Below are positions 1 to 64,000 of a stretch of DNA of 64,000 nucleotides, one piece after another. Numbering within the stretch: position 1 is the first letter of the stretch; every line of letters starts with the position of its first letter. The notes below the pieces were generated by a model, which was not told the origin of the DNA, searched no databases, and was given only the letters and a program-made list of their open reading frames with translations. The DNA comes from Halorientalis salina (GTDB taxonomy: Archaea; Halobacteriota; Halobacteria; Halobacteriales; Haloarculaceae), in contig NZ_SOSC01000007.1 of assembly GCF_005049285.1 (NCBI RefSeq), positions 1-64,000 of the forward strand. The letters run 5' to 3'. A program made the translations under genes and the position numbers.

Positions 1-456
1 GTTGTATGTGTTTCAAAACAAAAGGCTTCGGTAGAACTCAAGGGGAAACGGAAGGTTCCGGAAATTCAGAAGAAACACTCTATTGACTACTGTTCGACCC
101 CCGCGAGAACCTTTCTCTGACACGCTTCACAACTGTGAAACCCACCCGACTCACTACACATCGAATACTACTCAAACAATAATAGCAATACTTTCTTTGT
201 GCTTCAGTCCGATAGCAACTACTACGGAAGTCCCGAGGAACCCACGGTGACGAGAGGTGTTCGGTGATTGAACATCGTGGACTTGGAACCCCGTCACCAC
301 AGGGCTTCGGTGACACGGTACTCTAACTGTTGTAACAGTAGAACACTCTTGGTGTAGGCGGATTGTTTCCCCAAGCCAGTAGTGAAATTATATGCGTCTG
401 GTAATGAATGCGATTCCTGAGTATGATTGTCACTACGACGAAGTGTCAGTTAATAA
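1..456. other. Non-coding left edge of the integrated element
   Basis: This AT-richer stretch runs from the window edge to the promoter of the lipoprotein gene. I see no convincing gene. The one longer frame (80-316, minus) is rich in Cys, Ser and Arg, lacks the acidic bias of real haloarchaeal proteins and has no family resemblance. The stretch may contain the 3' end of a gene lying outside the window. Confidence 0.4.
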
Positions 457-462
457 TTTATA
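457..462 (+). promoter_or_regulatory. TATA box of the lipoprotein gene
   Basis: TTTATA lies 22-27 nt before the ATG at 484, the spacing expected for a haloarchaeal promoter giving a leaderless or nearly leaderless transcript. No Shine-Dalgarno sequence is seen before the start. Confidence 0.5.
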
Positions 463-483
463 CTTGACTACATATTCTCTTGT

Positions 484-1188
484 ATGGCTTTGAATCGACG
501 TTATGTTCTTTCGTTGTTCGGAGGGTTCCTTACAGCAGGTTGTACTGGTCAGACTAATGATGGTTCTACATTGACTACGAAAGGTGAGAAGAAAAACAAA
601 TGTCAAACAGAACGACGAGACCCAACAGAACTTGCACTCCTAGAGTATAGACGTTCGTGGCGTGAGATACACAATATTCAGCTACAGATCGGCCAGATCA
701 ACTACTATGAAGACGGAACGGCAAGTTACGAGGGCGACGGTGATCTTGACAAACTTCGGTGTTTGTCTGACTGTGAGGAATCATTTTTACGAGCAGTAGA
801 GGAGTTTCGGGAGTTACAAAAACGGGCACAGAAACTCAAAGAGGATCTCACGAGTATACAAGATCGTCTTGACCAGTGTGATATAAAAAAACCAACATTG
901 TTCGAGACGGAAATTCAGACGGGCAAACAGGCAGCTACTGTCTACAAACAGGCGACAGGGAAGTTTACAGACAGTGCAAGACGCCATGCCCAGAATGACA
1001 ATCTTACGTCGTTTTCGGCAGGAGAATCTTATGAGAAAGGTATTAAATTACTTCGACAGTTCCACACTGTTGTTCCACGTAACGAAGACTCGGTGTTCAG
1101 TGGGGCTGAGAGTGAATTTGAGAATCCGATGGAAGACCCGTCTACTATTAGTACCAAGATCCGTGTCGATCTGACAACTGAGGAATAA
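484..1188 (+). CDS. Tat-type lipoprotein of unknown function
   Basis: The 234-aa product starts with a twin-arginine pair (R5-R6), a hydrophobic stretch and a lipobox ending LTAGC (Cys20). This is the usual haloarchaeal Tat lipoprotein signal, so the protein should be anchored outside the membrane by a lipid. The mature part is charged and largely helical (about 45-160), with several Cys residues (for example around 73-77), and resembles no family I know. Codon use is AT-richer than in the chromosomal genes, in keeping with the element. As it lies alone with its own promoter, it could be a surface or superinfection-exclusion type protein, but that is a guess. Confidence 0.75.
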   Translation: MALNRRYVLSLFGGFLTAGCTGQTNDGSTLTTKGEKKNKCQTERRDPTELALLEYRRSWREIHNIQLQIGQINYYEDGTASYEGDGDLDKLRCLSDCEESFLRAVEEFRELQKRAQKLKEDLTSIQDRLDQCDIKKPTLFETEIQTGKQAATVYKQATGKFTDSARRHAQNDNLTSFSAGESYEKGIKLLRQFHTVVPRNEDSVFSGAESEFENPMEDPSTISTKIRVDLTTEE

Positions 1189-1432
1189 GGAACGTACACA
1201 ACCACTTTACTATCAGTTGTAGAGTATGGCTCTGATGCTATTCCAGACATCTTACTCAGATGAGAACATGACGTATTCTAAGAGTTTCCTCAGAGAGTTA
1301 GGGTGCATCCATCCCGTTTTTCCAAGCAGTCCATTAGGATGTACATAGCACTAATATAAACAACCATAGAACGGATTGGAGACGTGACTTTCACCCTTTG
1401 TGCGGACGGATGCACGAAGTACCACACCTATC

Positions 1433-1440
1433 TTTATATA
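1433..1440 (+). promoter_or_regulatory. Candidate promoter of the HTH-rep operon
   Basis: TTTATATA is the strongest TATA-like element before the operon, followed at 1455-1464 by the palindrome GTTTATAAAC, which could serve as a second TATA box or an operator. Transcription from here would give a leader of roughly 230 nt before the ATG at 1696. That is unusual for haloarchaea, and the leader contains the hairpins described next. Between 1189 and 1432 I see nothing. Confidence 0.4.
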
Positions 1441-1557
1441 TTTTGAACGAACAGGTTTATAAACTTGTGTGGCTAAGGGGTGACAAGACCGCGTACGCCC
1501 TTCGGAGATTTCACTACCTTACAGGGTTGTGATCTCGGGAGCAAAGGGTTTCAGTTC

Positions 1558-1657
1558 GCACCTGCTGGAACAGGTGCAAGCAAGTGGAGTATTGGCTTCC
1601 TCCACCTGCTTCTTGGGACTGTTACCTCATAAATGCACCTCTCAGTTATTGAGAGGT
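1558..1657 (+). other. Three stacked hairpins before the HTH-rep operon
   Basis: Hairpin 1 pairs GCACCTG (1558-1564) with CAGGTGC (1571-1577). Hairpin 2 pairs 1578-1589 with 1600-1611, 12 bp with one mismatch. Hairpin 3 pairs ACCTCTCA (1637-1644) with TGAGAGGT (1650-1657), a perfect 8 bp. CAGGTG of hairpin 1 can also pair with CACCTG at 1604-1609, so alternative folds are possible. The site, in the leader just before the replication genes, fits an origin for the HUH Rep or a structured regulatory leader. Confidence 0.5.
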
Positions 1658-1695
1658 CCCGATAAGTGGCGCTGTTGGGCGGTCGGGAGTCCATC

Positions 1696-2367
1696 ATGAG
1701 CAAGGAACCCGACGACGGCGAACGCGGCGGTAGTAGCATTGACTATCAGCGAAGTACCTTTGAAAACGGTGCCGCGCCGTGGAAGGACCCACAGGTACTG
1801 GGGACACTCTACCACGAACACGACCTTTCCCAGTCGGAGATAGCCGATGAACTTGGAACCAGTCAACCAAACATATCGAACTGGATGGACAAGTTCAACA
1901 TTGAGAGGGATTTGCCGATGCACCTACGGGACCGTTCAATTTCACGGAGTATCCGTGAAGATGGACGTGTCCAGTATCAGATTCCGAACGGGGACGGTGA
2001 GGTAGTCAGTATCTATGAGAGTCAGATCGTAGCACTCGGCTTTGCAACAGTCGAGACAGTCTTCCGAGATGATAGCGAGATCGATCACCTGCTACATTCG
2101 CCATTGAAACTCAACTTTGAGGAGAATTTGCTTGCACGACCAGAGACTGATCACCGAAAACGACACTCAATTGGTAAAGGTGCATTACCGAACACGAAAC
2201 TCTTGACATTGGTCTATGGCGAGCCAGATGGGACTGTTCCAGAATTTTTCTCACGACTTGACCAGTGGGGAAATTGGTGGGCCGATATAGAACGTCTCGA
2301 TGAGAGGGACGTAAGCCCCGTATTCAGTGCCGATGGGAACGTGTCTGAGGGAGAGACGGCAGACTGA
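1696..2367 (+). CDS. HTH DNA-binding protein of the rep operon
   Basis: The 223-aa product has a clear helix-turn-helix at about residues 38-60 (SQSEIADELGTSQPNISNWM), of the kind that precedes resolvase- or Xre-like binding domains. The rest is unrecognised. The ATG at 1696 is preferred to an upstream GTG at 1666 because the extension would overlap the structured leader and adds nothing recognisable. Its stop overlaps the rep start (TGATG at 2365-2369), so the two are translationally coupled. It probably regulates the operon or helps Rep recognise the origin. Confidence 0.65.
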   Translation: MSKEPDDGERGGSSIDYQRSTFENGAAPWKDPQVLGTLYHEHDLSQSEIADELGTSQPNISNWMDKFNIERDLPMHLRDRSISRSIREDGRVQYQIPNGDGEVVSIYESQIVALGFATVETVFRDDSEIDHLLHSPLKLNFEENLLARPETDHRKRHSIGKGALPNTKLLTLVYGEPDGTVPEFFSRLDQWGNWWADIERLDERDVSPVFSADGNVSEGETAD

Positions 2368-3965
2368 TGTCCGATAGTTGTTCCGTCGTTGGCGATACTG
2401 TCGAGACTGTCACCAGCGACGACGAAATGCGTGACCGAGGGCTGTCCATCGGCGGTGACCCCCACAGTGACGCCGTCATTCTTCGGTATCTCCGTCACGA
2501 TTGTTTGCTGTCGTACAACGACGCCGCAGAACGGATTGAGGCAGTCTTTGGGTATGCTTGCTCAAAGTCGATGATTCGACGTGGGATGGAGAAACACGGG
2601 ATTCGTGACCCACTCACTGATGGTCCGTTCGCTGACATTCTTCAGGCCGACGACGATACAGAACCAGCACAACCCCCCTCGTTTCTCTTGGAACGCTCAG
2701 AAGATAGTCCAGTCCACCCGTTCGACAGTGACGTTCACACTCTGGACACTGACGACGAACAGGGATGGGTGGTCGAGCGGAACGAAAAATCAGTGCCAAC
2801 ACCCCGTTTAGTTTCCAGTCCAGATTCCGATTCGTCCGTCACAACGACTGAGACACCAAATTCGGATTTTGAGAGCGGAACGGGAGTATATAAGTGGTCG
2901 ACAGATACCTCACCCAGTGCGTATCGGGTTGACCCGAGTAATCGAGAAGTTTCATTAGTTGCACCGCCCGATGCTGTCCAGTCAGACGATTATCCCGACC
3001 TCTACAAAGCCTGTGGGTGTGGTACCTGTGACGAGAAGCACTTTCTCGACGGCGACGGTGGGACGATCGACTGTTCTCAGCCTGTCCCTGTGACGATAGC
3101 AGGAGCGAGACGAATCTATCAGCACACCGAGGGAACGAACTACGCTGACGATGTCGATGGGAACGACGTACAGCGGGCGAGTCAGAAGTACGCTCGCTTG
3201 ATGAAAGCCGATAGTGCTGTCTTGGGCATGGACGGAACAGAACCACCCACAGAGCCGACAGACGCGACGTACATCAGCGGGAAGGCAGAGTACGACGATT
3301 GGACCACGGTACTCGTATCGCTACGTGTCTCCCCAACTGACGACGACGGACGGCTCGTGACACCGCTGGTTCTCGTCGATGATTGTTTGGACGCATGGCA
3401 GGAAGCCAGAACGAAGCTTCCGACAGACAAGTACGATCTATTCGTCCGATATTGGCTCGGTACAGGGACCGACGACTGGGGGTCCCCTCATATTCACTGC
3501 CACCTGTGGATTCCTGACCCTGACGACGACGTGACTCGTACTGACTTTCGCCCGACAGTCGAGACGTTCGTGCAAGCCTCTACATTTGCCCCCGTAGAGG
3601 CACATTTTGAGACTGGAAGCGGAAAGAGGGTCCAACTTACCGAGGGAGTGGTCCGTGTCGAAAATTCGCCGTTACTGGCAAACCCTGACCGTTTGGGCAG
3701 TCGTGTCACGTCCGACAATCCCTTCGGTGACGTTCTCGACACAGCACCAGAGCGGCTTACAGACGGCGACAGCGTCCAGTCACGCGGTGCGATCTACGTC
3801 GGCACCCAACATCTCGGCTTTGCGTTACTCGGTGCGGAGCGGCCAGCACACACTGAGGCCGCCGCGTTCTTCGAGGTTGGAACGATGGGGCGACACACTT
3901 CGCATGGTGCTGGTGGCTTCTACGAGTTTGCCGATCACTGTGACGCGCTCAACGAATCTGCATAG
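2367..3965 (+). CDS. HUH-type rolling-circle replication initiator (Rep)
   Basis: The 532-aa protein has an N-terminal HTH-like segment (about 35-80), an acidic linker, a Cys cluster (C216, C218, C221) and a C-terminal HUH endonuclease-like domain. The metal-binding motif is HIHCH at 375-379, preceded by a motif-I-like strand (TTVLVSLRVSP, 313-323). Tyr477 in AIYVGTQH is the best candidate nicking residue. HUH Reps nick the origin and stay covalently bound to the 5' end. Reps of haloarchaeal small plasmids and pleolipoviruses show a similar order of motifs. The gene is second in a coupled operon. The family is supported by motifs only. Confidence 0.7.
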   Translation: MSDSCSVVGDTVETVTSDDEMRDRGLSIGGDPHSDAVILRYLRHDCLLSYNDAAERIEAVFGYACSKSMIRRGMEKHGIRDPLTDGPFADILQADDDTEPAQPPSFLLERSEDSPVHPFDSDVHTLDTDDEQGWVVERNEKSVPTPRLVSSPDSDSSVTTTETPNSDFESGTGVYKWSTDTSPSAYRVDPSNREVSLVAPPDAVQSDDYPDLYKACGCGTCDEKHFLDGDGGTIDCSQPVPVTIAGARRIYQHTEGTNYADDVDGNDVQRASQKYARLMKADSAVLGMDGTEPPTEPTDATYISGKAEYDDWTTVLVSLRVSPTDDDGRLVTPLVLVDDCLDAWQEARTKLPTDKYDLFVRYWLGTGTDDWGSPHIHCHLWIPDPDDDVTRTDFRPTVETFVQASTFAPVEAHFETGSGKRVQLTEGVVRVENSPLLANPDRLGSRVTSDNPFGDVLDTAPERLTDGDSVQSRGAIYVGTQHLGFALLGAERPAHTEAAAFFEVGTMGRHTSHGAGGFYEFADHCDALNESA

Positions 3966-3986
3966 ACAGAAAGACAACTTACAGAC

Positions 3987-4430
3987 ATGGATGCAATGAA
4001 AGCAACCACGATACCCGACGACGACGACGGACAGAACGACGGACACCAAGATGAATCGACATTTCGACGAATCAAGCACCTCGGGATGCTGAAACCGCAG
4101 TATTTCGGGGACCTGATTCATCATGAGCAAACATCGATCGTGATCGAACATGGTGGAACCGAATTACTCTGCATCGAGGACCCCAGTACGATGGACGTGA
4201 GGCAGGCGAACATGGTGGACACAGGCAGCGGGAAAAAAGCGACATTCAGGTGTGACTTTGCCTTCCCCCACGTCGAACCCGATATAGACCGAGCCGACGA
4301 CAGAGAGGACACCAACGACGACGGCGGCGAACGTGAAGGCGACGAGAGCGACGACGACGTGACGAACAAGCATGGCTATGAAACCGACGGAAAGCTCACG
4401 TTTTCGCTCGGAGGTGAAACCGATGAGTGA
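3987..4430 (+). CDS. Acidic protein of the rep operon, unknown
   Basis: The 147-aa product begins and ends with very acidic, Asp-rich tails (about 1-25 and 98-147) around a small folded core (26-95). I recognise no family. It starts 21 nt after rep and its end overlaps the next start by 8 nt, so it belongs to the same transcript. Position between Rep and the hub-like protein suggests a structural or assembly partner, but nothing in the sequence proves it. Confidence 0.65.
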   Translation: MDAMKATTIPDDDDGQNDGHQDESTFRRIKHLGMLKPQYFGDLIHHEQTSIVIEHGGTELLCIEDPSTMDVRQANMVDTGSGKKATFRCDFAFPHVEPDIDRADDREDTNDDGGEREGDESDDDVTNKHGYETDGKLTFSLGGETDE

Positions 4431-4548
4431 TTACCAACCTGATAACATTCCTGACGATGCAATCATTCTCCAATGTGGTACCGTTGTCGGGGAAGACGGT
4501 GTTCTCGGCCACGTTGAGACCAACGATGTGGAGGTGTCGGAAGAATGA
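4423..4548 (+). CDS. 41-aa protein of the rep operon
   Basis: A short frame starts with ATGAGTGATTAC at 4423, inside the end of the previous gene, and ends at 4548, overlapping the next start by 4 nt (ATGA). The predicted product is acidic with a short beta-like core (AIILQCGTVVGEDGVLGHVE). The overlaps at both ends and the continued codon bias make it likely to be a real coupled gene despite its size. Confidence 0.6.
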   Translation: MSDYQPDNIPDDAIILQCGTVVGEDGVLGHVETNDVEVSEE

Positions 4549-5867
4549 CGGAATACGATCCTGACTGCCTCACCGATTCGAAGGTCTGGGTAAATAATCA
4601 CCGTCTCCCTGCTGGTGATGTAGACCTGTATATGCGGAAAGAGGGACCCCTTGACGTAACACGCTACGTCGAGGGGAAATTCGCGTCACCGTGGAACGAC
4701 GAAGACTTCACGAAGTATTTCAATCTCCTCCCAGGCAATGACCCACTCGTTTCAGAATCTCAAGATTTGTTTGATACGCTCCGTGTCGACGTGAGGGATA
4801 CGCAAGATACTGAAGATGCAAAGGAAGATGGCACGGTGGATGAAGAAGACGAAGGCAACATCTACCACACGCAATTTATGGGTGTGGTAACTGGTGTTGG
4901 AAGTAGTATCTCGAAGAACGAAAAGGAGTGGGCGTTCCGTGCCCGTGGTCCTGGGATGTTCGTTGATAAGATACCAGCCAGCAAAACATTCACAAATGGA
5001 TCGACACAGAACATCCTCCGTTACGTCAAACAACAAATTGAGGGAAAATACCCCTTCGAGATATCCGTTGACAACACAAACGAATCGTTCAATTTCGACA
5101 CGAACCCTGGGATAAACCTCGTCGAAGGAGCCATCAACCAACTTCCACTACTTGGGAACTACGAAATCCCTGGTGGCTCGAAGACATTCAAGAAGAATCA
5201 GGATACGCTGGAAGACGTGTTGACGTGGCTTGATGATAAGGTCGGTATCCGTCTCTGGTTCGAGCCGACACCGAATGGAGCCGTTCTTGTTGGGACTGAT
5301 ACTCCGACTGCAACTGAACACAACGCACACTACCTTGATGGTGAAACGTACATACTGAACAACGACGCACTTGTCGAGATCAATCCCGTCAACACCCTCA
5401 CTGTCAAATCCAAAGTGACTGATTCACTTGGTGTCGATGGTGTCTTCGAGATCAAGGAGATTAAAACAGGCAACGAGTACAACATTGCCAAGGTACGACA
5501 CCAACCACTGTACGAAAAGGCTGGACGACGGGAGTTTATCGCTGCACCTGATGCTCTGTCTGATGCTGATACCAAGAACGGCTTGGTCAACGAAGCCAAG
5601 TCCATGTTGAAAACGGAGATCGACGAAGCAACAGGTGGTGATATGAGTACATTGCTCAACGTACCAGTGAAACCATACGACACCATCGTTGCCCGTCCGA
5701 CGTGTGTCAAAAGTGATGGCAGTGACGTAGACCCAGTAACCTACGAAGTCTCCCGCGTCCACCACGAGATCAAAGCAGGCGGTGTCTCACGGACGAACCT
5801 CAACGTTGGACTGCACGCTGCATTGGGTGACATCGAGAAGGTTAGTGTCGAAACTGAAAAGGTATAG
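4545..5867 (+). CDS. Phage late-control gpD / baseplate-hub-like protein
   Basis: The 440-aa product looks like the gpD/VgrG/gp27 hub fold. An N-terminal beta domain describes an axis-like segment (about 1-85), then FMGVVTGVGSSIS (about 111-123), a segment with AFRARGPGMFVDKIP followed by KTFTNGSTQNILRYV, and a second domain TLEDVLTWLDDKVGIRLWF. In phages such hubs connect the tail tube to the baseplate. The match is by pattern, not by alignment, and no tube, sheath or other tail gene lies beside it, which is unexpected. It is the last gene of the coupled operon. Alternative: a virion or secreted protein that reuses this fold. Confidence 0.4.
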   Translation: MTEYDPDCLTDSKVWVNNHRLPAGDVDLYMRKEGPLDVTRYVEGKFASPWNDEDFTKYFNLLPGNDPLVSESQDLFDTLRVDVRDTQDTEDAKEDGTVDEEDEGNIYHTQFMGVVTGVGSSISKNEKEWAFRARGPGMFVDKIPASKTFTNGSTQNILRYVKQQIEGKYPFEISVDNTNESFNFDTNPGINLVEGAINQLPLLGNYEIPGGSKTFKKNQDTLEDVLTWLDDKVGIRLWFEPTPNGAVLVGTDTPTATEHNAHYLDGETYILNNDALVEINPVNTLTVKSKVTDSLGVDGVFEIKEIKTGNEYNIAKVRHQPLYEKAGRREFIAAPDALSDADTKNGLVNEAKSMLKTEIDEATGGDMSTLLNVPVKPYDTIVARPTCVKSDGSDVDPVTYEVSRVHHEIKAGGVSRTNLNVGLHAALGDIEKVSVETEKV

Positions 5868-6029
5868 CACGACAGGTATAACTCTCGCGCATAAGCCATA
5901 GCCATCTTCTCGAAGATCGCCCCGTTTCCTGTGTCGTTTCCGTGGTGACACCCGTTCCGCTGTATTTTGTTGGTGGTTTTGCTCAAAAAATTCTGAGCGA
6001 GGGTGGGGCTATCTTCGGTGTCAAGACAT

Positions 6030-6307
6030 GGGTAATCGTGTCACCCCGTTACCCGCCTGAAATCTGTGACAAAATCTCGACACTGTGATCCCCTCCCCCG
6101 TCATCTGGCGGTGGCCACCCATAGCCTAATCGTGACCACCATGGTCTGTATGGGGGAATTAGGGACACCTTCCTGTTCTATATCATAGGTGATAAATCCT
6201 ATCAGAACAATGGTGTTAAGTGGGTGGATTCCCTACGTAGATGTAACTCACTGCGTGTTTGCGCTTTGCGGAAAAGCGCCTGTGTTAGAGCACAGACGCA
6301 GTGGGTT
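6030..6307 (+). other. Chain of hairpins ending in a three-way junction
   Basis: The gap between 5868 and 6318 has no gene but strong structure. GGGTAA/TTACCC pairs at 6030-6035 and 6049-6054. CCCATA/TATGGG (6118-6123, 6149-6154) encloses GACCA/TGGTC (6134-6138, 6142-6146). GTTCT/AGAAC (6175-6179, 6204-6208) encloses ATAGG/CCTAT. A 12-bp stem with one G-U pair (6245-6256 with 6296-6307) encloses two perfect hairpins, GCGCTTT/AAAGCGC (6261-6267, 6273-6279) and CTGTG/CACAG (6280-6284, 6291-6295). The junction ends 11 nt before the next ATG. It may be a replication origin or a structured leader. Confidence 0.6.
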
Positions 6308-6318
6308 GGTAGAACCCA

Positions 6319-6743
6319 TGAGTAAATCGGATTCGGCGGAACTTGAGCGTTCCGTCACGGACGAGAGTACAGACGCGAAACAGAGAGTCACGGGAGACGC
6401 TACCCTCGATAAGCGGTGGGCGCGGTCGGAGTTTCAGAAAATTGCTGACGAGATCATCACTAACGCGCGCAGTCTCGATCCCAAGGCAGATGATCGAGTC
6501 GATGCCGAGAACTATTACGAGTTCCAAACTTCGCCAGCAGCATTCAGTTCGATATTGTTCGTGGCTAAGCGTTTATCAGTCCACCGAGAACGGGATGGTC
6601 GGACTCTGAATACGCTGCTTGAACACCCCGTCTTCTTCGAGGGACATGGACAGGGATTCGTCCAGATTCATGTTCGTGGAGACATCGAAACTCACGAAGT
6701 CGTGTCTGTCGACATTGTCTCGGGGTTAGAGACTGACAGATAG
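6319..6743 (+). CDS. Element protein of unknown function
   Basis: The 141-aa product starts at the ATG at 6319, directly after the three-way junction. A start at 6189 is rejected because it would read through that structure. The protein has an acidic N-terminus and a compact alpha/beta C-terminal part (about 75-138) with no motif I recognise. The structured DNA before it suggests control at the RNA level or a link with replication. Confidence 0.6.
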
Positions 6744-6744
6744 A

Positions 6745-6984
6745 TCAGCTGTCTCCAGACTCTAATTCCCGTTTTATATCCCTGATTTCTTCCTTAGTTA
6801 GTGATTCGTGAAGACCCTCTACCAACACTCCAGCCCCATTTTCCAAGATATTTTGCTTCTTTTCTTCCAATCTCATGAACTCACGTAATAGCAAGATACC
6901 ATCAACAGGGTAGGTACATTGAGTGCAATAATTCGCGTTGACACTAATTGACTCTCCACAGTTCCAGCATTCGTCTTTTCCCAT
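6745..6984 (-). CDS. Small zinc-ribbon protein with helical tail
   Basis: The 79-aa product has a zinc-ribbon at its N-terminus: CWNCGES (C6, C9) and CTQC (C20, C23). A helical, charged tail follows. Such proteins usually bind nucleic acid or a protein partner. It is convergent with the gene at 6319-6743 and ends 1 nt from it. No family is recognised. Confidence 0.65.
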   Translation of the reverse strand: MGKDECWNCGESISVNANYCTQCTYPVDGILLLREFMRLEEKKQNILENGAGVLVEGLHESLTKEEIRDIKRELESGDS

Positions 6985-7265
6985 AGAGAGACTATGGCTC
7001 CCACTATTTTGACGCTTTTCTCGAACTGGATTCGGGGTTAATTAGCCTTGTTACTGTCTACAGAAAATAATTAAAGGGTTACAGGTTAACGGGGTCGACA
7101 TATTATCCTACTATCTAATCCATCTCACTTCTCTATTTCAGCAACCAAGACATAAACGGCTTGTATAACAAGTCGTGTATGCCTCTCTCGACTTTGCTCT
7201 CAAAACCCTGTTTTCCACCGTTTTAGTGAGACAGTTAGTTCGTTGTGAGTCGTCCACCAGAGTTA

Positions 7266-7293
7266 ATACACGGAAAGTTAATTATCCGTGTAT
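7266..7293. promoter_or_regulatory. Inverted repeat over the SNJ2-type integrase start
   Basis: ATACACGGA (7266-7274) and TCCGTGTAT (7285-7293) are perfect 9-bp arms with a 10-nt AT-rich spacer. The right arm runs into the ATG at 7292, so a bound protein would block transcription or translation. A smaller palindrome, CTTGTATAACAAG, lies upstream at 7160-7172. The remaining gap, 6985-7265, is AT-rich promoter-like sequence without a gene. Confidence 0.55.
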
Positions 7294-7891
7294 GCAAATA
7301 GATGACTCGGAGAACGAAACGAAGTGTTGGCTACAGTATCCGAATGAGATTGATCGACTGGCACAGGAAGTCCGCGAAGGTGACTGGACTCGACGTATCG
7401 CCGTCCTAATGATGGGGAAGGTTGGGCTTCGAGCGAGTGGTGTGTTGACGGCAAAACCCCAGGGGTTGACCTACAACGACGACGGGAAATACTGGCAACT
7501 CGAAGTCCAGGGGAAAAACACCAAGGGTGGAGAGAAAGCCACGAGGGATGCCTACGTTCCTGATGGAGTCAAACGCGAGTTAGAGAACTATGCCAAGGAA
7601 CGAGGTATTGCTCCCTCAGAGCCATACGTTGATGTCTCGGTCGACAGTGTACGCCGATGGGTCCGTGAAGCGTCACAGTCCATTGCAGAGGCTACGGGTA
7701 ACGAGCGGTGGGAACACGTTTCTTCACACGACCTACGGCGGTCGTGGGCCACTCATCACCTCGTAGAGGAGGACGTGAGTGTTCGGATCATGATGGAGAT
7801 CGGTGGATGGAGTTCCTACGCCAGTATCGAGCCGTATCTCGCCAAGCCGACGCCGTCAACCATCGGTGAGGAAATGAACGCACTTCACTAA
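7292..7891 (+). CDS. SNJ2-type tyrosine integrase
   Basis: The 199-aa protein is little more than a tyrosine-recombinase catalytic domain. The first Arg lies in GLRASGVLT, the HxxR box in HDLRRSWATHHL, then GGWSS, and the nucleophile is in SIEPYL. The short length and lack of an arm-binding domain fit the SNJ2-type integrases of haloarchaeal temperate pleolipoviruses and related elements. The ATG at 7292 is chosen because it precedes the conserved region and sits in the inverted repeat. An upstream ATG at 7175 would add an unlikely extension. It would catalyse integration and excision. Confidence 0.75.
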   Translation: MQIDDSENETKCWLQYPNEIDRLAQEVREGDWTRRIAVLMMGKVGLRASGVLTAKPQGLTYNDDGKYWQLEVQGKNTKGGEKATRDAYVPDGVKRELENYAKERGIAPSEPYVDVSVDSVRRWVREASQSIAEATGNERWEHVSSHDLRRSWATHHLVEEDVSVRIMMEIGGWSSYASIEPYLAKPTPSTIGEEMNALH

Positions 7892-7961
7892 ATTTCGGTG
7901 AAATCGGGATCTCGTGGCGTTCTTAGAGCCAGTTTCGAGGATTCCGTTATGTGCAAACAGT

Positions 7962-7975
7962 ATCTGTAAACAGAT
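7962..7975. promoter_or_regulatory. Palindrome in the integrase downstream region
   Basis: ATCTGTAAACAGAT has perfect 6-bp arms around AA. A related half, GTATCTGCAAAC, recurs at about 7999-8010, so this may be a pair of operator sites for an element repressor. Confidence 0.35.
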
Positions 7976-8008
7976 TTCGTATACAGTTTTCGTAAGCGGT
8001 ATCTGCAA

Positions 8009-8039
8009 ACTATAAATGAATGGGTTGCATTAATGCAAC
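8009..8039 (+). promoter_or_regulatory. TATA box followed by a 16-bp palindrome
   Basis: CTATAAATG (about 8010-8018) looks like a plus-strand TATA box. The perfect palindrome GTTGCATTAATGCAAC (8024-8039) lies at the expected start of transcription, where a repressor would act. A transcript from here would run antisense to the small gene at 8085-8228. Confidence 0.45.
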
Positions 8040-8040
8040 T

Positions 8041-8060
8041 GGGTAGAGTGGAGTCCCGAC
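8041..8060 (+). repeat. 20-bp direct repeat, copy 1
   Basis: GGGTAGAGTGGAGTCCCGAC is repeated exactly at 8268-8287. The two copies flank the 47-aa gene. Copy 1 continues into a stem-loop (8048-8081: GTGG and CCGACC pairing with GGTCGG and CCAC) that could end transcription of the small gene on the minus strand. Confidence 0.6.
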
Positions 8061-8084
8061 CGAAGTGGTCGGAACCCCACTGTG

Positions 8085-8228
8085 TTACAACACTCTGAGC
8101 AGCCGCGCGACCAGCACTACAACTTCCAACACCATTTTGACCGTCTTCACGGTTTTCAGAGTGGAATCGGTCCCGTCGTCAGTCTCCCGTTCGTCTTCTT
8201 CGTCGGGAGCGTCCGAGTCGTTGCTCAT
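8085..8228 (-). CDS. 47-aa acidic protein with hydrophobic C-terminal helix
   Basis: The product starts MSNDSDAPDEEDERETDDGT and ends in a hydrophobic helix (KMVLEVVVLVARLLRVL), so a highly acidic half meets a membrane-active or dimerising half. The acidic bias typical of haloarchaea and the enclosing repeats argue that it is real. It could be a small membrane, holin-like or regulatory peptide; no family is recognised. Confidence 0.55.
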   Translation of the reverse strand: MSNDSDAPDEEDERETDDGTDSTLKTVKTVKMVLEVVVLVARLLRVL

Positions 8229-8267
8229 GGCGACGGCTCTCCATGTAGCACACGTCGAGAATCGCTG

Positions 8268-8287
8268 GGGTAGAGTGGAGTCCCGAC
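8268..8287 (+). repeat. 20-bp direct repeat, copy 2
   Basis: This is an exact copy of 8041-8060 and lies about 40 nt upstream of the start of the 47-aa gene. It could be an operator or a recombination site. Confidence 0.6.
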
Positions 8288-8354
8288 GTGAACTACATTT
8301 CTAACCACGGCCCCATCTGTTAAAAAGTCCCGTCTTCCCGCTCGCGAACGCGTG

Positions 8355-8448
8355 TCACCATCTCCGTTCCCAAGATAGCGGGAACCGAGCGCGTCGGCGT
8401 TCGAGGGTGGGACCCGCAGGCTGTCGTGTCGCCCCGCGACCGACAGCC
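8355..8448. other. GC-rich island with two hairpins
   Basis: Within the AT-richer element, about 8330-8480 is GC-rich. It holds GTTCCC/GGGAAC (near 8366-8392) and a long hairpin at 8419-8448 in which GGCTGTCG pairs with CGACAGCC and, after a one-base bulge, GTCG pairs with CGAC. No gene is evident on either strand between 8288 and 8564. A structured RNA or a scar of foreign DNA are both possible. Confidence 0.4.
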
Positions 8449-8564
8449 GAGGACCGCACCCCGAACCCGACCGCTCGCAGTATACTTCCTTATCTCAGTA
8501 GAAGCACCAGTGGTGGTTGGACGAACCCGTAATTTGATACTGCCAATACATCTACGAGTGACTA

Positions 8565-8972
8565 ATGCCCGAGTGTACCCGTTGCGGTGCGTTCACTGAC
8601 ACCGAGCCGTCTGGTGAGTATCAATACTGCCAGGACTGCCAGGACCGCTTTGCCGAAATCGAACAGAGTGGTGTTGTCGTCGAACAGGACAAGGCTGGTG
8701 GTGACTATCACATCATCGTTACCGATGGTGATGCGTCACTCACTGGTGGGAGTGAACAGACACAGATAGAAGCACTGGCCCGAGGCAAATACATCATGGA
8801 CGAGTGTGGTGTTGACGGGCTGTTCAAGTACGCCGAGACAGGATCAATGTGGCTGCTTGAGGAATATCTACAATCCCATCCGAATATCCGCCAGGACGTT
8901 CACCAACGGCTCAGCCGTGTTCCTGAGAACACTGATGAGGGGTTTCTGAGCCGTATCAAGAACATCTTCTAA
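8565..8972 (+). CDS. Zinc-ribbon protein of the element
   Basis: The 135-aa product starts with a zinc-ribbon (CTRC at C4/C7, CQDC at C22/C25), followed by a beta-rich domain (about 35-60) and helices to the end. It probably binds nucleic acid, but I recognise no characterised family. A TATA-like AT-rich stretch lies about 30 nt upstream (near 8531-8537). Confidence 0.65.
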   Translation: MPECTRCGAFTDTEPSGEYQYCQDCQDRFAEIEQSGVVVEQDKAGGDYHIIVTDGDASLTGGSEQTQIEALARGKYIMDECGVDGLFKYAETGSMWLLEEYLQSHPNIRQDVHQRLSRVPENTDEGFLSRIKNIF

Positions 8973-9097
8973 TTGTAGTTTCAAAGGACTCGACACCAGT
9001 ATCTACGGTTGAAACACGCTTTCAGGTGCAACTCGGCATCTAACTGATCAACGGCCCTCCTCACAGACTATTCATATTTTATTGAGATGTGTTTTCG

Positions 9098-10036
9098 TTA
9101 CTCATTATCCCTAAATTCCTCATATCTGTTAATCAGGAAGTAAAGATAAGCGCCAACTTGGTGAATTAGTAATGTTGCATACGCTCTATCGTGATACACG
9201 TGTCGCTGCTTTCGATCATCACTCACCTTGGCAACCATTTTATCCAAAGAATCGAGTAGGCTTCCTAACTCAGGCGCAGTAACACCATGTGCATCATAGA
9301 CGCCGTGCTCTTTCAGCAAATCAAGATACTCTGAGTGAACCAGTTCTCGATTGTCGGTCCAACCTTCTTCATCGATACAAATAGTCTTCAATAACTCCTC
9401 AATACTATTGTAGAGTTTCTTTGGGATTAGTTCATCAAAATCGCCCGCCAAATATCGGTCAAAAGCGGCATTATACCCCTTTAGGGCACCACGCCACGGT
9501 TGATCTTCGGAGATAGCCTGTAATTTCTCGTCTATCTCACGCATACCATCTGACTCAAGTAGCGTAAATTGAATGACGCCGCCCTCACCAACGGACTCTA
9601 TGTCCCAAAGAATTCCCTCAGTAATTAGCACATCTCGGATATTCCCGATCTTTGCTTCCATACTCTGTATGGGTGCCTGTTTCTCTACTGGGACTCCCAT
9701 ACTCCATTCACCCCGTTCTTGAAGACGGTCTCTATGCTCGTATTTTACAAGCAATTCTATATATGTGAGAACATGAAGCGTTTTACCTTCCATTATGAAC
9801 TTATCATGGTGAACTTCGTCAATACCTCCTGATGAAAAGCGTTTGATATAATCGGAGAGGGGAGATTTGCCAACCTTCTTCATTAAATACTTCATGATAG
9901 AATCGCGGCTTCTGGGTGCCATCTCTCGCGATATCACTGAAAGCCGCTCGCGTGCAGGTTCTGTCAACTCTTCATGGACACGTGACTTAGGTTCCCGCTC
10001 GCGATCAATTAGGGGAGTATATCCGTCGTTTCTCAT
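9098..10036 (-). CDS. Abi/HEPN-like candidate defence protein
   Basis: The 312-aa product has a basic N-terminal half (about 1-165) and a helical C-terminal half. Around residues 185-310 the pattern YNAAFDRYLAGDFDELIPKK, SIEELLKTI and HDRAYATLLIHQVGAYLYFL resembles the C-terminal domain of AbiJ-type abortive-infection and HEPN-related proteins. In those families the helical domain often carries an RNase. I see no clean RxxxxH motif, so activity is uncertain. AT-rich codons match the element. It ends about 65 nt before the larger integrase gene on the same strand, the usual place for cargo. Confidence 0.4.
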   Translation of the reverse strand: MRNDGYTPLIDREREPKSRVHEELTEPARERLSVISREMAPRSRDSIMKYLMKKVGKSPLSDYIKRFSSGGIDEVHHDKFIMEGKTLHVLTYIELLVKYEHRDRLQERGEWSMGVPVEKQAPIQSMEAKIGNIRDVLITEGILWDIESVGEGGVIQFTLLESDGMREIDEKLQAISEDQPWRGALKGYNAAFDRYLAGDFDELIPKKLYNSIEELLKTICIDEEGWTDNRELVHSEYLDLLKEHGVYDAHGVTAPELGSLLDSLDKMVAKVSDDRKQRHVYHDRAYATLLIHQVGAYLYFLINRYEEFRDNE

Positions 10037-10102
10037 TATAGAATGATATCTAATTGAAGATATAAAGAATACTCGCCAGCGGAGTTAGCGTAACCTGGGA
10101 AG

Positions 10103-11125
10103 TTAGATTCCGTCGATATACTTCCGTCTCGTCTCTGCCTTCTCGTGTTCAGTCCGTTGGTCGTAATGATGATCCAGAACGTCTTTACTCACGTCACAAC
10201 GGTCACTGACTGCTGTATCGGGAACGTCCTTGAGCAGGTGATGGGTGATACTGCCTCGGCGTACAGGATGTGGTGAGACGGACGACGGACATTTACAAGC
10301 GTCAGCATCGACAGTTGCCTCACAGTCGTCAGGATCACGGTTATGTGGGCAACTTTCCCACTGACATGGACGAGTAACACGGTAGACGGCCCGTTTGATG
10401 GCAGTTCCCCCAATCCTACCGTATCTTGTCGTGAACAGAGGTTTTCGTCCGTAGTCGTCGGTTTTCTCACGACGGTGGATGTCGATGTAGTCTTTCAGTA
10501 CGTCGACAACGTGATCCCCAAGAGCAATCACCCGCTCGCCACGGGTTCCGTTCTTGAGGGGGGTATCTGTCTCAGGACGGTGGTTCGTTTCCAGCGTTTT
10601 GTTTCGTGGGTGGAAATCTTCAAGATCAAACGAGCGAACCGTTCCCTTCCGAATGCCTGTGTGCCACATTACTTCGAGCAGAGCATGGGTTCGACTGGCG
10701 TACTCGTACTTCCGTAGCCACTGAAGCATCTGCTCGGCATGATCCGCTTTCAGCATCTCATCACGGGCTTCCTCACTTCGATCCCGTGAGGGGAGGATCA
10801 CTGTCTCGTGTAGCCCGTCAGGGACGCCGTCAATGCTCTCACACCACTGGAGAAACATACGGAGTGATGAGAGGTTGATCGACAACGTCGTTCGTGCAAC
10901 GTCCTTCTGCCGCCACAGGCGGTACTCGTGGAGCTTCCGCCCCGTTAATTCGTTGAGGTTGTCTACTCCCTCTTGTTCACACCATTCTCTGAACCGAGTT
11001 AGGTGGAGTGTGATGTTCTCCAGTGTTTTGTCCGCGACTTCTGTCTCGCGGTGGTTGAGGTACAGTTCGATCGCAGTCTCAGGTTCGATGGCTTGCAGTT
11101 CGGACATAATTGCTCCGAACCGCAT
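10103..11125 (-). CDS. XerC/D-type tyrosine integrase with Cys-rich insert
   Basis: The 340-aa protein has an N-terminal SAM-like core-binding domain (about 10-110) and a catalytic domain. Motifs are HTGIRKGTVR with the first Arg, HPVRRGSITHHL with the HxxR box, and DHHYDQRT with the likely Tyr nucleophile. Between the catalytic boxes lies a Cys-rich insert (about 253-280: CQWESC, DDCEA, CKC) that could bind zinc. A second ATG at 11107 is an alternative start. Sitting at the element edge with a candidate core site 73 bp upstream, it probably integrates the element. Confidence 0.8.
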   Translation of the reverse strand: MRFGAIMSELQAIEPETAIELYLNHRETEVADKTLENITLHLTRFREWCEQEGVDNLNELTGRKLHEYRLWRQKDVARTTLSINLSSLRMFLQWCESIDGVPDGLHETVILPSRDRSEEARDEMLKADHAEQMLQWLRKYEYASRTHALLEVMWHTGIRKGTVRSFDLEDFHPRNKTLETNHRPETDTPLKNGTRGERVIALGDHVVDVLKDYIDIHRREKTDDYGRKPLFTTRYGRIGGTAIKRAVYRVTRPCQWESCPHNRDPDDCEATVDADACKCPSSVSPHPVRRGSITHHLLKDVPDTAVSDRCDVSKDVLDHHYDQRTEHEKAETRRKYIDGI

Positions 11126-11191
11126 GACAGTCGGGGTGTTCCCGTCCAGTACGGCAACTGGGTCGTTCGGGTTTCTCCGAAAGCCGAATCG

Positions 11192-11314
11192 ACCGAAACG
11201 GCCAGTATAGGCCGTGAGGGCGCGGAGTTCGGCTCGAAGGTAATCGTCGTCAACACTGTACTCAAGGTGGTGTTCATCGGGCTCGCGCTGGCGCTGTTGC
11301 TGGCGCCGCTGTGA
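11192..11314 (+). pseudogene. 3' end of a chromosomal gene cut by the element
   Basis: The frame reads TETASIGREGAEFGSKVIVV and then a hydrophobic segment ending LALALLLAPL before the stop. It has chromosome-like GC-rich codons and a C-terminal membrane helix but no start of its own, as upstream DNA belongs to the integrase region. It is most likely the tail of a membrane protein gene whose front half lies beyond the left end of the element. The gene is not recognised. Confidence 0.5.
11198..11215. other. Candidate integration core site (attR)
   Basis: ACGGCC and GGCCGT are perfect inverted arms around the 6-bp AGTATA, the architecture of a tyrosine-recombinase core. It lies between the integrase gene and the 3' end of an interrupted chromosomal gene, and the reading frame of that gene passes through it. 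The partner site would be left of the window. Confidence 0.45.
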
Positions 11315-11350
11315 AAAACTGGAGAATCAGTCGCGCGTGATGCCGTCCGT

Positions 11351-11482
11351 TCAGAGCCCGTGGCCGGCCACGGGCGTCTTCTTCTCGATCTCGGTGGCGT
11401 GACAGACGTCGCAGGTGTACTCGTTCAGCTTCGTCGTCTCGTCGTTCAGCGCCATCCGCGAGCCACAACGGGGGCAATACAT
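11351..11482 (-). CDS. Small zinc-finger protein
   Basis: The 43-aa product has two Cys pairs (CPRC at C3/C6 and CDVC at C25/C28) and belongs to the abundant haloarchaeal class of tiny zinc-finger proteins. The ATG at 11482 directly precedes the first Cys pair, so the longer upstream frame is not used. Role unknown; proteins of this class are often regulatory. Confidence 0.75.
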   Translation of the reverse strand: MYCPRCGSRMALNDETTKLNEYTCDVCHATEIEKKTPVAGHGL

Positions 11483-11658
11483 TATAACTGTATAAGGGAT
11501 GGGCACCACCTTAATTCTTTGTATCTGATAGGTGTGGCAGAGTTTCCCACGGTTGTTCATTACATATGTCGGAAAACGGACAAAGGGTTTGTTTCACGCA
11601 TCTGGGGGTCGATACAAGCGGCCGCAGGTCGAGACGGCGCTGGGGTCGGCCCGGTGGC

Positions 11659-12570
11659 TCAGGCGGTGTCGGGGATGTCGTCGGCGAGGACGACGGCTTC
11701 GCCGTCGATGACCTGGGTGCCGTCCTCGCGGGTGACGGTGGTGGTCAGCCGATACCGGTCGTTGCCGAGTTCCTCGACGACCTCGCAGACGGCGGTGACG
11801 CGGTCGCCGATGTCGACGGGCCCGAGATAGCTCACGTCCTGGGAGAGGTAGACGATGAGGCCGGGGAGCCGCGCCAGAGCGGCGCTGACGGTTCCGACGA
11901 CGAGCGTGCCGTGGGCGATCCGGTGCTCGAAGCGCGTCCCCGAGGCGTACTCGGCGTCCAAGTGGAGGCGGTTGGTGTCGCCGCTGGCCTCGGCGAACGC
12001 CTCGACGTCAGTTTCCGAGAGCGTCTTCGAGAACTTCACCACGTCGCCCAGGTCGATGTGGTCGTCGCGCTCGCCGATGCTCTCGAAGGACCAGTCGTCG
12101 TTCTCGTAGGCCGTGTCGACCCGCGTTCGCCGGTGACGGTCTCCGGTTTGCCCCTCCCGGTCGGTCGGCCGCTCGGTCGCTTTGCGCGCGAGGTGTGGGA
12201 GGTAGTAGGAGAGGTCGGTCGTCGTCACGATGCCGACCAGTTCCTCGCCGTCCATGACGGGCAACTTCTTGACGGTGTGATCGCGGAACCGTTCGACGGC
12301 CAGTGCGATCGAGTCGTCGACATCGATCGTGATGGGCGGGGCGGACATGCAGTCGGCGGCGGTGACCTCCTCGGCGTCGCGTTCCTGGGCGAGCAGCCGG
12401 ACCATGTCCGACTCGGTGACCATCCCCACCGGGGTCCCGTCCCGGACGACGACCAGTGACCCGATCCCTTCCGTGTAGAGCAACGCTGCGGCCTCGATCG
12501 CCGGTGTCTCCGGTGGGATCGTCTCCACCGTCGAGTTCATGACTTCGCGAATTGTCACGGGTGCTAGCAT
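11659..12570 (-). CDS. CBS-pair / MaoC-like hydratase fusion
   Basis: Two CBS motifs (about 5-58 and 70-125) precede a MaoC-like hot-dog domain (about 165-290). The CBS part has the usual GIGSLVVVRDG and VKKLPVMDG segments. The hydratase part has GDTNRLHLD and RIAHGTLVVG, corresponding to the Asp/His catalytic region of (R)-specific enoyl-CoA hydratases. CBS pairs bind adenine nucleotides, so the acyl-CoA hydration may be controlled by energy or CoA status. The gene is monocistronic and divergent from the nuclease gene. The substrate is not known. Confidence 0.8.
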   Translation of the reverse strand: MLAPVTIREVMNSTVETIPPETPAIEAAALLYTEGIGSLVVVRDGTPVGMVTESDMVRLLAQERDAEEVTAADCMSAPPITIDVDDSIALAVERFRDHTVKKLPVMDGEELVGIVTTTDLSYYLPHLARKATERPTDREGQTGDRHRRTRVDTAYENDDWSFESIGERDDHIDLGDVVKFSKTLSETDVEAFAEASGDTNRLHLDAEYASGTRFEHRIAHGTLVVGTVSAALARLPGLIVYLSQDVSYLGPVDIGDRVTAVCEVVEELGNDRYRLTTTVTREDGTQVIDGEAVVLADDIPDTA

Positions 12571-12677
12571 CCGTTACTATTCCAGTCGGCCGTCGCGGTT
12601 CTATCTTTTGGGGTGCCCGCAAGCGTCCTCCCTCGGACGCCGAGGTACTGAAGTGCCAGCACTGCACACGTCGTCGT

Positions 12678-13616
12678 ATGGATCGAGGACCCGCCGTTGC
12701 GCTCGCCGTTCTCGTCGTCGCGAGCGGCTGTGCCGGACTCCTCCCGGTCGAGGACGGCGGGGACGGAAACACGACGGCGGTACTGGCCTCCTCACACAGC
12801 GTGACGGTGACGACCGTCGTCGACGGCGACACTATCAAGGTCCGCTTTGCGAACGGGACGACCGACACGGTCCGACTCCTCGGCGTCGATACGCCCGAAA
12901 CCAACGCCGAGAACAGCCCCGGCGAGTTCGAGGGCGTTCCCGACACCGAGGCAGGTCGGGCGTGTCTCCGCGAGGCCGGGCACAACGCGACGCGATACAT
13001 GACGCGCACCCTCCTCGGCGAAACAGTCCAAATCAGTACCGACGCGGCCGCCGATGGTCGCGGCTACTACGGCCGCCTCCTCGCGTACGTTGCCCACGAC
13101 GGCAAGAACATCAACTATCGGCTGGTCGACAGCGGGCGCGCACGGGTCTACGACAGCCAGTTCACCCAGTCCGACCGGTTCTACGCCGCCGAAGCACGCG
13201 CCCAGGACAACCGGACGGGCGTCTGGCGCTGTGTGGACGACCCGCAACTCGTCGCGGACGGCGGCACCACAGAGGACACCCCCGGGAGCGTGGTCGTTGC
13301 CCGGATTCACGCCGACGCGGCCGGCGACGACCGCGAGAACCTGAACGACGAGTACGTGGTACTGGCAAACCGGGCCGATTCGACGGTCGATCTCTCGGGT
13401 TGGACGGTCAGCGACGACGCCGGGGCGACCTACACCGTCCCCGAAGGGACCGAGCTGTCGGGGGACTCGCGGCTCACCATCCGAACTGGCAGCGGAACCG
13501 ATACCGACGGCGAACGCTACTGGGGGTACGGCCGACCGGTCTGGAACAACGACGGCGACACGGTCACGGTCCGGGCGGCCAACGGCACCGTGATGGCTCA
13601 ACGGACGTACGACTGA
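12678..13616 (+). CDS. Lipoprotein thermonuclease with lamin-tail domain
   Basis: The 312-aa product begins with a signal sequence and lipobox VASGC (Cys18), so it is probably anchored outside the cell. The SNase (thermonuclease) domain covers about 38-180: VVDGDTIKVRF, VRLLGVDTPE and the GRLLAYV segment hold the expected Asp, Arg and Glu residues. A C-terminal LTD/lamin-tail-like beta domain (about 195-312) has NLNDEYVVLANRAD and DLSGWTVSD. It likely degrades extracellular nucleic acid. The ATG at 12678 is chosen as it begins the signal peptide. Confidence 0.85.
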   Translation: MDRGPAVALAVLVVASGCAGLLPVEDGGDGNTTAVLASSHSVTVTTVVDGDTIKVRFANGTTDTVRLLGVDTPETNAENSPGEFEGVPDTEAGRACLREAGHNATRYMTRTLLGETVQISTDAAADGRGYYGRLLAYVAHDGKNINYRLVDSGRARVYDSQFTQSDRFYAAEARAQDNRTGVWRCVDDPQLVADGGTTEDTPGSVVVARIHADAAGDDRENLNDEYVVLANRADSTVDLSGWTVSDDAGATYTVPEGTELSGDSRLTIRTGSGTDTDGERYWGYGRPVWNNDGDTVTVRAANGTVMAQRTYD

Positions 13617-13675
13617 GCTCCTGTGTCGACGCCGCCACCGTGACAATCAAACCCATACGGCCCCATCGTCCAGTC

Positions 13676-14743
13676 ATGGCACGGGGAGCGTTCGCCCGAC
13701 TGGTTCCGCCGCCCCGGCTCGTCGACTGGGCCATCCTCGGCGCGGTCTGTTTCGAGGTGGCGTCGGGACTGGTCAGTCTCACCGTCGGTATGCCCGGCGG
13801 TGCGTGGCTGTTCGACCTCCACGCTGTCGTCGGGTTCTCGCTCGTCGTCCTGCTCGCCTGGAAGTTCAGACGTGTTCACGCCCGGGTCACCGAACGGTCG
13901 CTGTGGGACGGCGGGACCCCGGTGTCCATACTCCTCGCAACACTCGCCGTCGGGGCGCTCGCGACGGGGGTCTACTGGGCCGCGAGCGGTCCCGTTCGCG
14001 TCGCTGGCTGGCCGCTCCTGATGGTGCACATGGGGCTGGGACTGCTCGTCGCGCCGGTCTTGCTCTGGCACCTCCGTCACCGGTTTCGGTTGCCTACGAG
14101 GGAACTATCGAGCCGCCGGACGGCACTCCAGTACGGCACGCTCCTGGTGGGCGGTGCGCTGGCCTGGCGGCTCCAGTCGCTCGTCGGGTCGGCGCTGGGG
14201 GTGGCTGGGGCCGACAGACGATTCACCGGCTCGAAGGAGGACGGGAGCGGCGAGGGCAACGCCTTCCCGGTGACGAGCTGGGTCGCGGACGACCCCGACC
14301 CCATCGATCCGGAGACGTGGACGCTCGCTGTCACTGGCCGTGTCGAGACCGACCTGACCCTCGAATACCCCGACATCTCGCCCGATGCGGGCCAGCGAGC
14401 CGTGCTGGATTGTACCAGCGGCTGGTACTCCGACCACGACTGGCGGGGCGTCCGCGTCGGCGAGTTGCTCGACGAAGCAGGGCTTGCCGACGACGCCCGC
14501 TGGGTCCGCTTCCGGTCGGTCACCGGCTACCGGTGGAGTCTCCCCATCGAGGAGGCACGCGAGGCCCTGCTGGCGTCGCACGTCGACGGCGAGGACCTGT
14601 CGCACGGCCACGGCTTCCCGCTGCGACTGGTCGCACCCGGTCGCCGCGGCTTCCAGTGGGTAAAATGGGTAACCAGTGTCGAGGTGACGAGAAATCGGGA
14701 TCTCGGGCAGTGGGTCGCGATCTTCGTCAGCGGGCTAGACTAA
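13676..14743 (+). CDS. Membrane-fused molybdopterin oxidoreductase (sulfite-oxidase fold)
   Basis: The 355-aa protein joins an N-terminal membrane part (about 15-170, four or five helices) with a C-terminal sulfite-oxidase/YedY-like molybdopterin domain (about 200-355). Cys246 in LDCTSGWY is the expected Mo ligand. The helices carry His49, His68, His118, His132 and His135, suitable for b-type haem, resembling the YedZ/cytochrome b561 partner. Electrons could thus pass between the membrane and the Mo site in one chain. The substrate is unknown, but protein repair or sulfoxide chemistry is plausible by family. Confidence 0.8.
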   Translation: MARGAFARLVPPPRLVDWAILGAVCFEVASGLVSLTVGMPGGAWLFDLHAVVGFSLVVLLAWKFRRVHARVTERSLWDGGTPVSILLATLAVGALATGVYWAASGPVRVAGWPLLMVHMGLGLLVAPVLLWHLRHRFRLPTRELSSRRTALQYGTLLVGGALAWRLQSLVGSALGVAGADRRFTGSKEDGSGEGNAFPVTSWVADDPDPIDPETWTLAVTGRVETDLTLEYPDISPDAGQRAVLDCTSGWYSDHDWRGVRVGELLDEAGLADDARWVRFRSVTGYRWSLPIEEAREALLASHVDGEDLSHGHGFPLRLVAPGRRGFQWVKWVTSVEVTRNRDLGQWVAIFVSGLD

Positions 14744-15349
14744 GGCGTTGAGCGTCGCCCAGAAGTCCGGGCCGTCGCCGTCCTCGTAGTGGACCGGGAC
14801 GAAGCCAGCCGCGCGTGCGCCTTCGACGTCCCGTTCGTAGTCCGGACCGACGAGCACGTACTCCTCGGCGGGCAACCGCTCGCGTGCCAACTCGAATGGA
14901 GCGCCGTCGGGCTTCCGCGCGCCGGCGTCCTCGGCCGTGACGACGGCTTCGAACTGTTCGGCCAGGTCGTGGTGGTCGAGCCGACGGTCGGTCACCTCTC
15001 CAGGATCGTCGGTGAGCACGCCCAGTTCGTTCGCTGCCCCGAGTTTCCGGAGGCTCTCGCGAGCGTCGTCGCTGACCGTCTCGGCCGCGAGCAGTTCGTC
15101 GACCAATCGCTCGGCCAGCTGTGCCGGCTCGGCGTCGAGGCCGAACTGCTCACAGACATCGGCCAGTGCCCGCTCGTGGGGGTTCTCGGCCACTTCGGCG
15201 CGATACGTCTCGACGTGCTCGTCGAAGTGATCGACCCACTCTTCGTCGACGTCCCCCACCTCGGCCTCGAACGCCGTCCGGAGCGGGTGCTCGTCGGTCG
15301 ATCGCTGGACGATTGTCCCGTCGAGTTCGAAGAAGATTGCGGTGGTCAT
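14735..15349 (-). CDS. HAD-superfamily protein with Glu at the nucleophile position
   Basis: The 204-aa product has the HAD layout: an N-terminal strand FFELDGTIV, a helical cap (about 20-90), LTDDPGEVT as motif II region, and RKPDGAPFE and VGPDYERDV as motifs III and IV. The usual DxDGT is ExDGT here, because the codon at the nucleophile position is GAA, so phosphatase chemistry is doubtful. Its start overlaps the end of the UPF0201 gene by 4 nt (minus strand), placing it last in a three-gene operon. It converges on the molybdoenzyme gene with a 9-nt overlap. Confidence 0.8.
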   Translation of the reverse strand: MTTAIFFELDGTIVQRSTDEHPLRTAFEAEVGDVDEEWVDHFDEHVETYRAEVAENPHERALADVCEQFGLDAEPAQLAERLVDELLAAETVSDDARESLRKLGAANELGVLTDDPGEVTDRRLDHHDLAEQFEAVVTAEDAGARKPDGAPFELARERLPAEEYVLVGPDYERDVEGARAAGFVPVHYEDGDGPDFWATLNALV

Positions 15350-15762
15350 TCCTCGTCGGGGCGAATCGGCTTCCCCTCCTCGGTCGGCGGGGCGATGTGA
15401 TCGATGTACTCCTCGACTGCGGGGTCGTTCACGCGGACGCGAACGTGGATATCGCCGAGTTCGCTCGGGTTGCCGACGGCGAACGTGACCACGTCCTCGA
15501 ACGCCGGCTGTTTTTTCAGGTCGAACGTGAAGGTGTCGCCCTGACGATTCTCGAAGAACACCTTGCGCGCGGCGTCCAGGATCTCCCGCTGGTGGAGGTG
15601 CTCGGAGAACGCTTCCAGGCTGTGCGTTTCGGCGACGAGTTCGCCCGGCTGCTCGTCGACGGTGGCGTTCGGAAAGAGGTTCAGAATGGCGTCGGCGACT
15701 CTGTCAGTGACCTCGGTATCGTTGACCGGCGCGGTGATCTGGACGTCGACGCTGTAGATCAT
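15346..15762 (-). CDS. UPF0201-family RNA-binding-domain protein
   Basis: The 138-aa protein matches the archaeal UPF0201 family, a small alpha/beta fold related to RNA-binding domains such as that of ribosomal protein L5. Features are the start MIYSVDVQITAPVNDTEV, the segment REILDAARKVFFENR and a conserved beta part near GNPSELGDIHVRV. It overlaps its neighbours by 4 nt on both sides, so it is co-translated with the kinase and the HAD protein. Function is not established. Confidence 0.8.
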   Translation of the reverse strand: MIYSVDVQITAPVNDTEVTDRVADAILNLFPNATVDEQPGELVAETHSLEAFSEHLHQREILDAARKVFFENRQGDTFTFDLKKQPAFEDVVTFAVGNPSELGDIHVRVRVNDPAVEEYIDHIAPPTEEGKPIRPDEE

Positions 15763-16325
15763 GGTCGCTCCTCAAGGCCTTCCGTTCCGTCCTCGATGAG
15801 CGTTCGAATCCGCTCGCGGAACGCTTCGAGACTGTCCGTGTTCTCGATCGTCACGTCCGCGCGCTCCATCACCTCGCCCATCCCGAAGCCGAGTTCCCGC
15901 TCGTCGCGCTCTCGCAGGCTCTCGCCGTCGTCGTCGGTCGCGTCGCGGCCCCGGTCGTCGATGCGCTCGGCGCGCACCTCGAAGGGAGCCTCGATGCTGA
16001 CGAGGAAGAAGTCCTCGCCGAAGCGCTCCCGGAAGGCCTCGAGTTCCACGTCCGACCGGAGCCCGTCGACGAGGACGGTGTCGTGTTCGTCGAGGCGGGC
16101 TTCGAGCATCGGCAGCGACCGCTCGGCGATGGCGGCCGGGCCGTTCTCCTCGCGAAGCGCCTGTGCGATCTTCCCGTGATGGGTCGCGGGATCGAGGTCC
16201 CGGTCACGGCACTCCTGGCGGATGACGTCACCCATGGTGACGACTGGCACGCCGCATTCGCGTGCGACTTCGGCGGCCTCGCCTTTCCCACTGCCCGGGA
16301 GGCCGACGGTCCCGATTACGGTCAT
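15759..16325 (-). CDS. UPF0200 nucleotide kinase (adenylate/dephospho-CoA kinase-like)
   Basis: The 188-aa P-loop protein starts MTVIGTVGLPGSGKGEAA with the Walker A motif at about 8-15. It is of the archaeal UPF0200 family, related to adenylate and dephospho-CoA kinases. The DGLRSDVELE segment and the Arg-rich lid (RIDDRGRDATDDDGESLRER) fit a nucleotide kinase. The ATG at 16325 is chosen because the Walker motif follows closely. It leads the operon with UPF0201 and the HAD protein. The phosphate acceptor is not known. Confidence 0.8.
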   Translation of the reverse strand: MTVIGTVGLPGSGKGEAAEVARECGVPVVTMGDVIRQECRDRDLDPATHHGKIAQALREENGPAAIAERSLPMLEARLDEHDTVLVDGLRSDVELEAFRERFGEDFFLVSIEAPFEVRAERIDDRGRDATDDDGESLRERDERELGFGMGEVMERADVTIENTDSLEAFRERIRTLIEDGTEGLEERP

Positions 16326-16370
16326 TGGCCTCCGGTAGTCGGGACTCGCGCATAAGGCCTGCGCAACCAC

Positions 16371-16520
16371 TTTTTTACTCGTCGGGTTTCCTCGGTCGCC
16401 TCCGGCGACCTGTGGGAACCCTCCTCGCAAAAACCTGGACTAAAAGGCTCCGCGCTCGGGTCTTCGACCCTCACGCGGAGTGAACCGGCGGCCGAAGGCC
16501 GCCGGATGCTTGTCCGCTAC
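16371..16520. repeat. Hairpin-rich intergenic repeat upstream of tRNA-Arg
   Basis: The stretch has GGTCGCCTCCGGCGACC-type and CGGCGGCCGAAGGCCGCCGG-type hairpins. It shares its order of blocks (TTTTTACTCGTCGGG, GGCGACC, GCTCCGCGCTCG, CGCGGAGTGAACCG, CGGATGCTT) with 16819-17003. No gene is seen from 16326 to the tRNA at 16586. Confidence 0.55.
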
Positions 16521-16585
16521 GGGTTCCGTCGACTCGCTGCAGAAACCCGACTCTTTTTGCTGGAGAACGTTTTACGTCGGCCCGA

Positions 16586-16689
16586 GGGCACGTAGCTCAG
16601 TCTGGAAAGAGCGTCGGACTTCTATCACCGAGACGCCAGTGTCGGTGGGAGCCATCCGACGGTCGTGGGTTCAAATCCCATCGTGCCCG
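16586..16689 (+). tRNA. tRNA-Arg (TCT) with intron
   Basis: The acceptor arms GGGCACG (16586-16592) and CGTGCCC (16682-16688) pair fully. The D arm GCTC/GAGC, the anticodon stem TCGGA/TCCGA and the T arm GTGGG/CCCAT around TTCAAAT are all present. The anticodon TCT is at 16621-16623. A 29-nt intron (16625-16653) separates position 37 from 38, the canonical site cut by the archaeal splicing endonuclease at a bulge-helix-bulge. The discriminator is G (16689) and CCA is not encoded. Confidence 0.88.
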
Positions 16690-16800
16690 TGAGTTCTCGC
16701 GGCGCTCACAACGAGCGCCGCGTGACGAATGCTGCAGGTGGCGATTTGAACGAGACCGACGTTCTGCGCCGGAGGCGCATGGTTCTCGGGCGTAGTTCAC

Positions 16801-16817
16801 AATCCCATCGTGCCCGT
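16801..16817 (+). repeat. Copy of the tRNA-Arg 3' end
   Basis: AATCCCATCGTGCCCGT is identical to 16674-16690, the T arm and acceptor end of tRNA-Arg. It lacks the rest of a tRNA. Such a copy is what an integrated element with its att site in this tRNA leaves behind. An inverted 9-bp piece of the T loop (GATTTGAAC) lies before it at about 16742-16750. Confidence 0.6.
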
Positions 16818-16818
16818 C

Positions 16819-17003
16819 CACCTTTTTACTTCGTCGGGTCGCCTCCGGCGACCACTCTCTGCTCACGGGCGCTTCGCGCCCGTTCGCATGGTCAGCGGGA
16901 CCTTCGGTCCCGCCCGACTCGCAAAACGTGGGCGAAAAACCGCTCCGCGCTCGCTCTGCTCGCGCGGAGTGAACCGCCTCACTTCGTTCGGCGGATGCTT
17001 CCG
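16819..17003. repeat. Second copy of the hairpin-rich repeat
   Basis: This is a diverged copy of 16371-16520. It contains GGTCGCCTCCGGCGACC-like, GGGCGCTTCGCGCCC and GCGGGACCTTCGGTCCCGC hairpins and CTCGCTCTGCTCGCGCGGAG. The variation in loops but not stems suggests that structure is kept. No gene is seen. Confidence 0.5.
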
Positions 17004-17004
17004 G

Positions 17005-17027
17005 TTCACTGTCCCATGGTGCCCGTC
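17005..17027 (+). repeat. Decayed third copy of the tRNA 3' end
   Basis: TTCACTGTCCCATGGTGCCC resembles the copy at 16796-16817 more than the tRNA itself. Together with the repeat before it, it suggests tandem duplication of a segment ending in a tRNA tail. Confidence 0.45.
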
Positions 17028-17085
17028 CGAAAACCGTCGATTCTCGTCGAGGACAGTGCGACCGACCAGGGGGTTGTCCTGCGAC

Positions 17086-17481
17086 CTACAGTCGGGGCCG
17101 AATCTCCTCGTTCAGGTACTGAATGCAGTCCTCGACGTCGTTCATGGTGGCGACGTCACCGTCTCGCTGGATCGAAACCAGGAACCCCGCCTTCTGATCG
17201 GACGGTTGCCGCCACGTCAGTATCCAGGCCGAATCGAAGACCCGGACGAACGAGCGCAGTTGCCCGGCGTGGAACTCCTCACCCTGATCCGAGAAACTCA
17301 GCTGTTGAACGATCGTTTCGTCGAGGATGTGTTGTCGCTCCGATAGCTCGTATGCTTCTCTCACGTCGTCCCTGAATTTCGCCTCCGAGGACGTGGCCTC
17401 GAACTGAACGACACACCGGAGATCGGCCCCGACCCGGTCGTACAACTCGTCCCAGACCTCGTCGACGAACTGCGCCTTCAT
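17086..17481 (-). CDS. Conserved-looking hypothetical protein near tRNA-Arg
   Basis: The 131-aa product is an alpha/beta protein with no signal or membrane segment. I recognise no family. Haloarchaeal acidic bias and a full frame suggest it is genuine. It sits next to the tRNA-tail repeats, so it may be part of an islet that entered there. Confidence 0.6.
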   Translation of the reverse strand: MKAQFVDEVWDELYDRVGADLRCVVQFEATSSEAKFRDDVREAYELSERQHILDETIVQQLSFSDQGEEFHAGQLRSFVRVFDSAWILTWRQPSDQKAGFLVSIQRDGDVATMNDVEDCIQYLNEEIRPRL

Positions 17482-17714
17482 ATATACAGTATCGTGTGAG
17501 TGACCGGTTTAGTCCTTTGGCCGATAGATCGAACTCACCTCCGATATACAGGTGCGAACCCACGTTTGCTGTGGGGGAAATCAACTATACCTCGCCAGGA
17601 TCACTCGCGTATTTGCTTTGCAGCCGTGAGTATCGTTTCCGAGAGCCACTACCTAACAGGATTGGTGTCAGTGGTATGTGTGGGAGAACCAATACGTAAC
17701 TACGGAGTTTCCCC

Positions 17715-19679
17715 ATGTCCGGAGATTTCATCGACCGATTGCTCGGCCGCAGTACGGAGCCCGATACCGGTTCGTCGCCGACCGGCGGGGCGGTTTCGGG
17801 GTCGGAACCGCTGTTGGAGAGGTACGACCCGCAACTCGACCGGCTCGCGTCGCTCACGGGCGAACCGGACCTGACGACTGGTACCCATTCCCACCTCACT
17901 GATCCGCTCGGTGTCGACCGGGAGACGGTGCGTGAGCAGGCGCGGACGTACCGCGACCACGGCGTCTCCGCCGACGGTTTCCTGGCATCCTACGGCGTCG
18001 TCACGGATGCGCTGGTCTCGGCGGCGTTCGACGAGGTCCGTGAGGCGGTCGAGACCGACGAGGCGGCCGCGGCGGTCGACCGGGCAGAGTCACGACTCGG
18101 CAACGCACTGGGGGAGACGCTCGACTCGATGCGCGTCGGGGTCACGGCGTACGACGGGCAGCCAACCGCGACCGACGGCGGTGCCGTCTCGACGTCGACG
18201 GTTGGCGGCGAGACGGATTACGCCGCCGGACCCGACGACGCCGGCGGGAGCCCTATCGATGCGATCCCGATCGATACCGAACGGCTCCTCGACCACGTCG
18301 GGACCTGTCTCTTCGTGCTCGATGCCGACGGCGATATCGTCCTCTGGAACAGCGGGGCCGAGGAGCTGACCGGGGTCACCGCCGAGGCGGCCGCCGAGGT
18401 CGAGATGGCCAGCGAGGCGTTCTACCACGACGGGCGACGCGGGCAGACGCTCGCGGACAAGGTGCTGGACGCACCGGAGAACGCCGACGAGGCGTACGGC
18501 GTCCCGACGGTCGACGACGTCGAGTACACGCTCTATCGCGACCGGAGTACGATGGCCGACGCCGAGGGCGAGGATCGTCACATCTCCTTTAGCGCCGCCC
18601 CGCTGTACGAGGGGGACGAACTGGTCGGTGCCGTCGAGATGGTGCAGGATCGCACCGAGGACACCGTCCGCCGCGAGCGAACGACCGACCTCCTCATGGA
18701 ACTGCAATCGACGATCGAAGCCATCCATGACGGCGAGTACGACGCGCGCGCCTCCTTCGAGCACGAGGGGCGTGTCGACGAGGAACTGCTGTCGGTCGTC
18801 GACTCGCTCAACGCCATGGCCGGCCAGTTCGAACTCCTGGCGACGGAGGTCCGCGAGGAGGTGGCGGCGTTACACGAGGACTCCGAGACGGTCGCGGACC
18901 GATCCGTCCAGATCAGTCAGTCCACCGGTGAACAGACCGAGACGATGCACCAGCTCTCGGCGGAGATCTCGAACCTCTCGGCCACCGTCGAGGAGGTCGC
19001 CTCCAGCGCGAGTCAGGTCGATGCGACCAGTGATCGGGCCGAAGACCTCGCCGTCGAGGGCCAGGAGTCGGCCGAGACGGCGGTCGACCTGATGGAAGAC
19101 GTCGAGGATTCGGCCGACGTGGTCCGCGACGACGTCACGCACCTCCAGGACCGCATCACGGAGATCAACGACATCGTCGAGGTGATCAACGACATCGCCG
19201 ACCAGACGAACATCCTGGCGCTGAACGCCTCCATCGAGGCGGCCCGTGCCGGCGAGGCCGGCGAGGGGTTCGCCGTCGTCGCCGAGGAGGTCAAGGCACT
19301 CGCCGAGCGCTCTCAGCAAAACGCCACGGAGATCGAGGCGCTCATCGACGGCATCCAGTCCGACACCGACGAGACGGTCTCGAACCTCGAGACGACGACC
19401 CACCACATCAGCGATGTCATCGAGCAGGTCGAGGAGGCCATGGACCGCCTCGCCGACATCACCGACGCCGTCAGCGAGACGTCGGCGGGGATCCAGGAGG
19501 TCGCCGACGCGACCGACGAGCAGGCGGCCTCCACCGAGGAGGTCGCCAGCATGATCGACGAAGCCGCGGACCAGGCCGAAACCATCGCGGCCGATATCGA
19601 CGAGATCGCCGACGCCAATCGCCAGCAAAAGGAGCGAGCGGACGACATCCGGGCGATGATCGCAGACCAGTCGTTCTAG
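17715..19679 (+). CDS. Soluble PAS-domain methyl-accepting transducer
   Basis: The 654-aa protein has no membrane segment, so it senses inside the cell. An N-terminal helical region (about 30-150) is followed by a PAS domain (about 190-315: [20 protein letters not shown]), a linker/HAMP-like region (325-380) and a long coiled-coil signalling domain. The signalling tip contains [18 protein letters not shown] and [16 protein letters not shown], typical of chemoreceptors that bind CheW/CheA. The stimulus is not evident; PAS domains may bind a flavin, haem or small molecule. The gene converges on eIF6 with a 4-nt overlap. Confidence 0.9.
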
Positions 19680-20341
19680 TCGATGTACCCGAGTGCGGAC
19701 TCGATGCGGCCCAGTTCCGGGCCGGTCGTGTCCTGGCCGACGACGTAGCCGTGTTCGTTGGCGAGCAGTCCCGACCCGACGAGTGCCCCGCCGTAGTTGA
19801 TCGTCCCGATGTCGGCGGGGACGTCGAGCAGTTCTTCGAGGAAGTCCAGCTCCTCGTCGGTCGATTTCGGGTGACAGAGCACCCCGCGGTCGGTCGCGAC
19901 GGCGGCGGTGCCGACGGTCCGGACGCCCGCGAGCGTCCCGCGTTCGACGGGCACGTCGAGAGCGTCCTTGACCGCCTGGACGGCCTCACGGGAGAGATCC
20001 GGGTGGACGTACGCGCCGCTGTCGTTGGCCAGGACGACGTTCCCGGCCGCGTTGATCCGTCCCGGGAGCTCGGTGACGGGCAGGTCACACCCCTCGGCGA
20101 TGCGCTCGCGTTCCATCTCGGAGACGCGGCTGCTGACCAGCAGGCCGTTGTCGTTTCCGGTTGCGAGCGCGCCGACCGTTCCCGACCCGCCGACGGTCGT
20201 GGAGATCGCCGGCACACCGAGTTCCTCGGCGACGTCCGCACGGACCGTCTCGTCGATGTCCGGTCGGACGAGCAGACACTCGTCGGTGGCCCGTGCGAAG
20301 ACGCCGACGTACGCCGAACCGGCGAAGGCCGCGCGAAGCAA
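19676..20341 (-). CDS. eif6: Translation initiation factor aIF6
   Basis: The 221-aa protein has the repeated beta-alpha units of eIF6/aIF6: it starts [20 protein letters not shown] and carries [19 protein letters not shown] and [14 protein letters not shown] repeats. aIF6 binds the large ribosomal subunit and stops it joining the small subunit early. Its gene follows L39e and L31e on the same strand with a 2-nt gap to L31e, the classical archaeal L39e-L31e-eIF6 operon. Confidence 0.95.
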
Positions 20342-20343
20342 AG

Positions 20344-20619
20344 CTATGCCGTCTCTGCTTCGACGACGCTCTCGCCCTCTTCCTCGAAGCGGGCAGCGCG
20401 TACGCGGACCTTGCTCGGCGGCTTCTTCTGGCCTCGCGACCAGACCTCCTCGTTGATCGACGTGTCGAGGCGGACGTCGTCTTCAGGGACGTTGAAGTTC
20501 GTCGCGAGGTGCTCGCGGATGAGCGACATCGCTTTGCCGGCGCGTTCGTGTTTCGCGGTCGCGTTGACGTCACGGAGCGGGACGGTGATGACCCGCTCTT
20601 CGAAATCACCTGCGCTCAT
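20344..20619 (-). CDS. rpl31e: Ribosomal protein L31e
   Basis: The 91-aa product matches archaeal L31e in length and in the segment [20 protein letters not shown], with a long acidic C-terminus as usual in halophiles. It belongs to the large subunit near the exit tunnel. Its first base is the last base of the L39e stop codon, so the two genes are coupled. Confidence 0.95.
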
Positions 20620-20771
20620 TATTCGTCCGTGTCACTGCTGCGCCAGTTGCGGCGCTGGGGGTTTCGCGAGACGTCGCGGTCGGTCTTCATCATGATCCAC
20701 GCCGGCACGCGGCAGTTCTGCCGGTCTTTCTTGGCGAGGCGCTTTTTCTTGGCCTTCGACTTCTTACCCAT
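20619..20771 (-). CDS. rpl39e: Ribosomal protein L39e
   Basis: The 50-aa product is typical L39e: it starts [20 protein letters not shown] and contains [10 protein letters not shown]39e lies in the exit tunnel of the large subunit. It is the first gene of the operon with L31e and eIF6. The ATG at 20771 gives the family's usual length; longer upstream frames are spurious. Confidence 0.95.
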
Positions 20772-20796
20772 AGTGCGCCCACCTTCTCCGCCGGCG

Positions 20797-20802
20797 CTTA
20801 AA
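20797..20802 (-). promoter_or_regulatory. TATA box of the L39e-L31e-eIF6 operon
   Basis: On the minus strand, TTTAAG lies 26-31 nt before the ATG, right for a leaderless haloarchaeal transcript. A second AT-rich patch (near 20948-20960) is too far away to serve this start directly. Confidence 0.55.
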
Positions 20803-21354
20803 TTTGTGTTCTTTTCGCCCTCCCCGCCTCCGCCGGAGCATCCCCGGTCGAACGGTGGGTCCGGCCCCTGCACCAGTCGGTTCGCCGCGTCTCGGGGATC
20901 GGCCCACGATTCGACGAAACGAGTCTCAACGCTGATATTTGGGGCGTAGAATATATATACACCGCTCCGCAACCATCTGGTACTGGCACACGGCGTGCCA
21001 CCCCCCACAACCGCTTTCGAGCGGTTTCCCCCCCCACCCACCCCCTACGTTTTCGGAGTGATCGACCGAGAAGCGATCGCTATCGCTGGGCCTCGGAGTT
21101 CGTTCCTGCCGACGAATCCTCGTCGATAATCACGACTTCGGTTCGACGGAGTGCCGTCTCACGCTTGGATACACGAGAACTGGAGAACGACGGCGGCGAC
21201 GTGTGGCGTGCCACCCTTCTGCGCTCCCCCGAGCGCGTACCGTCGGCGTCCCCCCGAACGCCGCGGCGATGGTCGCCCGGCCTCTGCCGGGTTATCTACT
21301 TCCACGTGCGCTTCCCGAGTGTATCCACTGCCGGATATACACCCGCCTTTTTAC
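20803..21354. other. Non-coding stretch between ribosomal operon and IS
   Basis: I see no gene over these 550 bases. Features are an AT-rich ATATATATA patch near 20950, a short hairpin CCGCTTTCGAGCGG (about 21012-21028) followed by a C-run, and mixed low-complexity DNA. An RNA gene is possible but I cannot support one. Confidence 0.35.
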
Positions 21355-21433
21355 CAGAATGTAGGCGAGAATGCCCCGTCCTCAAGGAGCGACCAGAGGG
21401 AGCGAGTAGGGCGGGGATGAATCGCCGTATCCT

Positions 21434-22768
21434 ATGCAAACAATTAAGCTGCTATCGGCCTGTAATCAGGGCGCGGCGATGGAATACACACACCGCTACT
21501 GCGCCCACCCGCCAAGTGAGGTAGCGGCGGAACTCGAACGGCATATCGACATCCATCGTCAAGCCTACAACTACACCCGCTACGAGTACGAAGATCTGCC
21601 CGATGACACAGACACTATCGGCAGTGCGTACAAACACCATAAGCGTCTCAAACCGTGGAAAGATGAGTTCCCGGTGTTCGGTGAGGTTCACTCGAAAGCC
21701 CTCCAGAGGACAGTTACACGGTTCTACGATAACCTCAGCAACCTGAAAGACAGGAAAGACGCCGGGTACAACGTCGGGTGGTTGAAGTGGAAGGCACCGC
21801 GAGAGTTTCAGAGTATGACGTATTCGCAGTCTGGCTTCGAACTCAAAAACACGAGTGGCCAGACCGCGACACTGTGGCTCTCCAAAATCGGTGACATTCC
21901 ACTCACGTATCACCGCGACATACCCGATGAAGCAGTAATTAAAGAAGTCACGGTCAAACACGAACCCACCGGAGAATGGTTCGTCTCCTTTGCACTTGAC
22001 GTGGATGAGGAACACCTCCCCGAGAAACAGCCGGTCGATGAGTTAGAAGCGGTGGATTGTGTGGGTGTTGACCTCGGCATCCTCAACTACATTCATACGA
22101 GTGACGGCCTCTCAGTCGAGAAGTTGGAAATAGAAGCCGAGTACGAACGCCTACGGAAAGCCCAGCGAACCTTGTCACGGCGAGAACAGGGCAGGGAGAA
22201 CTGGGAGAAACAACGAAAACGGGTTGCGTCCATCAAGCGTCGTATCCGGCGAAAAGTCCTTGATTTCCAGCATAAACTTTCGACGTGGCTGGTCACTGAG
22301 TACGACGCGGTGTTCGTTGAGGATTTGGACGTGAAGCGGATGCTGGAAGGCAGTCAGAATGCTCAGAACAAGCAGGATGCAGCGTGGCGACAATTCATCC
22401 AACTGTTAGAGTACAAAGCCGACCTGCATGGGTGTCACGTCCGGCAGGTCAACCCAGAAAACACCACCAAGATGTGTAGCGAGTGCGGTGTGAAAACGGA
22501 CAAACCGCTGTGGGTGCGCGAACACAGTTGTCCGTCGTGTGGGTTTGAACTTGACCGTGACTGGAACGCCGCACTCAACGTCTTAGAACGTGGATTGCGA
22601 AAGTTAGGGCTGGGACAGTCCGAAGTACAACGCCTGCTGGAGACTGGAGCCGCTGTGGAGCAGACTCACCGGGAGTCTGTTTCTGCAAGTTCCGTCGTTG
22701 AAGCAGGAAGTCCGACGCGAGAGCAAGGAAGCCCCGACCTCAAGGAAGCGGCGGTAGCCGCTGAGTAG
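21434..22768 (+). CDS. tnpB: TnpB RNA-guided nuclease of the IS element
   Basis: The 444-aa protein has an N-terminal helical region, a RuvC-like nuclease with the catalytic triad VGVDLGI (Asp near 218), FVEDLDV (Glu near 294) and DRDWNAALN (Asp near 376), and a zinc finger CSECG/CPSCG in between. TnpB proteins are RNA-guided endonucleases (omega-RNA from the element's right end) that help the element persist. The frame is complete. Another ATG at 21479 could be the start. The 3' end of the gene overlaps the right-end hairpin, where the guide RNA is expected. Confidence 0.9.
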   Translation: MQTIKLLSACNQGAAMEYTHRYCAHPPSEVAAELERHIDIHRQAYNYTRYEYEDLPDDTDTIGSAYKHHKRLKPWKDEFPVFGEVHSKALQRTVTRFYDNLSNLKDRKDAGYNVGWLKWKAPREFQSMTYSQSGFELKNTSGQTATLWLSKIGDIPLTYHRDIPDEAVIKEVTVKHEPTGEWFVSFALDVDEEHLPEKQPVDELEAVDCVGVDLGILNYIHTSDGLSVEKLEIEAEYERLRKAQRTLSRREQGRENWEKQRKRVASIKRRIRRKVLDFQHKLSTWLVTEYDAVFVEDLDVKRMLEGSQNAQNKQDAAWRQFIQLLEYKADLHGCHVRQVNPENTTKMCSECGVKTDKPLWVREHSCPSCGFELDRDWNAALNVLERGLRKLGLGQSEVQRLLETGAAVEQTHRESVSASSVVEAGSPTREQGSPDLKEAAVAAE

Positions 22769-22783
22769 GTCGGGGTAGTTCAC
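22560..22783 (+). ncRNA. Expected omega-RNA (reRNA) region of tnpB
   Basis: By analogy with studied TnpB elements, the guide RNA scaffold overlaps the last part of tnpB and the right-end hairpin, with the guide being the flanking DNA. Here the flank is the end of the ZIP gene. Boundaries are inferred, not read from the sequence. Confidence 0.4.
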
Positions 22784-23589
22784 ACGAACGCCAGCGGCAC
22801 CATCACGAGCACGCCGACGACGAGTCCCGAGACGAGTTCCCGGTAGCCCCGACCGGGGAGTCCCGAGCCGTGCTCCAGGGCTTCGGGGATGAACTCCGAG
22901 AGGACCAGATACACCATCGCGCCGGCGGCGAAGCCGAAGCCGGCGGGCAGGAACTCCCGGGCGATGCGGACGAAGTAGAACGCGAGCACCGCGCCGATGG
23001 GCTGGGGGAGGCTCGAAAACACCGCCCACCAGACCATCTTCCAGTTCGAGACGCCCATCGACCGCAGCGGGATGGAGATCGCCAGTCCTTCCGGGACGTT
23101 GTGGATGGAGATGGCGACGGTCATGAAGATCGCGAGGACGGGCACGACGAACGGCCCGAACTCGAGGCCGCCGGCGAGGTTCAACTCCGCGAAGGAGACG
23201 CCGACGGCGACCCCCTCCGGGAAGCTGTGGACCGTCAGCACGCCCAGAATGAGCACCAGCTTCTGGAAGTCGGCTTCCTCGTACTCTCTGGGGTCGAAGT
23301 GGTGGTCCGAGATGAGGCGGTTGGCGACGACGACCAGGACGACGCCCGCGAGCAACCCGGCGACCATCAGGTAGTAGTCGAACCGGCCGTCGGCCTCGGC
23401 CAGTCCCTCCATGACGAGCCCGAAGGTCGACGCCGAGACCATGATGCCCGACGCCAGCCCCCACAGCCCGACCTGGAGCCGGTCGCTCACCTCGTCGATG
23501 AAAAAGAACGGAAACGCCCCGATTCCCGTCGCCAGCGCCGTGATGAATCCCGCGACGAACACCAACACCAGATTCGCCAGCAGTCCCAT
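22780..23589 (-). CDS. ZIP-family metal transporter
   Basis: The 269-aa protein has about eight membrane helices and the two ZIP signatures HSFPEG (about 141-146) and HNVPEG (about 183-188), whose His and Glu residues bind the metal. An acidic/His-containing loop (DHHFDPREYEE) lies between. ZIP proteins import Zn, Fe or Mn. A DtxR/IdeR-like inverted repeat about 55-70 nt upstream suggests control by metal. The stop codon touches the right end of the IS, which probably inserted just after the gene. Confidence 0.9.
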   Translation of the reverse strand: MGLLANLVLVFVAGFITALATGIGAFPFFFIDEVSDRLQVGLWGLASGIMVSASTFGLVMEGLAEADGRFDYYLMVAGLLAGVVLVVVANRLISDHHFDPREYEEADFQKLVLILGVLTVHSFPEGVAVGVSFAELNLAGGLEFGPFVVPVLAIFMTVAISIHNVPEGLAISIPLRSMGVSNWKMVWWAVFSSLPQPIGAVLAFYFVRIAREFLPAGFGFAAGAMVYLVLSEFIPEALEHGSGLPGRGYRELVSGLVVGVLVMVPLAFV

Positions 23590-23644
23590 GTTCGTCCCGG
23601 ACTTGGCCCCCGCCCGGCTTAAGAATTATCACCAGCCTGATTGT

Positions 23645-23659
23645 TTTGGGTGGCCTAAA
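23645..23659. promoter_or_regulatory. DtxR/IdeR-like operator of the ZIP gene
   Basis: TTTGGG-TGG-CCTAAA is an inverted repeat with one mismatch, close to the TTAGGC/GCCTAA half-sites of DtxR-family regulators. It lies in the ZIP promoter. The same kind of site, as a perfect repeat, precedes sufS at 27493-27506. Confidence 0.5.
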
Positions 23660-23812
23660 TCCGGGGACGGTCCAGCGGCGACTGGACGTTCGTCCACGGG
23701 AAAGCCCCGACCTAAAACGTCCTTAGTCCCCTACCCGATGTGCGATGAGTACAATCCAGTTTTCTGGCCTAGTACCGTACGTTTATGTAGTAGTTTCGCC
23801 GAACAGCAAGTG

Positions 23813-24085
23813 ATGTCAAAAGCTAAATCGAGTACAACTGGAAGAACGTTCACTGTCGTGGACGCGATGGATGCGACCGGGCGGCTGACCGTTCGGGCGG
23901 CGGCGACGGGCGAGACCTACGAGGTCGTCGACTTCGTAGACGAACTGGTACGCGAGCGGGTCAAGACCCTCTCGCCGGGGAGCACGGTCCAGTTGGAGGT
24001 GACGCCGTGTGCGAGCAGCGAGCGGGGCTGTACGGTCACGCGTGTGCTCCCTGCGACGCCGCTCGGTCCGCTCGGGGCCGACTGA
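23813..24085 (+). CDS. Small haloarchaeal hypothetical protein
   Basis: The 90-aa product is a beta-rich single domain (TFTVVDAMDATGRLTVRAAA, YEVVDFVDELVRERVKTL, VQLEVTPC) with two Cys residues, C66 and C73. It resembles small haloarchaeal DUF proteins that I cannot name with certainty. The ATG at 23813 is chosen because upstream codons lose the coding bias. Confidence 0.6.
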   Translation: MSKAKSSTTGRTFTVVDAMDATGRLTVRAAATGETYEVVDFVDELVRERVKTLSPGSTVQLEVTPCASSERGCTVTRVLPATPLGPLGAD

Positions 24086-24094
24086 CCGGTCTAG

Positions 24095-24652
24095 TTAGAG
24101 TTCGAACCGTTCGAGCGTCGCGTACTCGGGACCGTCCTCGGTGAGTTCGCTCTCGGTGAGTTGGACCTCCTCGACGTCCAGGGTCCCCGCTGTCGGGTCT
24201 TCCTCCTGCACTGTCTGCTGGACCTGTTCTTTCCCGCCAGCGTGTTCCATCCGCGCGAGGGTGACGTGTGGCGTGAAGTCGTGGTCGCTCTCCTCGAAGC
24301 CCAACTCGACCACGCGGGGCTCGATGGCGGCCTGGAGCGCGGTCATCTCCTCACTGCCCGCCTCGACGCCGAGCCAGATCACGCTGATGTAGTCGAGCGA
24401 CGGGAACACGCCGAGCCCGCCGAACTCGGCGGTGAAGGGGCCGACGCCGGCCTCCGCGACAGCGTCGTCGAGCGCCTCGACGATGTCCTCGACCCGGTGT
24501 GAGGGCGCGTCGCCGAGGAACTGCAACGTGACGTGGGCCTGTTCCGGGTCGGTCATCTTCAGGCCGGGCACGTCCGAGAAGCGGTCCTGTAGATCGGCGA
24601 CTTCCTCGCCGAGTCCGTCGAGGTCGATGCTGACGAACAGACGCTTGCCCAT
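24095..24652 (-). CDS. thpR: RNA 2',3'-cyclic phosphodiesterase
   Basis: The 185-aa 2H phosphoesterase has the two signature motifs HVTLQFLG (about 41-48) and HVTLARM (about 124-130). Members open 2',3'-cyclic phosphates on RNA and were first linked to tRNA ligation. The length matches ThpR/LigT. It stands alone on the minus strand and converges with the small gene at 23813-24085. Confidence 0.92.
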   Translation of the reverse strand: MGKRLFVSIDLDGLGEEVADLQDRFSDVPGLKMTDPEQAHVTLQFLGDAPSHRVEDIVEALDDAVAEAGVGPFTAEFGGLGVFPSLDYISVIWLGVEAGSEEMTALQAAIEPRVVELGFEESDHDFTPHVTLARMEHAGGKEQVQQTVQEEDPTAGTLDVEEVQLTESELTEDGPEYATLERFEL

Positions 24653-24774
24653 AGGCGTGGTACCGTCGGTTCGGGCTTGAAGCCATCGGCGAGCGGTCAG
24701 TGCGGTCGTCGAACCGTTCGGTGGCTCGGTCGGGGACGTAGCCCTTAACCGGCTCCCCGACTAAACCGGGGTAC

Positions 24775-25515
24775 ATGACCGAGAGAGAGCCCGAGGACCA
24801 CGACTTCTCCGAGGGGCAGGGTTTCGACGACCCGTACGAGGAGTTCGACCTGGACCCGCCGGAGCTGTCGGTCGACCCGGACAAGGTCGACCCCGTCGAC
24901 TCCCGCGTCGTCACCGACATGCTCGACGAGCGCAACCTCGCCAGCGAGGAGGTCGACGCCGAGCAACTGCTGGAAGTGGGGCTGGAGTACATGCACATCA
25001 ACCGCTTCGAGCAGGCCGCCGACGCCCTCGAACGGGTCGCCCGCTTCGCCGAGGACGAACGCATCGAACAGGAGGCCTGGACGAACAAGGGCGCGGCCCA
25101 CTCCCAGCTCGAAGAGTGGGACATGGCCATCGGCGCGTACAAGGAGGCCATCGACATCGACGCCTCCAGCGACCACACCGCGACCGCCGAGACGAACCTC
25201 GCCTACGCGCTCTGGGAGGCCGGCCGGTCCGAGCAGGCCCTAGAACACGCCGAGAAGGCCGTCGAGATCGACGAGCGCTTCGCCGAAGCCTGGTACAACC
25301 GCGGCTTCTTCCTGCTCGAACGGGGCCTCGCCGAGGACGCGCTGAACTCCTTCGACAACGCGATCCGCCTGGGCCACCGCAATACGGCGATCCTGGAGGA
25401 AAAAGCCAGAGCACTCGAAGAACTCGGCGAGTACGACGAGGCAGAAGAGATCGCCCAGGAGGCCGAAGAGATGCGCGAGCGGGCCGAAGAGGAACTCATC
25501 GACCAGCGAGAATGA
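24775..25515 (+). CDS. TPR-repeat protein
   Basis: The 246-aa product is acidic at the start and then forms about four tetratricopeptide repeats (about 65-230: GLEYMHINRFEQAADALERV, AWTNKGAAHSQLEEWDMAI, NLAYALWEAGRSEQALEHA, AWYNRGFFLLERGLAEDAL). Such repeats mediate protein-protein contacts. Its stop overlaps the start of the DUF424 gene by 4 nt (ATGA), so the two are co-translated. The partner is unknown. Confidence 0.9.
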   Translation: MTEREPEDHDFSEGQGFDDPYEEFDLDPPELSVDPDKVDPVDSRVVTDMLDERNLASEEVDAEQLLEVGLEYMHINRFEQAADALERVARFAEDERIEQEAWTNKGAAHSQLEEWDMAIGAYKEAIDIDASSDHTATAETNLAYALWEAGRSEQALEHAEKAVEIDERFAEAWYNRGFFLLERGLAEDALNSFDNAIRLGHRNTAILEEKARALEELGEYDEAEEIAQEAEEMRERAEEELIDQRE

Positions 25516-25802
25516 TCCTCAACGAACGCGACACGGAGGACGGACTGCTCGTCTCCGTCTGTGACCCGGACGTCCTCGGGGAGACCTTCGAGGACGGCCC
25601 CGTCTCGCTGACCGTCGACGAGGACTTTTACGACGGGGAGCGCGTCGACGAGGACGCCGTCGTCAGCAGCCTCGCGCGCTGTGCGGTCGCCAACCTCGTC
25701 GGAGCCGAGACCGTCGAGGTCGCCATCGAACACGGCTTCGTCGACGAGGCGAACGTCCTCGACATCGAGGACACGCGCCACGCCCAGATGCTCCGGATGT
25801 AG
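25512..25802 (+). CDS. DUF424-family protein
   Basis: The 96-aa product belongs to the archaeal DUF424 family, with the start MILNERDTEDGLLVSVCDPD and the segment GETFEDGPVSLTVDEDFY. It is coupled to the TPR gene. The function is unknown; the wide archaeal spread of the family suggests a basic cellular role. Confidence 0.85.
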   Translation: MILNERDTEDGLLVSVCDPDVLGETFEDGPVSLTVDEDFYDGERVDEDAVVSSLARCAVANLVGAETVEVAIEHGFVDEANVLDIEDTRHAQMLRM

Positions 25803-25882
25803 GCCGGGACGAGCGCTGGGCCTTTTGAAAGCCTCGCACTCGCGGCTGAACGCTTATTGAGATTCCCGCTCCGATAGTTGCC

Positions 25883-26980
25883 ATGCAGATCACGGGGATC
25901 AACCAGTACACTGTCGAGTACCAGGCAGCGGGGAGTTTCGAGCCGACCTGGATTCCGGGGTATCCACAGGGAACACACGAGGTCGCGCTGTTCGAGGTCG
26001 AGACCGACGCCGGCATCACGGGCTACGGCGCGATGCCGAGTTTCGCCGGCGGGATGGACTTCGAGGACCCGCTCTCCTTTTTCCTGCTCGGGGAGGACCC
26101 CCACGACGTCGAAGGGATCCTCGGCAAATTAGAGAGCATCAATCTCATCGGTCCGCGCCCGTGGGGCGTCGAGATCGCCCTGTGGGACATCATCGGCAAG
26201 GACGCGGGCAAGCCGGTCTACGAACTGCTGGGCGGCAGCTCCACTCAGATCCCGATTTACGCCTCGACCGGCCAGCTCATGCCGGCCGAGGAACGCATCG
26301 ACTACGTCGCGGACCGCATTGAGGAGGGCGTCGAGGCCGTCAAACTCCGCGTGACCGAGCCCGACCACATCGACATCGTCCGGGAGGTACGGGAGGCGTT
26401 CCCGGACCTGACGCTGATGGTCGACGCGAACAAGGGGTGGGCGGTCCGCGTCATGGAGGACGAGATCGAGTGGTCCTACACCGACGCACTCGAATTCGCC
26501 CGCGGCCTCGAAGACGTGGGCGGCGTCGAATGGCTCGAGGAGCCCCTGCCCCGGCACGACTACGAGGGGTACGCGCGCCTGCGCGACGCGGTGGATGTCC
26601 CCATCGCCGGCGGCGAGTTCAACAACGGCATCCACCACTTCCGGGAGTTCGTGACACACGGCTCGCTGGACGTGCTCCAGCCCGATGCCGCGCTGGCGAC
26701 GGGCATCAAACGGGCCAACGAGGTCGCCGCGATGGCCCGCCAGCACGGCCTGCGATACATTCCCCACACCTGGACGAACGGGATCGGGTTCGTCGCGAAC
26801 CTCCACGTCATGGTCGCCAACGACTCGCCGTGGTGTGAGTTCCCGATGGAACCCCCGTGGGATCCCGACGTGCGCGATTTCGTGCTCACCGAGACAATCG
26901 ACCACGAGGACGGATACGTCACGCCGCCGGACGGGCCGGGGCTGGGCGTCGACATCGAACCGGCGTATCTGGCGGACTAA
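25883..26980 (+). CDS. Enolase-superfamily enzyme (mandelate racemase/muconate cycloisomerase group)
   Basis: The 365-aa protein has the N-terminal capping domain (about 1-110) and the TIM-barrel of the superfamily. Motifs are VKLRV (a KxR-like acid/base site), DANKGW and EEPLP (metal ligands Asp and Glu), GGEFN (third ligand) and PHTWTNG (a His opposite the KxR). These point to a dehydratase or racemase for sugar acids or related substrates. The exact substrate cannot be told from the sequence. Confidence 0.85.
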   Translation: MQITGINQYTVEYQAAGSFEPTWIPGYPQGTHEVALFEVETDAGITGYGAMPSFAGGMDFEDPLSFFLLGEDPHDVEGILGKLESINLIGPRPWGVEIALWDIIGKDAGKPVYELLGGSSTQIPIYASTGQLMPAEERIDYVADRIEEGVEAVKLRVTEPDHIDIVREVREAFPDLTLMVDANKGWAVRVMEDEIEWSYTDALEFARGLEDVGGVEWLEEPLPRHDYEGYARLRDAVDVPIAGGEFNNGIHHFREFVTHGSLDVLQPDAALATGIKRANEVAAMARQHGLRYIPHTWTNGIGFVANLHVMVANDSPWCEFPMEPPWDPDVRDFVLTETIDHEDGYVTPPDGPGLGVDIEPAYLAD

Positions 26981-27039
26981 CCCCGTTACCGTCGGCGGGA
27001 ATCGTAAGGGGGACAACCGCCCACCTCCCGGTTCCGGTA

Positions 27040-27447
27040 ATGACAGACGATCGCTTCGAGTTCGTGACGGAGATGTCGATCCGCTATCGTGATCTCGACC
27101 CCTGGGACCACGTCAACAACGCCGTCTACGCGACCTACCTCGAACAGGCCCGCATCCAGTATCTCGATGCGGTCCTCGACGAGTCGATGGGTGGCCGGGA
27201 TTTCGTCCTCGCCCACCTCGAACTGGACTACCAGCAGTCCGTCGAGTACCGCGACGAGCTCACCATCGCGCTCCGGGTCAGCGAGATGGGCACGTCCAGC
27301 CTCTCCTTTGCGTACGAGGTCCGAGCCGACGGCGAGGTCGCGGCCACCGGCGAGACGACGCAGGTCCACATCGGTGCCGACGGTCCCGCGCCGCTGCCCG
27401 ATTCCTGGCGGGAGACCATCGAACAGTTCGAACCGGCGCTGGCGTAG
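27040..27447 (+). CDS. Acyl-CoA thioesterase (4HBT hot-dog fold)
   Basis: The 135-aa product has the 4-hydroxybenzoyl-CoA thioesterase pattern: YRDLDPWDHVNNAVYATYLE, with Asp at the usual catalytic place, then FVLAHLELDYQQSVEYRDEL. It hydrolyses an acyl-CoA, which one is unknown. The ATG at 27040 is used since the upstream extension is Arg-rich and not protein-like. Confidence 0.88.
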   Translation: MTDDRFEFVTEMSIRYRDLDPWDHVNNAVYATYLEQARIQYLDAVLDESMGGRDFVLAHLELDYQQSVEYRDELTIALRVSEMGTSSLSFAYEVRADGEVAATGETTQVHIGADGPAPLPDSWRETIEQFEPALA

Positions 27448-27492
27448 CCGCCTGGCCCCGACCGGACCGAAGGACAGTTGAGGCCGCAACTC

Positions 27493-27506
27493 TTAGGCTG
27501 GCCTAA
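27493..27506. promoter_or_regulatory. DtxR/IdeR-like operator at the sufS start
   Basis: TTAGGC-TG-GCCTAA is a perfect inverted repeat identical in its arms to DtxR/IdeR half-sites. The last A is the first base of the sufS ATG (27506), so a bound metal-responsive repressor would cover the transcription start. Confidence 0.55.
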
Positions 27507-28750
27507 TGGAACCTCCGCAGACCGAACCGCTCGACGTGGACCGGATCCGTTCGGACTTCCCCATTCTGGAGCGCGAATTCGACGGCACGCCGCTGGTCTA
27601 CCTGGACAACGCGGCGACGAGCCAGACGCCGGACCAGGTCGTCGACGCCATCGCCCACTACTACCGCCACTACAACGCCAACGTCCACCGCGGTCTCCAC
27701 CAGCTGTCACAGGAAGCCTCGATCGCCTACGAGGAGGCCCACGACCGCGTCGCGGAGTTCATCGGCGCGTCTGGCGGCCGCGAGGAAGTCGTCTTCACCA
27801 AGAACACCACCGAGTCGATGAACACCGTCGCCTACGCCTGGGGACTCTCCGAACTGGGGCCCGGCGACGAGATCGTCCTGACCGAGATGGAACACCACGC
27901 CGCCCTGGTCACCTGGCAGCAGATCGCCAAGAAGACCGGCGCCGAGGTGAAGTTCGTCCGTGTCGACGAGGAGGGGTATCTGGACATGGACCACGCCCGC
28001 GAGTTGATCACTGACGACACCGAGATGGTCAGCGTCGTCCACGTCTCGAACACGCTGGGGACGATCAACCCCGTTTCCGAACTGGCGGACATCGCCCACG
28101 ACCACGACTCGCTGATCTTCGTCGACGGTGCCCAGTCGGCCCCGCACGTCTCCATCGACGTCGAGGCCATCGACGCCGACTTCTTCGCCTTCTCCGGACA
28201 CAAGATGTGCGGTCCGACCGGCATCGGCGTTCTCTACGGGAAAGAACACCTCCTCGAGGAGATGCAGCCGTACCTCTACGGCGGCATGATGATCTCGAAG
28301 GTCACCTTCGAGGACTCGACCTGGCACGAGTTGCCCTGGAAGTTCGAGGCCGGGACCCCGGTCATCGCCCAGGGCATCGCGCTCGCGGAGGCCATCGACT
28401 ACCTCGAAGACATCGGGATGGATCGGATCGAGGCCCACGAGGAGGCCCTCGCCGAGTACGCCTACGACCGCCTCTCGGAGTTCGAGGACATCGACATCCT
28501 CGGCCCGCCGGGCGACGACCGGGCCGGACTGGTCTCCTTCAACCTCGACTCGGTCCACGCCCACGACGTGTCGGAGATTCTCAACAGCCACGGTGTCGCC
28601 GTCCGCGCCGGCGACCACTGCACCCAACCGCTCCACGACAAACTCGGCGTGCCAGCCTCCGCACGCGCCTCCTTCTACATTTACAACACGAGGGAAGAAA
28701 TCGACACGATGATCGACGCGCTGGAAGACGCGCGTGAGTTGTTCGCGTAG
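27506..28750 (+). CDS. sufS: Cysteine desulfurase SufS
   Basis: The 414-aa PLP enzyme has YLDNAATSQ at the N-terminus, SGHKMCGPTG with the PLP-binding Lys (about 231), and AGDHCTQPLH with the active Cys (about 371). It takes sulfur from cysteine for Fe-S clusters as a persulfide. The sequence is of the SufS type (group II). It starts at the ATG inside the DtxR-like operator. SufU lies 1.7 kb downstream, with AzlCD between on the other strand. Confidence 0.94.
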   Translation: MEPPQTEPLDVDRIRSDFPILEREFDGTPLVYLDNAATSQTPDQVVDAIAHYYRHYNANVHRGLHQLSQEASIAYEEAHDRVAEFIGASGGREEVVFTKNTTESMNTVAYAWGLSELGPGDEIVLTEMEHHAALVTWQQIAKKTGAEVKFVRVDEEGYLDMDHARELITDDTEMVSVVHVSNTLGTINPVSELADIAHDHDSLIFVDGAQSAPHVSIDVEAIDADFFAFSGHKMCGPTGIGVLYGKEHLLEEMQPYLYGGMMISKVTFEDSTWHELPWKFEAGTPVIAQGIALAEAIDYLEDIGMDRIEAHEEALAEYAYDRLSEFEDIDILGPPGDDRAGLVSFNLDSVHAHDVSEILNSHGVAVRAGDHCTQPLHDKLGVPASARASFYIYNTREEIDTMIDALEDARELFA

Positions 28751-28854
28751 GACTGCCTGTTCCCGACCCCCTCCGTTTTGTCTCCACTCGGGCACATCTC
28801 AGCGAACCGTCGGGTCCGTAGCTTCTACTGTTGGGCCGTGGTACCGTGTGCCGC

Positions 28855-29031
28855 ATGGCGATCTGTCCGCATTGCGACGGCGACATCAGCGAATGGGCAC
28901 AGCGACTCGAACAGGCACCGGCGGCCAACACGCCGAAGGTGTGGACCTGCCCGGAGTGTGAGACGATCCTGGGTATCTCCGACTGGGGGACGACCGAACA
29001 GGACAAACAGGCCCAACAGCCGACGCAGTAA
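28855..29031 (+). CDS. Small zinc-ribbon protein
   Basis: The 58-aa product has CPHC (C4/C7) and CPEC (C32/C35), a zinc-ribbon of the common haloarchaeal small-protein class, and a Gln/Thr-rich tail. The ATG at 28855 leaves three residues before the first Cys. Role unknown. Confidence 0.75.
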   Translation: MAICPHCDGDISEWAQRLEQAPAANTPKVWTCPECETILGISDWGTTEQDKQAQQPTQ

Positions 29032-29040
29032 CGCCGTTCC

Positions 29041-29385
29041 TTAGAGCGCCGGGAGCACGAGGAAGCGAACGACCCAGAGCGTTACCATCCCGGCGGCCAT
29101 CGTGGCGAAGACGTTCTCGGTGCGCCAGGCCACCGCACCAGCGAACCCGCCGGCGACGAGTTTGTCCACGGCGAGGCCGGTCTCGGCCTGGAGAGTGACG
29201 AACGCGGGGGCGACCAGCGCCGCGAGGACGGCCGCGGGAACGTATCGGAGCGCCCGTTCGAGTCGCGGCGGGATCTCGTCGAGCCGGCCGAACAGCGCGA
29301 TGAAGGAGAGCCGGATGGCGTACGTGAGGGCGCCGATGACGGCGATGACGCCCCAGACCGCGGGGTCGGTGTAGCTAGTGGCCAT
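29041..29385 (-). CDS. azlD: AzlD-type branched-chain amino acid export subunit
   Basis: The 114-aa membrane protein has about four helices and the AzlD pattern (VIGALTYAIRLSFIALFG, PPRLERALRYVPAAVLAALV). With AzlC it forms a permease thought to export branched-chain amino acids or analogues. The start overlaps azlC by 11 nt, so the pair is co-translated. Confidence 0.9.
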   Translation of the reverse strand: MATSYTDPAVWGVIAVIGALTYAIRLSFIALFGRLDEIPPRLERALRYVPAAVLAALVAPAFVTLQAETGLAVDKLVAGGFAGAVAWRTENVFATMAAGMVTLWVVRFLVLPAL

Positions 29386-30073
29386 CGCTCTCCACCACGT
29401 CCATGCGGCGCTCGGCGACGAGTCCGATCGGGATGGCGACCGACGCCCCGACGAGCAGGCCGAGGTTGAGTGGGAGGCCCGCGCCCGCGACCGCGACGGT
29501 GCCGCTGACCAGTGCAGCGACGACGGTCGGCCCGTCCTCCATGGCGGGCACCAGCAGTGCCAGGAAGACCAGCGGGACGGCGAACTCGAGGCCCCACGCG
29601 TCGGGGACGCCGGTCCCGAGCACGACGCCGGCGACGGTCGCGAGTTGCCAGACGGCCCAGAGCGTGGCGGCGACCCCGAGATAGTACGATTTCCGGTCGA
29701 CGGAGCGCTCCGAGCGGTAGCTGGCGATCGAGAGCGCGTACGCCTGGTCGGTCAGGAGGTACGCCAGCCCGCCTTTCCACCTCGCCGAGAGGTCACGGAG
29801 GTAGGGGGCGATCGACGCCGAGTACATTACCATCCGGAGATTGATGACGACGGCCGTGACGACGACGACGGCCAGCGGTGCGTCGCTACCGAGCAGATCG
29901 AGTGCTGCGAGCTGGGACGCACCGGCGAACACGACGACGGACATCCCGAGCGCCTGTGAGAGGTCCAGTCCCGCGTTCACGGCCGCGATCCCCGCCACGA
30001 GGCCGAACGGTGCGACACCGAGCAAGAGCGGAGAGACGTCTCGGACGCCACGACGGAAGTCGGCGGAGTTCAT
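29375..30073 (-). CDS. azlC: AzlC-type branched-chain amino acid export subunit
   Basis: The 232-aa membrane protein matches AzlC: FRRGVRDVSPLLLGVAPFGL at the start, GASQLAALDL and LRMVMYSASIAPYL, and LTDQAYALSI. It is the large subunit of the AzlCD permease. The ATG at 30073 is chosen because the family's N-terminal FRRG segment follows it directly. Confidence 0.9.
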   Translation of the reverse strand: MNSADFRRGVRDVSPLLLGVAPFGLVAGIAAVNAGLDLSQALGMSVVVFAGASQLAALDLLGSDAPLAVVVVTAVVINLRMVMYSASIAPYLRDLSARWKGGLAYLLTDQAYALSIASYRSERSVDRKSYYLGVAATLWAVWQLATVAGVVLGTGVPDAWGLEFAVPLVFLALLVPAMEDGPTVVAALVSGTVAVAGAGLPLNLGLLVGASVAIPIGLVAERRMDVVESDGH

Positions 30074-30138
30074 ATCCGGGTCGTCGTCACGGAACGGTCT
30101 AAGGATGATCGTTTTCCGCTCTAGGTGTTGGTTATTTG

Positions 30139-30336
30139 TTAGTCTTCGCGTCGGCCCTGGGCCAGCGCCCAGAGGACGATCACGAGTCCCTCGATGCGCG
30201 CTGCGGTGTACACCCACGGGCGCAACTCGAAGTCGCTGTCCGGCGTGACCGCGCGGTCCATCCAGAAATCGACGACTCGTCGGGGGACGAGCAGTTCGAG
30301 CAGGCCGAGCGCGAGGAACGCGAGTCGGAAGCGCAT
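30139..30336 (-). CDS. Small membrane protein
   Basis: The 65-aa product has an N-terminal membrane helix (RLAFLALGLLELLVP), a polar middle with FWMDRAVTPDSDFELRPW and a second helix (EGLVIVLWALAQG). It resembles small haloarchaeal membrane proteins of unknown role. Confidence 0.65.
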   Translation of the reverse strand: MRFRLAFLALGLLELLVPRRVVDFWMDRAVTPDSDFELRPWVYTAARIEGLVIVLWALAQGRRED

Positions 30337-30440
30337 ACGGAATGTCGGGCCCCTCTCTGCATATTCCTTCCGCTGACTCGCTCGTGCGAACGTCTCCCTC
30401 GGAACGCTTATCCGCGAGACGCCGCTATACTGGATTACCA

Positions 30441-30866
30441 ATGGTCGGCGGCTCCGATATGTACCGACAGCAGATCCTCGACCACTACAAGAGTCCCCGA
30501 AACTACGGGGAACTCGAGGATCCCACGTTCACCCACGTCGGCGAGAACCCGATGTGCGGTGACACTATCGAGATGCAGGTCAAACTCGACGACGACGAGG
30601 AGAAAATCGAGTACGTCGCCTTCCAGGGCGACGGCTGTGCCATCTCACAGGCCTCCGCGTCGATGCTCTCCGAGAAGTTACAGGAGACGCCCATCGACGA
30701 ACTACGAGAGATGGACCGCGACGACATCGTCGACATGCTCGGCGTCGATATCTCACCGATGCGGATCAAGTGTGCGGTGCTGGCCGAGAAGGTCGCCCAG
30801 GACGGCGCGGACATCTACTTCGGCGAACTGGACGTCGAGAAGACGACGACTGAAGACGACGAGTAG
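30441..30866 (+). CDS. sufU: Fe-S scaffold / sulfur carrier SufU
   Basis: The 141-aa protein is of the SufU/IscU-like family, with three conserved Cys residues in NPMCGDTI, DGCAISQAS and RIKCAVL. It accepts sulfur from SufS, and may assemble or deliver clusters. An alternative start is the ATG at 30459, but the upstream one gives the usual length. Confidence 0.93.
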   Translation: MVGGSDMYRQQILDHYKSPRNYGELEDPTFTHVGENPMCGDTIEMQVKLDDDEEKIEYVAFQGDGCAISQASASMLSEKLQETPIDELREMDRDDIVDMLGVDISPMRIKCAVLAEKVAQDGADIYFGELDVEKTTTEDDE

Positions 30867-30926
30867 ATTCTGCGGACAGCTCCCGACGCGACTCGTCTTA
30901 CATGAACCCGGCGAGAACGGGAGACC

Positions 30927-32435
30927 CTACGACCCTCTTTCGTACCGATAGACGTCGACGGCGTTGTACTCGCGACTCTCGCGTCCCTCGTAGCCCCGGC
31001 GTTCGAGCAGTCGCTGGAACCGCGCTTCCTGTGTCGACTCCATCCGCGAACTGACCAGCCAGACCGTCTCGTGCCCCCGAACGGTCGCGTTCAGGTGGCT
31101 CGCGTTCGCGTCCTCCTGGACGCCACGCACAGCGCCGGGTCCCTCGTAGTAGAACGCGAACGTGTCGTTCGCGGCCCGGTCGCTGACGACCACGAGATCT
31201 CCCTCTGTGGCGTTGGCCGCGACGAACCCCGTTGCCTCCCGCCACTCGCCGTTCTGTGGCTGTCCGTAGTACCCCGGGAGCCCCGCGACGGCCGCGCCGA
31301 GGAGCAGGACGATCCCGATGTATCTGAACTCGACCGATCCGAGCCGACGGATTTCCTTCGAGAGAAAGAGAAGCAGGGCGGGGAGGGCGGCGACGGTGTA
31401 GCGGGCGACGAACAGCGGCGCGACGAGATACGAGAGGACGAACGGAGCCAGAACGGGGACGAGGAACCACCAGGCCAGCAGCGTGGTGTTTTCGCGGTGC
31501 AACGGGACGCGACTCGCCCCGACGGCGGCGAACACACAGACGAGGACGATGGCCGCCAGTCCGAGCAGGGGGTCCCGCGGGTGGAGGTAGCGCCCGACGG
31601 CGAAGACGAGGCGCGAGAGGGTCGGCTCGGGGATCCAGCCCAGCGCGACACCGCCGCCGTCGTCCAGCGCGAACACCTGCCGCGAGAGGACGGCGACGTA
31701 CGGCAGCACCAGGAGGCCGACCCCGGCCTGGAGGGCGAGCCACCGGCGTAGCGGGATCGGCCACTCGCCGTTCTCGTCGAGGAGCCTGCTCGTGAGTATC
31801 TGGCCGTTCTGGGCGGCGACGACGAACAGGCCGAACGCGTGGGTGTATCCCAGGACGACCGTCGAGCACAGGTAGCCAACGCCGGCCCGGCGGTCGGGGG
31901 ATTCTCGCAGACGGACGAGCCAGTACATCGAGGCAAGCGTCGCCAGCACGAGCAGGCTGTACATCCGGGCGTTCTGTGACTGCTGGAGGTGCAGTCCCGA
32001 GACGGACAGCAACCCCGCCGCCAGCACGCCGACCTGTCGGTCGTAGAGACGCGCGCCAAGCGCGTACATGACCGGCAGCGCCGCGATGCCGAAGACCGCC
32101 GACAGCAGGCGGACGGGGGCTTCACCAGTCCCCAGCAGGCTGATCCAGCCGTCCAGCAGCGCGTAGTACAGCGGCGGGTGCCGGTCGACGAAGGGGAGTT
32201 CGACGATCACTTCGACGAGCGACCGCGACAGGACGTAGTTCAGCGACGCGATCTCGTCGAGCCAGTAGCTCTCGGTCCCTAGTCCGTAGAGACGGAGCGC
32301 AGTGCCGGCGACGAGGACCGCGTACAGCCACGGCGGCCGCTCGGTGAGCGTCGTTCGCACACGCTCCACCCCCGTGGAAACGGCGTCCTGGTCCACCCCC
32401 ATGACTGCGTTCTCGTTGGTCTCACCTTTCGACAC
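30927..32435 (-). CDS. Membrane glycosyltransferase of the GT39/PMT type
   Basis: The 502-aa product has about ten or more membrane helices. The first loop has SYWLDEIASL, where the acidic pair is the catalytic signature of PMT/ArnT-like (GT39/GT-C) enzymes, and RHPPLYYALLDGWISLLG follows. These use a polyprenyl-phosphate sugar as donor and work on the outer face of the membrane. In haloarchaea such genes serve protein or lipid glycosylation. The acceptor is unknown. Confidence 0.8.
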   Translation of the reverse strand: MSKGETNENAVMGVDQDAVSTGVERVRTTLTERPPWLYAVLVAGTALRLYGLGTESYWLDEIASLNYVLSRSLVEVIVELPFVDRHPPLYYALLDGWISLLGTGEAPVRLLSAVFGIAALPVMYALGARLYDRQVGVLAAGLLSVSGLHLQQSQNARMYSLLVLATLASMYWLVRLRESPDRRAGVGYLCSTVVLGYTHAFGLFVVAAQNGQILTSRLLDENGEWPIPLRRWLALQAGVGLLVLPYVAVLSRQVFALDDGGGVALGWIPEPTLSRLVFAVGRYLHPRDPLLGLAAIVLVCVFAAVGASRVPLHRENTTLLAWWFLVPVLAPFVLSYLVAPLFVARYTVAALPALLLFLSKEIRRLGSVEFRYIGIVLLLGAAVAGLPGYYGQPQNGEWREATGFVAANATEGDLVVVSDRAANDTFAFYYEGPGAVRGVQEDANASHLNATVRGHETVWLVSSRMESTQEARFQRLLERRGYEGRESREYNAVDVYRYERGS

Positions 32436-32487
32436 CGGAATAAAAAGTCACTGGTGCCGACAGATATCGTCGGGCGAGTTCCGCCGC

Positions 32488-35271
32488 CTACGCGTTCCGG
32501 ACCTGCCGGAGCACGTCCGGTGCGTCGTCGAGGGCGTCGTCGAGTTCCGCTTCGTTCGGGCCGCCGCCCTGTGCGAAGTCCGGCGGGCCGCCGCCGCCGC
32601 CGCCGACGCGACCGGCGAGTTCGCCGACCACGTCACCGGCGTCGACGCCCGCGTCGTCCGGGACGGCGACGACGAACTGCGCGCCGTCCCGGCCGCTCCC
32701 GATGACGGCGATCTTGCCCTCCTCGACGATGGCGTTGGCCGTCGCCCGGAGTTCGTCCATGTCCGCGTCGAGGCGCTGTACGACGGCGGGCGTCCCGCCG
32801 ACGTCGACCTCCTCGCCCGCGTCAGCGCCTGCTGCCCTGACTTCCGCGAGTTCCTCTTTCAACTCCTCAATGGTCTTGCCTCGTTCTTTCCACTCGGTGA
32901 AGAAGCGCTCGGCGGTTTCGGGCACGTCCTGGGGGCTCACGTCGAGGATTTCGGCGGCCTCGGAGAGGGCGTCCTCGGTCCGCTGGGTGGCCTCGATGGC
33001 GGCGTCGCCGGCCGCGAACGTGATGCGCTCGACGCCGTCCTGGATGCGCTCGGTGCCGAGAATCTTGATCGCGCCGACGTCGCCGGTCCGGGCGACGTGG
33101 GTGCCGCCGCAGGCCTGGACGTCCTCGTCGACGTGGATGAGCCGGATCTGTTCGCCCGGCGGGATGCCACCCTGGTAGAGGTCGAACCCGTGTTCGGCCT
33201 CGGCCTCGTTTCTGTGCGGCCACTCCTGGCTGACCGTGCTGTTGTCCATGACGATCTCGTTGGCCAGGTGTTCGATTTCCCTGACTTCCTCGCGGGAGAT
33301 GGGCTCGTAGTGGCGCACGTCCAGGCGAGCGCTGTCCGTGTGTTTCTGGGCGCCGGCCTGGCGGATGTGGTCGCCCAGCACCCGTCGGGCGGCGTAGCCG
33401 ACGATGTGCGTCGCGGTGTGGTGGCGCATCAACCGATGGCGGCGCGTCGCGTCGATCTGGCCGCGGACGAACTCGCCTTTCCCGGGGTCCTCGTCGGTCC
33501 GATGGCGGACCACGCCGTCGCTGATCTGGACGTCCCTGACCTCCGCGGTCACGTCGTCGGTCGAGAGCGTCCCGTGGTCGGCGGGCTGGCCACCGCCCTC
33601 CGGGTAGAACATCGTCTGGTCCAGGACGATGTCGTACTCGCCGTCCTCGCGCTCGAAGACGTCCAGGACGACCGCCTCGAAGTCCATTCGCGTCTGGTCC
33701 TCGTAGTAGAGCCGGTCGGTATCTGGCAGTTCCGCGATGCGGTCGGCGTAGGGGTCGTCCTCGTCGGCCTCGACGCCCTCGCCCCCGCCGTGGCGCTCGG
33801 CGACCAGCGAGTAGAAGTCGTCCGGCACCGCGACGTCGACGCCCTTCTCGGCGGCGATCTCCGCGACCATGTCCGGCTGGATTCCGTGTGAGTCGTACAG
33901 CTCGATGAGTTCCTTCGTGGGTATCGACTCGCCTTTCCCGGCGTACTCGTCGGCGAGCTGGCGGACTCGGCGGCCCCCGCGGTCGAGCGTCTCGCGGTAG
34001 CGTTCGACTTCCGTCCGGACGATGTCCCGGATCGTGTCGCGGTTCTCGTAGTCGAGTCGCTCGGCCTGCATGTCGACGAGTTCGTCCAGCGGCGCGTCGA
34101 CGCCGACGTTGTCACAGAGGCGCTTGGTCCGCCGGAGGACCATCCGGGCGAGATAGCCCGTGCCGACGTTCGAGGGGACGATGCCGTCCCCGAGCATGTA
34201 CGCGAGCGTCCGGCAGTGATCGGAGATGGCGTAGATGTCTTCGAGGGGTTCGACGAGATCGCGCAGTTCCGACGTGGAGACGCCGACCTGGTCGGCGATG
34301 TCGTCGCGGGCGGCCTCGACGTCGTCGACGTCGTCGATGTCCAGGTTGCCCGAGAGCCGTGCCGCGTCGTGGATGATCGATTCCTCCTCGTCGGTGTGGT
34401 CGATGCCGGCGTTGTCCTTCAGGAACGCGATCATGTCGGGGTAGACCGCCTCGTAGACGGTCGGGGTCCCCTGGCTCATCCAGGTCCACCGCTCTAACCC
34501 GTAGCCCGTGTCGACGATGTAGGTGTCCATCGGGCTGTAGCGGTTCCCGTCTTTCATCTCGTACTCGCCCTCGGGGTCCTGCTCCATGGACATGAAGACG
34601 AGCGTCGCGAGTTCCGCGCCCTTGTAGATGACCTCGATGGCGGGACCGGCGTTGCCGCCGCCGACCCACGGGTCCTCGATGTAGGTAATCTCGTCGAGGT
34701 CGGCACCCAGCGAGTCGAACAGTTCGTCGCAGAGTTCGACCGTCTCGTCTTTCCAGTAAACTTCGCCCTCGTAGGCGTACTGGTCGGGGTCCTCGATGTC
34801 CTCCCGGGCGTTGAAGGCGTGGTGGGCCATCATCTCGAAGGCCATGGTGTGGCGGCCGGTCTTCCCGACGTTGTCGATGTCCTGCATCCGGATGCAGGGC
34901 TGGGAGATGGTGAGGGGATTCGCGGGGGGTGGCGTCTCCCCCGACGTGACCAGCGGCTGGAAGTCGTAGATCGACGCCTGCGTCAGGAGGACGTCGTCGC
35001 GCCAGCGGTTGGCCGCGACCGGATAGGGATCGATGCGTTCGTGGTCGTGGTCCTCGAAAAAGGAGAGGAACGCCTCGCGCATCTCCGCCAGGCTGTGTTC
35101 CTCGTCGAACCCCGGGTCGTCGATGAAGCTGTACTCCGCACAGGGCGGTTCGCCGCAGGTCTGTCGGTCCCCGTCCCGCGTCCAGAAGTTGGCCCCACAC
35201 TCCGAGCATTCCAGTCGGTGGAAGCCCTCGTCCTCGAAGTACTGGAGCTGGTACTCCTCCTCTAGGCTCAT
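32488..35271 (-). CDS. alaS: Alanyl-tRNA synthetase
   Basis: The 927-aa protein has the class II catalytic domain (about 60-380), a tRNA-binding part, an editing domain (zinc site [11 protein letters not shown] and [10 protein letters not shown]) and a DHHA1 C-terminal domain with the Gly-rich tail. It attaches Ala to tRNA-Ala and clears mischarged Ser/Gly. The extended N-terminus with [14 protein letters not shown] and CGEPPCAEY is the archaeal-type zinc-containing extension. Confidence 0.97.
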
Positions 35272-35372
35272 TCGTTGGTCTATTGTCGCCTATCGGAGCC
35301 TAAAACAGTTCCGAACAGGCGAGCGGTTCAGTCACCACCACCCGTTTTCACCCTGCACTGCGACATCCGACT

Positions 35373-35885
35373 ATGGCGAACAGTTCTCGGCTGTCACCCG
35401 TCTCGTTCCCGGACCGCCGTCCGAAACTCTCGCTCGCGCTGTCGGTGCTCGTCTGTGAACTCGTCGGTGCCTCGGGCGCGCTCGTCTCCGGGTCGGGCGT
35501 CAGCGTCTGGTATCCGTCCCTGGTCAAACCCGCGTTCAACCCGCCCGCCTGGGTGTTCGGGCCGGTCTGGACCGCGCTCTTTGCCCTGCTCGGGGTCGCC
35601 GCCTGGCTCGTCTGGCGTGCCGGCCTCGACCGGCGCGCCGTCCGCGTCGCCCTCGCCCTCTTTGCCGCCCAGTACGTCGTGCAGGTCGCCTGGTCGGGGG
35701 TCTTCTTCGGCCTGCGGAACCCGCTCGGCGGACTCGTGGTTATCGCCGTCCTCTGGGCCGGTATCGTCGCCACCGTCGTCGCCTTCGACCGCGTGGACCG
35801 CCGGGCGGCGCTGTTGCTCGTCCCCTACCTCGCGTGGGTCACGTTCGCCGCCGCGTTGAACTACGAACTCTGGCGGTTGAACTGA
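35373..35885 (+). CDS. tspO: TspO/MBR-family membrane protein
   Basis: The 170-aa protein has five membrane helices and the TspO signature (WYPSLVKPAFNPPAWVFGPV, then WTALFALLGVAAWLVW). TspO proteins bind tetrapyrroles and lipids and respond to stress or light in other organisms. The gene stands alone. Confidence 0.92.
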   Translation: MANSSRLSPVSFPDRRPKLSLALSVLVCELVGASGALVSGSGVSVWYPSLVKPAFNPPAWVFGPVWTALFALLGVAAWLVWRAGLDRRAVRVALALFAAQYVVQVAWSGVFFGLRNPLGGLVVIAVLWAGIVATVVAFDRVDRRAALLLVPYLAWVTFAAALNYELWRLN

Positions 35886-35951
35886 CCACCAGGTCGATTT
35901 GCCGCGACACGGGTGACTGACTGCCCTGAAAACCGGAAAAATCGGTCTCGC

Positions 35952-36116
35952 TCAACAGAGGTCCGGAACGACCGGTGCGTCGACCTCGTGGCGGTCGTCA
36001 CGGCTCCGCTCCGACGAGTCGGCTACCTGAATGGCCCCGCCGTCAGTGCGAAGCAGCTTACTGGACATGTCGGGCACCATCGGGTCGATTTCGCCGGATC
36101 GAGGTCGGTTCGTCAT
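35952..36116 (-). CDS. Candidate 54-aa protein, possibly missed gene
   Basis: The frame starts ATGACGAACCGACC at 36116 and codes for MTNRPRSGEIDPMVPDMSSK and a polar, acidic rest ending DAPVVPDLC. A TATA-like TTTATTATG lies about 30-38 nt upstream (near 36146-36154, minus strand). Codons are chromosome-like. No family is recognised. The rest of the 35886-36318 gap holds an AT-rich stretch (36140-36280) with a TTTATATT-like element near 36269 but no further gene. Confidence 0.5.
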   Translation of the reverse strand: MTNRPRSGEIDPMVPDMSSKLLRTDGGAIQVADSSERSRDDRHEVDAPVVPDLC

Positions 36117-36318
36117 TGGTCTTTCGTCCTCATTTCACCCGTCGACACGGAACATAATAAACCTTCATGATTTATAGTGATATGACGATCAGACAGCGGT
36201 TTGTGGATGTATATGGGTTTCGGGCCCTTCTAGTGGCCGTCTGGCAGCACAATTGCCGGATTATCGAATATAAAGCGGACAAACGTCCAGTTCACCTGGG
36301 GCGGCGTCTCTCGCGAAA

Positions 36319-37296
36319 TCAGTCGTCGAGTGCCAGCGAAGCAAGCAGCGCTTCCAGCTGGATGCGCTCGTTGGCTCCCTCGGTGATGCGGTAGTCGGCT
36401 TCGCCGATGCGGTCGAGGAGTTTCACGGCGGCCCGGTCGTCCAGGTCGAAGTCCCAGACCGAGCGGTGCATCTGGTCGATGACGTCGCCGCCGGCGATAC
36501 CCTCGTCGGTGAGCAACTCGTCCAGCGTCGCCTTCGCGGCGAGGAAATCACCGTCCAGGGCCTCGGTGACCATCCCGTTGATCTCCTCGGGCCGGGCCGT
36601 CGAGGTGATGGCGTACACGCCCTCCTCGTCGACGACGTCACCCGTGACGGCGGCGGCCTGCAGGCCGTTGATCGCTTTGCGCATGTCGCCGCTGGCGGCG
36701 TACACGAGCGCGTCGATGCCGTCGTCGGTCACTTCGATGTCCTCCTCGTCGGCGATGATGCGGATCTGTTCCTCGACGGCCTCGTCGCTGAGTGGGGAAA
36801 AGCGAAAGACCGCACACCGGGACTGGATGGGGTCGATGATCTGGCTGGAGTAGTTACACGAGAGGATGAAGCGGACGTTGTTCGAGAACTCCTCCATGGT
36901 GCGCCGGAGCGCAGACTGGGCGTCGCTCGTCAGACTGTCTGCCTCGTCGAGGAAGATGATGCGGTAGTTCGACCCGCCGAACGAGGAGCGCGCGAAGTTC
37001 TTGATGCGGTCCCGGACCACGTCGATCCCGCGCTGGTCCGAGGCGTTGAGTTCCAGGAAGTGTTCCTTCCAGTCCTCGCCGTACAGTTCCCGGGCGATGG
37101 CCTGGGCTGAAGTGGTCTTGCCGATACCTGCCTGGCCTGAAAACATCAAATGCGGCAAGTCGTTCCGGGCGACGTAGCTTTTGAGTCGCTCGACGATGGT
37201 CTCCTGTCCGACGACGTCGTCGAGCGTCTGCGGGCGGTACTTCTCGATCCAGATCTCGTCCCGCCCGGCCCGCGGCTGAGAGTCGGCCTCACTCAT
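36319..37296 (-). CDS. rfcS: Replication factor C small subunit
   Basis: The 325-aa AAA+ ATPase has Walker [10 protein letters not shown] (about 55-63), Walker [10 protein letters not shown] and the SRC-like motif QSRCAVFRF. It is the clamp-loader small subunit that opens PCNA on DNA. It is divergent from samp2, the same neighbourhood as in Haloferax, from memory. A TATA box lies at 37321-37326. Confidence 0.97.
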
Positions 37297-37320
37297 GTCC
37301 GGTGACAGGCGGGGCCGAGT

Positions 37321-37326
37321 CTTAAA
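37321..37326 (-). promoter_or_regulatory. TATA box of rfcS
   Basis: TTTAAG (minus strand) lies 25-30 nt before the rfcS ATG, fitting a leaderless transcript. Confidence 0.55.
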
Positions 37327-37417
37327 CGGACCGGGACCGACCCGGTGGCAACCGAATACCAGTCAGATACATATAGTGTGTCGATACGCTCAAGCCCGCG
37401 AGTCCCCACTTTCGGGT

Positions 37418-37627
37418 ATGGTGACGGTCGAAGTCGTCGGCGAGGGGTCTCACGAGGTCGACACCACGGCGCTCGACGTCTCGGAGCCCACGTACGCCGA
37501 CCTGCTGGCCGCCGTCGAGTACAGCCCCCACGAGGTGTCGGTGATGGTCGACGGGACCCCGGTGCCGGAGGACCAGCCCGTCGAGGCCGACCACGTCCGG
37601 GTGCTCCGACTCATCCAGGGCGGCTGA
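37418..37627 (+). CDS. samp2: Ubiquitin-like small archaeal modifier protein SAMP2
   Basis: The 69-aa beta-grasp protein ends in VLRLIQGG, with the di-Gly tail needed for adenylation and conjugation. The start MVTVEVVGEG and the SPHEVSVMVDGTPVPEDQPV segment match SAMP2 (compare Haloferax SAMP2). SAMP2 is attached to protein Lys residues and also supplies sulfur for tRNA thiolation. It is followed by an N-acetyltransferase-like gene at 37645. Confidence 0.93.
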   Translation: MVTVEVVGEGSHEVDTTALDVSEPTYADLLAAVEYSPHEVSVMVDGTPVPEDQPVEADHVRVLRLIQGG

Positions 37628-37644
37628 CCGTCCCGAGGTGTACG

Positions 37645-38046
37645 ATGCACGTTCAGGAAGCTACTCAGGAGGACCTGTCCGCCGTCATGACCGTCTTCGA
37701 CAGCGCGATGCTCGAAACCGACGTCGATACCGTCCGCGAGGCCATCGACCGCGGCGACGTGTTGCTCGCTGTCAGGGAGGACCGTATCCTCGGCGCGTGT
37801 CTCCTCCGCGGGGAGGAAATCGAGGCGATCGCCGTCCGGCAGAAGCGCCGCGACCAGGGCATCGCCACCGTGCTCGTCGAGGCCGCCGCCGACGACCGGG
37901 ACCGTCTCGTCGCCGAGTTCGACCGCCGGGTACGACCGTTCTGGAACTCGCTGGGCTTCGACATCGAACCGCTCGGCGGCGGCGACCGCTACCGAGCAGT
38001 CTTGAAGACCGACGAAGCCGAAGAAACCGACGCGGAGACCACTTAA
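37645..38046 (+). CDS. GNAT-family N-acetyltransferase
   Basis: The 133-aa protein has the GNAT core: a beta strand ending IEAIAVRQKRRDQGIATVLV with the acetyl-CoA-binding Q/RxxGxG/A pattern (about 66-74), followed by a helix and FWNSLGF. The acceptor is unknown. It lies 17 nt after samp2 and its last bases overlap the phosphohexomutase end by 4 nt. Confidence 0.9.
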   Translation: MHVQEATQEDLSAVMTVFDSAMLETDVDTVREAIDRGDVLLAVREDRILGACLLRGEEIEAIAVRQKRRDQGIATVLVEAAADDRDRLVAEFDRRVRPFWNSLGFDIEPLGGGDRYRAVLKTDEAEETDAETT

Positions 38047-39416
38047 ACGAGGGGTTCGACCAGTCCGCGACCCGCGGTCAGGAGGTCCGCGACCCGGTCG
38101 GCGCTGGTCGCTTCCGCGTACACGCGGAGTTTCGGCTCGGTCCCGCTCGGCCTGACGAGCAGCCAGGAGCCGTCGTCGAGGAAGATCTTGAACCCGTCGA
38201 CGTCGTTGACCCGCTCGACGGCCGTGCCGGCGATCTCCTCGGGGAGCGCGCCGTCCAGGTCCGTGATGACCGGCTCCTTTCGCTCGTCCGGGCAGTCGAC
38301 GCTGACGCGGTCCTGGTGGATCTCCCCGTGTTCGGCTTCCAGGGCGTCGACTCGCTCGTCCATGTGGCGGTCGACGGTGGCCGCGGCCGCCAGCAGCGCC
38401 ACGAGAACGCCGTCCTTGTTGCGGACGTGGCCGCGAACGCCGAACCCGCCGCTTTCCTCGCCGCCCATCAGGGCGCCGTTGTCCGCCATCGCCTCGGCGA
38501 CGTATTTGAAGCCGACCGGCGTCTCGAAGACCAACTCGTCGTGGCTCTCCGCGACCCGGTCGACGATGCTGCTCGTCGAGACCGTTCGGACTGCCGGCCC
38601 CTCGTGCCCGCCGAGGAGGAAGTCGTAGACGGCCGCGAAGAAGAGGCTGGGGTCCAGGAACCCGCGATCGGGCGTGACGACGCCGATGCGGTCGGCGTCC
38701 CCGTCGTTGGCGATGCCGAGGTCGGCCTCGCCGGCCTGGACGCGGTCGATCAGGTCGCCGAGTCGCTCGGCGCTCGGTTCCGGGGAGTCGCCGCCGAACT
38801 CGGGATCGGTGTCACAGCGAAGGCGCTCGACCTCTGCACCCGCGGCTTCGAGCAGTCGGTCGGTGACGCCCCGGCCGCTCCCGTGCATGGCGTCGTAGGC
38901 CACCGTCAACCCGTCCAGATCGGCGGCGACGAACGCCAGGGCGTGGTCGACGTACGGGCCGACGAGGTCCGCCTCGCGGACACTACCGAACTCGCTTTCG
39001 TCGATGGGGTCGGGTTCGGCCAGGTTCGCCTCGATGGCGTCCGTGACCGCCGCAGGAGCTGGCGACCCGTCTTCGGGGATGAACTTCACGCCGTTGTATT
39101 CGGGCGGGTTGTGCGAGGCGGTGATCTGCAGGGCACCGGCGAGGCCGCGGTCCCGGACCGTCCAGGCGACGACCGGTGTCGGGCAGTCCCGATCGGGAAG
39201 CAGGACGTCGAAGCCGTTGGCACAGAGCACGCGAGCCAGTTCCTCGGCGAAGCCACGGGAGTGTTCGCGGGCGTCGTACCCGACCGCGACGGTTCCCGTC
39301 CGGCCTTCCTCCCGGAGGTGCGTTGCGACGGCCTGCCCGACGATGCGGACGCGCCGGTCGGTGAAGGTCTCCAGCGTCGCCCGCCATCCGTCGGTCCCGA
39401 ACGCGATTTCGTCCAT
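38043..39416 (-). CDS. Phosphohexomutase (phosphomannomutase/phosphoglucomutase type)
   Basis: The 457-aa alpha-D-phosphohexomutase starts MDEIAFGTDGWRA. It has the phosphoserine loop ITASHNPPEYNG, the metal loop DGDADRIG and the C-terminal phosphate loop RPSGTEPKLRVY. It moves a phosphate between C1 and C6 of a hexose (glucose, mannose or glucosamine). The ATG at 39416 gives the family's usual start. A second, different mutase is at 45358. Confidence 0.92.
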   Translation of the reverse strand: MDEIAFGTDGWRATLETFTDRRVRIVGQAVATHLREEGRTGTVAVGYDAREHSRGFAEELARVLCANGFDVLLPDRDCPTPVVAWTVRDRGLAGALQITASHNPPEYNGVKFIPEDGSPAPAAVTDAIEANLAEPDPIDESEFGSVREADLVGPYVDHALAFVAADLDGLTVAYDAMHGSGRGVTDRLLEAAGAEVERLRCDTDPEFGGDSPEPSAERLGDLIDRVQAGEADLGIANDGDADRIGVVTPDRGFLDPSLFFAAVYDFLLGGHEGPAVRTVSTSSIVDRVAESHDELVFETPVGFKYVAEAMADNGALMGGEESGGFGVRGHVRNKDGVLVALLAAAATVDRHMDERVDALEAEHGEIHQDRVSVDCPDERKEPVITDLDGALPEEIAGTAVERVNDVDGFKIFLDDGSWLLVRPSGTEPKLRVYAEATSADRVADLLTAGRGLVEPLV

Positions 39417-39458
39417 ACGCCCTGTCCCCGGTCCCGCGTAAAAAAGGTCTCCCACTTT

Positions 39459-40616
39459 TCACTGGTACTGTTCGAAGACCTCCCAGAATCTGTCGTGGAA
39501 TCGCGGCGATTTCTTCAGCAGATATCGTTTGTACTCCTCACCATCTGCTGGGTCTGGGCCTCCCCTACGCCGGAACACGTCAATTGAGATCGGGTTTCCG
39601 GGATCTGGTAGACGGATTGAAACGGTTTCTGCAACAGAAATAGAGCGGTTCCCGTTTGCGCTTTGTTTCTGCGAAATGTCATCACTGGGGGCCAATTGTC
39701 GAGAGAGACATCCCCGGTACATCTCTTCGTAATCGAGTACGTGCTCTATGCACTCTTTGGAGGGTGTGAATGCTAATTCGAATTTCACGTGGTCGCTTAT
39801 CGGACCGAGGTCGTCCGAGTCGATACCGGCAAAAAAGTATTCGCGCATCTTGTTGAACTGCTGGATGATCTCGTTAGCTCCTGTCGCGTAGTGTATCGCG
39901 CCCGCCGACTTCATCTCCAACACATACGTCTCGTACGACTCTGGAAGGTCCTCGTCCAGATGGGCACCCTGTGCGAACAGATCGACAGACCCGTTGTTGC
40001 CGTAATGAGAATAATGCATTTCCGGTGTGAACGTCGCATTTGGCCGGTCGGAACTGGACTTGATCACTGCGTTTGTCAGGTCCGACTCCGGAACAGACTC
40101 CTCGAAGGAGACGGAAGTGTTGGTCGGAACTGTGTCGTAGAACGGCGTGTTGGACAGCTTGCTGGCCTTCGACGGCAACCTGCGCAGGTACTCGATCTTC
40201 TGTTCGTGTGGTATGTGTCGATGCGGGACCTGTTTCGTGTCAGCGATTCGGCTCGCAATGATCCGTATGGCTTCCATACGGCTATCGGGATTTAACGCTG
40301 CATCGTCTCTCCAGAGGTTGTAGATCTGTTCGCCTACCCCCGGTGTAGAGAGGGAGACACTGTTCGGGACTCCAGCTTCCAGTTCGTCGGCAAGATTCGT
40401 ACTCCTCGCGATAGCGTCGTAAAATGCGCCCTCTCTCCCGTATCGTGCCTTGCTGACGTCCATCTGGAACCGATGAATCGCGTAATGAAGGTCTAGCTCA
40501 ACGCCTTCCGGAAGGTTCCCTGCAAAATTGAGTAAGCGCCAACAGTACGTCTTGGGCATCTTAGCCACGTCTCCAGACTTCAGCTTCGAGATAGCGCGAT
40601 TGTTTCCCCTTATCAT
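39459..40616 (-). CDS. PD-(D/E)XK-like putative nuclease
   Basis: The 385-aa protein is unrecognised in its first half. In its second half D212 (GSVDLFAQG), E234 and K236 (VLEMKSAG) followed by QQFNKMREYF (about 252-261) fit a D-(E-x-K)-Q pattern of the PD-(D/E)XK nuclease fold. Base composition is AT-richer than the neighbours. It stands alone between core genes, suggesting an islet acquired by transfer. A role in defence or DNA repair is a guess. A second ATG at residue 20 is an alternative start. Confidence 0.45.
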   Translation of the reverse strand: MIRGNNRAISKLKSGDVAKMPKTYCWRLLNFAGNLPEGVELDLHYAIHRFQMDVSKARYGREGAFYDAIARSTNLADELEAGVPNSVSLSTPGVGEQIYNLWRDDAALNPDSRMEAIRIIASRIADTKQVPHRHIPHEQKIEYLRRLPSKASKLSNTPFYDTVPTNTSVSFEESVPESDLTNAVIKSSSDRPNATFTPEMHYSHYGNNGSVDLFAQGAHLDEDLPESYETYVLEMKSAGAIHYATGANEIIQQFNKMREYFFAGIDSDDLGPISDHVKFELAFTPSKECIEHVLDYEEMYRGCLSRQLAPSDDISQKQSANGNRSISVAETVSIRLPDPGNPISIDVFRRRGGPDPADGEEYKRYLLKKSPRFHDRFWEVFEQYQ

Positions 40617-40933
40617 CCGGAACTACCGCTTATCAGTAGGTTTCACTCTACGGTCCATGGCCCTTCGAGGTCCCGATCAGGTGAACGGTGGTGGGCGGAT
40701 GGCCAAATATTTTGCTACGTATATAATCATCATCGTGTTAATGACCGAATTGGACCGCAACACACCTCTGGACTGTTGGCGGTTCAAATCTGAAACTAGT
40801 ACGATGGAATATCAACCAAACGTCTTGAATTATCCTGTCGAGCCTTCACACCACCAGTGGTCGGAATCCAGACAGATTACTGACGAGACTGAACAGTACG
40901 CGCGGATGCTGATTCTTGGGTCGAACTGCGCGG
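40617..40933. other. AT-rich gap upstream of the putative nuclease
   Basis: The gap is AT-rich with TATA-like patches (GTATATAATCATC near 40718-40730). I see no gene. The plus-strand frame 40528-40989 overlaps the nuclease and lacks coding bias. Confidence 0.45.
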
Positions 40934-41191
40934 TTACTCTCGCCCGCTTTCGACCAACCGCTCTTTCTCGGCCCGAGATAACTGCTTGATCTCGTACTCG
41001 CGGCTCATCGCGGCCGATTTCGTCTCGAAGGACTCGACGTGGACACAGTCCACGGGCGTGCGACCGCGCGTGTACTTCGCGCCCTCGCCTGCGTCGTGTT
41101 CGCGGACGCGTCGCTCCACGTCGGTCGTGTAGCCCGTATAGAGCGTGTCGTCGGCACAGCGCAACACGTACACGTAGTGGTCGTCGGCCAC
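40934..41191 (-). CDS. GIY-YIG nuclease-domain protein
   Basis: The 85-aa product is a single GIY-YIG domain of the UPF0213 type: [20 protein letters not shown] gives the YV/Y...GY pair, [18 protein letters not shown] holds the Arg and Tyr, and [16 protein letters not shown] the Glu. Such proteins are small structure-specific or repair-linked nucleases. It follows the AT-rich gap on the minus strand. Confidence 0.9.
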
Positions 41192-41311
41192 GGCTGTCGG
41201 CAGGACGGACCGGACCGTCAGTGTTGCGACTGCGGTGTCTGGTACTGTCCGTTCCGCAGAAGTGGGCTTCGCGTGGTGGTTATCCCACGGTGCGGGTGGC
41301 CGCAGTGGCCG

Positions 41312-41461
41312 TCATGCCTGGGGTGCGCGTTCGCGGGCGACCTCGGCGATGCCAGCGTTCGCCGAGCAACTCGGGCAGGCGTGGACCTCTCCGAACTCGT
41401 CCGCGAAGACCCGAGCGAACTGCTCGGAAACGTGCGCGTTACAGTGGTTACACTTTGGCAT
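41312..41461 (-). CDS. Small zinc-ribbon protein (MPKC type)
   Basis: The 49-aa product has CNHC (C4/C7) and CPSC (C29/C32) with HVSEQFARVFADE between. It shares its plan and ARVF core with the 52-aa protein at 46718-46876. The ATG at 41461 is chosen because it gives the MPKC start common to this class. Role unknown. Confidence 0.75.
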   Translation of the reverse strand: MPKCNHCNAHVSEQFARVFADEFGEVHACPSCSANAGIAEVARERAPQA

Positions 41462-41596
41462 TGGTTTCTGCCGGCAGGGCTTTGCTACCGACACTACTGG
41501 GTAGGGGGTGGACGGATAAATAACTCGTACCGAACCTGTTGGGTACTCGGTGCCACTCGCCGCGGCCCGGTCGATTCCGCTCGTCTGAAACCTGTT

Positions 41597-42373
41597 TTAC
41601 GCCGTCTCGGCGGTCGTCGCGGCGTCGACGGCTCTGGCGATGAGCGCGGCCTGTGCACCGGCGGTGAAGCCCGCGTCGACGTTGACGACCGAGAGCGCGG
41701 TACAGGACTGGAGCATGCCCGAGAGCGCGGCCTCGCCGTCGCCGCCGTGGCCGTACCCCGTCGAGACCGGCAGGCCGATGACCGGCGTGTCGACGAGGCC
41801 GGCGACGACCGTCGGGAGCGCCCCCTCTCGGCCCGCCGCCACGATGAGGACGTCGTGATCGCGCAGTTCCTCGAGTCGGTCGAGCAACCTGGCGATGCCG
41901 GCGACGCCGACGTCGTCGACGCGCTCGACGGTCGCGCCCATCTCCCTCGCGATGATCGCGGCCTCGCCCGCCGGAACGGCGTCGGAGGTGCCGGCGGTGA
42001 CGACCCCGACCGTCGCGTCGAGGCTCGGTTCCTCGAACTCCGGGGTCTTCGCGACGAGCATCCGGGACCGCTCGTCGTAGTTGACGGTCACGTCGGCATA
42101 CGCGTCGTTCAGGTGCTGGCTGATGGCGCCGACCTGGTCGGCCGGCAGTCGCGTCGCGATGGCCCGTCCCGTCGTCTCGACGGCAGTCGTCGCGAGATCG
42201 GCGATCTCCGTCGGCGTCTTCCCGTCGGCGAGGATGGCCTCGGGCACGCCGGCCCTGGTTTCGCGGGCGGCGTCGAACCGTCCGCCCTCCGAGGAGGCGT
42301 ACCCGACCAGTTCCGCCTCGGCCTCGGCGGGCGTCGTCTCGCCGGCTGCGACCGCTTCGAGCAGTTCGCGCAT
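41597..42373 (-). CDS. larB: Nickel-pincer cofactor biosynthesis protein LarB
   Basis: The 258-aa protein ends in a PurE-like carboxylase domain (VGVVTAGTSDAVPAGEAAII, VAAGREGALPTVVAGL and VSTGYGHGGDGEAAL). LarB carboxylates and hydrolyses nicotinic acid adenine dinucleotide in making the nickel-pincer nucleotide cofactor of lactate racemase. LarE is in the same window at 57772. The ATG at 42373 is chosen because residues before it have no family match. Confidence 0.9.
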   Translation of the reverse strand: MRELLEAVAAGETTPAEAEAELVGYASSEGGRFDAARETRAGVPEAILADGKTPTEIADLATTAVETTGRAIATRLPADQVGAISQHLNDAYADVTVNYDERSRMLVAKTPEFEEPSLDATVGVVTAGTSDAVPAGEAAIIAREMGATVERVDDVGVAGIARLLDRLEELRDHDVLIVAAGREGALPTVVAGLVDTPVIGLPVSTGYGHGGDGEAALSGMLQSCTALSVVNVDAGFTAGAQAALIARAVDAATTAETA

Positions 42374-42613
42374 ACCGTCCGTCGACGCTCGACGCACTCC
42401 TATGCATCGCTTCTCCGATGGATCCGCGGCTGTGCGCGGTCCGCGGGCGAACCGCGCGCGAGTCGCGACCGCCCCCGACGAGCGCCCCCGAACCGTCCGA
42501 AAACGGATGATTTCCCGGCTCGCTTAAATACACACCCTCCGCTTTAAGTATTGAATAGCCGGTACAACCGCTCAAACCCCCGTGAATACCGGCGAGAAAC
42601 CGCACAATCAGGA

Positions 42614-42625
42614 AAGTATATAAAT
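42614..42625 (+). promoter_or_regulatory. TATA box of the histone-fold gene
   Basis: AAGTATATAAAT ends 24 nt before the ATG at 42649, as expected for a strong haloarchaeal promoter. Upstream AT-rich boxes near 42525-42555 (TTAAATAC, TTTAAGTATT) could belong to either divergent gene. Confidence 0.6.
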
Positions 42626-42648
42626 CCCCCTCTGGAATGGCCGGGTGT

Positions 42649-42816
42649 ATGGCAGACCTGATTGTCAAAGCCGCCGTGAAGGAAGCGCTCGATGACATGA
42701 ACGTCGCCTCCGACTTCTACGACGCCCTCGACGACGAGGTCGAAGAGCTGCTCGAAGACGCAGCGCGTCGTGCTGAGGAGAACGACCGAAAGACCGTCCA
42801 GCCCCGCGACCTGTAA
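42649..42816 (+). CDS. DUF1931-type histone-fold protein
   Basis: The 55-aa product is MADLIVKAAVKEALDDMNVA followed by DFYDALDDEVEELLEDAARR and a short polar tail with TVQPRDL. This matches the DUF1931 family of small histone-fold proteins. They may bind DNA or form part of a complex. The frame is complete with a strong TATA box. Confidence 0.8.
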   Translation: MADLIVKAAVKEALDDMNVASDFYDALDDEVEELLEDAARRAEENDRKTVQPRDL

Positions 42817-42957
42817 GCAGGGCTCCCTTTTCGTTATTTTTCGACCCGGTAGCGGCGGTACCAGCGTATCGGGCATGTACTGGCTGACTGACGAGCATGT
42901 GCTGCGCCATCTTTTTGCATACGTATTGCTATCGATACACAGGGACTGACCATTATT

Positions 42958-44577
42958 ATGGGTACAAACGGCGAGGCGTACGATTACGTCATTATCGGCG
43001 CGGGCTCGGCCGGCTGTGTGCTGGCGAATCGACTGTCCGAGGACGGGGCGTCGGTGCTCCTGCTGGAGGCCGGCGAGCCCGACGAGCAGACCGAGATCCA
43101 GGTCCCGGCGGCGTTCTCGGAACTGTTCGAGAGCGAGGTCGACTGGAACTACTACACCGAACCACAGGACGGGTTGGACGGCCGGGAACTGTACTGGCCC
43201 CGGGGGAAGACGCTGGGCGGGTGCAGTTCGATCAACGCGATGATCTACATCCGCGGCCACCCGTCGGACTACGACACGTGGGCGGACCTGGGCAACGAGG
43301 GCTGGGGCTACGAGGACGTACTGCCGATGTTCGAGCGGTCCGAACACTTCGAGCCCGGACCCGCGCCCGAACACGGAAGCGACGGGCCGCTCAACGTGAC
43401 CGGGCCGCGCTCGCCGCGCCCGCTGGCCGAGACATTCCTCGACGCGGCCGTCGAGACCGGCCTCTCCCGGAACGACGACTTCAACGACGGCGATCAGGAG
43501 GGAGTCGGCTACTACCATCTGACACAGAAAGACGGGAAACGCCACAGCGCCGCCGACGCCTTCCTCAAGCCGGTGCTGGACCGGCCGAACCTGACCGCCG
43601 AGACGGGTGCCCAGGTGACAGAAGTCTCGATCGAGGACGACCGGGCAACCGGCGTCGTCTACGAACAGGACGGCGACCGGAGCGAAGTCGAAGCCGACGA
43701 GGAGGTCGTCCTCACGGCCGGGGCGGTCAACTCCCCCCAGTTGCTCATGCTCTCGGGCGTCGGCCCCGCGGCCCACCTCCAGGAGCACGACATCGAGGTG
43801 CAGGCGGATCTGCCCGGCGTCGGCCGGAACCTTCAGGACCACCTCTTTGCCTTCGTCGTCTACCAGTCGACGGACACGGACACGCTGGACGACGCCGACA
43901 GCCTCTGGAACCTGGTCAAGTACCTGCTGTTGAAAAAGGGGCCGCTGACCTCGAACGTCGCCGAGACGGGCGGGTTCGTGCGAACGGACCCCGACCTGGA
44001 CGCGCCGGACCTCCAGTTCCACTTCGCGCCGAGCTATTTCATGCGCCACGGGCTCGACAACCCCGATTCGGGACACGGCTTCTCCATCGGATCGACGCAA
44101 CTCCGACCCGAGAGCCGGGGGGAGATCACGCTTCGGTCCGCCGACCCGTTCGACGACCCGGTCATCGACCCGAACTACCTCGACGCCGACGCGGACCTGG
44201 ACGTGCTCGTCGAGGGCGTCAAGCAAGCCCGCGAGATCGTCGGGGCTAGCGCCTTCGACGACGTTCGCGGCGAGGAGGTCTGGCCCGGCGAGGACGTCCA
44301 GACCGACGCCGAGATCGAGGCCCACGTCCGGGAGACGGCTCACACCGTCTATCACCCGGTCGGCACCTGCAAGATGGGCGACGACGAGATGGCCGTCGTC
44401 GACGACGACCTGCGGGTCCACGGGATCGACGGGCTCCGGGTCGCCGACGCGTCGGTCATGCCGACCATCTCCAGCGGGAACACCAACGCTCCGACCTACA
44501 TGATCGCCGAGATGGCCGCCGCTCGCATCATGGACGACGAGAACACGGTCGCCGAGTCGGTGGCGGCCGACGACTGA
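42958..44577 (+). CDS. GMC-family oxidoreductase (choline dehydrogenase-like)
   Basis: The 539-aa flavoprotein starts with the FAD-binding GAGSAGCVLA (about 14-23) and has the GMC signatures WPRGKTLGGCSSINAM and LTAGAVNSPQLLMLSG. HPVGTCKMG holds the active His and GLRVADASVMPTISSGNTNA the C-terminal pattern. It oxidises an alcohol, possibly choline or a related osmolyte precursor. No betaine aldehyde dehydrogenase lies beside it, so the substrate is open. Confidence 0.9.
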   Translation: MGTNGEAYDYVIIGAGSAGCVLANRLSEDGASVLLLEAGEPDEQTEIQVPAAFSELFESEVDWNYYTEPQDGLDGRELYWPRGKTLGGCSSINAMIYIRGHPSDYDTWADLGNEGWGYEDVLPMFERSEHFEPGPAPEHGSDGPLNVTGPRSPRPLAETFLDAAVETGLSRNDDFNDGDQEGVGYYHLTQKDGKRHSAADAFLKPVLDRPNLTAETGAQVTEVSIEDDRATGVVYEQDGDRSEVEADEEVVLTAGAVNSPQLLMLSGVGPAAHLQEHDIEVQADLPGVGRNLQDHLFAFVVYQSTDTDTLDDADSLWNLVKYLLLKKGPLTSNVAETGGFVRTDPDLDAPDLQFHFAPSYFMRHGLDNPDSGHGFSIGSTQLRPESRGEITLRSADPFDDPVIDPNYLDADADLDVLVEGVKQAREIVGASAFDDVRGEEVWPGEDVQTDAEIEAHVRETAHTVYHPVGTCKMGDDEMAVVDDDLRVHGIDGLRVADASVMPTISSGNTNAPTYMIAEMAAARIMDDENTVAESVAADD

Positions 44578-44589
44578 CGGGCGTCGACG

Positions 44590-45276
44590 CTACGACTCGG
44601 GGCGGCGGACGGTCACGCCGTCGGCGCTGCCGACGTGAATCTCGTCGGCCAGCCCCACGAACAGGCCGTGGTCGACGACACCTGGGACCGTCGAGAGCGT
44701 CGCGGCGAGCTCGGCCGGGTCGCCGATCTCGCCGAAGTCACAGTCCAGGACGAGGTTGCCGTTGTCGGTGACGACCGGGCCGTCCTTCCGTTCGGCCGCC
44801 CGGAGGGCTGGGTCGCCGCCGAGGTCGCGGACGCGGTCGGCGACCGTCGTCCGGGCGTCGGGGAGCAGTTCGACTGGAACCGGCACCGAGAGCGCGTCGG
44901 CCAGTTTCGAGTCGTCGACGACGACGAGGAAGCGGTCGGCGGCCGCGTCGACCAGTTTCTCCCGGGCGTGGGCGGCCCCGCCGCCCTTGATCAGGTCGCC
45001 CTCGGCAGCCTGGTCCGCGCCGTCGATGGCGATATCGGGCGTCGCGTCGTCGAGCGTCGTCAGCGGGATCCCGACCTCGCGGGCGAGTTCCCGCGACTGG
45101 TAGGACGTGGGTATGCCCTCGACGTCCAGCCCGTTCTCGACGGCCTCGCCCAGTGCTCGAATGGCGTGTGCGGTCGTGCTGCCGGTGCCAAGCCCGACGA
45201 CCGTCCCGTCCTCGACGGCCTCAACTGCGGACTCGCCGGCCCGTCGCTTCGCCTCGTCGCTCCCGCCGCGTTTCAT
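44590..45276 (-). CDS. rpiA: Ribose-5-phosphate isomerase A
   Basis: The 228-aa protein has GLGTGSTTAHAIRALGEA, IDGADQAAEGDLIKGGGAAH and the Lys in AREKLVDAAADRFL, the RpiA active-site set. It interconverts ribose-5-phosphate and ribulose-5-phosphate. The ATG at 45276 is the family's usual start. The gene is divergent from the glmM-type mutase gene. Confidence 0.95.
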   Translation of the reverse strand: MKRGGSDEAKRRAGESAVEAVEDGTVVGLGTGSTTAHAIRALGEAVENGLDVEGIPTSYQSRELAREVGIPLTTLDDATPDIAIDGADQAAEGDLIKGGGAAHAREKLVDAAADRFLVVVDDSKLADALSVPVPVELLPDARTTVADRVRDLGGDPALRAAERKDGPVVTDNGNLVLDCDFGEIGDPAELAATLSTVPGVVDHGLFVGLADEIHVGSADGVTVRRPES

Positions 45277-45357
45277 GCCCGACCGAACCCGGCCGGCGGA
45301 CAAAAGTTCCGCGGAAATGGGCGGATACTTTTCACGCCCTCGCTCCTCGGACCCGGT

Positions 45358-46671
45358 ATGTTCGGAACCAGCGGTATCCGTGGCCCCGTGGGGGAGGACG
45401 TGACCGCCGACCTGGCGCTCCGGGTGGGACGCGCCGTCGGGATCGACGCCGACCGCGTCGTCGTCGGTCGGGACCCGCGCGAGAGCGGCGAGATGCTCGT
45501 CGACGCACTGGCGGCCGGGCTGCGCGAGTCCGGCACCGACGTACTCGACCTGGGCATGGCGGCCACGCCGACGGTCGCCCGGAGCGTGGGCTGGGAGGAC
45601 GCCGATGTCGGGGTGTCTGTGACCGCCTCACACAACCCGGCACCGGACAACGGGATCAAACTCTGGCAGCCCAGCGGCCAGGCGTTCGACGAGTCACGCC
45701 GGGAGGCGATCAGCGAGCGGGTTCGGACCGACGCCGCCGAGTTGACCGACTGGACCGGCCTGGGCGACCGCGAGGCCGTCGATGCCCGCGAGCGCCACGC
45801 CGACGCGCTCGTCGACGCGGTCGACCTCGCCGAGCCCCTCTCGGTGATTGTCGACGTGGGCAACGGAGCCGGCGGCGTCACTGTCGACGCCCTCCAGCGA
45901 CTCGGTTGTGAGGTCGAGACGCTGAACGCCCAGCCCGACGGTGCCTTCCCGGGTCGTCCCTCGGAGCCGACCGCCGAGAACTGCACGTCGCTCGCTCGGT
46001 TGGTCGCCGAGTCCGACGCCGACCTCGGGATCGCACACGACGGGGACGCAGACCGGATGCGGGCCGTCGCCGGGGACGGCACCTACCTCTCGGGGGACGT
46101 GACGCTGGCGCTGTTCGCCCGGGCGGCCGCGAACGAGGGCGAACAGGTAGCTGCGCCGGTCGACACCAGTCTGGCGGTCGACGACTACCTCGCCGAGGCC
46201 GGCGTCACCGTCACCCGGACGAAGGTCGGTGACGTCTACGTCGCCGAGCGGGTCACGGAACGGGGCGTCGCCTTCGGCGGCGAACCCAGCGGGGCCTGGA
46301 TCTGGCCAGAGGCGACGCTGTGTCCCGACGGCCCGCTGGCGGCCTGTCGGCTGGCCGAACTCGCGAGCGAGCGGCCGCTGTCGGCCCGGGCCGCCGCCAT
46401 TGACGCCTATCCCATCCGCCGGGACAGCGTCGAAGTGGCGGACAAAGCCGCGGTGATGGAGCGGGTCAGCGACCGGGTCCTTGAGACCTACGACGACGTG
46501 TCGACGCTGGACGGCGTCCGGGTCGACCTCGGCGACGGCTGGTTCCTCCTGCGAGCCAGCGGGACCCAGCCGCTGGTCCGGATCACGGCCGAGGCCCGCG
46601 AGGAGTCACGTGCTGACGACGTGTTCACGGAGGCCCGATCGCTGCTGGAGTCGGCACTGGCGTCGGAGTGA
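45358..46671 (+). CDS. glmM: Phosphoglucosamine mutase-like phosphohexomutase
   Basis: The 437-aa protein starts MFGTSGIRGPVGEDV, typical of archaeal GlmM, and has TASHNPAPDNGIKLWQP with the phosphoserine, HDGDADRMRAV for the metal and ASGTQPLVRITAEA for phosphate. It likely converts glucosamine-6-phosphate into glucosamine-1-phosphate for surface glycans. The specificity is by resemblance and could extend to other hexoses. Confidence 0.88.
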   Translation: MFGTSGIRGPVGEDVTADLALRVGRAVGIDADRVVVGRDPRESGEMLVDALAAGLRESGTDVLDLGMAATPTVARSVGWEDADVGVSVTASHNPAPDNGIKLWQPSGQAFDESRREAISERVRTDAAELTDWTGLGDREAVDARERHADALVDAVDLAEPLSVIVDVGNGAGGVTVDALQRLGCEVETLNAQPDGAFPGRPSEPTAENCTSLARLVAESDADLGIAHDGDADRMRAVAGDGTYLSGDVTLALFARAAANEGEQVAAPVDTSLAVDDYLAEAGVTVTRTKVGDVYVAERVTERGVAFGGEPSGAWIWPEATLCPDGPLAACRLAELASERPLSARAAAIDAYPIRRDSVEVADKAAVMERVSDRVLETYDDVSTLDGVRVDLGDGWFLLRASGTQPLVRITAEAREESRADDVFTEARSLLESALASE

Positions 46672-46717
46672 AATCCATCAGAAAACCGCGTGGGGAGAAG
46701 GGTGGGGAGCCGTGCGG

Positions 46718-46876
46718 TCACCCGCGGCGAGTCGAGCGCGCCTGTCGAACGTCGGCGCCGTCCCGAATCTTGTCCTCGCACTGCGGGCAGACTCGTGGTT
46801 TCTGGATGCCGTTCGGTGTAAAGACACGTGCATATGCGGCCGTCACAAAAGCGCCGCAGTTCTGACATTCCGGCAT
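46718..46876 (-). CDS. Small zinc-ribbon protein (MPEC type)
   Basis: The 52-aa product reads MPECQNCGAFVTAAYARVFT with CPQC following (Cys pairs at 4/7 and 31/34) and a basic tail. It shares MPxCxxC and ARVF with the 49-aa protein at 41312-41461, so the two are probably paralogues. The frame is short but complete, with the right Cys spacing for a zinc ribbon. Confidence 0.75.
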   Translation of the reverse strand: MPECQNCGAFVTAAYARVFTPNGIQKPRVCPQCEDKIRDGADVRQARSTRRG

Positions 46877-47118
46877 ACACAAACCCCATAGGAAGGGGGT
46901 CTCTTAACTTTGGGTGGTGCACGTAAGACTTTCCCAAACAACCGGCGTTGCGACGTGAGGAACCCGTTCTACCGCCGGTTTCTCTCGGCAACGCTTTCCG
47001 GGTTTCTCGGCGTGGTGAGAGGTCACTCGAACCGAACGCGCTCGCGCGCGGACTCCTATGGAATGTGATATGGCTGTTCGGAGGCGGCTTTTTGCCGCTG
47101 GGTCGCACACGTGGGGGT

Positions 47119-47817
47119 ATGGCACAGACGGCAGTCGTCGCCGGCGTCGGTCCCGGCCTCGGTGCATCGATCGCGCGGAAACTCGTCGACGAGGGGTGTC
47201 GGGTCGGCCTGTTCGCCCGCTCGGAGGGATACCTCGACGAGTTGGCGGCTGATCTCTCGGAAGGGTCGGGCGACGCGCTTGCGGTCCCGACGGACCTGAC
47301 TGACCCTGACGCCATCGCGGACGGGTTCGACAGGGTTCGCGAGGCGTTCGGCCCGGTCGACGTGCTGGTCAACCACGCCAGCGCGGCCCCCTGGAAGGGC
47401 ATAGAAGCCGTCTCGGCCGCGGAGTTCGACCGCGCACTCGACGTCGGCCCCCGCGCCGCCCTGCACTGCTCGCAGGAAGCCGTCGAAGACATGCGCGAGA
47501 CCGGCGGCGGCACGATCGTCTTCACCGGTGCAACAACGTCAGTCCGTGGCCGCGAGAACGCCATCGGCTTCTCGGCCGCGAAGTTCGCCTGTCGCGGGAT
47601 GGCCGAGTCGATGGCCAGGGAGTTGGGTCCGGAGGGCATCCACGTCGCGCACGTCGTCCTCGACGGGGAGCTTTTGCCGCCCGAGCAGGACGTGGACGAT
47701 CCCGAGACCTACCTCGACCCCGACGAGATCGCCGAAAGTTACTGGCATCTCGTCGAACAGGACCGCTCGGCCTGGACCCTGGAGCTGGACCTGCGCCCGC
47801 ACGTCGAGGCGTTCTGA
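47119..47817 (+). CDS. SDR-fold oxidoreductase-like protein lacking the catalytic Tyr
   Basis: The 232-aa Rossmann protein has GVGPGLGASIARKL (the cofactor-binding GxxxGxG, about 9-15), NHASAAPW at the NAG position and TGATTSVRG before the active-site helix. The YxxxK motif is FSAAK here: the codon is TTC, so the Tyr is Phe while Lys is kept. The protein may bind NAD(P) but be inactive, or use another acid. The ATG at 47119 fits the family. Confidence 0.8.
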   Translation: MAQTAVVAGVGPGLGASIARKLVDEGCRVGLFARSEGYLDELAADLSEGSGDALAVPTDLTDPDAIADGFDRVREAFGPVDVLVNHASAAPWKGIEAVSAAEFDRALDVGPRAALHCSQEAVEDMRETGGGTIVFTGATTSVRGRENAIGFSAAKFACRGMAESMARELGPEGIHVAHVVLDGELLPPEQDVDDPETYLDPDEIAESYWHLVEQDRSAWTLELDLRPHVEAF

Positions 47818-47896
47818 CGGGCAGTGGAGCTACTCACGGCGGCGGTCTGGACGCCGAATCGGCAAAATCAATACGTCGTCCCCTCGGGGTCCGTGT

Positions 47897-49114
47897 GTGA
47901 CGACGATCGCGGCGTACGTTCGGGACGACAGAGTCAATGCAGGCGTCGCGTGGGCGACCGTGCTGGCGGCGGTGCTCGTCGCCGGCTGGCGCTCGACTGC
48001 CGGCGACCCTCTCGTGGCTGGGTTAGCGGTCGGGTGTGTCGTCACGGCCGTGCTCCCGGCGACCGTCCGCCGTGACCCGGTGGCGATGCTTCCCGGGGAA
48101 CTGCTCGTCGCCCTCGTCGCGCTTCTCGCTCTCCGGGCCGCGGGCGTGGCCGTGCCGTACACGGGGTACGGGACGGTGTCGGTGCTGGCACTGGCGCTGG
48201 CGGTCGACGTGGACGTCCTCACGCCGGTCGACATGGCACCCTGGTTCAGCATCTGGTTCGTGACGGCGGCGACGATGGCACTGGCCGCCCTGTGGGGCAT
48301 CACGCAGTACGCCGTCGGGACGGCCACCGACACGACCTACCTCGCCAGTAACGCCGATCTGATGTGGGACCTGCTGGCGGCGACCGCCGTCGGCGTCGCC
48401 GCGGGCCTGTTGTTCGAGCGGTACGTCCGCCGGACCGCGGGACTGACGGTCCCGTCTCTCTCGGCCCCGCCCGACGAACCCGCACGGCAGGACCGCGTCC
48501 CGTTGTCGACCTCACCGCTCCGATACGTCGTCCGCACGATGCAGGTGTTCCTCCTGGCTCTGGTCGCCTACGGCGTCGCGAGCGCCGATATCGGGGTGGC
48601 GCTCAACGCCGCCCTCGGGTTCGGCGTCACGCTCGTGCCGACGGCCGTCGGGCGGCGATTCGGCCGGTCGATGAGCGCCGGTCTCTCGCTCTGGATCACC
48701 ACCGCGGCGTTCCTCCACGCCGTCGGCCTGCTCGGCCCGTACGGGACCGTCGGCTGGTTCGACCAGGTGACACACACCCTCTCGGCGTCGCTGGTCGCCG
48801 GGGTCGGGTACGCGGCCGTCCAGGCGCTCGACCACCACGCCACGGACATCGCCTTCCCGCCCGCGTTCCGCCTCGTCTGTGTCGTCCTGTTCGTCCTCGC
48901 CGCCGGCGTCACCTGGGAACTCGTGGAGTTCGGCGCCGGTGGCCTGGCGTCACTGCTCGGCAACGAGGCACCCCTCGTCCAGTACGGCCTCCGGGATACT
49001 GTCCTCGACCTCGTCTTCGACGCCGTCGGCGCGCTCGTCGTCGCGCTCTGGGGCACCAGATACTTCGACGGCGTCGCGGACCTCCTCTCGGCGGCGCTCC
49101 GAACGACGGACTGA
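47897..49114 (+). CDS. Polytopic membrane protein with DUF2238-like C-terminus
   Basis: The 405-aa protein, starting at GTG, has about ten hydrophobic segments. The second half (about 210-400) has GWFDQVTHTLSASLVAG, TWELVEFG and QYGLRDTVLDLVFDAVGAL, a pattern like the DUF2238/YjdF membrane family. Function is unknown. An ATG-initiated start is not available at the right place, so the GTG call rests on coding bias and the fourth-codon Ile of MTTIAAYV. Confidence 0.7.
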   Translation: MTTIAAYVRDDRVNAGVAWATVLAAVLVAGWRSTAGDPLVAGLAVGCVVTAVLPATVRRDPVAMLPGELLVALVALLALRAAGVAVPYTGYGTVSVLALALAVDVDVLTPVDMAPWFSIWFVTAATMALAALWGITQYAVGTATDTTYLASNADLMWDLLAATAVGVAAGLLFERYVRRTAGLTVPSLSAPPDEPARQDRVPLSTSPLRYVVRTMQVFLLALVAYGVASADIGVALNAALGFGVTLVPTAVGRRFGRSMSAGLSLWITTAAFLHAVGLLGPYGTVGWFDQVTHTLSASLVAGVGYAAVQALDHHATDIAFPPAFRLVCVVLFVLAAGVTWELVEFGAGGLASLLGNEAPLVQYGLRDTVLDLVFDAVGALVVALWGTRYFDGVADLLSAALRTTD

Positions 49115-49135
49115 CCCCGTGGCCGGGCCGGGCGC

Positions 49136-50269
49136 TCACTCCAGGCGCTCTAACACCGCGTCGGCCTCGTAGTTCAGGGTGAGTTCCCGCGAGCGGCCAC
49201 GGCCCTCGACTTCCGTGTAGGTGGCGTCGATGATGCCTAACCGATCGAGTTTGTTGATGATCTCCGAGTAGCGGGTGTAGCCCAGCTCAGTCCGCTCGTG
49301 GAAGGCCTCGTAGACGTCGCCGGCCTGTTCGCCCGAGTGCTCGGCGATGACGCCGGCGAGGGCAGCCTCGCTGTCGGAGAGCCCCCGGAGCGCCCGCGAG
49401 AGGTGGACGTACTTCGATTTGTCGTAGGCCTCCTCGACGTCTTCGGTGCTGACGGACGTGGCGGCGCGCATCTCGGCGTTGAGCCCGGCCCTGCGCAACA
49501 GGTCGATGCCGACCCGCAGGTCGCCGTTGCTCTCGGCGGTGAGTGCTGCGACCCGATCCAGCACGGGGGCCGAGACCGCGCCCTCGCGGAAGCCCCGTTC
49601 GACCCGCTCGCCGAGGATGTCGACGATTTCGGGCTCGTCGTACTTCGGGAAGTACACCTCCTCGGGGCGGAACACCGACTGGACGCGGCCGTCGAGTTCC
49701 TCGATGACGTCCAGATCCAGGTCCGAGGAGATGCAGATGACGCCGATCTTCGCGCCGGCGTGTTCCTCGTGGGCGCGAAGCAACGAATACAGCGTGTCCG
49801 AGGCTTCGTTCTCGTAGAAGAGGTAGTTCACGTCGTCGAGCGCGACCACGAGGACCTGTTCGTCGTCGACCAGCCGGTCGGTCACCTGCTCGAACAGCCG
49901 CTTGAAGGAGATGCCAGAGGAAGGCGGTTCGTAGTCGAAGATCCCCTCGAACAGCCTGGAGAACACCGAGTACCGCGTCCCGTTGACCTGGCAGTTGACC
50001 CGCACCGCCTTCACGTCGGCCGTCTGGGCGCGCAGCTCCGAGAACAGTTTCTGCACTGCCGTCGTCTTGCCGGTGCCGGGCGGGCCACGGGCGATGACGT
50101 TTAGTGGCCGGGAGCCCCGAACTGCCGGCCGCAGCGAGTACTTCAGGCTCTCCATCTGGGAGTCGCGGTGGTGGAACGTCTCCGGGAGGTAGTCGATCTC
50201 GAAGACGTGCTCGTCGCGGAACACGGATTCGTCCCACCCGAGCATCCCCTCCTCGGGGTCGTCAGCCAT
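49136..50269 (-). CDS. Orc1/Cdc6 replication initiator
   Basis: The 377-aa AAA+ protein starts with an acidic segment and has Walker A GPPGTGKTT (about 62-70), Walker B VVALDDVNYL and a C-terminal winged helix (about 290-377). Orc1/Cdc6 proteins recognise origins or load MCM. Haloarchaea have many paralogues, and no origin-recognition-box repeats flank this one, so it may not sit next to an origin. The gene is alone on the minus strand. Confidence 0.92.
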   Translation of the reverse strand: MADDPEEGMLGWDESVFRDEHVFEIDYLPETFHHRDSQMESLKYSLRPAVRGSRPLNVIARGPPGTGKTTAVQKLFSELRAQTADVKAVRVNCQVNGTRYSVFSRLFEGIFDYEPPSSGISFKRLFEQVTDRLVDDEQVLVVALDDVNYLFYENEASDTLYSLLRAHEEHAGAKIGVICISSDLDLDVIEELDGRVQSVFRPEEVYFPKYDEPEIVDILGERVERGFREGAVSAPVLDRVAALTAESNGDLRVGIDLLRRAGLNAEMRAATSVSTEDVEEAYDKSKYVHLSRALRGLSDSEAALAGVIAEHSGEQAGDVYEAFHERTELGYTRYSEIINKLDRLGIIDATYTEVEGRGRSRELTLNYEADAVLERLE

Positions 50270-50339
50270 TGTGCTTCACTTTCACCGAGCCTCCCCGGCA
50301 ACTTAATCTTTCGGCAGCCCACCGGCGAACGCCCGCCGA

Positions 50340-51756
50340 TCACGCCAGGGGCAGTTCGACGACGAACACCGCGCCCTCGTGCTCACGGTCCGTCACCCAC
50401 ACCTCCCCACCGTACTGTTCGACCAGCGAGTGAACCAGGTAGAGGCCGATGCCCGACCCCGGACTGTCCAGGCCCTGTTCGCCTTTGCCGAAGATCGTCT
50501 CCTTCTGGGCGTCCGGAACGCCCGGGCCGTTGTCGGCGACGCGCAGGTGGGCGACCTCGCCGTCGCGTTCGACGGAGACGTTCACTTCGGGCGTCTCCGT
50601 GTCGTTGTGCTGGACGGCGTTGTTCAGCAGGTTCCTGACGACGGACGTGAGCATCTCCCCGGCCGCGACGGGGTGGTCCGGCACCGGGTCGTCGAGGTGA
50701 AACTCGGCCTGGGGATACGACTGCTCGCATTTCTCGATCTCCCGGGTCAGCACGGCTTCGAGGTCGGTCGGCTCGGTGGTCACCTCGCTGTCGCCGACGA
50801 TGACGTCGACGTAGTCGCGCGCGATCTCGGTCAGTTCGACGACGTGCTCGCTCGCCCGCTCGACGCGGTCGAACGACCCGCCGCCCGCGTCGTCGACGTG
50901 GGCTTCGAGCTCTTCGAGCCAGGCGAGCACCACGGTCATGTCGTTTCTGATGTCGTGGCGGACGACGCGGTTGAGCACCTCCAGCTGCTCGGTGCGTCGC
51001 TCCAGTTCGTGTTCGTACTCCAGTCGCTCCGAGATGTCACGGACCGTCGCAACGATGCGCGTGTGTGTTTCGCGGCGGACGGCAGTCAGGCGAACGTCGA
51101 CGGCGTCGAGGGGTCCCTGCGGCGATTCGATGTCGAGGCGGACGTGATCGTCGCCGCTCGCCAGGAACTCGTCGAACTGCCGCCGGAACTGCGCCATCGT
51201 GTCCGCGCTGGCGAGGTCGTGTTCGAGATACACGTCGCTGACCTGCGTGTCGAGCCATTCCGCCCGCGGGATCCCGGTCAGTTCGACGATGCGCGGATTG
51301 ACGTACTCGACGTGGCGGTCCGCGTCGAACACGTACACGCCGTCACCGGTCTGTTCGACGACCGTCTCGTAAATGTCGACCTGGTGTTCGGACTGCTTTC
51401 GCTCGCTGATGTCCCGGACGCTGGCGAGTACGTACTCCCCAGCTTCCAGGGCGACCATCGAGAGCGTCACTTCGACCCAGAACGGCTCGCCGTCCCGTCT
51501 CTCGTTCCGCCACTCGAACGTCTCTCCGCCCTCGCTCGGGGGCCCGTCTGACGAGGTCGGCCGGCGGCGTCGGCGGCTCCCAGTCGTCGGCCGTCAGGTC
51601 GTGAACCGTCAGCCCCTCGAACTCGCCTTTCGAGTACCCGTGCATCTCGCAGTACCGTTCGTTGGCGTCCACGATGGCCCCCGTTTCCGGGTCGTGTAAC
51701 ACCAGTCCGTCGGCGACGCCCTCGAACACCGCCTCGTAATCGACAGTCCCCTCCAT
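50340..51756 (-). pseudogene. PAS-PAS histidine kinase with frameshift
   Basis: The N-terminal piece (51756 to about 51540) has a PAS start, YEAVFEGVADGLVLHDPETG. The downstream piece has the rest: a PAS-associated segment, a second PAS (VVEQTGDGVYVFDADRHVEY), a HisKA helix with VVRHDIRND (His acceptor) and a HATPase domain with NLLNNAVQH, DNGPGVP and GSGIGLYLV. The frames meet at a run of five G (51538-51542). With four, the reading would be RAPSEGGETFEW, a typical PAS end. So it is one gene with a one-base insertion, real or a sequencing error. Confidence 0.8.
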
Positions 51757-51874
51757 TTGTTATTGTTGCATCTGAAACATTTTATGTCTGTTGGGAACAC
51801 TCTTGCTGAGAGAATACCCGTATCAGCCACGGAGCCCGTCGCTCAGTGCAGGCTGGCGTATCACTAAAAAACGT

Positions 51875-51891
51875 AACCGAGTCAACTCGGT
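51875..51891 (-). terminator. Hairpin-T-run after the amidotransferase gene
   Basis: On the minus strand ACCGAGT and ACTCGGT form a perfect 7-bp arm pair at 51876-51891, followed by TACGTTTTTT, a terminator-like arrangement that overlaps the stop codon of the amidotransferase gene. Confidence 0.45.
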
Positions 51892-52586
51892 GCAGCCCGT
51901 TCCGTCTGGGTCTCCACGACGTAGTCGAGGAAGTTGTCGAACAGTTGCTTGGCCTCGCAGGCAGCCCGGTACTGCTCGGCGTCGATCCCGTCGAGGACCT
52001 GCTGGATGGTCTCCTCGTCTATGTCCCCCGCTTTGCCCTTCGTGACGGTTTCGGCGGTCTCCATGTCGTACTCGGGGTGAAACTGGACCGCGAACACCCC
52101 GTTCTTTCGGAAGCCGTGGATGCCGTAGTCGTTCCTCGCGAACACCGTCGCGCCGGGCGGTGCCTCGACCACTCTGTCGGAATGTGTCGTGAACACGGTG
52201 AAATCCATGCCGAGGCCGTCGAGGAGTCGGTTCTGGCCGTCCTGCTCGACGGTCCGATAGCCGATCTCGTACTCGTCCATGGCCTCGACGCGCCCACCCA
52301 TGACGTCGGCGAGGAGTTGGTGGCCGTAGCAGACCCCCAACGCGGGGAGCCCGGCCTCGATAGCGGCTCCGACCCACGTTTTGAGTCGCCCGATCCACTC
52401 GCGGTCCCAGTAGACCGAGGCGCTCGACCCCGTGACGACGAACCCGTCGTATCGAAGCGTCTCGGGCACCTCGCCGGCCGGACAGTCGAACTCCACGAGG
52501 TCGGCGTCGAGTTCACGACGGAAGTTTCGCCGGGTGTCTGCCGCCTTGTGGGCCGCGTTCAACAGGGCGATGCGTGGCCGTTCCAT
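51882..52586 (-). CDS. Class I glutamine amidotransferase
   Basis: The 234-aa protein has the triad: Cys in GVCYGHQLLAD and His/Glu in FHPEYD. Family members take ammonia from glutamine; stand-alone forms often act on small molecules or as putative GMP synthase-like enzymes. FVVTGSSASVYW precedes, matching this group. The ATG at 52586 is chosen because it lies next to the conserved strand RIALLNA. Partner or substrate unknown. Confidence 0.9.
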   Translation of the reverse strand: MERPRIALLNAAHKAADTRRNFRRELDADLVEFDCPAGEVPETLRYDGFVVTGSSASVYWDREWIGRLKTWVGAAIEAGLPALGVCYGHQLLADVMGGRVEAMDEYEIGYRTVEQDGQNRLLDGLGMDFTVFTTHSDRVVEAPPGATVFARNDYGIHGFRKNGVFAVQFHPEYDMETAETVTKGKAGDIDEETIQQVLDGIDAEQYRAACEAKQLFDNFLDYVVETQTERAAPS

Positions 52587-52658
52587 TAGTTCCCAAAACA
52601 CACTCCAGACGCAAAGTCTGTTCCGGTACGTCAGTACTTGCCGCTGTATTCTGGACGA

Positions 52659-53816
52659 TCAGTCAGCATATATCGAAATCGTTTTTTGAACGTCCTGTTC
52701 GAGTCGTTCGGCGTGGTCGAGCCGAATCCGGCGGGCCGCCGCCGGTGTCACCGCCCCGTGGTCCATCTCGTGTGACACTGGTTCGTAGGCTTCGACGTCG
52801 AAACCCAGTCGTTCGAGATACGACCTGACTGCGTCCGAGGACAGCCCGTCGCGGATCGCGGCCTCGACGTACTCGCTCACTGCGTCGAACTCCGGTAGCA
52901 CGATGTGCTCGTCGGTTATTTCACCTGTTTCCCCCTCGATACGCATGTCGCGGCCCGGCAGCTTCTCGACGACACCGGCGATATCGTCGGCCAGTCGGAC
53001 CACCTGGCTCGGGAGCGCGGTGTCCGGTGAGCGCCACTCGACGGTCGAGAACGTCTCTCGAAGTTGGACGGGCGTCCAGACCGCGCTCTCGGGATCGAAG
53101 TTCGCCTCGATCGTCCCCCGGTCGATGCCTGCGTCGAGGGCTGCCGTCACGAACTCCGTGTAGCGCCGCTCCAGTCGCTGCGTCCAGTCGTCGGTGTCGT
53201 CGACGTAGGGCCACAGTCGACCCTGGTGGTCGAGCCCCTCGTAGGCCATCCAGCGGTATAGTTTCGACCGTGCACCAGCTCCCAGGTCGTCTCCACGGAA
53301 GTACCGCGAGGAGTTGACCAGCGCCAGTGCGGGGTCGAGCGCGACGAGCGTGTTCAGCTGGTCGACCTCGCTACCCGGCTGCTGTTCGACGTGGATGTGG
53401 GTCCCGGCGCAGTGTCGCACGTACTCGAAGTCCGCGCCGACGACCCGGTCCTGGATCCGCGTCCTGTCGCTCGGGCGGTCCCGGACCACGTCGTGGTTCA
53501 CCGGTGTCCCGAGCGGGACGAGTCCCTTCCCGAGGTCCTCGGCCCGTCGCAACACCTCCCCGACACGAGTGAACAGTTCGTCGCGTAACTCGGCTGTCGT
53601 CTCACACGGTGTCGTCTTGATTTCGAGCAGCGGTTCGACGAACTCCCGCTCGGCACCTGCCGACGCCTCGACGAGTTCCCCCGGCTCGACCAGCCGTCCC
53701 TCGTCGTCGATTACCCAGTATTCGACTTCGATGCTCCGTCGTACCCGTTCTGTCTCCTGTGTTGACACGGTAATCTCCGCGCGATCTCGGTCCCGCTGTG
53801 CAGTCGGTACACTCAC
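52659..53816 (-). CDS. gshA: Glutamate-cysteine ligase (GshA, GCS2-like)
   Basis: The 385-aa protein belongs to the GCS2-like family, with VEYWVIDDEG at the N-terminus, EPLLEIKT, GTHIHVE and SRYFRGDDLG. In haloarchaea GshA makes gamma-glutamylcysteine, their main low-molecular-mass thiol. No gshB homologue is seen here. The upstream gap (53817-54097) is AT-rich with a possible promoter. Confidence 0.85.
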   Translation of the reverse strand: MSVPTAQRDRDRAEITVSTQETERVRRSIEVEYWVIDDEGRLVEPGELVEASAGAEREFVEPLLEIKTTPCETTAELRDELFTRVGEVLRRAEDLGKGLVPLGTPVNHDVVRDRPSDRTRIQDRVVGADFEYVRHCAGTHIHVEQQPGSEVDQLNTLVALDPALALVNSSRYFRGDDLGAGARSKLYRWMAYEGLDHQGRLWPYVDDTDDWTQRLERRYTEFVTAALDAGIDRGTIEANFDPESAVWTPVQLRETFSTVEWRSPDTALPSQVVRLADDIAGVVEKLPGRDMRIEGETGEITDEHIVLPEFDAVSEYVEAAIRDGLSSDAVRSYLERLGFDVEAYEPVSHEMDHGAVTPAAARRIRLDHAERLEQDVQKTISIYAD

Positions 53817-54097
53817 CCACTACCCTCGGACGGCCGTGGGACGGTGGCAATCCCTCTCGCCGACGCTGCTGTGGTCAGTTCCGGTTCCGATGTCCTCGAC
53901 TGATGCATGATATCTATTCACACTCGAACGGAGCCCGGCAACCCTCCTAAGTGTTATGGACATATGTCTCGAAATAACCTTATATTGTGGTGTATGTTCT
54001 CTCTATCCTCGTCTAAAGATTTAAATTATTGGTCCATAGTCGGGAGATATCGGTCTATCTGGAAAACTCGCTTTTCGACACTCAATCGCTCTCTGGC

Positions 54098-54661
54098 TCA
54101 CTGGGTGCTCGGAGCAGCGACCAGGTTCGCGACGGCACCAGCCAGGATCGTCGTCCAGAGGACCGAGAGGCTCACGCCGACGGAAAACAGGGCGATCCCG
54201 ACCCATCGAAGCGGGCCAGCCCCGTCCATCAGCGCGTACGTGACGATCATCGACACCAGCAACGGGAGCGCCATGACGAGCCCGATCGGGACCGCGAGGC
54301 GGTCGATCGGCTCCGGAATCGGGACGACGTCCGGGCCGAGAAAATACACCACCACGCCGCCGAGCAGGAACCCGAGCACGGCGAGCGTGGCGTTGCTCGG
54401 CGCGAGAACGACGGCCGCGATCGGGTGGTCGGTCCACGCCCGCGTACGCACCCTCGGGGCGACCAGCGCTGCGACGAGATAGCTCCCGAGAAGTGCCCCG
54501 CCCGTCAGCACGCCGTATCGGCCGAGATACGCGGCTGTGATCGCCTCGAACCGGAGACTCGAGGTCAGCTCCCGGAGAACGAACCAGACCGCTGGACTCG
54601 CGATCGCGAGCGTCGGGACGATCAGGTCGCGCCGCGGACGCAAGCGAGTTGCCCAACCCAT
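54098..54661 (-). CDS. Hypothetical membrane protein
   Basis: The 187-aa product has about five or six hydrophobic helices (for example LIVPTLAIASPAVWFVL and IGLVMALPLLVSMIVTYALM) and no catalytic motif. Haloarchaeal, unrecognised. It lies 24 nt downstream of the MutS-like gene on the same strand and could be in its operon. Confidence 0.65.
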   Translation of the reverse strand: MGWATRLRPRRDLIVPTLAIASPAVWFVLRELTSSLRFEAITAAYLGRYGVLTGGALLGSYLVAALVAPRVRTRAWTDHPIAAVVLAPSNATLAVLGFLLGGVVVYFLGPDVVPIPEPIDRLAVPIGLVMALPLLVSMIVTYALMDGAGPLRWVGIALFSVGVSLSVLWTTILAGAVANLVAAPSTQ

Positions 54662-54685
54662 GGTTTCTGACAGCTCGCTGTCCGC

Positions 54686-56806
54686 TTAGCGCCTGGCTTC
54701 GCCGTCGAACTTGCCCAGCAAGCGCTCGTAGAACTCGCCTTTCTCGGCCCCGTCGCCCTCGTCGTCGGCGAGTTTCTCCACGATCAGTTCGGGCGTCGAC
54801 CGCGCCAGCGTCCCCTTCACCGGCGAGCGGTTCACCTTGAGGTCCCCGTCTTCGAGCCCGACAGCCTGGATGCCGTCGACTTGCAGTTCCGTCGTCGCCG
54901 CCTCGCGGATCTCCCGTGCGAGGTGGGAGACGAACACGGCGGTCGCCCCGCGCTCGTCCAGCGCTTCGAGGATGCCCGCCATGATCTTCGCGCTCGCGCC
55001 GGGTTCCGTGATCGACTCCAGTTCGTCGACGAGGACGAGTTTGCCGGCCGGCTGCCCGCTCTCCCTGTTCGCGGCACCACCGGAAGACTCAGTTCGTTCG
55101 TCTTCCGCGGTCCCGCTCTCTCTGTTCGCGGGACCGCCGTCCGCTGCGGCGGGCGCGTCCTCCTGGCTAACCCCTGTCACCAGGTCCCCGAACTCCCGCA
55201 GGGTGGATTCGAAGGCCCCCGCGTCCAGCGTCCCCTGGGTCTTGGCGTGGTAGTGCAGTTCCGCGACCCGTTCGAGTTCGACGCGGTCGGCGGGCACGGG
55301 CAGCCCCATGTGTGCGAGGACGACGACGAGCGCCACCAGATCGAGCGTCGAGGTCTTCCCACCGCTGTTGACCCCCGAGAGCAGCGTCACGCCGTCGACG
55401 CCGTAGTCGACCGGCTCGACCTCGGCGAAGGGCACGTCCAGCAGCGGCGAGCGACCGCCCTCGATCTCGAAGCCCGGTCCCGAGAAGTCCGGCATCGTGC
55501 AGTCGAAATCGGCGGCGAAGCGCGCGACGGCCAGTTCCACGTCGAGTTCGAGTGCCGCGTCGACCAGTTCCCGGGCGTCCTCGCGTGCGTCGGCCAGATC
55601 GTCGGCCAGGTCGCGTTTGAGTCGGGTCGCTCGCCGGTCCCGGGCGGCGGTCAGTTCCTCGCGGAGGCGACTGACGACCGACTCCTCGTGTTCGACGGGA
55701 AACGTGGGCTCGTCCGGGAACGCCCGGCGGGCGATGGCCTCGGTGTCGCGCAGGGAGAGCGCGTCGACGAGGTGGTCCCGGGCCGCCTCGACGGCGGTCG
55801 CGTACTCGTCGGCCAGTTCCCGGTCGAGCAGCGAGTCCACGCCCGCGCCGCGTTCGACCAGCGAGAGCAGGTCCGACCCCTCGATGGTCACGTCTTTCTC
55901 CTCGATGGCCTCCCGGAGCCGGTCGTTGGCGACGGATTCGGCGGTCGAGACCGCCGCGTCGACGTCGTCGACGGCGTCGGTCAGCCGGTCGAGTTCCTCG
56001 TCGCCTTTGACGGTGCCGTCGGCGTCGAGTCGCGCCAGCGCGGCTTCGAGCGAATCGAGGTCGCAGGGGGCGTCGAGGTCGGCGGCTCGGTGGACAGCAA
56101 CTGCCGCCCGGATCCGCTCGCGGTTCCGCGCGAAGAAGGTCAGCACGCGCTCGGGGACGACCTCCTCGGGGTTGTCGAGCGCGTTCGGACTCACGCGAAC
56201 GTCTCCCTCGACGTCGACGCCCGCGAAGGACTCGTCCAAGACGACCACGGTCGCGTAGCCGCGGGCCAACTCGGAGAGCTTGCGGGCGTCGTCGACGAGT
56301 TCGACGCTCACCTCCGGGATCGCGTCCTGCGCCTCGGCGTACGTCTCGGCGTCGCCGGTCGCCAGACACCGGTCACGAACCCGCAGGTCACCGGGCGTTT
56401 CCAGCGGTGCCACGTCCGCAAGGGCGTCCCTGACGGCGGGGTCGGGATCGCGGTCCATCGCCGCCGCGGCGAACTCGCGGACTTCCTCGATGCGCGACTG
56501 GGTCCCGCTGGGGTACAGCGTCTCTAAGCGACTGGCGGCGTAGTCGGTGACGGTCCGGTCCTGGAGGAGGCCGAGCGCGTCCTGATAGAGTTCGCGAGCG
56601 CGGGCGGTGCCGAGGAAGCCGCCGGGGTCGTCGTGTTCCCGGCGGATGGCCGCGCGGGCGATGCGGGCGGCTCTGCCCTCGCTGATCTGGGGCGCGCGAG
56701 CGATGGCTGCCACGTCCCCCTCACTGAGTGCGCGCTCGGGGTCGTCGAGCTCGGCCAGTCGCTGGGCCGTCTTCGCCCCGACCCCCGGGATCGCTTCGAG
56801 ATCCAT
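54686..56806 (-). CDS. HhH-MutS family ATPase (MutS5-like)
   Basis: The 706-aa protein has an N-terminal helix-hairpin-helix (IPGVGAKTAQRLAE, about 6-19), a long coiled region (about 250-430) and a MutS-type ATPase with Walker A GVNSGGKT (478-485) and Walker B VLVDELES (591-598). A 40-residue linker (549-588) between them is Gly/Ala-rich and contains ANRESG twice. It lacks the mismatch-recognition domain of MutS1. This archaeal type may act on recombination or DNA structure. The ATG at 56806 gives the HhH at the N-terminus. Confidence 0.85.
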   Translation of the reverse strand: MDLEAIPGVGAKTAQRLAELDDPERALSEGDVAAIARAPQISEGRAARIARAAIRREHDDPGGFLGTARARELYQDALGLLQDRTVTDYAASRLETLYPSGTQSRIEEVREFAAAAMDRDPDPAVRDALADVAPLETPGDLRVRDRCLATGDAETYAEAQDAIPEVSVELVDDARKLSELARGYATVVVLDESFAGVDVEGDVRVSPNALDNPEEVVPERVLTFFARNRERIRAAVAVHRAADLDAPCDLDSLEAALARLDADGTVKGDEELDRLTDAVDDVDAAVSTAESVANDRLREAIEEKDVTIEGSDLLSLVERGAGVDSLLDRELADEYATAVEAARDHLVDALSLRDTEAIARRAFPDEPTFPVEHEESVVSRLREELTAARDRRATRLKRDLADDLADAREDARELVDAALELDVELAVARFAADFDCTMPDFSGPGFEIEGGRSPLLDVPFAEVEPVDYGVDGVTLLSGVNSGGKTSTLDLVALVVVLAHMGLPVPADRVELERVAELHYHAKTQGTLDAGAFESTLREFGDLVTGVSQEDAPAAADGGPANRESGTAEDERTESSGGAANRESGQPAGKLVLVDELESITEPGASAKIMAGILEALDERGATAVFVSHLAREIREAATTELQVDGIQAVGLEDGDLKVNRSPVKGTLARSTPELIVEKLADDEGDGAEKGEFYERLLGKFDGEARR

Positions 56807-56852
56807 CGGATAGCGGTCAGTATCGCGCCCGACGACAAAAGGGTTCGCGCCG

Positions 56853-57629
56853 CTACGGCGTGACGGTGTCCTCGCCGTCGTCGTCGGCGACGGGATCGCT
56901 ATCACCCGAGTCGTCGCTGTCGGGCACCGGTTCGTCGGGAACGACGGCCTCCGAGTCGACGCCGGGCAGCGCCGCCGCCAGCGTTCGGTAGGCACCGGCG
57001 GCGTCGCTGGCCGGCCGACTCGCGGTGATTGGACCCCCCGTTTCGTGGGTCGGAACGACCGCCAGGGGCTCGGCGTCGAGCCCGTCGATATCGCCGGGGT
57101 CGGTGTCGCCGTCCGCCATGGTCACGACGGTTCCAATGGGTTGACAGTCGGCGTCGGCGGCCATGTCCGCCGTTCTGTTCGCGTCCTCGATGGCGACCGC
57201 CGAGGGCGTGGTGACGAGCACCACCCCGTCGGCCTCGCGATACGTGACGACGGTGTCGCGCTGGACGCCCGGTCCCGTGTCGACCAGGACGACGTCGTAG
57301 GCCACCGAGAGCAGGTCGAGCACCCGACTCAGCTCCGAGGGGTCCGCCGCGGCGAACGACTCCAACCGCCGGTCGCCCGCGACGACGGCGAGTCCCGCTG
57401 GCCCCTTGACGACAGCGTCCCGGACGGGCGCGTCCCCCGCGAGCACCTGCTGGATCCCCGGCTCGTGGTCGATGCCCAGCCGTTGGCCGAGGTTCGTCAT
57501 CGCCAGGTCGGCGTCGACGACGACGACCGTCTGCCCGCCCTGGGCCAGGACGACGCCCAGATTGACTGCCGTCGTCGTCTTCCCGACGCCCCCCTTGCCG
57601 GCGGCGATCGCGTACACCGTCTCCCCCAT
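56853..57629 (-). CDS. MinD/ParA-family ATPase
   Basis: The 258-aa protein has the deviant Walker A GKGGVGKTT (about 10-18), then DADLAMTNLGQRLG, DTGPGVQRDT and an acidic C-terminus. Such ATPases position cell-division or surface structures; archaea have several. It does not lie beside a known partner, being divergent from larE. The ATG at 57629 gives the usual start before the P-loop. Confidence 0.9.
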   Translation of the reverse strand: MGETVYAIAAGKGGVGKTTTAVNLGVVLAQGGQTVVVVDADLAMTNLGQRLGIDHEPGIQQVLAGDAPVRDAVVKGPAGLAVVAGDRRLESFAAADPSELSRVLDLLSVAYDVVLVDTGPGVQRDTVVTYREADGVVLVTTPSAVAIEDANRTADMAADADCQPIGTVVTMADGDTDPGDIDGLDAEPLAVVPTHETGGPITASRPASDAAGAYRTLAAALPGVDSEAVVPDEPVPDSDDSGDSDPVADDDGEDTVTP

Positions 57630-57771
57630 CCTTAGATTCCGTGGGAACGGCACACAGGAATAAACACTGCCGGACCTCACCGGCTGTTTAAGTCGTCCAG
57701 CCGAGGTCCTCCGTGCGAGCGGGACGTGGTCGAGACAACGGGCTTTTGCTGTCGGACGGCAAAGCGAGGGC

Positions 57772-58680
57772 ATGGCAGCCGAGGAGTCAGCCGACGTCGA
57801 CGGGGCCGGTGTCGCGGAGAAACTCGACGCCGTTCGGGCCGACCTCGCCGACCGCGAGGGCGTGCTCGTGGCCTTCTCCGGCGGCGTGGATTCGAGCGTC
57901 GTGGCAGCGCTGGCTCACGACGCACTGGGCGAGGACGCTGTCGCCTGCACGGCCAAAAGCGAGACGCTTCCGGCCGAGGAACTGACCGACGCCAACCGCG
58001 TGGCCGACGAGATCGGCATCCGCCACGAGATCGCCGAGTTCTCCGAACTCCAGAGCGACGAGTTCGTCCAGAACGACGAGGAGCGCTGTTATCACTGCCG
58101 GTCGATGCGCCTCTCGGCGATGTACGACCGCGCCCGCGAACTCGGCATCGACATCGTCTGTGACGGCACGAACGCCTCCGACCCCGGCGAGGGTCACCGC
58201 CCCGGTCTCCGGGCCGTCGAGGAACTGAACGCCTACTCGCCGCTGCTCGAACACGGCGTCACCAAGCCCGAAGTGCGGGAGATCGCCCGCGAGTACGACC
58301 TCTCGGTCGCGGACAAGCCGTCGATGGCCTGTCTCTCCTCGCGCATCCCCACCGGACTGGAAGTCACCGAAGCGAAACTGAACCGCGTCGAGAAAGCCGA
58401 ACGCATCCTGCGAACCTGGGGCTTCGAGCAGTTCCGGGTGCGCGACCACGACGGCCTCGCCCGCATCGAGGTCGGCGAGGACGAACTCGACGCGGCGCTC
58501 GACCCCGATTTCGTTACGGCCGCCCGCGAGCACATCCAGGACGCCGGCTTCGACCACGTGACTCTGGACCTCCACGGCTACCAGACGGGGAGTGTGAGTC
58601 CCGACGGCGAGAGCGACGAAGACGACGAACCGCTCGTCGAGGACGTGTTCAGCACCGACTACCCCACTGGTGGCGACTGA
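57772..58680 (+). CDS. larE: ATP-dependent sulfur transferase LarE
   Basis: The 302-aa protein has a PP-loop, VAFSGGVDSS (33-42), and C106/C109 (RCYHC) plus C187 (MACLSSRIP). LarE inserts sulfur into the nickel-pincer cofactor. The three-Cys set is that of [4Fe-4S]-type LarE, in which a cluster-bound sulfur is used, rather than the single sacrificial Cys. LarB is at 41597. LarC is not in the window. Confidence 0.92.
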   Translation: MAAEESADVDGAGVAEKLDAVRADLADREGVLVAFSGGVDSSVVAALAHDALGEDAVACTAKSETLPAEELTDANRVADEIGIRHEIAEFSELQSDEFVQNDEERCYHCRSMRLSAMYDRARELGIDIVCDGTNASDPGEGHRPGLRAVEELNAYSPLLEHGVTKPEVREIAREYDLSVADKPSMACLSSRIPTGLEVTEAKLNRVEKAERILRTWGFEQFRVRDHDGLARIEVGEDELDAALDPDFVTAAREHIQDAGFDHVTLDLHGYQTGSVSPDGESDEDDEPLVEDVFSTDYPTGGD

Positions 58681-58689
58681 CTTTCTGGT

Positions 58690-59334
58690 TCAGGTCTCCG
58701 GATCGAGGTCGTCGGGCCGGTATCCACAGTAGTTCTCCCGACGAATCTCGGTCTCGCCGGTTTCGGCGTCGTACCGGAGTTCGTTGACCGCACAGTTGTC
58801 CTGATGGAACTCGGCCAGCGCCGTGGGGAGGTCGATCCTCCGGATCGCCGCCAGCAGGACGTAGATCGGACCGCCGTGAGTCACGATCAGCACCTCGTCG
58901 TCGGGGCCGGCCGTCGCGAGCACCTCGTCCCAGGCGGCCATGACGCGCTCGCGGGCTTCGAGCAGGCTCTCGCCGCCCTCCGGCGTGGATTCGAGCCCCA
59001 TCATCCCCACGCTGGCGTTGTGCTCGGGGAACTGCCCGAAAACGTAGTCGTAGGACAGGCCCTGGAACACGCCGAAGGCGCGTTCGCGCCAGCCCCGCGT
59101 GAACTCGGGTTCGGGGAAGGCGTCGACCGAGCGGAGCTGTGCCACCGTCTCTCTGGTCCGGCGGAGGTCGGAGGCGACGATGCGGTCGAGGTCGTGGGTC
59201 TCGGCGAGGTAGCGGCCGGCGGCGCGAGCCTGCTCGCGCCCGCGGTCGTTCAGCGGAGAGGCAGCCCAGCCCTGGACGCGCCGGTTCCGGTTCCAGTCGG
59301 TCTCACCGTGGCGGAGCAAGAGGACCGTTGTCAT
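58690..59334 (-). CDS. Histidine phosphatase-family protein
   Basis: The 214-aa protein has LLRHGETDWN with the phosphohistidine (His9) and VTHGGPIYVL with the second His, the phosphoglycerate-mutase-like/histidine phosphatase fold. Substrate unknown; phosphoglycerate mutase, alpha-ribazole phosphatase or a sugar phosphatase are possible. Confidence 0.9.
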   Translation of the reverse strand: MTTVLLLRHGETDWNRNRRVQGWAASPLNDRGREQARAAGRYLAETHDLDRIVASDLRRTRETVAQLRSVDAFPEPEFTRGWRERAFGVFQGLSYDYVFGQFPEHNASVGMMGLESTPEGGESLLEARERVMAAWDEVLATAGPDDEVLIVTHGGPIYVLLAAIRRIDLPTALAEFHQDNCAVNELRYDAETGETEIRRENYCGYRPDDLDPET

Positions 59335-59379
59335 CGAGAGAGGGTTCTGCAGGGGATCGGTTGAGCGTACTGGTTCCGG

Positions 59380-60915
59380 TCACCGGCCGGCACGGCCACT
59401 GCGCCAGCGCCAGAGTAGCAACGCCCCTTCGTAGAGCACCAGGAGCCCGCCGAAGACGACCAGCGTCTCCGTGGTGGACAGCAGCGTCCGGTTCACGTCC
59501 GCGAGGAGGTCGGGGTCCGGACTGGCCAGATAGCCGACGGCGACGGCCAGCAGCCAGAACGGGACCCGCACCCGGGCCAGCAACAGGCGGACTCGCAGCG
59601 GTGCCCTGATCCGTCTGAGGAGGTAGTTCGCGCCCTCGTAGAGCGCGATCAGCCCGCCGCCGACGATGATCGGTGTGGCGTCGACCAGTCCGAGCGTCGC
59701 CAGCGCGTCGGTTACGACCGTCGGGAACTGGTCGTAGTAGCCCGACGGCAGTGGGGCCGGACTCGCGAGATACCCGGCGACGCCGAGCACCGTCCAGACC
59801 AGCGGTCTGAGGCCGGCGGCTTCCTCGACGCCCGGCGACATCGACCCCGCACCGGTCCACCGCAGGAGCGCGAGCGTCCCCTCGAAGAGGATCACCATCG
59901 TCAGCCCGACGATGATCGGAGCCATTCCGGTCGGGTCGGGACTGAAGAAGAAGGCGATCGTGAGGAAGCCACCCCAGAAGTAGAGGCGGCGCGTCTCCAG
60001 CCAGCGCCGCGTGGTCACGCCCATCATGATCGCCAGCATGACGAACAGCGGGATCTGGAAGATGAAGGCGAACATCCCCAGCATCATCACCATCAGGTTG
60101 AACGTCTCCGAGAGGCCGAAAGCGATGGCCGCAGCCCCCTCCGAGTAGTAGAGGAAGTACGTGAAGATGGCGGGCAACACCAGCAGGAAGGCGAAGGCGA
60201 CGCCGACCGCCGCGAGCACCAGACTCGTCGGTACCGCCGCGAGGTAGTATTTGCGTTCGCGCGGGAACAGGCCCGGGCGCATGAAGAGGTACGTCTGGAA
60301 GACGAACACCGGCAAGGCGAGGATAAAGCCCGCCAGCGTCGCCACCTTCAGCCGTGCGAGCATCAGCGCGAGCGGGTGATACACCCGCGGACAGGCGGAG
60401 TCACCGACCGACGCGCTCGCTCCGGTCGGCGGCGGACACTGCGAGGCCGCACCGGGCAGCAGCGAGAACCACAGGAAGTTGATGAGTCGATCCGCGAAGG
60501 GGAAGGCGACCGCCGCGACGGCGGCCATCACCAGCAGGATGACGCCCAGCCGGCGGACCATCTCCTCGATGTGTGCCGTCAGCGGCATCTCCTGGTCGTC
60601 CGGCGCACCGGGCGTTCCCGTCGCCCCGCCGCTGGGTGGATCGGGCGGATCGCCCGGCTGGCCACCCACGCCGCTGGGCACGTCGATTTCGTCCGGGTCG
60701 CCGTCGTCCGGTACCGGTGTCGGCTCGGCCCCGGTCGGTCCCGTCCCCTCGACTGATTCTTCCCCCGGCACCGTCACCTGACTGTACTCCGACCCAGTGG
60801 CCTCCTGTTCGGGCTGGTCCACTGGCTCCTCGTCCGGGGTGTCGGCGTCGTCCGCCGGTGGCTCGGGGCCCTCGCTGTCGCCGTTCGGGCTGGGTCCCGA
60901 GTCGCCGTCGCTCAT
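59380..60915 (-). CDS. tatC1: Twin-arginine translocase subunit TatC (single, with acidic N-terminus)
   Basis: The 511-aa product begins with about 100 acidic, Pro/Gly-rich residues before the TatC domain with MPLTAHIEEMVRRLGVIL, the conserved region that contacts signal peptides, PLALMLARLKVATLAGFI and PRERKYYLAAVP. Four further hydrophobic segments follow the domain. It forms the receptor of the Tat pathway, which in haloarchaea exports most secreted proteins. It is divergent from the double TatC at 61052. Confidence 0.9.
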   Translation of the reverse strand: MSDGDSGPSPNGDSEGPEPPADDADTPDEEPVDQPEQEATGSEYSQVTVPGEESVEGTGPTGAEPTPVPDDGDPDEIDVPSGVGGQPGDPPDPPSGGATGTPGAPDDQEMPLTAHIEEMVRRLGVILLVMAAVAAVAFPFADRLINFLWFSLLPGAASQCPPPTGASASVGDSACPRVYHPLALMLARLKVATLAGFILALPVFVFQTYLFMRPGLFPRERKYYLAAVPTSLVLAAVGVAFAFLLVLPAIFTYFLYYSEGAAAIAFGLSETFNLMVMMLGMFAFIFQIPLFVMLAIMMGVTTRRWLETRRLYFWGGFLTIAFFFSPDPTGMAPIIVGLTMVILFEGTLALLRWTGAGSMSPGVEEAAGLRPLVWTVLGVAGYLASPAPLPSGYYDQFPTVVTDALATLGLVDATPIIVGGGLIALYEGANYLLRRIRAPLRVRLLLARVRVPFWLLAVAVGYLASPDPDLLADVNRTLLSTTETLVVFGGLLVLYEGALLLWRWRSGRAGR

Positions 60916-61051
60916 TCTGCGTCGGTTTTGCCCGTGGGGTATTGTAAGCCTTCTTTTCCCGCCGGCCGTCAGGCGAACGGACCGGCTGGGCGGCCCCGCT
61001 GACCGTTTCATAAAGGTTGATAACCGCCAGTCGGTAAGGTCCGGCACGACA

Positions 61052-63289
61052 ATGTCCGGGGCCGTCGACGACGATGCCCGTGAGAGCCTCCAGAGCGGTC
61101 GGGAGACGCTCGGAGCGATGCTTTCCTCGGCACAGTCCGACCTCCAGAAGGTGTTCATCGTCGCCGTCGTCGGCCTCATGGGGACCATCTACCTCCTGCG
61201 CGAGTTCGTCTGGGAGATGCTCAAACGGGACCTGTTCTCGATGATGCCCCCGTTCGTCCGCGAGGAGACCTCAGTCGTCGCCATCACGCCCTTCGACGTG
61301 ATCCTCCTGCAGGTGAAGATCGGACTCGTCGTCGGCCTCCTGCTGGCGATCCCGCTGTTCATCTGGTACTCGCGGGACGCGCTCCGACAGCGCGGCTACT
61401 GGCCCGGCGAGCGGGTCGCCCGCTGGAAGTTCGCGACTGTCCTGTTGCTCTCGCTCGTCTTGCTGGCCGCCGGCGTCTCCTACGCCTACGAGCTGTTTTT
61501 CCCGCTGATGTTCAACTTCCTGGCGACCAACGCCGTCCAGGTCGGGTTCAAGCCCACCTACTCCATCGTCAAGTGGGCGCAGTTCATCTTCCTGCTGACC
61601 GTCTCGTTCGGACTGGCCGCCCAGCTCCCGCTGGTGATGAGTGCGCTGTCGTACACCGGAATCGTCCGCTACGAGACCTTCCGCGACAAGTGGCGCTACG
61701 CGGTGCTGGGCATCTTCGTCTTCGGCGCGCTGTTCTCGCCGCCGGACCCGTTCACCCAGGTCATGTGGGCGCTCCCGCTCATCCTGCTGTACGGGATCAG
61801 CCTCCAGATGGCGAAGTTCGTCACCATCGCCAAACGCTCCAGCAGTCGCGTCGACGTGGGCGGCGTCCTCCGCGAGCGGTGGAACGTCCTCGCCGGGGTC
61901 GCCTTCCTCTCGCTCGTCGGCGTCTACGCCTTCTTCGCCCGCGGCGGCATCGACCTGCTCAACCGCGCGCTCGGGCGGCTCCCCGCCGACTACCGTGTTC
62001 AGGTCGCGACCCTGGGCGAGGCGACCGGGCTCCCGAACGAGACGGCGGCCGCCGTCGCCGCCGTTCTCGCCGCGCTGGTCGTGACAGGAGTCGTCCTGTT
62101 CTCCCTCCTGATGAAGGCCCTGAGCGAGGCCGACCGGGCGTTCGGCGGGACGGCCGCGCCCGCCAGCGCCGGGTCGCCCACGCAGATCGACGTTTCGGAA
62201 CTCACTGCCGGAGCCGTCCGGGCCGCGCCACCGGAAGTGTTCCATGAGATGAGCGAAGAGGAGTCCGTCGCGCTCGCCCGGGAGGCGATGGACGACGACA
62301 ACCCGGAGAAGGCCCAGGCCATCCTCGACCGCTTCGACGACGAACAGGAGGCACAGGAAGCCGAGGGCGAGGGCGACGCGGCGGCAGCGGCCGGCGGTGC
62401 TGCCGCGGGCGCGGCCGCCCAGGGCGACGGGGGCGAGGGCGGCACCGCGGCCGGGACGGCCGCCGGCATGATGAACGCCTTCACCGAAGACGAGACGACC
62501 GAGGAGGACATCGGCGGCTACTACTACGACGTGGCCTTCATCCTGGAGTCGCTGACCTCCAAGGCGTTCCGCATCGTTGGCCTGTTCATGCTCGTGCTCG
62601 GCGGCTCGTTCGTCTGGCTCTACCAGGGCGGGATCCGGCGCATCAAGGACACCTTCTTCGGCCAGATGCCCGCCGGCCTCCAGCCGGACGTCGAGATCGT
62701 CACGCTCCACCCCGTCGAGGCGCTCATCTTCGAGATCAAGTTCTCGACGTTGCTGGCGGCGGTGGTGACGGTGCCGCTGGTGCTGTACTACGCCTGGCCG
62801 GCGCTGAAAGAGCGCGGCCTCGTTCGCGGTGACCCCAGGGTCATGCTCGTCTGGGGCGGCTCGCTGATCCTGGGCGTCATCGGCGGGAGCATCGTCGGGT
62901 TCCTCTACGTCGCGCCCACGATCATCTCCTGGCTGGCGGCCGACGCGGTCCAGTCGAACATGGTGATCGCCTACCGGATCAACAACTTCGGCTGGCTGGT
63001 CATCTACACGACCGTCGGCATCGGCTTGCTCGCGGAGATTCCCGTCTCGATGGCGCTGTTCCACGTCGGTAACGTCGTCTCCTATCACACGATGCGCAGC
63101 TACTGGCGACAGGTGGTCGTCGTCGTCTTCGCCGTCTCGGCGCTGGTCTCGCCACGGGGCGTGTTCACGATGCTGATGTTGGCCGTCCCGGCGACGGCGG
63201 CCTATCTGGCCGGGCTGTTCCTGCTGTGGGTCATCACGCTCGGCGGCCGTCGTGGTCGGCCGGAGCCGGCGGGGACGACCGCCGACTGA
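61052..63289 (+). CDS. tatC2: Tandem TatC protein (TatCt-like)
   Basis: The 745-aa protein contains two TatC domains in tandem: the first at about 35-300 (VVAITPFDVILLQVKIGLVV, QRGYWPGERVARWK) and the second at about 500-735 (IVTLHPVEALIFEIKFSTLL, ALKERGLVRG). An acidic, Ala/Gly-rich linker (about 390-480) separates them. Such double TatC proteins are known in haloarchaea and give 14 helices. The ATG at 61052 follows a TATA-like TTTCATAAAG near 61006-61015. It is divergent from tatC1. Confidence 0.9.
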   Translation: MSGAVDDDARESLQSGRETLGAMLSSAQSDLQKVFIVAVVGLMGTIYLLREFVWEMLKRDLFSMMPPFVREETSVVAITPFDVILLQVKIGLVVGLLLAIPLFIWYSRDALRQRGYWPGERVARWKFATVLLLSLVLLAAGVSYAYELFFPLMFNFLATNAVQVGFKPTYSIVKWAQFIFLLTVSFGLAAQLPLVMSALSYTGIVRYETFRDKWRYAVLGIFVFGALFSPPDPFTQVMWALPLILLYGISLQMAKFVTIAKRSSSRVDVGGVLRERWNVLAGVAFLSLVGVYAFFARGGIDLLNRALGRLPADYRVQVATLGEATGLPNETAAAVAAVLAALVVTGVVLFSLLMKALSEADRAFGGTAAPASAGSPTQIDVSELTAGAVRAAPPEVFHEMSEEESVALAREAMDDDNPEKAQAILDRFDDEQEAQEAEGEGDAAAAAGGAAAGAAAQGDGGEGGTAAGTAAGMMNAFTEDETTEEDIGGYYYDVAFILESLTSKAFRIVGLFMLVLGGSFVWLYQGGIRRIKDTFFGQMPAGLQPDVEIVTLHPVEALIFEIKFSTLLAAVVTVPLVLYYAWPALKERGLVRGDPRVMLVWGGSLILGVIGGSIVGFLYVAPTIISWLAADAVQSNMVIAYRINNFGWLVIYTTVGIGLLAEIPVSMALFHVGNVVSYHTMRSYWRQVVVVVFAVSALVSPRGVFTMLMLAVPATAAYLAGLFLLWVITLGGRRGRPEPAGTTAD

Positions 63290-63298
63290 TGGGCTGGC

Positions 63299-64000
63299 TC
63301 ACCGGCCGAACAGCCACGTCCGCATGGAGAGCGTCTGTTGTCGCGAGATTTCCTCGGGGAGGCTCCGACTGAGCTGGCCGAAGTTGAGCACGGTGACGAG
63401 GAAGACGCCGCCGAGGGTGTTGCCCAGCAGGACTGGAATCACGAACTCCCACAGGCCGACGAGCAGGCGCTCCTGGCCGAGGAACACGAGGTAGGCGACG
63501 TCACAGACGCTGACGACGACGTGGTACAGGCCAGTCACCGGAATGGTGTAGATGACGATGTACACCAGGAACACGCGCGCGAACGAGTCGCGGACGGCGT
63601 GTTCGAGCCAGACGACGCCGGCGACGAGCCACCCGGCGAAGACGGCCTTGAAGAGGAGGTCCCACCACGGCGTCTCGATGCCGGCTTGCCCGATTTCGGT
63701 CGCGCTCGCCGCAGTCGTCGCGTCGAACACGCCGGTGTTGGCCAGGACGAACGCGCCGACGGCCGCCCCGGAGACGTTTCCCGCGAGCACGAGTACCCAG
63801 ACGCGTACCACTGCAGGGACACTGCACACCCGGGTCAACGCGAGCGTTACGGGCGTCAGCGTGTTCTCCGTGTACAACTGGTAGCGGCCCATGATGATGT
63901 AGAGAAAGCCCAGCGGGTACAACAGCGGACTGACCAGTCCCGTCGGGTCGGGGGCGGCGGCTCGCACCGTCGCGTACCCGAAGAAGGTGACCGTGATCGC
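63299..64000 (-). CDS. Formate/nitrite transporter family protein (5' end missing)
   Basis: The frame runs on through the window edge, so the N-terminus is not seen. The visible 233 codons hold about five helices and the FNT pattern YPLGFLYIIMGRYQLYTENT, LAGNVSGAAVGAFVLAN and LFKAVFAGWLVAGVVWL. FNT channels carry formate, nitrite or hydrosulfide. The first GTG at 63967 is not taken as the start since the frame is open beyond it. Confidence 0.85.
   Translation of the reverse strand, partial: AITVTFFGYATVRAAAPDPTGLVSPLLYPLGFLYIIMGRYQLYTENTLTPVTLALTRVCSVPAVVRVWVLVLAGNVSGAAVGAFVLANTGVFDATTAASATEIGQAGIETPWWDLLFKAVFAGWLVAGVVWLEHAVRDSFARVFLVYIVIYTIPVTGLYHVVVSVCDVAYLVFLGQERLLVGLWEFVIPVLLGNTLGGVFLVTVLNFGQLSRSLPEEISRQQTLSMRTWLFGR

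Follow-up and report, generated by a model that had tools for sequence, protein, structure and literature searches.

An integrated element of the haloarchaeon Halorientalis salina carries, in a single operon, genes for a putative rolling-circle (HUH) Rep and for a protein that is predicted to be a full-length tail baseplate hub. By its gene content, the element is neither a Caudoviricetes provirus nor a virus in its own right. We give roughly even odds (a probability of about 0.5) to the proposal that it is an integrated rolling-circle satellite of haloarchaea, which would supply its own hub for chimeric tails formed with an incoming tailed virus. The element was found in a stretch of 64,000 nucleotides (contig NZ_SOSC01000007.1, positions 1 to 64,000), which is referred to as the window. 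Its features are listed in Table 1.

Table 1. Genes and sites of the element within the window.
Feature	Position	Strand	Basis or remark
234-aa lipobox/secreted protein	484..1188	+	blastp 2e-21, 28% to L053:11225-11899
HTH and HNH-endonuclease-like protein, first operon gene	1666..2367	+	alternative ATG at 1696
Putative rolling-circle (HUH) Rep, DUF1424/PF07232 superfamily	2367..3965	+	HUH motif and alignment to DUF1424 Reps
147-aa acidic protein adjoining Rep	3987..4430	+	26% D+E
41-aa protein directly 5' of hub	4423..4548	+	conserved core hydrophobic-x-CGxxV...G(x)IG(R)
Predicted baseplate hub (gpD/Mu gp44/T4 gp27/VgrG-N fold), 440 aa, full length	4545..5867	+	sequence and AF2 fold
Small protein, true start probably internal	6189..6743	+	related to L022:13395-13778 and L024:7970-8389
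Second tyrosine recombinase, catalytic domain	7175..7891	+	PF00589 1e-11
312-aa protein, no assigned function	9098..10036	-	52% to hub element of G334
XerC/D-like integrase, haloarchaeal plasmid/integrative type, right end of element	10103..11125	-	PHROG integrase 2e-26
20-bp repeat, inverted copy near left end	11116..11135	-	partner at contig C18:290924-290943
attR, 26 bp, GTGATGCCGTCCGTTCAGAGCCCGTG, right end of element	11337..11362	+	identical attL at G000 contig C18:290791-290816

A Rep and a baseplate hub are encoded in one operon

The tight operon at 1666-5867 comprises five genes. A preliminary description of this DNA had reported the Rep, 147-aa, 41-aa and 440-aa reading frames as overlapping or abutting in one operon; all four lie where it had placed them, and the operon begins one gene upstream of Rep with the HTH-HNH gene. 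The Rep gene overlaps the latter by one base. The hub gene overlaps the 41-aa gene by four bases and is preceded by a strong ribosome-binding site, GGAGGTG.

Judged by its sequence, the Rep is probably an HUH Rep of plasmid type. Residues 374-381 read PHIHCHLW, and the motif pattern was absent from 100 of 100 shuffles. The PHIHCH motif is encoded at 3486-3503 and the candidate catalytic Tyr477 at 3795-3797; both fall in conserved positions of the alignment of DUF1424/PF07232, a family that is handled as HUH in PMC13107129. Against the PF07232 Pfam profile the window Rep scores 15.4 bits, below the cut-off of 23 bits, which homologous Reps from related loci exceed (24.5 bits for L024, 26.5 for L052 and 60.3 for L028). 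When the window Rep was used as query, no match was obtained in phages or plasmids; the related Rep of L028 matches small haloarchaeal plasmids of 1.7-2.5 kb. The structure model of the Rep (pLDDT 41.9) was too poor for judging or searching the HUH fold.

The call of the 440-aa protein as gpD- or hub-like is borne out both by sequence and by fold. In Haloarcula tailed virus 2 (HATV-2), the protein annotated as baseplate hub is similar to it in sequence, with E-values of 6e-9 (tblastn) and 2e-16 (phmmer). Its AF2 model (pLDDT 75.4, pTM 0.75) aligns with phage Mu gp44 (1wru) over 307 residues with a Z-score of 21.7 and an rmsd of 3.4, and the fold alignment covers residues 9-429 and thus the whole length. 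A Z-score of 18.6 was obtained for the HFTV1 tail chain 9h4p_BD.

The remaining operon genes have counterparts in related loci. The HTH-HNH protein matches phrog_7545 HNH (3e-15) and haloarchaeal tailed-virus HNH endonucleases (tblastn 7e-5), and its gene is kept in L028, L024 and L052. Homologues of the 147-aa protein occur in L028 (8304-8753; blastp 2e-18) and in L024, near Rep in both. The 41-aa protein, which may be a partner of the hub, has homologues immediately 5' of the hub in L022, L023, L024 and L052. The preliminary description had considered the pairing of an HUH Rep with a hub unfamiliar and had suggested a search for the same gene order. The pairing is indeed odd and recurs in relatives, and the order HTH-HNH/Rep/41-44-aa/hub was found in genome G392 (L052).

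The operon lies in an integrated element

The operon sits inside a larger integrated element that spans 11.7 kb or more and whose ends are marked by a plasmid-type integrase and by a 26-bp att repeat that is split across two contigs. The left att is absent from the window because of the contig break. Contig C18 ends 332 bp beyond attL, and the left end of the element falls in an assembly gap. The integrase has relatives on pHK2 (39%) and on further haloarchaeal plasmids, and it occupies the matching position in L024, L025, L028, L029 and L052.

Several further genes link the window to other hub elements. The second recombinase has a homologue in such an element (L030:13789-14391, 46%), the L053 homologue of the 234-aa protein sits just 3' of the hub in the element of G396, and both relatives of the small protein at 6189..6743 also lie within hub elements. 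For the 312-aa protein no Pfam, PHROG or PADLOC family was matched. A comparison of the DNA of the whole element with plasmids gave no match.

Related elements in haloarchaea

Of 391 haloarchaeal genomes, 13 were found by profile searches to have the hub; for the family, the count is 9 of 146. The hub-only elements number twelve and range from 7.6 to 15.6 kb in length, and five hub loci are ordinary proviruses. Direct att repeats of 23-101 bp were identified in 11 of the 12 hub-only elements (chance maximum 16 bp); none was found for L027. Many relatives combine hub and integrase, with a Rep in only some of them, and beyond integrase, HTH, Rep and hub the gene content is little shared. In one further element, that of G041, tape-measure and spike (gpV) genes surround the hub in virus order.

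Element hubs like that of the window group in a clade separate from virus hubs (support 100/99) and are under purifying selection, pN being about 0.35 versus a saturated pS of 0.72-0.80. The divergence of the hub and that of the integrase show only a weak trend towards correlation (r 0.31, p 0.06). Hub queries retrieved no relatives from IMG/VR in scans that depend on exact peptides. The sole hub match in the plasmid collection (E 0.4) lies opposite a trehalose-phosphatase gene and was rejected as a chance hit.

The hub is the only recognised virion gene in most elements

The virion genes of HATV-2 and of four proviruses were compared with all ORFs of ten elements. The hub was present in all ten, tape-measure and gpV genes in one, and nothing else was found; neither this comparison nor PHROGs revealed head, portal, terminase, sheath or tube genes in the ten elements. 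Among the 98 element proteins, PHROG and Pfam scans detected no head or packaging families, no relaxase or type IV secretion families, and no match to a pleolipovirus spike or matrix membrane protein. A packaging signal, a small terminase and a capsid-size gene were likewise not detected, in which the elements differ from most well-studied satellites. The left part of the window element is missing in the assembly gap; the relatives are complete, among them the element of Halovenus carboxidivorans WSH3 (G117, L024). The preliminary description had envisaged an undescribed virus-like or conjugative-like system. The tie to tailed viruses holds, whereas a virus of its own and a conjugative system do not agree with these gene inventories.

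An HATV-2-like sheath was encoded elsewhere in the genome in none of the 12 element carriers, as judged with a profile that recovers all provirus genomes and was built from those same genomes. A tail would therefore need an outside source. A contractile-sheath protein detectable with Pfam is present in one of the 12 carriers (G396).

Favoured explanation: a proposed satellite of tailed viruses

Infection by an HATV-2-like tailed virus or by another myovirus would cause the element to excise and to replicate by rolling circle. The hub made by the element would then replace that of the helper when assembly of the baseplate and tail begins, and the resulting chimeric tails would favour, or be compatible with, particles that carry the element. 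The G041 element with its additional tape-measure and spike genes may represent a fuller form of the same strategy. Identity between element hubs and known virus hubs is only 20-30%, so no specific helper can be named. The element is better classed as a satellite of tailed viruses than as a virus or as a stand-alone user of the hub, the last of these being unlikely.

The closest parallel is bacterial. Satellite-made chimeric tails were described in 2026 from a single bacterial family, the PLEs of Vibrio cholerae: PLE11 encodes TMP, TAC and the baseplate hub BhuB and forms chimeric tails with ICP1 proteins (PMC12987554). Like PLEs, the elements described here are integrated, do not possess a full set of virion genes and encode their own baseplate hub. 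Unlike PLEs, they reside in an archaeal host, have a putative HUH Rep, carry the hub mostly without TMP and TAC, and are known from their genes alone. The elements suggest that archaea, too, have a chimeric-tail strategy, which here uses an unrelated replication chassis and a minimal form with the hub as the only tail gene. We propose, somewhat more tentatively than the satellite reading itself, an old and widespread family of archaeal satellites on rolling-circle plasmids that use a satellite-specific hub for chimeric tails. Such a family would mean that satellites invented tail reprogramming twice, independently, with reduction to a single tail gene in most members. The elements also lend themselves, as a simple system, to the question whether a single early subunit of tail assembly suffices to redirect or block a virus. 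Overall, the data suggest that these elements are parasites of one family and act on the tails of other viruses, by rebuilding or by sabotaging them.

Alternative explanations

Sabotage in which the element itself is not carried in particles is the main rival to the satellite reading, and we regard it as rather unlikely. Here, an integrative plasmid would protect its host by means of a dominant-negative hub that derails the assembly of tailed viruses. Satellite-borne defences are known to strike at tail assembly (Tai in PICIs, PMC11364771; Rta in PLE11, PMC12987554), the hub stands alone in most elements, one hub element also encodes an Mrr nuclease, and no HATV-2-like tail of the carrier itself would be poisoned. 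However, the fold of the hub is complete and not truncated, and the tape-measure and spike genes of G041 would be needless for a decoy.

It is less plausible still that a plain integrative plasmid has captured or domesticated a hub for another use, for example as a host contractile injection tip or in a surface or secreted role. The plasmid-like chassis, with an integrase akin to that of pHK2 and a relative's Rep akin to those of small plasmids, is consistent with this idea, as are the occurrence of the hub fold in eCIS and VgrG proteins and the sheath protein of carrier G396. Yet that carrier is the only one with such a protein, the gene moves with a mobile element, and the nearest kin of the window hub are the hubs of tailed viruses.

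It appears improbable that the element is an autonomous small virus whose non-homologous capsid genes have gone unrecognised and whose virion contains a protein derived from a tail hub. Several element genes belong to no known family, but element sizes go down to 7.6 kb, and the little common content outside integrase, HTH, Rep and hub means that there is no shared candidate capsid gene. Decay of a tailed provirus with the hub as the last structural gene left is strongly disfavoured: element hubs do descend from tailed-virus hubs, and the L030 hub of G302 is 51% identical to the hub of a full provirus, but many elements combine an intact hub with exact att sites, the order HTH-HNH/Rep/small/hub is kept in two divergent elements, both Rep and integrase are plasmid-type, and the separate clade of the hubs together with their purifying selection argues against decay.

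Comparison with known systems

The window hub is homologous to the gp25 hub of HATV-2 (Soleiviridae, Eilatmyovirus), which is part of a full myovirus tail module, whereas the element hub stands without such a module. With pHK2-like and small RCR plasmids of haloarchaea and with the alphapleolipovirus HHPV1, the elements have in common the integrase family (pHK2) and the PF07232 superfamily of Reps, to which the window Rep probably belongs. Neither these plasmids nor such viruses are known to have a tail hub.

PICIs, P4-like and cf-PICI satellites are about 10-15 kb long and possess an integrase, a regulator and a replication gene. The elements resemble them in size, in gene set and in the proposed dependence on a tailed-virus structure; in contrast to them, the elements have no recognisable packaging or capsid-redirecting genes and carry a tail hub instead. 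Virus satellites of haloarchaea are, going by its title, reportedly the subject of a 2025 paper by Zhou et al. (Nat Microbiol 10:2673, doi 10.1038/s41564-025-02149-7), and the hub elements could belong to or overlap with those satellites.

Operon structure and identity of the 440-aa protein

The preliminary description had named genes of this operon; judged by their ORF coordinates, they are real and lie in a single plus-strand operon. The window covers the initial 64 kb of its contig (C21), which comprises 162.9 kb; the host haloarchaeal genome comprises 3.66 Mb in 23 contigs. Adjacent operon genes overlap by 1–8 bases, except for a 21-base gap between the genes of Rep and the 147-aa protein. 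The gene upstream of Rep codes for an HTH protein, HNH-like in its C-terminal half, which matches PHROG HNH families and HNH endonucleases from haloarchaeal tailed viruses.

Features of the window element and its surroundings
Feature	Position	Strand
HTH-HNH protein, 233 aa	1666-2367	+
Rep, 532 aa	2367-3965	+
147-aa protein	3987-4430	+
41-aa protein	4423-4548	+
Hub, 440 aa	4545-5867	+
Pre-start region	6189-6300	
Integrase	10103-11125	-
20-bp inverted repeat	11116-11135; C18:290924-290943	
26-bp repeat	11337-11362; C18:290791-290816	
TnpB-like protein, 444 aa	21434-22768	

The 440-aa protein is a baseplate hub. It is recognised by no model in Pfam, PHROG or NCBIfam; tblastn led to the protein annotated as baseplate hub in Haloarcula tailed virus 2 (HATV-2; E 6e-9), whose gene is located between the tape-measure module and gpV. 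An AlphaFold2 model based on 12 homologues (pLDDT 75.4, pTM 0.75) was matched by Foldseek to hubs of contractile systems (E 6e-13). VIA-align superposed it on Mu gp44 (1wru; Z 21.7, 307 residues, 3.4 Å), on VgrG and eCIS hubs (Z 17–20), and on the HFTV1 tail chain 9h4p_BD (Z 18.6). Because the structural alignment takes in residues 9-429, the hub is complete. Silent sites of the hubs are saturated (0.72–0.80) at a replacement divergence of about 0.35; the hub is therefore maintained by selection.

When the window Rep is aligned with its homologues, PHIHCHLW (residues 374-381) and Y477 coincide with their motifs. Three homologues pass the Pfam cut-off of PF07232 (DUF1424, putative rep), which is handled as an HUH family in PMC13107129; the window Rep scores below it, and the pLDDT of its model (41.9) is too low to judge the fold. 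The Rep of a related element (L028) matches Reps from haloarchaeal plasmids of 1.7–2.5 kb. This type of Rep is also found where there is no hub, as in L068 (G156; 8008-13286), an integrated element of 5.2 kb with the integrase and Rep families of the window; the hub is therefore an addition to a plasmid chassis.

Boundaries of the element

The right end is marked by the integrase, which belongs to the family of pHK2 and other haloarchaeal plasmids. Since the 26-bp sequence recurs exactly on contig C18, 332 bp from the contig end and adjoining a host membrane-protein gene (350 aa), the element crosses the C18–C21 junction and has a minimum length of 11.7 kb. Close to its two ends lies a perfect 20-bp inverted repeat, which overlaps the integrase start; it may provide arm sites for the integrase or act as a regulatory switch upon circularisation. 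The region just before a start codon downstream of the hub (reading ...CGKAP...GRSGL.QPM) resembles that of the SWIM-domain genes in loci L024, L028 and L029. It looks conserved ahead of two different gene families in hub elements and may be common promoter or regulatory DNA. A TnpB-like protein (IS200/IS605 family) was identified by eye, with no partner transposase noticed nearby.

Related elements in haloarchaea

Among 391 genomes sampled across the class, 13 gave hits with a hub profile; in the family, 9 of 146 did. Twelve loci are hub-only, and att repeats delimit 11 of them: the window (26 bp), G334 (52), G126 (34), G117 (30), G010 (30), G302 (L030, 79), G058 (50), G274 (30), G235 (23), G392 (72) and G396 (101 bp). 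None was found for the second G302 locus, L027. Chance repeats shared by unrelated 3-kb stretches reached 16 bp at most. Complete hub-only elements span 7.6–15.6 kb; they target, among others, tRNA-Ser, tRNA-Ile, tRNA-Met and the beginning of a dinB-type gene. The G392 element has the window order (HTH-HNH/Rep/44 aa/hub; hub identity 46%). In G334 (L022), a transposase-like gene (8585-9421) splits the Rep gene (7943-9991), so this copy is probably unable to replicate itself; its hub is intact. A thirteenth element (G041; 14.4 kb, 62-bp att) carries, in virus order, genes for tape measure, a 180-aa protein, hub and a gpV-like protein. Full myovirus proviruses with a hub occupy five loci in four genomes (L031, L033, L054, L055, L056). 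L031 and L033, identical HATV-2-like tail regions 71.8 kb apart (G375 C1), may reflect either a tandem provirus or the assembly.

A maximum-likelihood tree groups the hubs of the window, G392, G334, G126, G396 and G117 in one clade (support 100/99), with G041, G010 and G058 beside it (88/95). The HATV-2 and L031 hubs are placed outside; L030 is a single independent hub-only case. The correlation between hub distances and integrase distances is only weak (r 0.31, p 0.06).

Virion genes and possible role of the hub

Every ORF of ten elements was compared with 21 virion genes of HATV-2 and the full gene sets of four proviruses; the family scans of relatives took ORFs picked by length and acidity and may miss some non-acidic genes. 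The hub occurred in all ten, tape measure and gpV solely in G041, and head, portal, sheath, tube or wedge genes in none. PHROGs and Pfam assigned integrases, HNH, Rep, one tape measure and one Mrr nuclease among 98 element proteins, and no head or packaging family. A profile of the HATV-2-like sheath, which recovers every provirus used to build it, gave no hit in the 12 element carriers. G396 additionally encodes a contractile-sheath protein that is not HATV-2-like (L084, C4:54515-54952; PF04984, 81 bits, 580-aa frame), possibly part of an extracellular contractile injection system.

The data show a mobile element with plasmid-type replication and integration genes and a complete, maintained hub, in carriers that have no HATV-2-like tail elsewhere. 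The leading, unproven reading is that of a satellite whose hub would target the tails of an infecting virus. In the PLE satellites of Vibrio, the satellite's own tape measure, chaperone and hub substitute for those of the phage, yielding chimeric tails needed for transfer (PMC12987554). By analogy, the element hub might seed chimeric tails, which is supported by the tape measure/hub/gpV module of G041. Alternatively, the hub could be a decoy that spoils viral tails, as satellite defences that block tails are known (PMC11364771); the predicted complete fold mildly favours incorporation. Satellite-encoded hubs are known from PLEs. No description of a rolling-circle plasmid chassis with a lone satellite-specific tail hub was found in the papers examined. 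Haloarchaeal satellites have reportedly been announced by Zhou et al. in 2025. The Mrr-type restriction nuclease of the G058 element (L028 8883-9620) has a close relative (44%) in a full provirus (L056 3409-4260).

Follow-up and report, generated by a model that had tools for sequence, protein, structure and literature searches.

Metastable leaders, in which a multi-helix fold at the 5′ end of the RNA stands against a hairpin at the start site, are known from the MS2 maturation gene and the hok mRNA. In archaea, the described case of a riboswitch is the fluoride riboswitch of Thermococcus kodakarensis, as of 2021 the sole natural one in this domain to have been determined by experiment (PMC8241225), and leaderless mRNAs are frequent in haloarchaea (PMC8241225). 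For the classical model virus PhiH1, the start of the early lytic transcript T4 was mapped decades ago, and the literature covered here, with the original PhiH and PhiCh1 papers outside its scope, reports no structure for the T4 leader of PhiH1 or PhiCh1. A literature search conducted mostly outside subscription journals found no prior description of the leader family presented below, and this three-armed family is apparently undescribed so far.

The window analyzed here is a 64,000-nt stretch of a Halorientalis salina contig (NZ_SOSC01000007.1). Positions 6245-6307 of its forward strand form a three-way junction (3WJ) composed of P1, J12, P2, and P3, without junction nucleotides beyond J12. 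We propose that this segment is probably the 5′ leader of the mRNA of gene 6318-6743 and belongs to a family of haloarchaeal cis-acting RNA switches. The parts of the locus are as follows.

6216..6220, + strand: TATA-like element TTAAG, the leader's own predicted promoter, from the sequence and the family promoter profile
6233..6240, strand not applicable: palindrome CTACGTAG between the TATA element and P1, a candidate repressor operator
6243..6245, + strand: predicted transcription start, from the spacing to the TATA element and the parallel with PhiH1 T4
6245-6256, + strand: 5′ strand of P1 (12 bp, one U.G at 6248.6304)
6257-6260, + strand: J12, 4 nt, the single linker of the junction
6261-6279, + strand: hairpin P2, 7 bp (6261-6267/6273-6279), with a conserved A-rich loop end (..GAA/AGA)
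6280-6295, + strand: hairpin P3, 5-6 bp (6280-6285/6290-6295), with a closing U.G on a 6-nt loop
6296-6307, + strand: 3′ strand of P1, its final 6 nt (6302-6307) common to P4
6302..6318, + strand: alternative helix P4, UGGGUU (6302-6307) with AACCCA (6313-6318)
6318..6743, + strand: putatively controlled gene, 141 aa, with homologues behind leaders in genomes G080 and G008
6335..6356, + strand: in-ORF hairpin P6, GGCGGAAC (6335-6342) with GUUCCGUC (6349-6356)

A preliminary description of this DNA had proposed a compact fold, with a 12-bp stem containing one G-U pair around two hairpins, and had judged it unlikely to arise by chance. The fold is exactly as proposed, with an RNA energy of -33.6 kcal/mol against -19.1 ± 2.8 for shuffled sequences (z -5.2) and a z of -6.7 when folded as DNA; none of 200 shuffles matched the native fold energy, for RNA and DNA alike. 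The closeness to a start codon also stood, although the ATG occupies 6318-6320 rather than beginning at 6319, and the gap to the fold is 10 nt, not 11. Judging from the sequence, the mRNA probably begins where the fold begins. The 8-mer CTACGTAG is also present in one of the G080 copies (L013), and different palindromes occupy the same place in other leaders. The 141-aa protein had no family match in Pfam or PHROGs, and searching the genome contigs with it returned no match.

A DNA search with 6130-6740 against 146 genomes of the same family identified four further copies, two in G080 and one each in G098 and G008. All five copies, including that of the window, contain the same three-way junction 10-11 nt ahead of an ATG; the two in G080 lie ~630 bp apart, ahead of two different genes. 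A covariance model of five sequences (R1) matched 16 of 391 Halobacteria. The second model, R2, constructed from 13 hand-aligned core sequences with the ATG region left out, matched 81 of 391 genomes at E ≤ 0.05 (48/170 in family f4 and 35/146 in family f1). With R3, built on 127 R2 matches, the leader was detected at E ≤ 0.001 in 137 of 272 genomes and 57 of 76 genera, with a maximum of eight copies per genome and a second leader in the window's own genome (C19:198038-198105); the model E-values are rough, and most members were found through a covariance model and many are related, so that these counts are not independent events. A phylum-wide search outside Halobacteria returned only two marginal matches (E 0.016 and 0.034), and the family is essentially confined to this class. 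In Rfam 15, the window and its relatives had nothing above the gathering score (best chance matches, E 0.44), and an IMG/VR search, queried with two proteins and with three DNA patterns, yielded one SWIM relative and zero leaders. One variant (L030 1501-1591, + strand) carries an extra hairpin in the J12 linker, resulting in a four-way junction.

In a manually built 13-row alignment, in which N fills the gaps, 96.9% of cells are paired and 17 of 23 pairs show changes on both sides, compared with 33-47% of cells paired in slid controls of the same alignment. A 126-row alignment, which was fitted to the model and is hence biased toward it, has 95.7% of cells paired and both-sided changes in 22 of 23 pairs. 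Compensatory variants among the copies include CUGCGU/ACGCAG, CUGGCGU/ACGCCAG, and GUUGCGU/ACGCAAC. The preliminary description would have been refuted by homologues without covariation or by a fold energy no better than that of shuffled sequence; neither holds, and covariation is strong in P1, P2, and P3. In this respect, the leader has a hallmark of a translational riboswitch, a 5′ UTR structure maintained by covarying pairs. In leader pairs, G.T far exceeds A.C (184 vs 21, under a model that itself favours G.U), as would follow from folding of the coding strand. U.G and C.A wobble pairs are similar in shape. Among 108 six-nucleotide P3 loops, the closing pair is U.G in 55 and C.A in 48 (103/108) and never Watson-Crick; given the likeness of the two wobbles, this closure looks like a three-dimensional constraint.

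Downstream of 119 of 122 R2 matches, at a distance of 3-26 nt, lies an ATG that begins an ORF of 20 codons or more, although the model contains no ATG; the corresponding values are 13.8% at random positions and 14/122 on the opposite strand, with start codons predicted as the longest ORF among nearby ATGs. In the held-out set of 20 R3 matches, an ATG is in range of 18, one of these 18 being probably a chance match. The genes that follow form about 30 mutually dissimilar clusters and include SWIM zinc-finger proteins, small proteins, and a 23-24-aa ORF.

In most members, the bases directly 5′ of the AUG can pair with the 3′ strand of P1 to form P4, with examples elsewhere such as GCGGU/ACCGC, UGGCUU/AAGCCA, GGUUGUC/GACAACC, and GGUCUUC/GAAGACC. 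In the window, the last A of AACCCA is the A of the AUG, and P4 excludes the outer part of P1. P4 is absent from the covariance model that found the members, and its mean helix is 5.39 bp compared with 3.71 ± 0.09 bp for swapped partners (98 distinct pairs); across 1000 partner swaps the largest mean was 3.99, all below 5.39 bp. In 88 of 98 cases, the helix comes within 0-1 nt of the AUG, and it recurs in the held-out set (5.5 vs 3.97 ± 0.24 swapped), with fewer than 5 bp in about one in five members. As in translational riboswitches, a mutually exclusive helix is present at the start region, a likeness of structure from which we infer occlusion. In predictions for 37 °C and 1 M NaCl, not molar KCl, the P4-minus-3WJ energy has a median of -1.35 kcal/mol (IQR -3.9 to +0.4), with +1.7 kcal/mol for the window copy, a slight preference for the 3WJ, and -2.5 for a longer fragment; the two states are thus predicted to be close to isoenergetic. 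The fourth P1 pair is most commonly U.G (54/87), whereas P4 is perfect at the same position, as if P1 were tuned for displacement. SD-like motifs between P1 and the AUG were found in 40 of 103 leaders, with 15.9 ± 3.5 expected.

The upstream profile of 95 non-redundant leaders shows TTAAG at -33..-28 and an A-rich stretch at -39..-36 before P1 (BRE/TATA-like), placing the transcription start near P1. In the PhiH1 record (MK002701), where the T4 start is mapped at 34556, the sole leader match in 58 kb is at 34561-34633 (R2, E 3.7e-4), and when the RNA is folded from 34556 the first transcribed base is paired in P1, so that P1 nucleotide 1 is the T4 start. PhiCh1 (AF440695) contains a homologous element between the repressor ORF48 and ORF49 (E 4.4e-4). 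A T4-type early leader, with a 3WJ at the transcript 5′ end recognized by the covariance model, is therefore present in this family. A P4-like complement is found in both PhiH1 and PhiCh1, but it cannot act on the annotated AUG, which is located some 70-100 nt farther downstream. In BJ1, the leader precedes ORF21 and P4 (GGGUC/GACCC) adjoins the ATG, and leaders were also identified on plasmids of Haloprofundus, Halocatena, Natrinema, and Halomarina. The T1 leader of PhiH1 (151 nt, L153 13583-13733, corresponding to PhiH1 38582-38732) is covered by the antisense transcript T(ant), has a similar counterpart in PhiCh1 (L152 8020-8175), and has a stable fold (z -3.3); this structured leader gave no match to the family model.

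Most loci include a small divergent gene, commonly starting 60-130 nt upstream and winged-helix-like in five of the six scanned, an arrangement that suggests a repressor operon. The copies in the window, G080, and G098 lack the divergent small gene and sit in an element with a Rep-like protein. Upstream of many leaders (for example L094, L117, and L102), palindromes such as ACCTATTGC..GCAATAGGT and AAGACACGTGTCTT are present between the TATA element and P1; they are likely operators for the divergent winged-helix gene. In family f4 (L137 1340-1485, - strand, and L032, L104, L138), the leader is followed by a 23-24-aa ORF (MSPNTPPTQKGLVAQ..TEGHE), which apparently overlaps or adjoins the next gene, encoding a coiled-coil protein; a second, divergent leader is located ~750 bp away, with two winged-helix genes between.

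The otherwise unrelated downstream proteins have a weak N-terminal pattern in common. A shared N-terminal "peptide" serving as a protein tag was considered and rejected, as swap and synonymous-codon tests pointed to an RNA hairpin in part of the family. This hairpin, at nt +16..+42, was supported by the swap test (3.81 vs 3.08 ± 0.12 bp), with neighbouring intervals negative, and folding exceeded that of synonymous-codon shuffles only at +16..+39 (p 0.007) and +19..+42 (p 0.018), both uncorrected for the 13 intervals; over the whole of +16..+48, the same shuffle test showed no excess folding. The hairpin (codons 6-13) is likely real for a subset, about 28% having at least 5 bp, and is not universal. 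RNA structure within the ORF, rather than a peptide signal, may explain part of the N-terminal similarity.

The element surrounding the window leader encodes an HUH-like Rep (2367-3965) with an HIHCH motif and a weak DUF1424 match, followed by a 440-aa protein (4545-5867) that looks related to ORFs near the G098 and G008 leaders; the two would constitute a conserved element module. No match to the Rep was obtained by tblastn in named phages and plasmids. The right part of the element contains two tyrosine recombinase genes in opposite orientation (7175-7891, +, and 10103-11125, -), and an exact 20-nt direct repeat, GGGTAGAGTGGAGTCCCGAC, at 8041-8060 and 8268-8287, shortly after the integrase gene 7175-7891, could mark an attachment site or a past insertion.

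In the mechanism that we propose, nascent RNA would first form the three-way junction, with P1 closing the extreme 5′ end and the start codon accessible. Next, the complement just 5′ of the AUG could capture the 3′ strand of P1, and the resulting P4 hairpin would bury the ribosome landing site and unzip the outer half of P1. Stabilization of the 3WJ by a protein, a small molecule, an ion, or the folding order on new RNA would favour translation, and without such a stabilizer P4 would be favoured. We infer the transcription of the leader in the window organism, the lowering of translation by P4, and both the direction in which the switch works and the existence of a signal. Under this model, the leader family probably controls the timing of translation of operons in viruses, plasmids, and integrated elements.

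The more specific reading, that the leaders are a widespread natural riboswitch-like class sensing a common cellular signal (a metabolite, an ion, or a host factor) and gating repressor-controlled mobile-element operons, with the coding-region hairpin included, is one that we offer tentatively; the variety of the downstream genes does not point to a single metabolite. Alternatively, the leader might be a ligand-free kinetic timer, translated while fresh RNA is in the 3WJ and turned off as it matures into P4. The P1 strands are transcribed ahead of the P4 partner and the P4 state is slightly more stable on average, as such a timer would have it, but the conserved loops (the U.G/C.A closure of L3 and the GAA of L2) point to recognition by some partner and the window copy leans toward the 3WJ, which makes the timer rather unlikely. 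A constitutive role, in which the 3WJ would protect the 5′ end or bring the AUG near the mRNA start in a leaderless-like manner, with P4 as a local helper, would suit a fold located at the extreme 5′ end of the transcript, the many unrelated downstream genes, and the often leaderless mRNAs of haloarchaea (PMC8241225). We regard it as unlikely, given that P1 and P4 compete for one strand while both are conserved, that the mostly U.G fourth P1 pair coincides with a perfect P4, and that the energies are balanced.

Two readings place the function in DNA. That the inverted repeats are double-stranded operators for the divergent winged-helix repressor, the RNA fold being incidental, draws on the divergent genes and the palindromes around the promoter; it is very improbable in view of the covariation in three helices, the excess of G.T over A.C on the coding strand, the strand-fixed orientation in register with the start codon, and the window, G080, and G098 copies, which have no such gene. 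The preliminary description had suggested a nick site or single-strand origin for the HUH Rep; on this reading, the segment would act as single-stranded DNA. The segment does fold as DNA, and in G080, G098, and G008 a Rep relative is encoded upstream of the leader. However, most leaders occur in genomes, viruses, and plasmids without this Rep, G056 has a Rep relative but lacks a leader at E ≤ 1e-3, BJ1 has a gene of the Orc1/Cdc6 type in place of the Rep, and genomes harbour up to eight copies, almost always just 5′ of an ATG with their own promoter-like sequence and with P4 abutting the AUG. The co-occurrence with Rep that a rolling-circle origin (dso or sso) calls for was thus not found, and an origin function is hardly credible. 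The other suggestion of that description, a riboswitch-like leader, is supported by the position of the leaders on the coding strand just 5′ of the ATG, by their beginning at or near the transcription start, as mapped in PhiH1, and by the conserved alternative hairpin at the start codon.

If the RNA switch reading is correct, a large family of RNA-based control elements is present in about half of the sampled haloarchaeal species and lies in virus and plasmid control regions, that of the PhiH1 early lytic transcript among them. RNA control of halovirus early genes thereby becomes directly testable, and a compact native switch is on offer for haloarchaeal genetics.

Among the known systems, archaeal ribosomal-protein leaders are likewise structured and located 5′ of the start codon (PMC7247131), whereas no gene seen behind the leaders here was recognized as encoding a ribosomal protein, the products being SWIM zinc-finger or uncharacterized small proteins. 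With translational riboswitches, the haloarchaeal leader shares a compact conserved 5′ RNA, a competing helix that excludes another at the ribosome landing site, a near balance of the two energies, and association with many genes; it differs in being only a putative switch, in the diverse and often element-borne genes, in the hairpin inside the ORF of some members, and in having no Rfam match. The MS2 and hok leaders are described as showing the same kind of competition, but the haloarchaeal leaders are a large covarying archaeal family. The T4 leader of PhiH1 and PhiCh1 is longer, with further hairpins, and its P4-like complement is not beside the annotated AUG; nevertheless, it is a distant homologue by covariance model, opposite the repR repressor, with P1 at the mapped T4 start in PhiH1 and with a downstream complement to the 3′ strand of P1.
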